Assembly (NCBI RefSeq): GCF_000828895.1
Contig: NZ_AP014568.1
Coordinates: 860,417 to 875,748, forward strand
Direction: 5' to 3'
From: Serpentinimonas raichei
GTDB lineage: Bacteria > Pseudomonadota > Gammaproteobacteria > Burkholderiales > Burkholderiaceae_C
DNA length: 15,332 nt
A program made the translations under genes and the position numbers. Below, one piece after another: positions 1 to 15,332 of the stretch. The notes under the pieces are model-generated. The model was given only the letters and a program-made list of their open reading frames with translations. It did not search any database and was not told the origin of the DNA. The stretch's first letter is position 1, and the number at the start of each line of letters is the position of its first letter.

Positions 1-2321
1 ACGGCGCTGGTGTCTTGCGTGAGTTGCAGGCGCGAATAGACCCCGGCCTCATCGAGCCAGCCTTCTTCGCCACAGTAGCTGCCCGCCAGCCCCTGCACCC
101 CGAGCAGCACCGGGCCGCCCACCACTTTGGGCTCGGCCTCTTTGGACGAGAGCAGGCGCGGGGCCACCAGGCCCACATCGCTTTGCTGGGCGATGGCGAC
201 AAGGCGCTCCAGCCAGCCGGGGTGCAGCGGTTCGGTGTCGTCGTCGCAGACCAGCACGAATTCGCCGCTGGCGCGCGCGATGCCGGCGTTGAGCGCGGCG
301 GCATGGTTGTACTCGCCCTCGGGCAGCAGCACGATATGCACCGGCACATTCAAGATGTCGGCGCTGGCTAGTCGCACTTCATCGGCGTACTGCGGCTGGC
401 ACACCAGTATGGCTTCGGCCAGCGGCATGTCGTTGAGCTTGGCGGCTGCGAGCAAGAGGCTGCGCAGATAACCGGTCTGCAAGCCCGTGGGCACCACCAG
501 CGAGACTTGGGCTGGCCCCTGCAAGCGGTGCGGCACCAGCCAAGTGCCCAAGCGCGGCAGCGGCTGCAAGCGATCGGCCAAGCCTTGCTGCTGCAGCACT
601 TGCAGCGCAAAGTCGAACTCTTGCGCCTCGGAGGCACTGGCCATGCCGCTGCCGCCATGCACCAGCACGGTGTCGATATGCCCGAGCACGGGCCGGCCAT
701 AGCGGGCCAGCAGCGCCAGTGCGGCGGCGTAGAGCTCGGCCCCCGGCAGCGGCTGGCCGAGTTGCTGCCAGAGCGCGCCCTGCACCGCCACGGCTGGGCC
801 GAGGTAGTTCATGCAGCGCAGCAACTCGATGTTGGCATCGGGCTTGAAGTGCGGGTAGCGCTCTTTGGAGTCGCCTTGGTGCAGGTCTTCGTCGGCGTAA
901 ATGAGGCGCGCCTGCGGGAACTCGGCCACCGCCAGGCCCCACTCCATGAGGGCGCGTGGCTCCAGCGTGCTGCCGCTGGCCAGCAGCAGCACCCAGTCTG
1001 TGGGCAGGGCCAGCATGGGCAGTGCCCGCAACGACTGCCCCGCAGCCACTTGGTGCCAGACGATGCCGGATTCTTCTGCCAAGCCCTCGGGTGCGCTGGT
1101 GTCGGCCACGATCTGCACCTGCACCGGCTGCCCCAGGCACTGGGCCAGGCTGTCGAGCGTGTCGGCCAGGGCGTCGAGCGGGGCACCGCGTTGGTCGATC
1201 AGTACGGTGAGCGGCTCTACCCGGCCTGCGGCCAGGTGCTCGGCGTAAATATCGGCGTCGATCTCGCGCAAGGTGCTGCGCGGGCGCCACAGGGCGTATT
1301 GGGTGTGCAAGCGCTGCCAGAGCTGGCGGTCGGCGCGGGCGGCTTTGTCGGCTGCGGTGGTGTAAATGCCGGGCAGGCGGTCGAGCGCGGCTTGGGGCCA
1401 GGCTTGCTCGAAGGGCAGGGCGCTGGCGGCTTTTTGGGTCTGCTCGATGAAGCTTTGCAGTTGCTCAACCCAAGGCGCAAAGAGTTGTTCGAACTCCTGC
1501 TCCGCCAGGTGTACGGTGTCGAGGGCGCGCTGCACTTCGGCGGGGTCTTCGCCTCTGGCTACGCCGCTAAATATATCAAGCCCGGGAACATAGTCCAGGG
1601 TCTTAAAAGTTGTCCACTGGTTGGGTATAAGTACGACAGCACAGCCACATAAAATTGCCTCATAAATAATAATTGAGAATTCGTAGATATAAAGAATTTT
1701 TGCTGACTTCAGAACTTCCAAGGTCTGACTGTAGCTGCTCAATGTACGGGGTGAGATTTCAATCGCATCTGGACCAAAGTCACGCAATAAACCACCAAAA
1801 CGAGTGTAGCGATTATCGTAGAATGCGATCTTGCTTCGCTTGGCCTGTGGAAGGCGTCCGGAAGTGATCGAAGCCAAGTCCGATAATGGCAGTCGAAGCA
1901 GAGGCGCATCATCCAGACAATCACGATGATAGACATAAAGTAAATCCGTGTCTCCGAAACTTAGGGTGCCACCAAAATAACCTGGTTTATTGAGATAGTA
2001 GCACACGGTCTGCCCTATCTGCAAAGGCATGCCCTTAAATGCCTCGCTGTACACCACAATAGGCTTGCGGCCGCTTCTATAATGCGCCAGCTTGATCGCA
2101 TCGTTGATCTGCGGTGTCCAGAGACCTGGGCCAAGTGTGGGGCTGTCCACGTAAGCCTCATACCCCCACTGGTTGAGCAGGCTGCACAGCTGGTGCAGCA
2201 AGCGCACACCGGAGGAGCGGTGGTCGTAGGCTGGGGCTACGATGTAGTAGGGCTGCCTGCGATGCAGATACAGGCTGGAGCATGGTTGCGGGTGGGCAGG
2301 CAGTTTGCGATCAATATCCAA
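1..2321 (-). CDS. Large multidomain glycosyltransferase (3' end beyond window)
   Basis: The minus-strand frame is open from a TAA at 2343-2345 to the left edge, giving at least 773 codons. The start chosen is TTG at 2321, because no ATG fits and GGAG lies 7 nt upstream (2329-2332). Residues about 25-240 look like a GT-B type glycosyltransferase half, with IVAPAYDHRSSGVRLL near residue 27 and CGCAVVLIPN near 225. A family-2-like region follows with ADED at about 476-479, then a second GT2 region from about 605 with VSLVVPTG, NHAAALNAGIARASGEF and an acidic DDDTEP motif near 693, the expected DXD-type nucleotide-sugar/metal site. It probably transfers sugars during O-antigen or glycan assembly in the cytoplasm. 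The acceptor cannot be told. G+C drops to about 45% between 1561 and 2040 against roughly 65-70% around it. The IS at 2347-4081 lies just upstream and separates it from the operon without breaking the frame. Confidence 0.85.
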   Translation of the reverse strand, partial: MDIDRKLPAHPQPCSSLYLHRRQPYYIVAPAYDHRSSGVRLLHQLCSLLNQWGYEAYVDSPTLGPGLWTPQINDAIKLAHYRSGRKPIVVYSEAFKGMPLQIGQTVCYYLNKPGYFGGTLSFGDTDLLYVYHRDCLDDAPLLRLPLSDLASITSGRLPQAKRSKIAFYDNRYTRFGGLLRDFGPDAIEISPRTLSSYSQTLEVLKSAKILYIYEFSIIIYEAILCGCAVVLIPNQWTTFKTLDYVPGLDIFSGVARGEDPAEVQRALDTVHLAEQEFEQLFAPWVEQLQSFIEQTQKAASALPFEQAWPQAALDRLPGIYTTAADKAARADRQLWQRLHTQYALWRPRSTLREIDADIYAEHLAAGRVEPLTVLIDQRGAPLDALADTLDSLAQCLGQPVQVQIVADTSAPEGLAEESGIVWHQVAAGQSLRALPMLALPTDWVLLLASGSTLEPRALMEWGLAVAEFPQARLIYADEDLHQGDSKERYPHFKPDANIELLRCMNYLGPAVAVQGALWQQLGQPLPGAELYAAALALLARYGRPVLGHIDTVLVHGGSGMASASEAQEFDFALQVLQQQGLADRLQPLPRLGTWLVPHRLQGPAQVSLVVPTGLQTGYLRSLLLAAAKLNDMPLAEAILVCQPQYADEVRLASADILNVPVHIVLLPEGEYNHAAALNAGIARASGEFVLVCDDDTEPLHPGWLERLVAIAQQSDVGLVAPRLLSSKEAEPKVVGGPVLLGVQGLAGSYCGEEGWLDEAGVYSRLQLTQDTSA

Positions 2322-2328
2322 TTGAAAA

Positions 2329-2332
2329 CTCC
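2329..2332 (-). promoter_or_regulatory. Ribosome binding site deciding a TTG start
   Basis: GGAG on the minus strand lies 7 nt before the TTG at 2321-2319. The only nearby ATG (2337-2335) is in another frame. The protein already matches glycosyltransferase sequence well upstream of the first in-frame ATG (2030-2028), so this TTG is the best start. Confidence 0.6.
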
Positions 2333-2341
2333 ATTCATGAG

Positions 2342-2346
2342 ATTAT
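2342..2346. repeat. Target-site duplication, left copy (ATTAT)
   Basis: ATTAT directly precedes the left inverted repeat and is repeated exactly after the right one at 4082-4086. A 5-bp duplication fits the IS1380 family and suggests simple transposition without later rearrangement. Confidence 0.85.
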
Positions 2347-2363
2347 CCTGAATCCGTGACCCC
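2347..2363. repeat. Left terminal inverted repeat of the IS
   Basis: CCTGAATCCGTGACCCC is the exact reverse complement of 4065-4081. The identity ends after 17 bp. Confidence 0.92.
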
Positions 2364-2416
2364 GCACCAAAAATACTGCTGATTCCCTATTGAAATCAAC
2401 ATTCTAGACCCCAAGT

Positions 2417-2441
2417 GGGCTTCACCCTGAAGGTGAAGCCC
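2417..2441 (+). promoter_or_regulatory. Stem-loop covering the transposase ribosome binding site
   Basis: A perfect 10-bp stem (GGGCTTCACC at 2417-2426 with GGTGAAGCCC at 2432-2441) with a 5-nt loop ends 2 nt before the transposase ATG. The purine-rich AAGGTGAAG that would serve as Shine-Dalgarno lies in the loop and right arm. In other IS families, such structures shut off translation of transposase mRNA that reads in from outside. The same role here is inference. Confidence 0.55.
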
Positions 2442-2443
2442 CC

Positions 2444-3811
2444 ATGCCCGATTTTGTCATCAAACAACTGCCCTACGACTTGAGCCAGCACGCTGGCTTG
2501 GCCCTGATTGGCAAGTACCTCAAGCGCATCAATCTCAACGCCTTGGTCGACCCCGCTTACCCCGTGCGCAGCGGCATCGCCAATAGCGACATCCTCAAGA
2601 GCTACCTGGGCCTGCTGTGTCTGGGCAAGAACGATTTTGATGCCATCGAAGGCCAGCGCCAAGACACTTTCTTCACCCGCGCCTTGGGCTTGCGATCGGT
2701 GCCCTCGTCGCCCACCCTGCGCCAGCGCTTGGACACCCACGCGCCAGCTTGGTTTGACTTGATCGATGACATCAACACCGCGGTTTTGAGCCTCAAGCTC
2801 GAGGGCCAGCCCATCGACTTCGGGGCGCTGCCCTGTGCTTATGTGCCACTGGACATCGACACCTTCGCCATGGACCAAAGCGGCACGGCCAAGGAGCATG
2901 TGGGGCGCACCTATGCGGGAGTGGACGGCTACTGCCCGCTGGTGGCCTACTTGGGCACCCAAGGCTTTTGCCTGGAGTTTGCCCTGCGCCCGGGCACCCA
3001 GCACTCGGCCAGCGAGACCGAATACAACATCGAGCGGCTGCTGCCGCTGGCGGCCAAAGTCACGGCAGCGGCCCAGCCGCCCTTGCTGCTGCGGGCCGAC
3101 TCGGGCTTTGATTCGGCCAAGCTGATGTGTGCCATCGCCCGACAAGCCAAAGCCCTGCAGCGCGAGGTCGCGTGGCTCATCAAGTGGAACCCGCGCAGCA
3201 CGCCGGTAGAGACCATCGCCCAGGCACGGGTAGCCGATGCCAACACCGCTTGGACGGTATTGCGCCCCGGTAAACGCCAGTGCCTGTGGGAGCAAAGCGT
3301 GGCCATCAGAGACGGTAACGAGAGCCTCAAAGCACGCCGCGTGTACCGCCTGACCGAGCGCACCGTTGACAAACGGGGCCAGCAGATGCTGTTGCCCGAG
3401 TATGTGCTGGAAGGCTGGAGCACCACCTTGCCTGAGTCGTTCACGCCCGAGCAGGTCATTGCCTTGTACGCCGAGCACGGCACGCATGAGCAGTTTCACT
3501 CGGAGTTCAAAACCGACATGGATCTGACCCGGCTGCCCTCGGGCAAGTTCGACACCAACTACGTGGTGTGCGCGCTGGCGGCCGTGGCGATGAACCTGCT
3601 GCGCTTGGTTGGCCAGCACACGCTGCACGGGCCCGATGCACCGGTGCGCCACAGCGCGCAGCGCCGTCGCATCCGCACGGTGATACAGGAGTTGATGTTC
3701 AAGGCCGCCCGCATGGTGGACCATGCCCGCCAGTGGGTGTTGGGCTTGGGGGCCAACGACAGGGCCTTTGCGGTGTTTGAGCGCCACTGGCGCGCGCTTG
3801 ACGCGCTGTAG
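2444..3811 (+). CDS. IS1380-family transposase
   Basis: A 455-aa DDE transposase of normal IS1380 length that cuts and joins the ends of its own element. Visible family marks include PLDIDTFAMDQSG (first acidic residue region, about residue 140), LLRADSGFD (second Asp, near 215) and HEQFHSEFKTDMDLTRLPSG with the candidate catalytic Glu near 355. There are no frameshifts or internal stops, so it should be functional. The ATG at 2444 follows a stem-loop that may hide its ribosome binding site. The frame is opposite to the host operon, so operon transcription would give antisense RNA across it. A long minus-strand ORF covering the same DNA is a shadow. Confidence 0.93.
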   Translation: MPDFVIKQLPYDLSQHAGLALIGKYLKRINLNALVDPAYPVRSGIANSDILKSYLGLLCLGKNDFDAIEGQRQDTFFTRALGLRSVPSSPTLRQRLDTHAPAWFDLIDDINTAVLSLKLEGQPIDFGALPCAYVPLDIDTFAMDQSGTAKEHVGRTYAGVDGYCPLVAYLGTQGFCLEFALRPGTQHSASETEYNIERLLPLAAKVTAAAQPPLLLRADSGFDSAKLMCAIARQAKALQREVAWLIKWNPRSTPVETIAQARVADANTAWTVLRPGKRQCLWEQSVAIRDGNESLKARRVYRLTERTVDKRGQQMLLPEYVLEGWSTTLPESFTPEQVIALYAEHGTHEQFHSEFKTDMDLTRLPSGKFDTNYVVCALAAVAMNLLRLVGQHTLHGPDAPVRHSAQRRRIRTVIQELMFKAARMVDHARQWVLGLGANDRAFAVFERHWRALDAL

Positions 3812-4064
3812 CGGCCAAGCGCAAAGCCCCAGCCGCTGCCGACCAGCACCCGAAGAAAGATCAGCCAATTGGGAGGCTCCCAAGGATGGGGGCTGCGCGC
3901 TTGCAGGCAAAAACACCCATACGGCCTTGTTCAACGCATCCGTTCCCATGCTTTGATAGCGCATGGGCGCGCAAACACGCTCGGCTTGGGCCAAATTTGA
4001 GAAATCCAGAGCGGAATTCATGTCTAAAAGCGGATTCGGCTTGGGTTAGAGTTTGGCTGCTAAT

Positions 4065-4081
4065 GGGGTCACGGATTCAGG
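4065..4081. repeat. Right terminal inverted repeat of the IS
   Basis: GGGGTCACGGATTCAGG is the exact reverse complement of 2347-2363, and is followed directly by the ATTAT duplication. Confidence 0.92.
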
Positions 4082-4086
4082 ATTAT
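4082..4086. repeat. Target-site duplication, right copy (ATTAT)
   Basis: Identical to 2342-2346 on the other side of the IS. On the minus strand it reads ATAAT; preceded by C in the uninterrupted site it gives CATAAT, a -10-like hexamer. Confidence 0.85.
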
Positions 4087-4124
4087 GCCAAGCAACCAAG
4101 CCAAAACTGTACGGGTGCATGCAG

Positions 4125-4150
4125 AGCCTTCACAGCCTTGCTGTGAGGCT
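4125..4150 (-). terminator. Hairpin after the operon, possible weak terminator
   Basis: AGCCTTCACAGC (4125-4136) pairs with GCTGTGAGGCT (4140-4150): an 11-bp stem with one bulged T and a 3-nt loop, 24 nt past the SDR-like stop codon. On the minus strand no U-run follows at once (the first T-run is about 15 nt on), so it is not a classical intrinsic terminator. It could be a processing or stabilising 3' structure. Confidence 0.35.
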
Positions 4151-4174
4151 GTAGTGTAACCCAGAAGCCGAACC

Positions 4175-5149
4175 TCATTTGCCATGCCGCGCGGCCTCGC
4201 GTATAGATTCCTGCAATGAAAATTCAAGCTGCAGCCCAAGTTCAGAGCGTGCTTTTTCTGTGTTTGGCAGGTAAAAAGCGCGGGTGCTCATGCCAGCAAC
4301 CTGGCCCAGGACTTTGACTGGCTTGTGGGGTGCCAGAAGATCTCGCACCAAATGAGCCAACTGAGCGATCGAAACAGCCTGCTCCGAACCCACGTTGTAA
4401 GCCTGCGCGCGGCGGCCACGCTGCATCAACACCAGCAACCAGTGCGCCAAATCGCGTTGGTCCATGTAAGAGCGCAAGGCAGAGCCGTCGCCCTGGACTA
4501 TAATCGCATCGTGATGCAGGGCATCGTGAATGAAATTGCCTATGGCAAAATGCACTTGTTGCGGCAGATCGCGCCCAACAAAAGAAAAGCAGCGCGCAAT
4601 CACCACCTCCAGGCGATCTTGGTACAGCGCGCACAAATGCTCCGCAGTGCGCTTGGCCACATTAAACACTTGCCCAGGCTGCAGCGGATCTGGCATGGTC
4701 AGGCAAGTTTCTACAACACCCCTTGCAGCCTCAATGGAGCCATACACCCCGCCGGAGCTGGTCAACAAAAAACGCCGCGCTCCAGTGGCTGTTGCCAGTT
4801 CAAGCATATTTCGCGTGCCCGTCAGCACCTGGTCAAAACGCTGCAGGGCAGTCAGTTGCGGCCCCAAGGTTGAATCGGCGGCTGCGTGCAGCACATGGCT
4901 AAAGCGCTCTTGAAATGGCAAGCTGGATGGCTGTAAAATATCGCCCCGCCACCAGCGCAAATGAGGCAGGGTTGCCAAAGCAGGGAAGCGTTGGAGAAAC
5001 GCATCGGGGTCGCGGCTCAGCACAGTCAGGCGTGGAATCGCCATCGGCCTGGCTTGCCAGTGGCGCAACAAGGCCAGTCCAAAAAAACCCGTGCCACCCG
5101 TCAGCAGCATATGGTCGGCTGGGGTAAAAGCGATGTCAGATGAGTTCAT
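4175..5149 (-). CDS. SDR-family NAD-dependent epimerase/reductase-like protein, catalytic Tyr replaced
   Basis: A 324-aa extended short-chain dehydrogenase. The N-terminal cofactor site is GGTGFFG (residues 18-24) and the Ser region is SSGGVYG (131-137). The usual YxxxK reads FNVAK (F162, K166), so the catalytic Tyr is Phe; I confirmed the codon as TTT. The C-terminal half (RCFSFVG, FAIGNFI, YNVGSEQAVSIAQLA) is normal for NDP-sugar epimerases. Its ATG overlaps the end of the upstream methyltransferase by 14 nt, suggesting coupled translation. By position it should act late on the nucleotide sugar made by this operon, perhaps reducing or epimerising a keto group as YerF or abequose synthase do. 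The Phe makes an altered reaction or a non-catalytic role possible. Exact substrate unknown. Confidence 0.8.
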   Translation of the reverse strand: MNSSDIAFTPADHMLLTGGTGFFGLALLRHWQARPMAIPRLTVLSRDPDAFLQRFPALATLPHLRWWRGDILQPSSLPFQERFSHVLHAAADSTLGPQLTALQRFDQVLTGTRNMLELATATGARRFLLTSSGGVYGSIEAARGVVETCLTMPDPLQPGQVFNVAKRTAEHLCALYQDRLEVVIARCFSFVGRDLPQQVHFAIGNFIHDALHHDAIIVQGDGSALRSYMDQRDLAHWLLVLMQRGRRAQAYNVGSEQAVSIAQLAHLVRDLLAPHKPVKVLGQVAGMSTRAFYLPNTEKARSELGLQLEFSLQESIREAARHGK

Positions 5150-6344
5150 CGGCTGGGGTGTAAAGGGGCACCAGCGGGTTGCTGAATGCCTTGGCCAGAG
5201 CGCTGGCCATGGCGCGCTCAGATTGGTACGAGGAAAGCAAAATGGGTACGCTAGGATGTTCGGACAAAGCTGCAGGGGCCTGCACCTGCCAACGGCCCCA
5301 TGGCTTACCAGCTAGATTGGGGTTGGCATCGAACACTGCCAGCAGCCGGTTTTGTTGGGCTGGGTTCATGTGCGCAACCAAGCGCGCACTGTGCGAGCCT
5401 GCACCGTAAAGCACAAAGGGCTGCTGCGGAACTTTGCCCAAAGCCAGCTGCATACGCGCGGCGGAACCCTGCAAATAGGCATCGAAAACAGCACTGGGTT
5501 CGCGCTCAGGCAACTGATGCGCTGCCCCAACGGGCGTGGGTGGAACCTGTGCCCATACGAACAGGGAGCCAGAGTCGAGCTGAGGCAAGGCCAGGTGCTC
5601 GATTTCTAAAATCTGCAGGCCAAGGCGGCCGAGCAAATTGCTCAGGCTAATTGCACTAAAAAACTGAATGTGCTCCAATGAGAGTTCACCATAGGGTTCG
5701 CCACGCTTGGCGCTGAACAATTCCAGCGCAGGCACCTCGATCAGCACGTGGCAGCCAGGCTTCAAATGCCCAAACAGGCTAGGCAAATCCAGCGCCAGAT
5801 CGGGCAGGTGCTCCAGCACCGCCAGCAAGCAAAGCAGATCGGCCTGTTGCAGGTCAATCAAATGTGGGGCGGCTTGCAGGGTGCCCACGCGCACGCAATC
5901 AAGCCCATACAACGCCTGGGCCGCCGCAGAGGAATTGGGTGCCGGATCGAGGCCGGTGAGTTGCGTCCACCCCGCTTGGCGCAGCGTTGCCAAAAAGCCA
6001 CCCGAGCCGCAGCCCAAATCCACGATCCGAGCCTGGGGATTGAGGGCGCGACGCTGGCATAAGCGCAGAGCAGCGGCCGCACGCTGCTGTTCCAAGGCGC
6101 TGGCTGGCTGCAGCAAATCATATTTTGAGAGGCCATCGTAATATGCGCGATAAACGGCGGCCGGTGGTAAACGATCGGCAAAATGAAAGCCGCACTGCGT
6201 GCAACGCGCTACCCGGTAGCTCAGATCAATGCCGGCAATAGGCACCAAATGGTTGTGGTGCAGCGCTTGCGCCGTGCTGCTTAGGCACACAGGGCAAGGG
6301 CGTGCTTGCTGTGCAGCCACTTCAGCGGCTATTTGGAACGGCAT
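5136..6344 (-). CDS. Class I SAM methyltransferase, sugar C-methyltransferase-like architecture
   Basis: 402 aa from the ATG at 6344, which overlaps the FkbM gene by 23 nt. An upstream ATG at 6413 would lie deeper in that gene and add 23 non-conserved residues. The N-terminus has a zinc-binding pattern CPVC (C17, C20) and CTQCG (C48, C51). SAM motif I is VDLGCGSGGFL (108-118). The region from about residue 308 starts YGAGSHSARLVA and resembles the C-terminal domain seen in TylC3/NovU-type deoxysugar C-methyltransferases. That three-part layout suggests C-methylation of a keto-sugar, but such proteins occur with varied roles in polysaccharide loci, so the substrate is open. A GTG 24 nt further in is a less likely start. 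Confidence 0.8.
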   Translation of the reverse strand: MPFQIAAEVAAQQARPCPVCLSSTAQALHHNHLVPIAGIDLSYRVARCTQCGFHFADRLPPAAVYRAYYDGLSKYDLLQPASALEQQRAAAALRLCQRRALNPQARIVDLGCGSGGFLATLRQAGWTQLTGLDPAPNSSAAAQALYGLDCVRVGTLQAAPHLIDLQQADLLCLLAVLEHLPDLALDLPSLFGHLKPGCHVLIEVPALELFSAKRGEPYGELSLEHIQFFSAISLSNLLGRLGLQILEIEHLALPQLDSGSLFVWAQVPPTPVGAAHQLPEREPSAVFDAYLQGSAARMQLALGKVPQQPFVLYGAGSHSARLVAHMNPAQQNRLLAVFDANPNLAGKPWGRWQVQAPAALSEHPSVPILLSSYQSERAMASALAKAFSNPLVPLYTPADELI

Positions 6345-7431
6345 ACAACACCAAATCAAAGCTGTTGCTGGCATGCTGGCGCAAGTAGCAAGTGTAGTCT
6401 GGGCAAATATCACTGATCAAATCAGGCAGTTGCCACAAATCGTCTGGTTTGTGGTAGGCCGAGATCGCCAGCACGGGGCGGGAACTGCGCAGCGTATGGG
6501 CTGCTCCGCGCAGCGCCGCAGCTTCTGCGCCTTCAATATCGAGTTTGAGCAGATCGATGCCTTCACCGGCCAGCAAATCGTCAACTGCAACAGTGGATAT
6601 GCAGTCGTCGCCATCTGGGCGGATCGTCCCGGCCATGCCTTGTTGACCGCCGAAACGCAGCACCGCATACCGATCGCTCAAACCCAGCGGCACACAATGC
6701 CAGCGCACTTTGGCGCCGCCCACCTGCAGGCGCAGGAGTGCAAAATTAGCTGGGTCGGGTTCAAACAACCAAGCCCGCTCTACCGATGCGAGTTGCAGCA
6801 ATTGCAGCAAACTGTCGCCATTGTACGCGCCGCCATCTAGGTAGCGCAAGGATGCGGCATTTTCGCGCAGGGGTGGCAGGGTGATTGCATTGAAATACTG
6901 TGGCTCGGGGTGAGCGAAACCTGCATATTCCAAATCAAGACCCATGCGAAACGCCACCACGCGCTCCAGGCATTGTTGGCTGGTATCATCGGCCAAGCGG
7001 CTGTGGGTGCGGCGCAGATCGTCGGCGTGATGCGCCAGGTATTGTGGGCTGGACAGCCAGTAGCGCCAGCCCAGCGCGGCACTGAATTGGGCGTAGCTGT
7101 CCCATGGGGGCAAAACAGTGCGAAATCCAGCCTGCTGCGCCAACTGCACCAAGCCATCCATGGGCATCAAGTAATTGTGAATGCCGATCAACAGCGGGCA
7201 AACGAAGTCGTGCGCACTCAAGCCGCACCAGCTTGTGACCGGCAGCCCATCTAAACTTTTCGTAGTAGGTGCAGTCTGTATAAAGCCGCGCACCCGTATG
7301 CCTTGCGCAGCACAGGCCTGGGCCAGTGCCCGGCCAAACAAGCCGCCACCAAAAATCCAGACCTCTTGCCCGGGTAGCAGCGCACGCGGGGGCTGAAGTT
7401 GGGCCTGCAGTCGCTCGAACCAGTCGCTCAC
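6322..7431 (-). CDS. FkbM-family methyltransferase with N-terminal Rossmann-like module
   Basis: 369 aa. The start is GTG at 7431, whose last two bases begin the stop of the upstream ThDP enzyme (GTGA, 4-nt overlap); GGAG lies 9 nt upstream (7441-7444). A longer frame from 7560 would run 133 nt inside the upstream gene with implausible sequence. Residues 26-37 (IFGGGLFGRALA) start a Rossmann-like module such as those found on sugar-modifying proteins. The FkbM methyltransferase domain follows with YLDGGAYNGDS near 197-207 and LLKLDIEGAEAAALRG in the second half. FkbM proteins usually O-methylate sugars or polyketides using SAM, so this gene probably methylates a hydroxyl of the operon's sugar or glycan. 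Substrate unknown. Confidence 0.83.
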   Translation of the reverse strand: MSDWFERLQAQLQPPRALLPGQEVWIFGGGLFGRALAQACAAQGIRVRGFIQTAPTTKSLDGLPVTSWCGLSAHDFVCPLLIGIHNYLMPMDGLVQLAQQAGFRTVLPPWDSYAQFSAALGWRYWLSSPQYLAHHADDLRRTHSRLADDTSQQCLERVVAFRMGLDLEYAGFAHPEPQYFNAITLPPLRENAASLRYLDGGAYNGDSLLQLLQLASVERAWLFEPDPANFALLRLQVGGAKVRWHCVPLGLSDRYAVLRFGGQQGMAGTIRPDGDDCISTVAVDDLLAGEGIDLLKLDIEGAEAAALRGAAHTLRSSRPVLAISAYHKPDDLWQLPDLISDICPDYTCYLRQHASNSFDLVLYAVPNSR

Positions 7432-9233
7432 GGTGCGAGGCTCCGAATTTGAGTGGCGGCGCTGCGCACGGCAGCCACGGTGGCGGGATCGAGAAAGGGA
7501 TACATGTCGTCGAGTTCCGGGGTGATAAATTGTCCCTTGCTGTCCAGGCGCGATTTGCAACGCGGCTCGAAATTCTGTTTTGGGTCAACGATCAAGTTGA
7601 GCAGCAGCGGCCCATTTGATTGCAGACACTCATCGAGGCGATCCAGGTCTGCCACCGAGGCGATGGTGGCGGCCTCGATGCCGTAGGCCTGTGCAACCTG
7701 GCAAAAATCGGGAAACTCGACTCCGCTGGCTGGGTTGGCACCAATCACGCGCCCAAAGAAATTTTCATGCGTTTGTGAGATGCTTAGGTAGCCTGCGTTG
7801 TTGAGCACCAGGATGATGATTGGCAGGCCGGAGGTTTTTAGGGTTTGCAGTTCTTGGATATTCATCTGCAGGCTGCCATCACCAGCAAAACACAGCACCC
7901 GCCCAGGATTGTGAGCGCGTGCGGCACCCAAGGCGGCAGGCAAGTCGTAGCCCATCGAGGCCGAGCCCGAATTGCTGAACATGCGGTTGTTTGGCCCCAG
8001 GCGGCCGATCTGAAACGGGATGATGCAGGCCGAGGCATTGCCGCAGACCACCACATCATCTGGGCGCAGCTGCTTGAAAATGCGCTCCACCACAACATAG
8101 GGGTTCAGAGCTGCATGGGGTGTTTGCGGGTGCTCATGGCGCACATCGAAACGCTGGCCCAGTTCGCGCACCCACGCCAGCCAGGGGCTGAAATTTGGCA
8201 AATCCAGCTTCTGCAAGGCTTGCCCCAAAGCGGCAACAAACTCCTTGGCATCGCATTGCAGGCTCAGATCAACGGGTACGCCGGGTTTGTTGAGTTCGGC
8301 TGCGTCGATATCGATTTGCACCACAAAAGCATGCTTGGCAAAAGACTCAAAGTTGTAACTGCTTTGGCGGATGTTCAAGCGCGAACCGATGACCAAAACC
8401 CAGTCTGCCGCTTGCAGGGAGAAATTGCCTGGGCGTGTGCCTATGGTGCCCGGCCGTCCGGCAAACAGGGGGTGCTCAGAGGCAATCAGGTCGTGGGTCC
8501 AGGCCGTGGCCATAGGCAAACCATGGGTTTCACACAGTTGCAGCAGGTCGGGCACGGCCTTGGCCAGGCGCACCCCGGTGCCACCCAGCACCAAGGGCCG
8601 GTTTGCAGTGCGCAAGCGCGCTGCAATTTGCGCGCAAATGGCCTGCAATTCTGGGTTCTGTGTAGGCGCCGGAAATACAGGGTCGGGAATGTCAAAGTCC
8701 ACTTGCGCCGATTGAATGTCGAGCGGAATATCGAGCCACACTGGGCCAGGTCGGCCAGAGACTGCTTGCACGTAGGCCTCAGGCAGGTATTGCTGCAAAT
8801 CGATTGGCTCGCGCAGCAGGCGCGCGTATTTGCACAGCGGGCCAGCGACTGCAATCGTGGGGCCTTCCTGATCGCCCAGTTGGCGCAAGCTAGGCAGTTG
8901 ATGAAAATCCAGGCAGGTGGCGCGCTTGACCTGGCCCGATAAAACCAGCATCGGAATCGAGTCGGTGTAGGCACCGAATACGCCATTGAGGGCGTTCAGG
9001 GCACCGGGGCCAGTCGTGAGCATGACGACGGCGGGTTTGCCCTTGATGCGGGCATAGCCTTCGGCCGCCATGGCACAAGCCTGCTCGTGGTGCATAAAGG
9101 TGCAGCGCAAGCCGGGGTGCGATCCCAGTGCCTGGTTCAGAAACATGGCCCCGCCACCGGTGACGGCAAAGACCTGCTCGATGCCTTGTCGCACCAACCA
9201 GTCGGCAATCAAGTCGGAAAGCTGCGCGCTCAT
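7428..9233 (-). CDS. ThDP-dependent acetolactate-synthase-like enzyme, YerE-like by context
   Basis: 601 aa, full length for the ThDP superfamily. The pyrimidine-domain Glu is E50 in MHHEQACAMAAEGYAR; the central domain lies at about 190-330; the ThDP/Mg motif starts at GDGS (451) and ends at NN (478-479). The C-terminal tail ends in PELDDMYPFL, a form I associate with surface-sugar members rather than biosynthetic AHAS, and no regulatory subunit gene is adjacent. YerE decarboxylates pyruvate and adds the two-carbon unit to C4 of CDP-3,6-dideoxy-4-ketohexose on the way to yersiniose. With rfbF, rfbG and rfbH upstream, the same type of reaction is the best guess. The ATG directly abuts the stop of the NeuB-like gene (TAAATG). 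Isoleucine/valine biosynthesis is the less likely alternative. Confidence 0.85.
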   Translation of the reverse strand: MSAQLSDLIADWLVRQGIEQVFAVTGGGAMFLNQALGSHPGLRCTFMHHEQACAMAAEGYARIKGKPAVVMLTTGPGALNALNGVFGAYTDSIPMLVLSGQVKRATCLDFHQLPSLRQLGDQEGPTIAVAGPLCKYARLLREPIDLQQYLPEAYVQAVSGRPGPVWLDIPLDIQSAQVDFDIPDPVFPAPTQNPELQAICAQIAARLRTANRPLVLGGTGVRLAKAVPDLLQLCETHGLPMATAWTHDLIASEHPLFAGRPGTIGTRPGNFSLQAADWVLVIGSRLNIRQSSYNFESFAKHAFVVQIDIDAAELNKPGVPVDLSLQCDAKEFVAALGQALQKLDLPNFSPWLAWVRELGQRFDVRHEHPQTPHAALNPYVVVERIFKQLRPDDVVVCGNASACIIPFQIGRLGPNNRMFSNSGSASMGYDLPAALGAARAHNPGRVLCFAGDGSLQMNIQELQTLKTSGLPIIILVLNNAGYLSISQTHENFFGRVIGANPASGVEFPDFCQVAQAYGIEAATIASVADLDRLDECLQSNGPLLLNLIVDPKQNFEPRCKSRLDSKGQFITPELDDMYPFLDPATVAAVRSAATQIRSLAP

Positions 9234-10343
9234 TTAAATTCCACGGTTTTTAATGATGTTTTTCAAGGTGGCGGTGTTGCTATACGGGCCGTCGATGTGC
9301 TCGATGGTGAGTTTGTCGTGCGCGGCGATCGGCTGCAGCAGGCGCTCACCGTTCATCACTTCGCGGCACGACAGTTGCCCTTTGTGCAGCGGAATGGCCA
9401 GGTAAAAATCTTTGTCGAAATCGGCTTTGCTAAATACATAACCCGGCTCCAGCGGGCGCCGGGCGTACACACCACGCACCAGGGCGTCGAGGTATTCGGT
9501 TTCTTTGCGCGAGATCACGCGCCGGCTCTGCCCCACGCCACCGCACATTTCGCGTGCCTTGTGAAAGGCCTTGAACCAGGTATCGCACTGCTGCGGCAAG
9601 GAGCAGTAGCTTGATACTGCTACCCCGTCGGCTTCGATGTCGATATGGCGCTCCCAGGTGCGTGCGCCCTTGCCATAAGAGATCAGCATTGAGGAAGACC
9701 AATCGTGGTATTCGTGGGTTGAAAGACCAATCACGTGGCCCGGATAGCGGTTGCGCAGGTAGTCGATTTGATCCAGGTTGAGCTCGGCGTCTTCGCTCGG
9801 GTAGAGCGAGATGCAGTGGTTGATGGCCAGGGGAATGTCGCGTTTTTCAAAAAACCGAACCAGGTCGTCCAGGTCTTTTTCTGAGGCGCCTCCGGTAGAG
9901 ACTATGGTGGGCCTGCGTGTGGAGGCGATTTTCTCGATCAGGGGCCAGTCGTTCATGTCGGAGCTGGCGATCTTGATGATCGGCATATCGAACTCCAGGC
10001 ACAAATCCACCGAGGCTTCGTCGAACGGGGTGGCCAGTGGCAGGCTGGCTATGTTGCGAATTTCATCGACGAGGATGGAAAATTCGGCCCGACTGAGTTT
10101 GGTGGCTTCGGTTTTCTTGACGTAGCGCAGTTCCTGGTTGCCCTTGAACTCTGGGTGGATGAACTCATCCACATCGCGGAATTGCAGCTTGATCGCGGCT
10201 TTTACGTTGTTGTAGCGCGCCACGGTGCCGTGCTCGCGCACGATCTTCAAACCGCGCGCCACGCTGCCCAGGTGGTTGTTGGCCAGTTCCAGGACGAACA
10301 AGTTTTCAAATAAATCCCGGTCGCGTTGCTTGATCGTTCCCAT
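9234..10343 (-). CDS. NeuB/SpsE-like PEP-condensing sugar-acid synthase
   Basis: 369 aa with the NeuB barrel followed by a SAF (antifreeze-like) domain. Motifs: LELANNHLG (E19, H24), IKLQ (K52), TPFD, KIAS (124-127), STGG (149-152), NHCISLYP (H176), IGLSTHE (H210) and ERHID (E231, H233). H210 and H233 match the metal-binding histidines of sialic acid synthase, but the usual SDHT is STHE. The C-terminal part from about residue 300 (YARRPLEPGYVF) is the SAF domain. NeuB enzymes join PEP to an aldose to give a 3-deoxy-2-keto sugar acid. No CMP-transferase or UDP-sugar epimerase for a nonulosonate is seen here, so the acceptor may instead come from the CDP-dideoxyhexose route. The ATG follows a strong GAGGAG and lies 29 nt after rfbH. 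Confidence 0.8.
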   Translation of the reverse strand: MGTIKQRDRDLFENLFVLELANNHLGSVARGLKIVREHGTVARYNNVKAAIKLQFRDVDEFIHPEFKGNQELRYVKKTEATKLSRAEFSILVDEIRNIASLPLATPFDEASVDLCLEFDMPIIKIASSDMNDWPLIEKIASTRRPTIVSTGGASEKDLDDLVRFFEKRDIPLAINHCISLYPSEDAELNLDQIDYLRNRYPGHVIGLSTHEYHDWSSSMLISYGKGARTWERHIDIEADGVAVSSYCSLPQQCDTWFKAFHKAREMCGGVGQSRRVISRKETEYLDALVRGVYARRPLEPGYVFSKADFDKDFYLAIPLHKGQLSCREVMNGERLLQPIAAHDKLTIEHIDGPYSNTATLKNIIKNRGI

Positions 10344-10349
10344 TTTATG

Positions 10350-10355
10350 CTCCTC
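10350..10355 (-). promoter_or_regulatory. Strong ribosome binding site of the NeuB-like gene
   Basis: GAGGAG on the minus strand, 6 nt before the ATG at 10343. This is the longest clean Shine-Dalgarno in the operon, and it sits at its largest intergenic gap (29 nt). Confidence 0.7.
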
Positions 10356-10372
10356 GAATGCGGTGTGCGTAG

Positions 10373-11986
10373 TTAATGAAAGTTGATGCCCAAGTAGCTC
10401 TCGATCCGTTGCGCGGCAAACTCCAGCATTTCAAGCGTGAGCGCTGGCTGCACCCCGATCCAGAAGGTGTGCTTCATCACCGTGTCGGTATTGCGCAACT
10501 CACCGCTGATGCGGTAGTTTTGGCCTTGCATATAGGGCTGGCGCGTGAGGTTGCCAGCAAACAGCAAGCGCGTGCCGATTTTGTTTTGCTCCAGGTATTG
10601 CAGCAAGTCCAGCCGCGTTACCGGACAATTTTCGCGCAGCGTAATGGGAAAGCCAAACCACGAGGGGTCGGCGTGCTCGGTGGCTTGCGGCAGGTGCACG
10701 TATTCCTCGCAGCCTGCAAGCCGCTCTTTGAGGAAGGCGAAATTGCGTTTGCGCGCCGCAATGAACTGCGGGGCCTTGTCCAACTGGGCCAGCCCGCAGG
10801 CGGCCTGCATGTCGGTGATCTTGAGGTTGTAGCCCAGGTGCCCGTAGGTGTATTTGTGGTCGTAGCCTTCGGGCAAGCTGCCCAGCTTCCAGCAGTAGCG
10901 CTTGCCGCAGGTGTTGTCCTTGCCTGGCGGGCAGTAGCAGTCGCGGCCCCAATCGCGAAAGCTCTCGGCTATTGCTTTGAGTTCGTCGCTGTGGGTGAAT
11001 ACCGCGCCGCCTTCGCCCATGGTGATGTGGTGTGCCGGGTAAAAGCTCAGCGTAGCCATGTCGCCGAAGGTTCCCACCATCTGTCCACGGTAGGTGCTGC
11101 CCAGGGCGTCGCAGCAGTCTTCAACCAGCCAAAGCCCGTGTTTTTTGCACAGTGCTGTGACCACGTCGAGGTTGAAAGGGTTGCCCAGGCTGTGGGCCAG
11201 CATGATGGCCTTGGTTTTGGGGCCAATGGCGGCCTCGATTTGGCTGGCTTCGATGTTGTGGGTGTGCAGGTCCACATCCACAAACACGGGGACTGCACCA
11301 AACTGGATGATGGGGTTGACCGTGGTTGGAAATCCCGCCGCCACCGCGATCACCTCGTCACCGCGGCGAATGGCGCGCTGGCCCAGTTTGGGCGATGTCA
11401 GGGTGCTGAACGCCACCAGGTTGGCCGAGGAGCCGGAGTTGACGGTAATCAGGTGTTTGACGCCAATGAAGGCTGCCAATTTTTTCTCGAACTGGGCATT
11501 GAAGCGCCCCGTGGTCAGCCAGCCGTCAAGCGAAGCCTCTACCATGAGTTGGAGTTCGGCGGCGTCGAGCAATTTGCCCGAGGGCGGAATGGCGCTTGTG
11601 CCGGGCACAAACTCGCGTGGCGCAAATGCGCTTGCCGAAAAATGCGCGACTTCGTCTTGAATGACGTGCCGCAACACGGTTTGCAGCGCTTGGGGCGTGA
11701 GTTGCGCCAGTTGCTTGACCGCAAGGCTGCCGTTGAGCAGCATGGATTTTTCGGGGCGCACAAAGCTTTGGAATGGCAAGGCAGGGCCGACAAAGTCGTC
11801 TGCCCCTAGGGCCAGGCGATTGGCCGACGCAGCCGGTGGGGTGGTGGTAATGAAGACGAAGCGTGCGTCGCCTGTGCTGTCGGGCGCGGTAATGGCCAGT
11901 GCCGGTCGGTATTTTTGCTGGGCCAGCTTGGTGTAGGGGAATGGCAACTTGTAGATGCCACCTTGGTGGATGGATGCCTTAAACAT
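10373..11986 (-). CDS. rfbH: PemK/MazF-type toxin domain fused to RfbH (CDP-4-keto-6-deoxyglucose 3-dehydrase)
   Basis: 537 aa from ATG 11986, which overlaps the antitoxin-like stop (ATGTTTAA, 8 nt). An earlier in-frame ATG at 12031 lies inside the antitoxin gene and is unlikely. Residues 1-110 are PemK/MazF-like: [20 protein letters not shown] with R27, FITTTP with T47, then [15 protein letters not shown] and the helix [15 protein letters not shown]. From about 110 it is RfbH: FVPG (126-129), NSGSSAN, then C292, C350, C352 and C360 in the exact C-x57-C-x-C-x7-C spacing of the [2Fe-2S] cluster of E1. H319 stands where PLP enzymes have Lys. RfbH uses PMP and the cluster to remove the C3 hydroxyl from CDP-4-keto-6-deoxyglucose with an E3 reductase. 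Cys292 against Cys193 of E1 gives an offset of 99, so nearly all of RfbH is kept. The RfbH part is certain; toxin activity is untested. Confidence 0.92.
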
Positions 11987-12209
11987 TGTTCCAGCAATCT
12001 TCTGCAGGGTTGAGCAGGACGTTTTGTGCAAAGTTGCTTTGGCTTTGCAGTTGCAGTGCTGCTTGTTGCTCAGGGCTTAGGCTGCTGCTTGCAGTGGCGG
12101 AATCGGCATCGGCATCTAAAAAAACAACCACCACTTTGGCGTCGAGTGGCAGACCCTCTTGGGGCAAATGGATGTGCCCCTTAAGGCATTGCGCCTGTAT
12201 GGCTAGCAT
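11979..12209 (-). CDS. Small antitoxin-like protein paired with the PemK-like domain
   Basis: 76 aa. It begins [16 protein letters not shown] and continues DAKVVVVFL, a short beta pattern like the N-termini of MazE/AbrB-like or related small antitoxins. A Gln/Ser-rich linker follows, then the acidic tail [10 protein letters not shown], like the toxin-binding tails of antitoxins encoded before PemK/MazF toxins. It overlaps the end of rfbG by 7 nt, has AGGAG 7 nt upstream (12217-12221), and overlaps the toxin-RfbH ATG by 8 nt. This antitoxin-first overlapping order is typical of type II modules. It probably binds and blocks the toxin domain fused to RfbH. No helix-turn-helix is evident, so autorepression is uncertain. 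I call it by size, position and pattern rather than a clear family match. Confidence 0.7.
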
Positions 12210-13279
12210 GTCTGTGCTCCTGTGTGCGTTTGCATGTAGTCTTGTATTTGCTGGAGCGAGTGCTGTTGCATATCACTTGCACCCAGGTAGGCTTGGTGCC
12301 ACTCAACGGTTTTTTGCAGGGCCATGCCCAAAGGCCAGCGCGGTTGCCAGCCTAAGCGGGCTTGGGCCTTGGAAATGTCTAGTTTGAGGTGGTGTGCCTC
12401 GTGCGGGTGCGTGCCACCGTCTGGCTGCCAATGGGTGCCATTGCCCCAACTGTTCACCATATGCTCAACAATCCATTGCACTGGCTGTGCATCGTCATCC
12501 CTCGGGCCAAAGTTCCAAGCTTGAGCATAATCGTGGCCTTGTTCGTAAAGCCGCTCGGCAAGGGCTAGGTAGCCGCTCAATGGCTCCAGCACATGCTGCC
12601 AAGGCCGGATGGCATGTGGGTTGCGAATGCGAACGGGCTGGCCTTGCTCGAAGGCCCTGAGAATGTCGGGGATGAGGCGGTCTTGCGCCCAGTCGCCGCC
12701 GCCAATGACGTTGCCTGCGCGGGCGGTGGCCAAGGCTGCGCTGCCGGGCGTGTGGAAGAAGGAGCTGCGGTACGCAGCCGTAACCAGCTCAGAGCAGCCC
12801 TTGCTGTTGCTGTAGGGGTCGTGCCCGCCCATGGGCTCGTTCTCCCGGTAGCCCCAGACCCACTCCCGGTTCTCGTAGCATTTGTCGGTGGTGATGTTTA
12901 CAACCGCCCGGATTTCGGGCGTGTGCCGCACCGATTCCAGCAAATGCACCGTGCCCATGACGTTGGTGGCGTAGGTTTCCACCGGGTTTTGGTACGAGCA
13001 GCGCACCAGCGGCTGCGCGGCCATGTGGATAACGATCTCGGGCCGCGCCGCCTGCATGGCTTGCTGCAAGTGGGCCAGCTCGCGGATGTCACCCAAGATG
13101 GAGCACATGCCTGCGCGCACGCGCGCCTGCTCGAACAGGTTTGGCTGCGTAGGAGGGGCGAGAGCAAAGCCAGTCAGCTCGGCACCCAGGCTTTGCAGCC
13201 ACAAACACAACCAACTGCCTTTGAAGCCGGTTTGCCCGGTGACGAACACCCGTTTGCCGCTCCAAAAGGCCGGATTCAT
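12203..13279 (-). CDS. rfbG: CDP-glucose 4,6-dehydratase
   Basis: 358 aa, the usual family length. It converts CDP-glucose to CDP-4-keto-6-deoxyglucose with bound NAD. The nucleotide site is GQTGFKG (residues 15-21). The family signature [20 protein letters not shown] starts at 129 and includes D132 and K133, and the catalytic YSNSK is at 156-160 (Y156, K160). The start is the ATG at 13279, which forms ATGA with the rfbF stop and follows GGAAGG (13287-13292) by 7 nt. The frame also has an ATG at 13294, but that one would lie deeper in rfbF. It acts between RfbF and RfbH. Its TAG stop overlaps the start of the antitoxin-like gene. Confidence 0.96.
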
Positions 13280-14049
13280 GACCAGACCTTCCAAGGGGCC
13301 TTACCAGTGGCCCAGAGTTCTTCGAGGTGGGTTTTGTCGCGCAGGGTGTCCATGGGTTGCCAGAACCCGCTGTGGGCGTAGGCGGCGAGTTGACCCTGTT
13401 TGGCCAGCGCTTCCACCGGCTCGCGCTCCCAGGTGGTGGCGTCATCCGCTATGTAGCCGAGCACGGCAGGGGAGAGCACGAAAAACCCGCCGTTGATCAA
13501 GGCCCCGTCGCCTTGGGGTTTTTCGCGAAAGGTGCGCACCCGCTGGTCGGCCAGGTCGAGCGCGCCAAAGCGCCCCGGCGGCAAGGCGGCGGTGAGGGTG
13601 GCCAGCACACCTTGTTGCTGGTGAAATTCGATCAAGGCGCGGACATCGACATCGGCCACCCCATCGCCGTAGGTGAGGCAAAACGCGGTTTCGCCTTCCA
13701 AATAAGGCGCTGCGCGCTTGATGCGGCCACCGGTCATGGTGTCGAGCCCGGTGTCGAGCAAGGTGACGCGCCACGGTTCGGCGTAGCGCTGGTGCACCTG
13801 CATCTGGTTGTTGGCCATGTCGAAGGTGACGTCGGACATGTGCAAAAAGTAGTTGGCGAAATACTCTTTGATGACGTAACCTTTGTAGCCGCAGCAGATG
13901 ATGAAATCGTTGATCCCGTAATGGGAGTAGATTTTCATGATGTGCCACAAAATCGGCTTGCCGCCGATTTCCACCATCGGTTTGGGGCGCAGCGCAGTTT
14001 CTTCGCTGATGCGCGTTCCCAAACCACCGGCCAATATCACGGCTTTCAT
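13276..14049 (-). CDS. rfbF: Glucose-1-phosphate cytidylyltransferase
   Basis: 257 aa, full length. It makes CDP-glucose from CTP and glucose-1-phosphate, the first committed step toward CDP-linked 3,6-dideoxyhexoses. The N-terminal signature is [19 protein letters not shown], followed by [28 protein letters not shown] supplies the Asp residues for metal and nucleotide. The ATG overlaps the stop of the upstream glycosyltransferase (ATGA) and its own stop overlaps rfbG (ATGA), so three genes are chained by 4-nt overlaps. Family members act as soluble hexamers. Assignment is secure. Confidence 0.97.
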
Positions 14050-15332
14050 GCTGCGCTGCCGCTGTGAGGCGGTTGCTCGGAAAAAATCGCATCGCGCCAG
14101 CGCTGGGTCAGGCCTTGCAGGGCGTATTTTTCATGTACCCACTGGCGCAACTGCTGCCCCAGTTGGGCGCGCAGGGCGGCATCGTCGATCAGGCGGCGCA
14201 GTGCGGCGCGCCATTCTTCTGGGGTATTGCAGCGCAGCACCGGCGCGTCGTCGGTGCGGTAGGGGAAGACATCGGAGCACACCACCGGCCAGCCCATGGC
14301 CCCGTATTCGATCAGGCGCAGATTGCTTTTGCAGCGGTTGAACGGGTTGTCTTGCAGCGGCGCAATGGCGATGTCGAGATTGAGCGTGGCCATTTTGGCC
14401 GGGTAGTCGGCGATCGAGACGAAGGAGTGAAACTCTTTCAGGTGCGGCTTGATGGCGTCTATGCTCATTCCCATGAAGACCCAATCGACTTCGGCGGCAA
14501 ATTCGGCCACGATAGGGGCGATGAGTTCGAGGTCGCCTTGGTGCTGGCCGGCCCCGATCCAACCCACACGCAAGCGCTCCCCCGGCTCGCGCTTCACGTC
14601 GAGCGCAAACCAGTGCCGGTCCAGGCTGTTGGGCACCAGGCGCACATCGGGCACGTACTGGCGGTAGTGCTGCAGCAGGGTATCGGTGGTGACGATCAAG
14701 CGGTCGCTGGCGCGCAGCGCCTGCACCATGCGCTGGTGCCCTTCGCGGCTCTGGAACACGCGGTTGGGGTGCTTGTCGGGCACTTCGCCTAGCAAGTCGT
14801 CCACCATTTGCACGATCAGGGTATCTGGCGCGGCGCGTTTGTAGTGCCGCACCTGGCTGAGCTGCCCGTCATCGACGGCGTGTTGCAGCACCAGCACATC
14901 GGGCTGGGCGCGGCGCAGCTCCAGCGGCTGCAATATCCGCTGCACCCCGCCCGCCATGGGCATGATCACACAGCCTTGCACCAAGCCCGCATCCTGCAAG
15001 GCGTGCAGCGGCTCGATCACCCGGTACTGCCCGGCCCCGCTGTGCAGCGGCAGCGCCAGCGCGCGCGCTCGGTCGCGCCGGCGTGGGTTCCAGTCGATCA
15101 CGATGTGGGCTTCGATGTCGAAAGGGCGCAGCAGCGAGAGCTGGCGGTTGTAGCAGCGGTCTTGCGCCAGTTCGGCGGCCCAGTCTTCGAGCACCTGGCG
15201 GCGTTCGGCCAGCTCTTGGTCGGCCAAGCGGATTTGATCGTGCATCTCGCTGCGGCGCACCTGCAGCGTTTTGCCGCCGTGGTGTACGAGGTGGCTCAGT
15301 GGCGTCCAAACGTGGCGCAGGCCCAGCGCACC
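14046..15332 (-). CDS. Large glycosyltransferase, C-terminal part (5' end beyond window)
   Basis: The frame is open to the right edge with no stop, giving 428 residues of a longer protein. A GTG at 15260 could start a shorter ORF, but coding sequence clearly continues upstream: the first residues in the window ([17 protein letters not shown]) look like the end of a GT2 domain. A short linker with YNRQLSL follows, a motif common in large polysaccharide transferases. From about residue 80 there is a GT-B-like domain with [31 protein letters not shown] and the C-terminal donor region [19 protein letters not shown]. It probably adds a sugar during O-antigen assembly at the inner membrane. The fold order is GT2 then GT-B, the reverse of the left-edge glycosyltransferase. 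Confidence 0.87.

What the first reader, a model, noticed from the sequence alone, without database searches (positions are those of the whole stretch)
10373..11986. PemK/MazF-type toxin domain fused in frame to an intact RfbH
The first ~110 residues carry the toxin pattern with the Arg (R27) and Thr (T47) positions used by MazF ribonucleases. The remainder keeps every RfbH catalytic feature (C292/C350/C352/C360 in exact cluster spacing, H319). The toxin's last helix seems to merge with RfbH's N-terminal helix, so nothing essential is lost from either. I know of no characterised toxin joined to a deoxysugar dehydrase. It could be a toxin tamed as a regulatory or oligomerisation module, or an active RNase that ties cell survival to the sugar operon.
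Basis: partly seen in the sequence, partly recalled or inferred. Interest (0 to 1): 0.88.

Follow-up and report, generated by a model that had tools for sequence, protein, structure and literature searches.

The report
Guarded toxin fused to sugar enzyme
In this bacterium, and in scattered relatives from several bacterial groups, a domain of the MazF/PemK family of RNA-cutting toxins is built into the same protein as an enzyme that makes a cell-surface sugar, usually with a small antitoxin-like gene just in front of it, so possession of the sugar pathway may be tied to a lethal guard.

Summary

A 76-aa antitoxin-like gene (11979-12209) lies between rfbG and the fusion and overlaps both. In a scan of 84,980 species genomes with the toxin domain alone, 23 of 23 confirmed loci were fused to RfbH.

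The MazF catalytic Arg and Thr/Ser are both kept in 27 of 27 fusions with an antitoxin gene (one interrupted by a stop codon), but in only 1 of 8 without a recognised one. This suggests that guarded forms are live RNases and unguarded ones mostly decayed.

Best reading: a type II toxin-antitoxin module captured by the O-antigen operon, its toxin now part of an enzyme. RNase activity, neutralisation and the biological benefit are inferred, not shown. I found no report of this architecture in the open-access papers searched.

The parts
13276..14049 (-). rfbF/ddhA, glucose-1-phosphate cytidylyltransferase, first step of the CDP-sugar branch
   Evidence: TIGR02623, 470 bits, cut-off 300
12203..13294 (-). 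rfbG/ddhB, CDP-glucose 4,6-dehydratase; its end overlaps the antitoxin start by 7 nt
   Evidence: TIGR02622, 510 bits, cut-off 278; coordinates
11979..12209 (-). antitoxin-like gene, 76 aa, C-terminal AEDCWNNV; its stop overlaps the fusion's ATG by 8 nt
   Evidence: ORF; relatives at the same place in 24 other fusions aligned, E70, D71, W73 invariant in the 25; no Pfam match for the window's own, 3 of 25 members match the RelN antitoxin model weakly, best E 2.6e-4
10373..11986 (-). toxin::RfbH fusion gene, 537 aa
   Evidence: same fusion in other genomes
11696..11986 (-). MazF/PemK-type barrel, residues 1-97 (R27 codon 11906-11908, T47 codon 11846-11848)
11627..11695 (-). shared helix, residues 98-120: last helix of the toxin and first helix of RfbH
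   Evidence: AF2 full-length model, H98-120; RfbH profile begins at residue 102
10376..11683 (-). RfbH/E1 CDP-4-keto-6-deoxyglucose-3-dehydrase part, residues 102-537
   Evidence: NF011936 733 bits; Foldseek 3bcx TM 0.93 normalised to the target, 62% identity; catalytic residues invariant in 29 of 29

Best explanation
A type II toxin-antitoxin module of the MazF/PemK class was captured between rfbG and rfbH, and the toxin's terminal helix took the place of the first helix of RfbH. The product is one polypeptide with an RNase-type toxin at the front and a CDP-sugar dehydrase behind it, encoded right after its own antitoxin by an overlapping start. While the O-antigen operon is expressed, the antitoxin masks the toxin and the dehydrase works. 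If the operon is lost, swapped, interrupted upstream, or shut off, the labile antitoxin should disappear first and the stable fusion should cut RNA. The toxin cannot be discarded by an early stop or frameshift without losing the dehydrase. Shown: the fusion, the fold, conserved catalytic residues, the conserved antitoxin-like gene and overlap, amino-acid conservation at saturated synonymous sites, and the link between antitoxin gene and intact active site. Inferred: RNase activity, neutralisation, antitoxin lability, translational coupling, and the role as a guard of the surface-sugar locus.
For: Catalytic Arg and Thr/Ser both kept in 27 of 27 fusions with an antitoxin gene (one interrupted by an in-frame stop) and in 1 of 8 without a recognised one, Fisher p 1.2e-6, not corrected for relatedness; in the first-found set, 26 of 26 against 1 of 3, p 0.007. 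These two residues are needed for K. pneumoniae MazF activity (PMC8086154, abstract and passages). The antitoxin stop overlaps the fusion's ATG in 24 of the 25 fusions whose antitoxins were aligned: 19 by 11 nt, 4 (the window's class) by 8, 1 by 20; in L007 there is a 12-nt gap. Synonymous sites are near saturation while amino acids are held, for example window/L056 dN/dS about 0.06 in the toxin and 0.11 in the antitoxin; a toxin ratio could be computed in only 3 of 14 pairs (0.06, 0.07, 0.29). In a scan with the toxin domain alone, 23 of 23 confirmed loci were joined to RfbH, one of them (L104) with a truncated RfbH frame. The window's rfbG, antitoxin gene and fusion overlap.
Against: No activity was measured. 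The window's own domain is below the PF02452 cut-off (17.9 of 23.1 bits). The antitoxin belongs to no curated family except a weak RelN match in 3 of 25 (that model's cut-off is 70 bits). The counts of antitoxin and catalytic pair are not independent: rows are related, and the five decayed forms of the phylum sample come from similar genomes. The antitoxin profile is not very sensitive (it scores the L166 antitoxin only E 0.047), so absence rests also on reading upstream ORFs. One antitoxin-less fusion (L045) keeps both residues, and L109 keeps them although its antitoxin frame is interrupted. In two close pairs the toxin changes faster than RfbH (L009/L024, L007/L056). A weak terminator-like site lies inside the window's antitoxin gene on the coding strand (12141-12129; 4 sites found in the region against 1.4 in shuffles). 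Many loci are from MAGs.
Confidence: 0.55

Rival explanations
1. The MazF fold has been tamed: it no longer cuts RNA and serves as an N-terminal scaffold (dimer or partner contact), and the small upstream protein is a regulator of RfbH that binds this scaffold.
For: Decayed barrels without the catalytic pair and without a recognised antitoxin persist on RfbH (L039, L051, L189, L192, L194, L195, L196), so the fold alone can be kept. hhalign of L189, L192 and L194 against the 29 gives probability 96.6%, E 4.7e-10. Three RfbH proteins carry only an antitoxin head at the N-terminus.
Against: In forms that keep the antitoxin gene the catalytic pair is kept in 27 of 27; a pure scaffold has no need of it.
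Confidence: 0.25
2. The toxin is an active but regulatory RNase: fusion plus antitoxin adjust the operon's own mRNA or RfbH amount, with no killing role.
For: Overlapping, operon-embedded arrangement. No sigma-70-like promoter match in 11900-12700, though 0.4 would be expected by chance, so this says little.
Against: No direct evidence; cleavage specificity unknown.
Confidence: 0.15
3. Sequencing or assembly frame error, or internal initiation that yields a free RfbH.
For: Free RfbH is the commoner form (102 of 113 RfbH-bearing genomes are not among the fused, two of them uninspected); the window has in-frame candidate starts within the domain.
Against: The window lies in a single-contig genome; the same junction is found in the records of Rhodoferax antarcticus, Thiorhodococcus mannitoliphagus and Methylotuvimicrobium buryatense, which are not labelled MAG, and in MAGs; no internal start with a Shine-Dalgarno-like motif is conserved.
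Confidence: 0.03

Closest known systems
MazEF / PemIK (Kis-Kid) type II toxin-antitoxin systems, PF02452
   Same: Barrel fold, catalytic Arg and Thr positions, small antitoxin-like gene just upstream with overlapping start, acidic and aromatic antitoxin tail
   Different: The toxin is not free: its terminal helix continues into a 435-residue enzyme; the module lies inside a biosynthetic operon; the antitoxin is of no curated family
RfbH / DdhC / E1, CDP-6-deoxy-L-threo-D-glycero-4-hexulose-3-dehydrase (3bcx)
   Same: Whole catalytic domain, His in place of the PLP lysine, four cluster cysteines (roles recalled), rfbF-rfbG-rfbH order
   Different: N-terminal helix replaced by a MazF domain; about 100 extra residues; antitoxin-like gene inserted after rfbG
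MazF-XF1863 systems predicted by Makarova et al. 2009 (PMC2701414; section 11 and passages seen)
   Same: MazF toxin with an antitoxin of uncharacterised family; predominantly in proteobacteria and Chlorobi/Bacteroidetes
   Different: No fusion to an enzyme is described in the passages seen; membership of our antitoxin in XF1863 was not tested
Solitary MazF of Myxococcus xanthus, recruited to development (PMC2701414, passages)
   Same: A MazF taken into a host pathway
   Different: There the toxin is free and paired with a transcription factor; here it is covalently part of an enzyme and keeps an antitoxin-like gene

Membership tests
PemK/MazF toxin family (PF02452) | MazF/Kid barrel fold | tested here: met
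PemK/MazF toxin family (PF02452) | Pfam score above the curated cut-off | tested here: not met
   Window domain 17.9 bits against 23.1; 23 of 29 fused N-termini, the window's among them, match at E 0.1 or better, best 7.8e-13
PemK/MazF toxin family (PF02452) | Catalytic Arg and Thr | tested here: met
   R27 and T47, aligned to MazF, conserved as; role from PMC8086154 (passages)
PemK/MazF toxin family (PF02452) | Sequence-specific RNase activity | not testable with these tools
   Needs biochemistry
Type II toxin-antitoxin module | Small antitoxin gene directly upstream, overlapping | tested here: met
   11979-12209, 8-nt overlap; conserved at this place. That it is an antitoxin is inferred from place, tail motif and toxin partner
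Type II toxin-antitoxin module | Antitoxin of a recognised family | tested here: inconclusive
   No Pfam family matches more than 1 of 25, no PADLOC match; RelN model in 3 of 25, best 2.6e-4
Type II toxin-antitoxin module | Antitoxin neutralises toxin; autoregulated promoter | not testable with these tools
   No promoter-like site found in 11900-12700, 0.4 expected by chance, which shows little
RfbH/E1 dehydrase (NF011936) | Equivalog score above cut-off over the full model | tested here: met
   733 bits, cut-off 423, model 6-437 of 440
RfbH/E1 dehydrase (NF011936) | His replacing the PLP lysine; four cluster cysteines | tested here: met
   H319, C292, C350, C352, C360 invariant in 29 of 29; H220 of E1 corresponds to H319 by the ranges; the roles of these residues are recalled
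RfbH/E1 dehydrase (NF011936) | rfbF and rfbG beside it | tested here: met
   TIGR02623 and TIGR02622 above cut-off
RfbH/E1 dehydrase (NF011936) | Dehydrase activity with its reductase partner | not testable with these tools
   Needs biochemistry; the reductase gene was not sought

The most novel reading that the evidence does not exclude
A toxin-antitoxin module has become a built-in guard of a cell-surface sugar: the toxin is covalently part of a required enzyme of the sugar's pathway, so cells that lose, swap or shut down that surface-antigen locus (for example under phage attack) are arrested. The pair spreads between bacterial groups as a unit and leaves decayed-toxin and antitoxin-head scars on RfbH where it has been disarmed.
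Probability: 0.35. Interest if true: 0.92.

Novelty: new variant of a known kind. Interest (0 to 1): 0.82.

Why it matters
Free toxin genes are easily lost by mutation (general knowledge). Here loss of the toxin by truncation costs the cell its surface sugar, and loss of the sugar locus would free the toxin. That makes a direct test possible of a long-argued question, whether chromosomal toxin-antitoxin modules protect neighbouring genes, with a natural series of active-looking, decayed and scarred forms for comparison. A methanotroph, Methylotuvimicrobium buryatense 5G (genetically tractable, recalled), carries the active-looking form.

Tried and rejected
Frame error and internal initiation: rejected.

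One single ancient fusion inherited vertically: not supported by the RfbH tree, in which 11 fused rows among 60 need 10 changes, at least 5 of them forced by well-supported branches; shuffled labels need 10.3 on average (quick method, many weak forks). In the toxin tree the 29 fused rows are clustered against 13 free ones (3 changes against 11.3 shuffled) and one clade is not rejected (p-AU 0.096), but long branches and two half-empty free rows weaken it. Together these suggest exchange and loss of the cassette rather than many independent fusions; this is inference. DNA pairs show homology on both sides with a break at the end of rfbG and within the first tens of codons of rfbH.

A free close relative of this toxin: none found. 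Plasmids and phages gave no match to the window's domain at E 1e-3. More distant free MazF relatives exist in the family and order, including one in the same genome, L006.

Anti-phage library: no antitoxin match in PADLOC; the fusion itself was not scanned against PADLOC.

Papers (titles and abstract starts unless said): 'RfbH'+'PemK' 0 papers; 'RfbH'+'toxin-antitoxin' 5 listed, none on a fusion; 'MazF'+'DegT' 8 listed, none on a fusion, one opened at its passages, where the hit was an author name; wider searches gave 9, 1 and 2 papers and one on PemK with aminotransferase or domain architecture gave 55, of which 15 were listed; no report of the fusion among those listed. PMC2701414 was seen in passages and section 11. 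The library is open-access PMC only.

L116 and L117 carry another N-terminal extension of about 120 residues that the barrel profile does not match at E 1; left open.

Full report

THE MISSED PARTNER. Between rfbG and the fusion lies a 76-aa ORF, 11979-12209. It overlaps rfbG by 7 nt and the fusion by 8 nt (ATGTTTAA). At the same place, 24 other fusions that I aligned have a related ORF; glutamate, aspartate and tryptophan of the tail (E70, D71, W73) are invariant in all 25. Stop and start overlap in 24 of the 25: 19 by 11 nt, 4 by 8, 1 by 20; L007 has a 12-nt gap. The family is uncurated: no Pfam family matches more than 1 of 25, the RelN antitoxin model matches 3 of 25 at best 2.6e-4, PADLOC none. 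No sigma-70-like promoter match was found in 11900-12700 (0.4 expected by chance); a weak terminator-like site lies inside the antitoxin gene at 12141-12129.

HOW WIDESPREAD. In whole-genome samples, 51 of 399 genomes of the order (E 1e-80), 11 of 369 of the class and 54 of 399 of the family (E 1e-100) have an RfbH match; counting shared genomes once, 113. Eleven of these are fused. The loci of all but two of the 113 (G229, G1116, cut by contig ends) were scanned with the barrel profile (G640's is also cut); strongly decayed domains may be missed, since the profile scores such domains near E 1. In the phylum sample 42 of 398 match, and I inspected 36 of the 42: besides the window, G1299 has a further fusion with an antitoxin-like ORF and intact residues, G1333 a contig-edge piece of one, and five others carry a decayed domain. 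The scan of genome contigs with the toxin domain of five fusions gave 94 pattern matches, 23 of them confirmed; all 23 lie on RfbH, L104 with a truncated RfbH frame. The patterns came from fused toxins, so distant free ones would be missed. Records include Rhodoferax antarcticus, Thiorhodococcus mannitoliphagus, Methylotuvimicrobium buryatense 5G, and MAGs labelled Nitrosomonadales, Methylococcaceae, Desulfobacterales, Nitrospirae, Chloroflexi groups, Chlorobiaceae, Salinivirgaceae and Neomarinimicrobiota. Some MAG labels are doubtful: the record named Cytophagales (L096) has the contig length and sequence of the G031 locus, which is placed in the window's own family.

ACTIVE OR TAMED. Conservation in 26 antitoxin-bearing fusions: Gly9 26, Arg27 26, Lys80 26, Thr47 24 with Ser in the other 2. 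With G1299 added, both catalytic positions are kept in 27 of 27 with an antitoxin gene and in 1 of 8 without a recognised one (Fisher p 1.2e-6); one of the 27 (L109) has its antitoxin frame interrupted by one stop. For the eight, no upstream ORF with the antitoxin tail is present; L195 and L196 do have a short ORF ending 4 nt into the fusion start, without that tail. Rows are related, so the p-value is too small. Arg28 and Thr51 of K. pneumoniae MazF are needed for activity (PMC8086154, abstract and passages); the same passages say that in some other MazFs the Thr matters less. Three of the five decayed domains of the phylum sample were compared by profile and are homologous over the whole length (probability 96.6%, E 4.7e-10); the other two (L195, L196) were only aligned with them, and L196 has an Arg nearby that another gap placement could put at position 27. 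Selection (14 pairs): synonymous sites are near saturation, so a toxin dN/dS could be computed in 3 pairs only: 0.06 (window/L056; antitoxin 0.11, RfbH 0.10), 0.07 (L110/L111) and 0.29 (L009/L024; RfbH 0.03). In L111/L112 the toxin (dN 0.069) is more conserved than RfbH (dN 0.198); in L007/L056 it is less so (0.40 against 0.08).

HISTORY. The RfbH tree places fused and free forms side by side: window with its congener G001 free (support 96), G031 with congener G910 free (99), G373 with free congeners (97). DNA of these within-genus pairs is homologous on both sides, 74-83% identical, with a break at the end of rfbG and inside the first tens of codons of rfbH, where roughly 30-40 codons have been exchanged for the antitoxin-toxin cassette. 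Three RfbH genes (L130, L160, L161; antitoxin-profile E 4e-7, 1e-5, 1e-4; a fourth, L128, only 0.042) begin with an antitoxin head joined directly to RfbH, without toxin. This looks like a disarmed remnant; the order of events is inference.

MECHANISM. Inferred: a live RNase held by its antitoxin, made only with the operon, and not removable by truncation without losing the dehydrase. Rival readings and refuters are listed above. I put the active, guarded reading at 0.55 and the tamed scaffold at 0.25.

NOVELTY. Each half is known; the joined, antitoxin-escorted form was not found in the papers listed. Not a categorically new system: a new variant of type II toxin-antitoxin modules.

Noticed in passing
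L130, L160, L161 (and weakly L128), N-terminus of RfbH: RfbH begins with the antitoxin's head domain joined directly to the enzyme, with no toxin in between: an apparent disarmed scar.
   Followed up: partly
L116 and L117, N-terminus of RfbH: A different extension of about 120 residues on RfbH in two genomes of another family of the order; no match to the MazF barrel profile at E 1.
   Followed up: no
window 7428-9233 and 9234-10343, minus: An acetolactate-synthase-like TPP enzyme and a NeuB/PseI-like synthase (both below the NCBIfam cut-offs) follow RfbH, so the CDP-3,6-dideoxy sugar may be branched by a two-carbon unit (as in yersiniose; recalled).
   Followed up: no
window 2444-3811, plus: A DDE transposase gene (PF13701, E 2.4e-25) within the surface-sugar cluster.
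   Followed up: no
L006 (G000:C1:1671960-1672247): A free MazF-like toxin with its own upstream antitoxin-like ORF in the same genome, distantly related to the fused domain.
   Followed up: partly
L109 4740-5060: The antitoxin frame of this Methylococcaceae MAG is interrupted by one in-frame stop although the fused toxin keeps its catalytic pair.
   Followed up: partly
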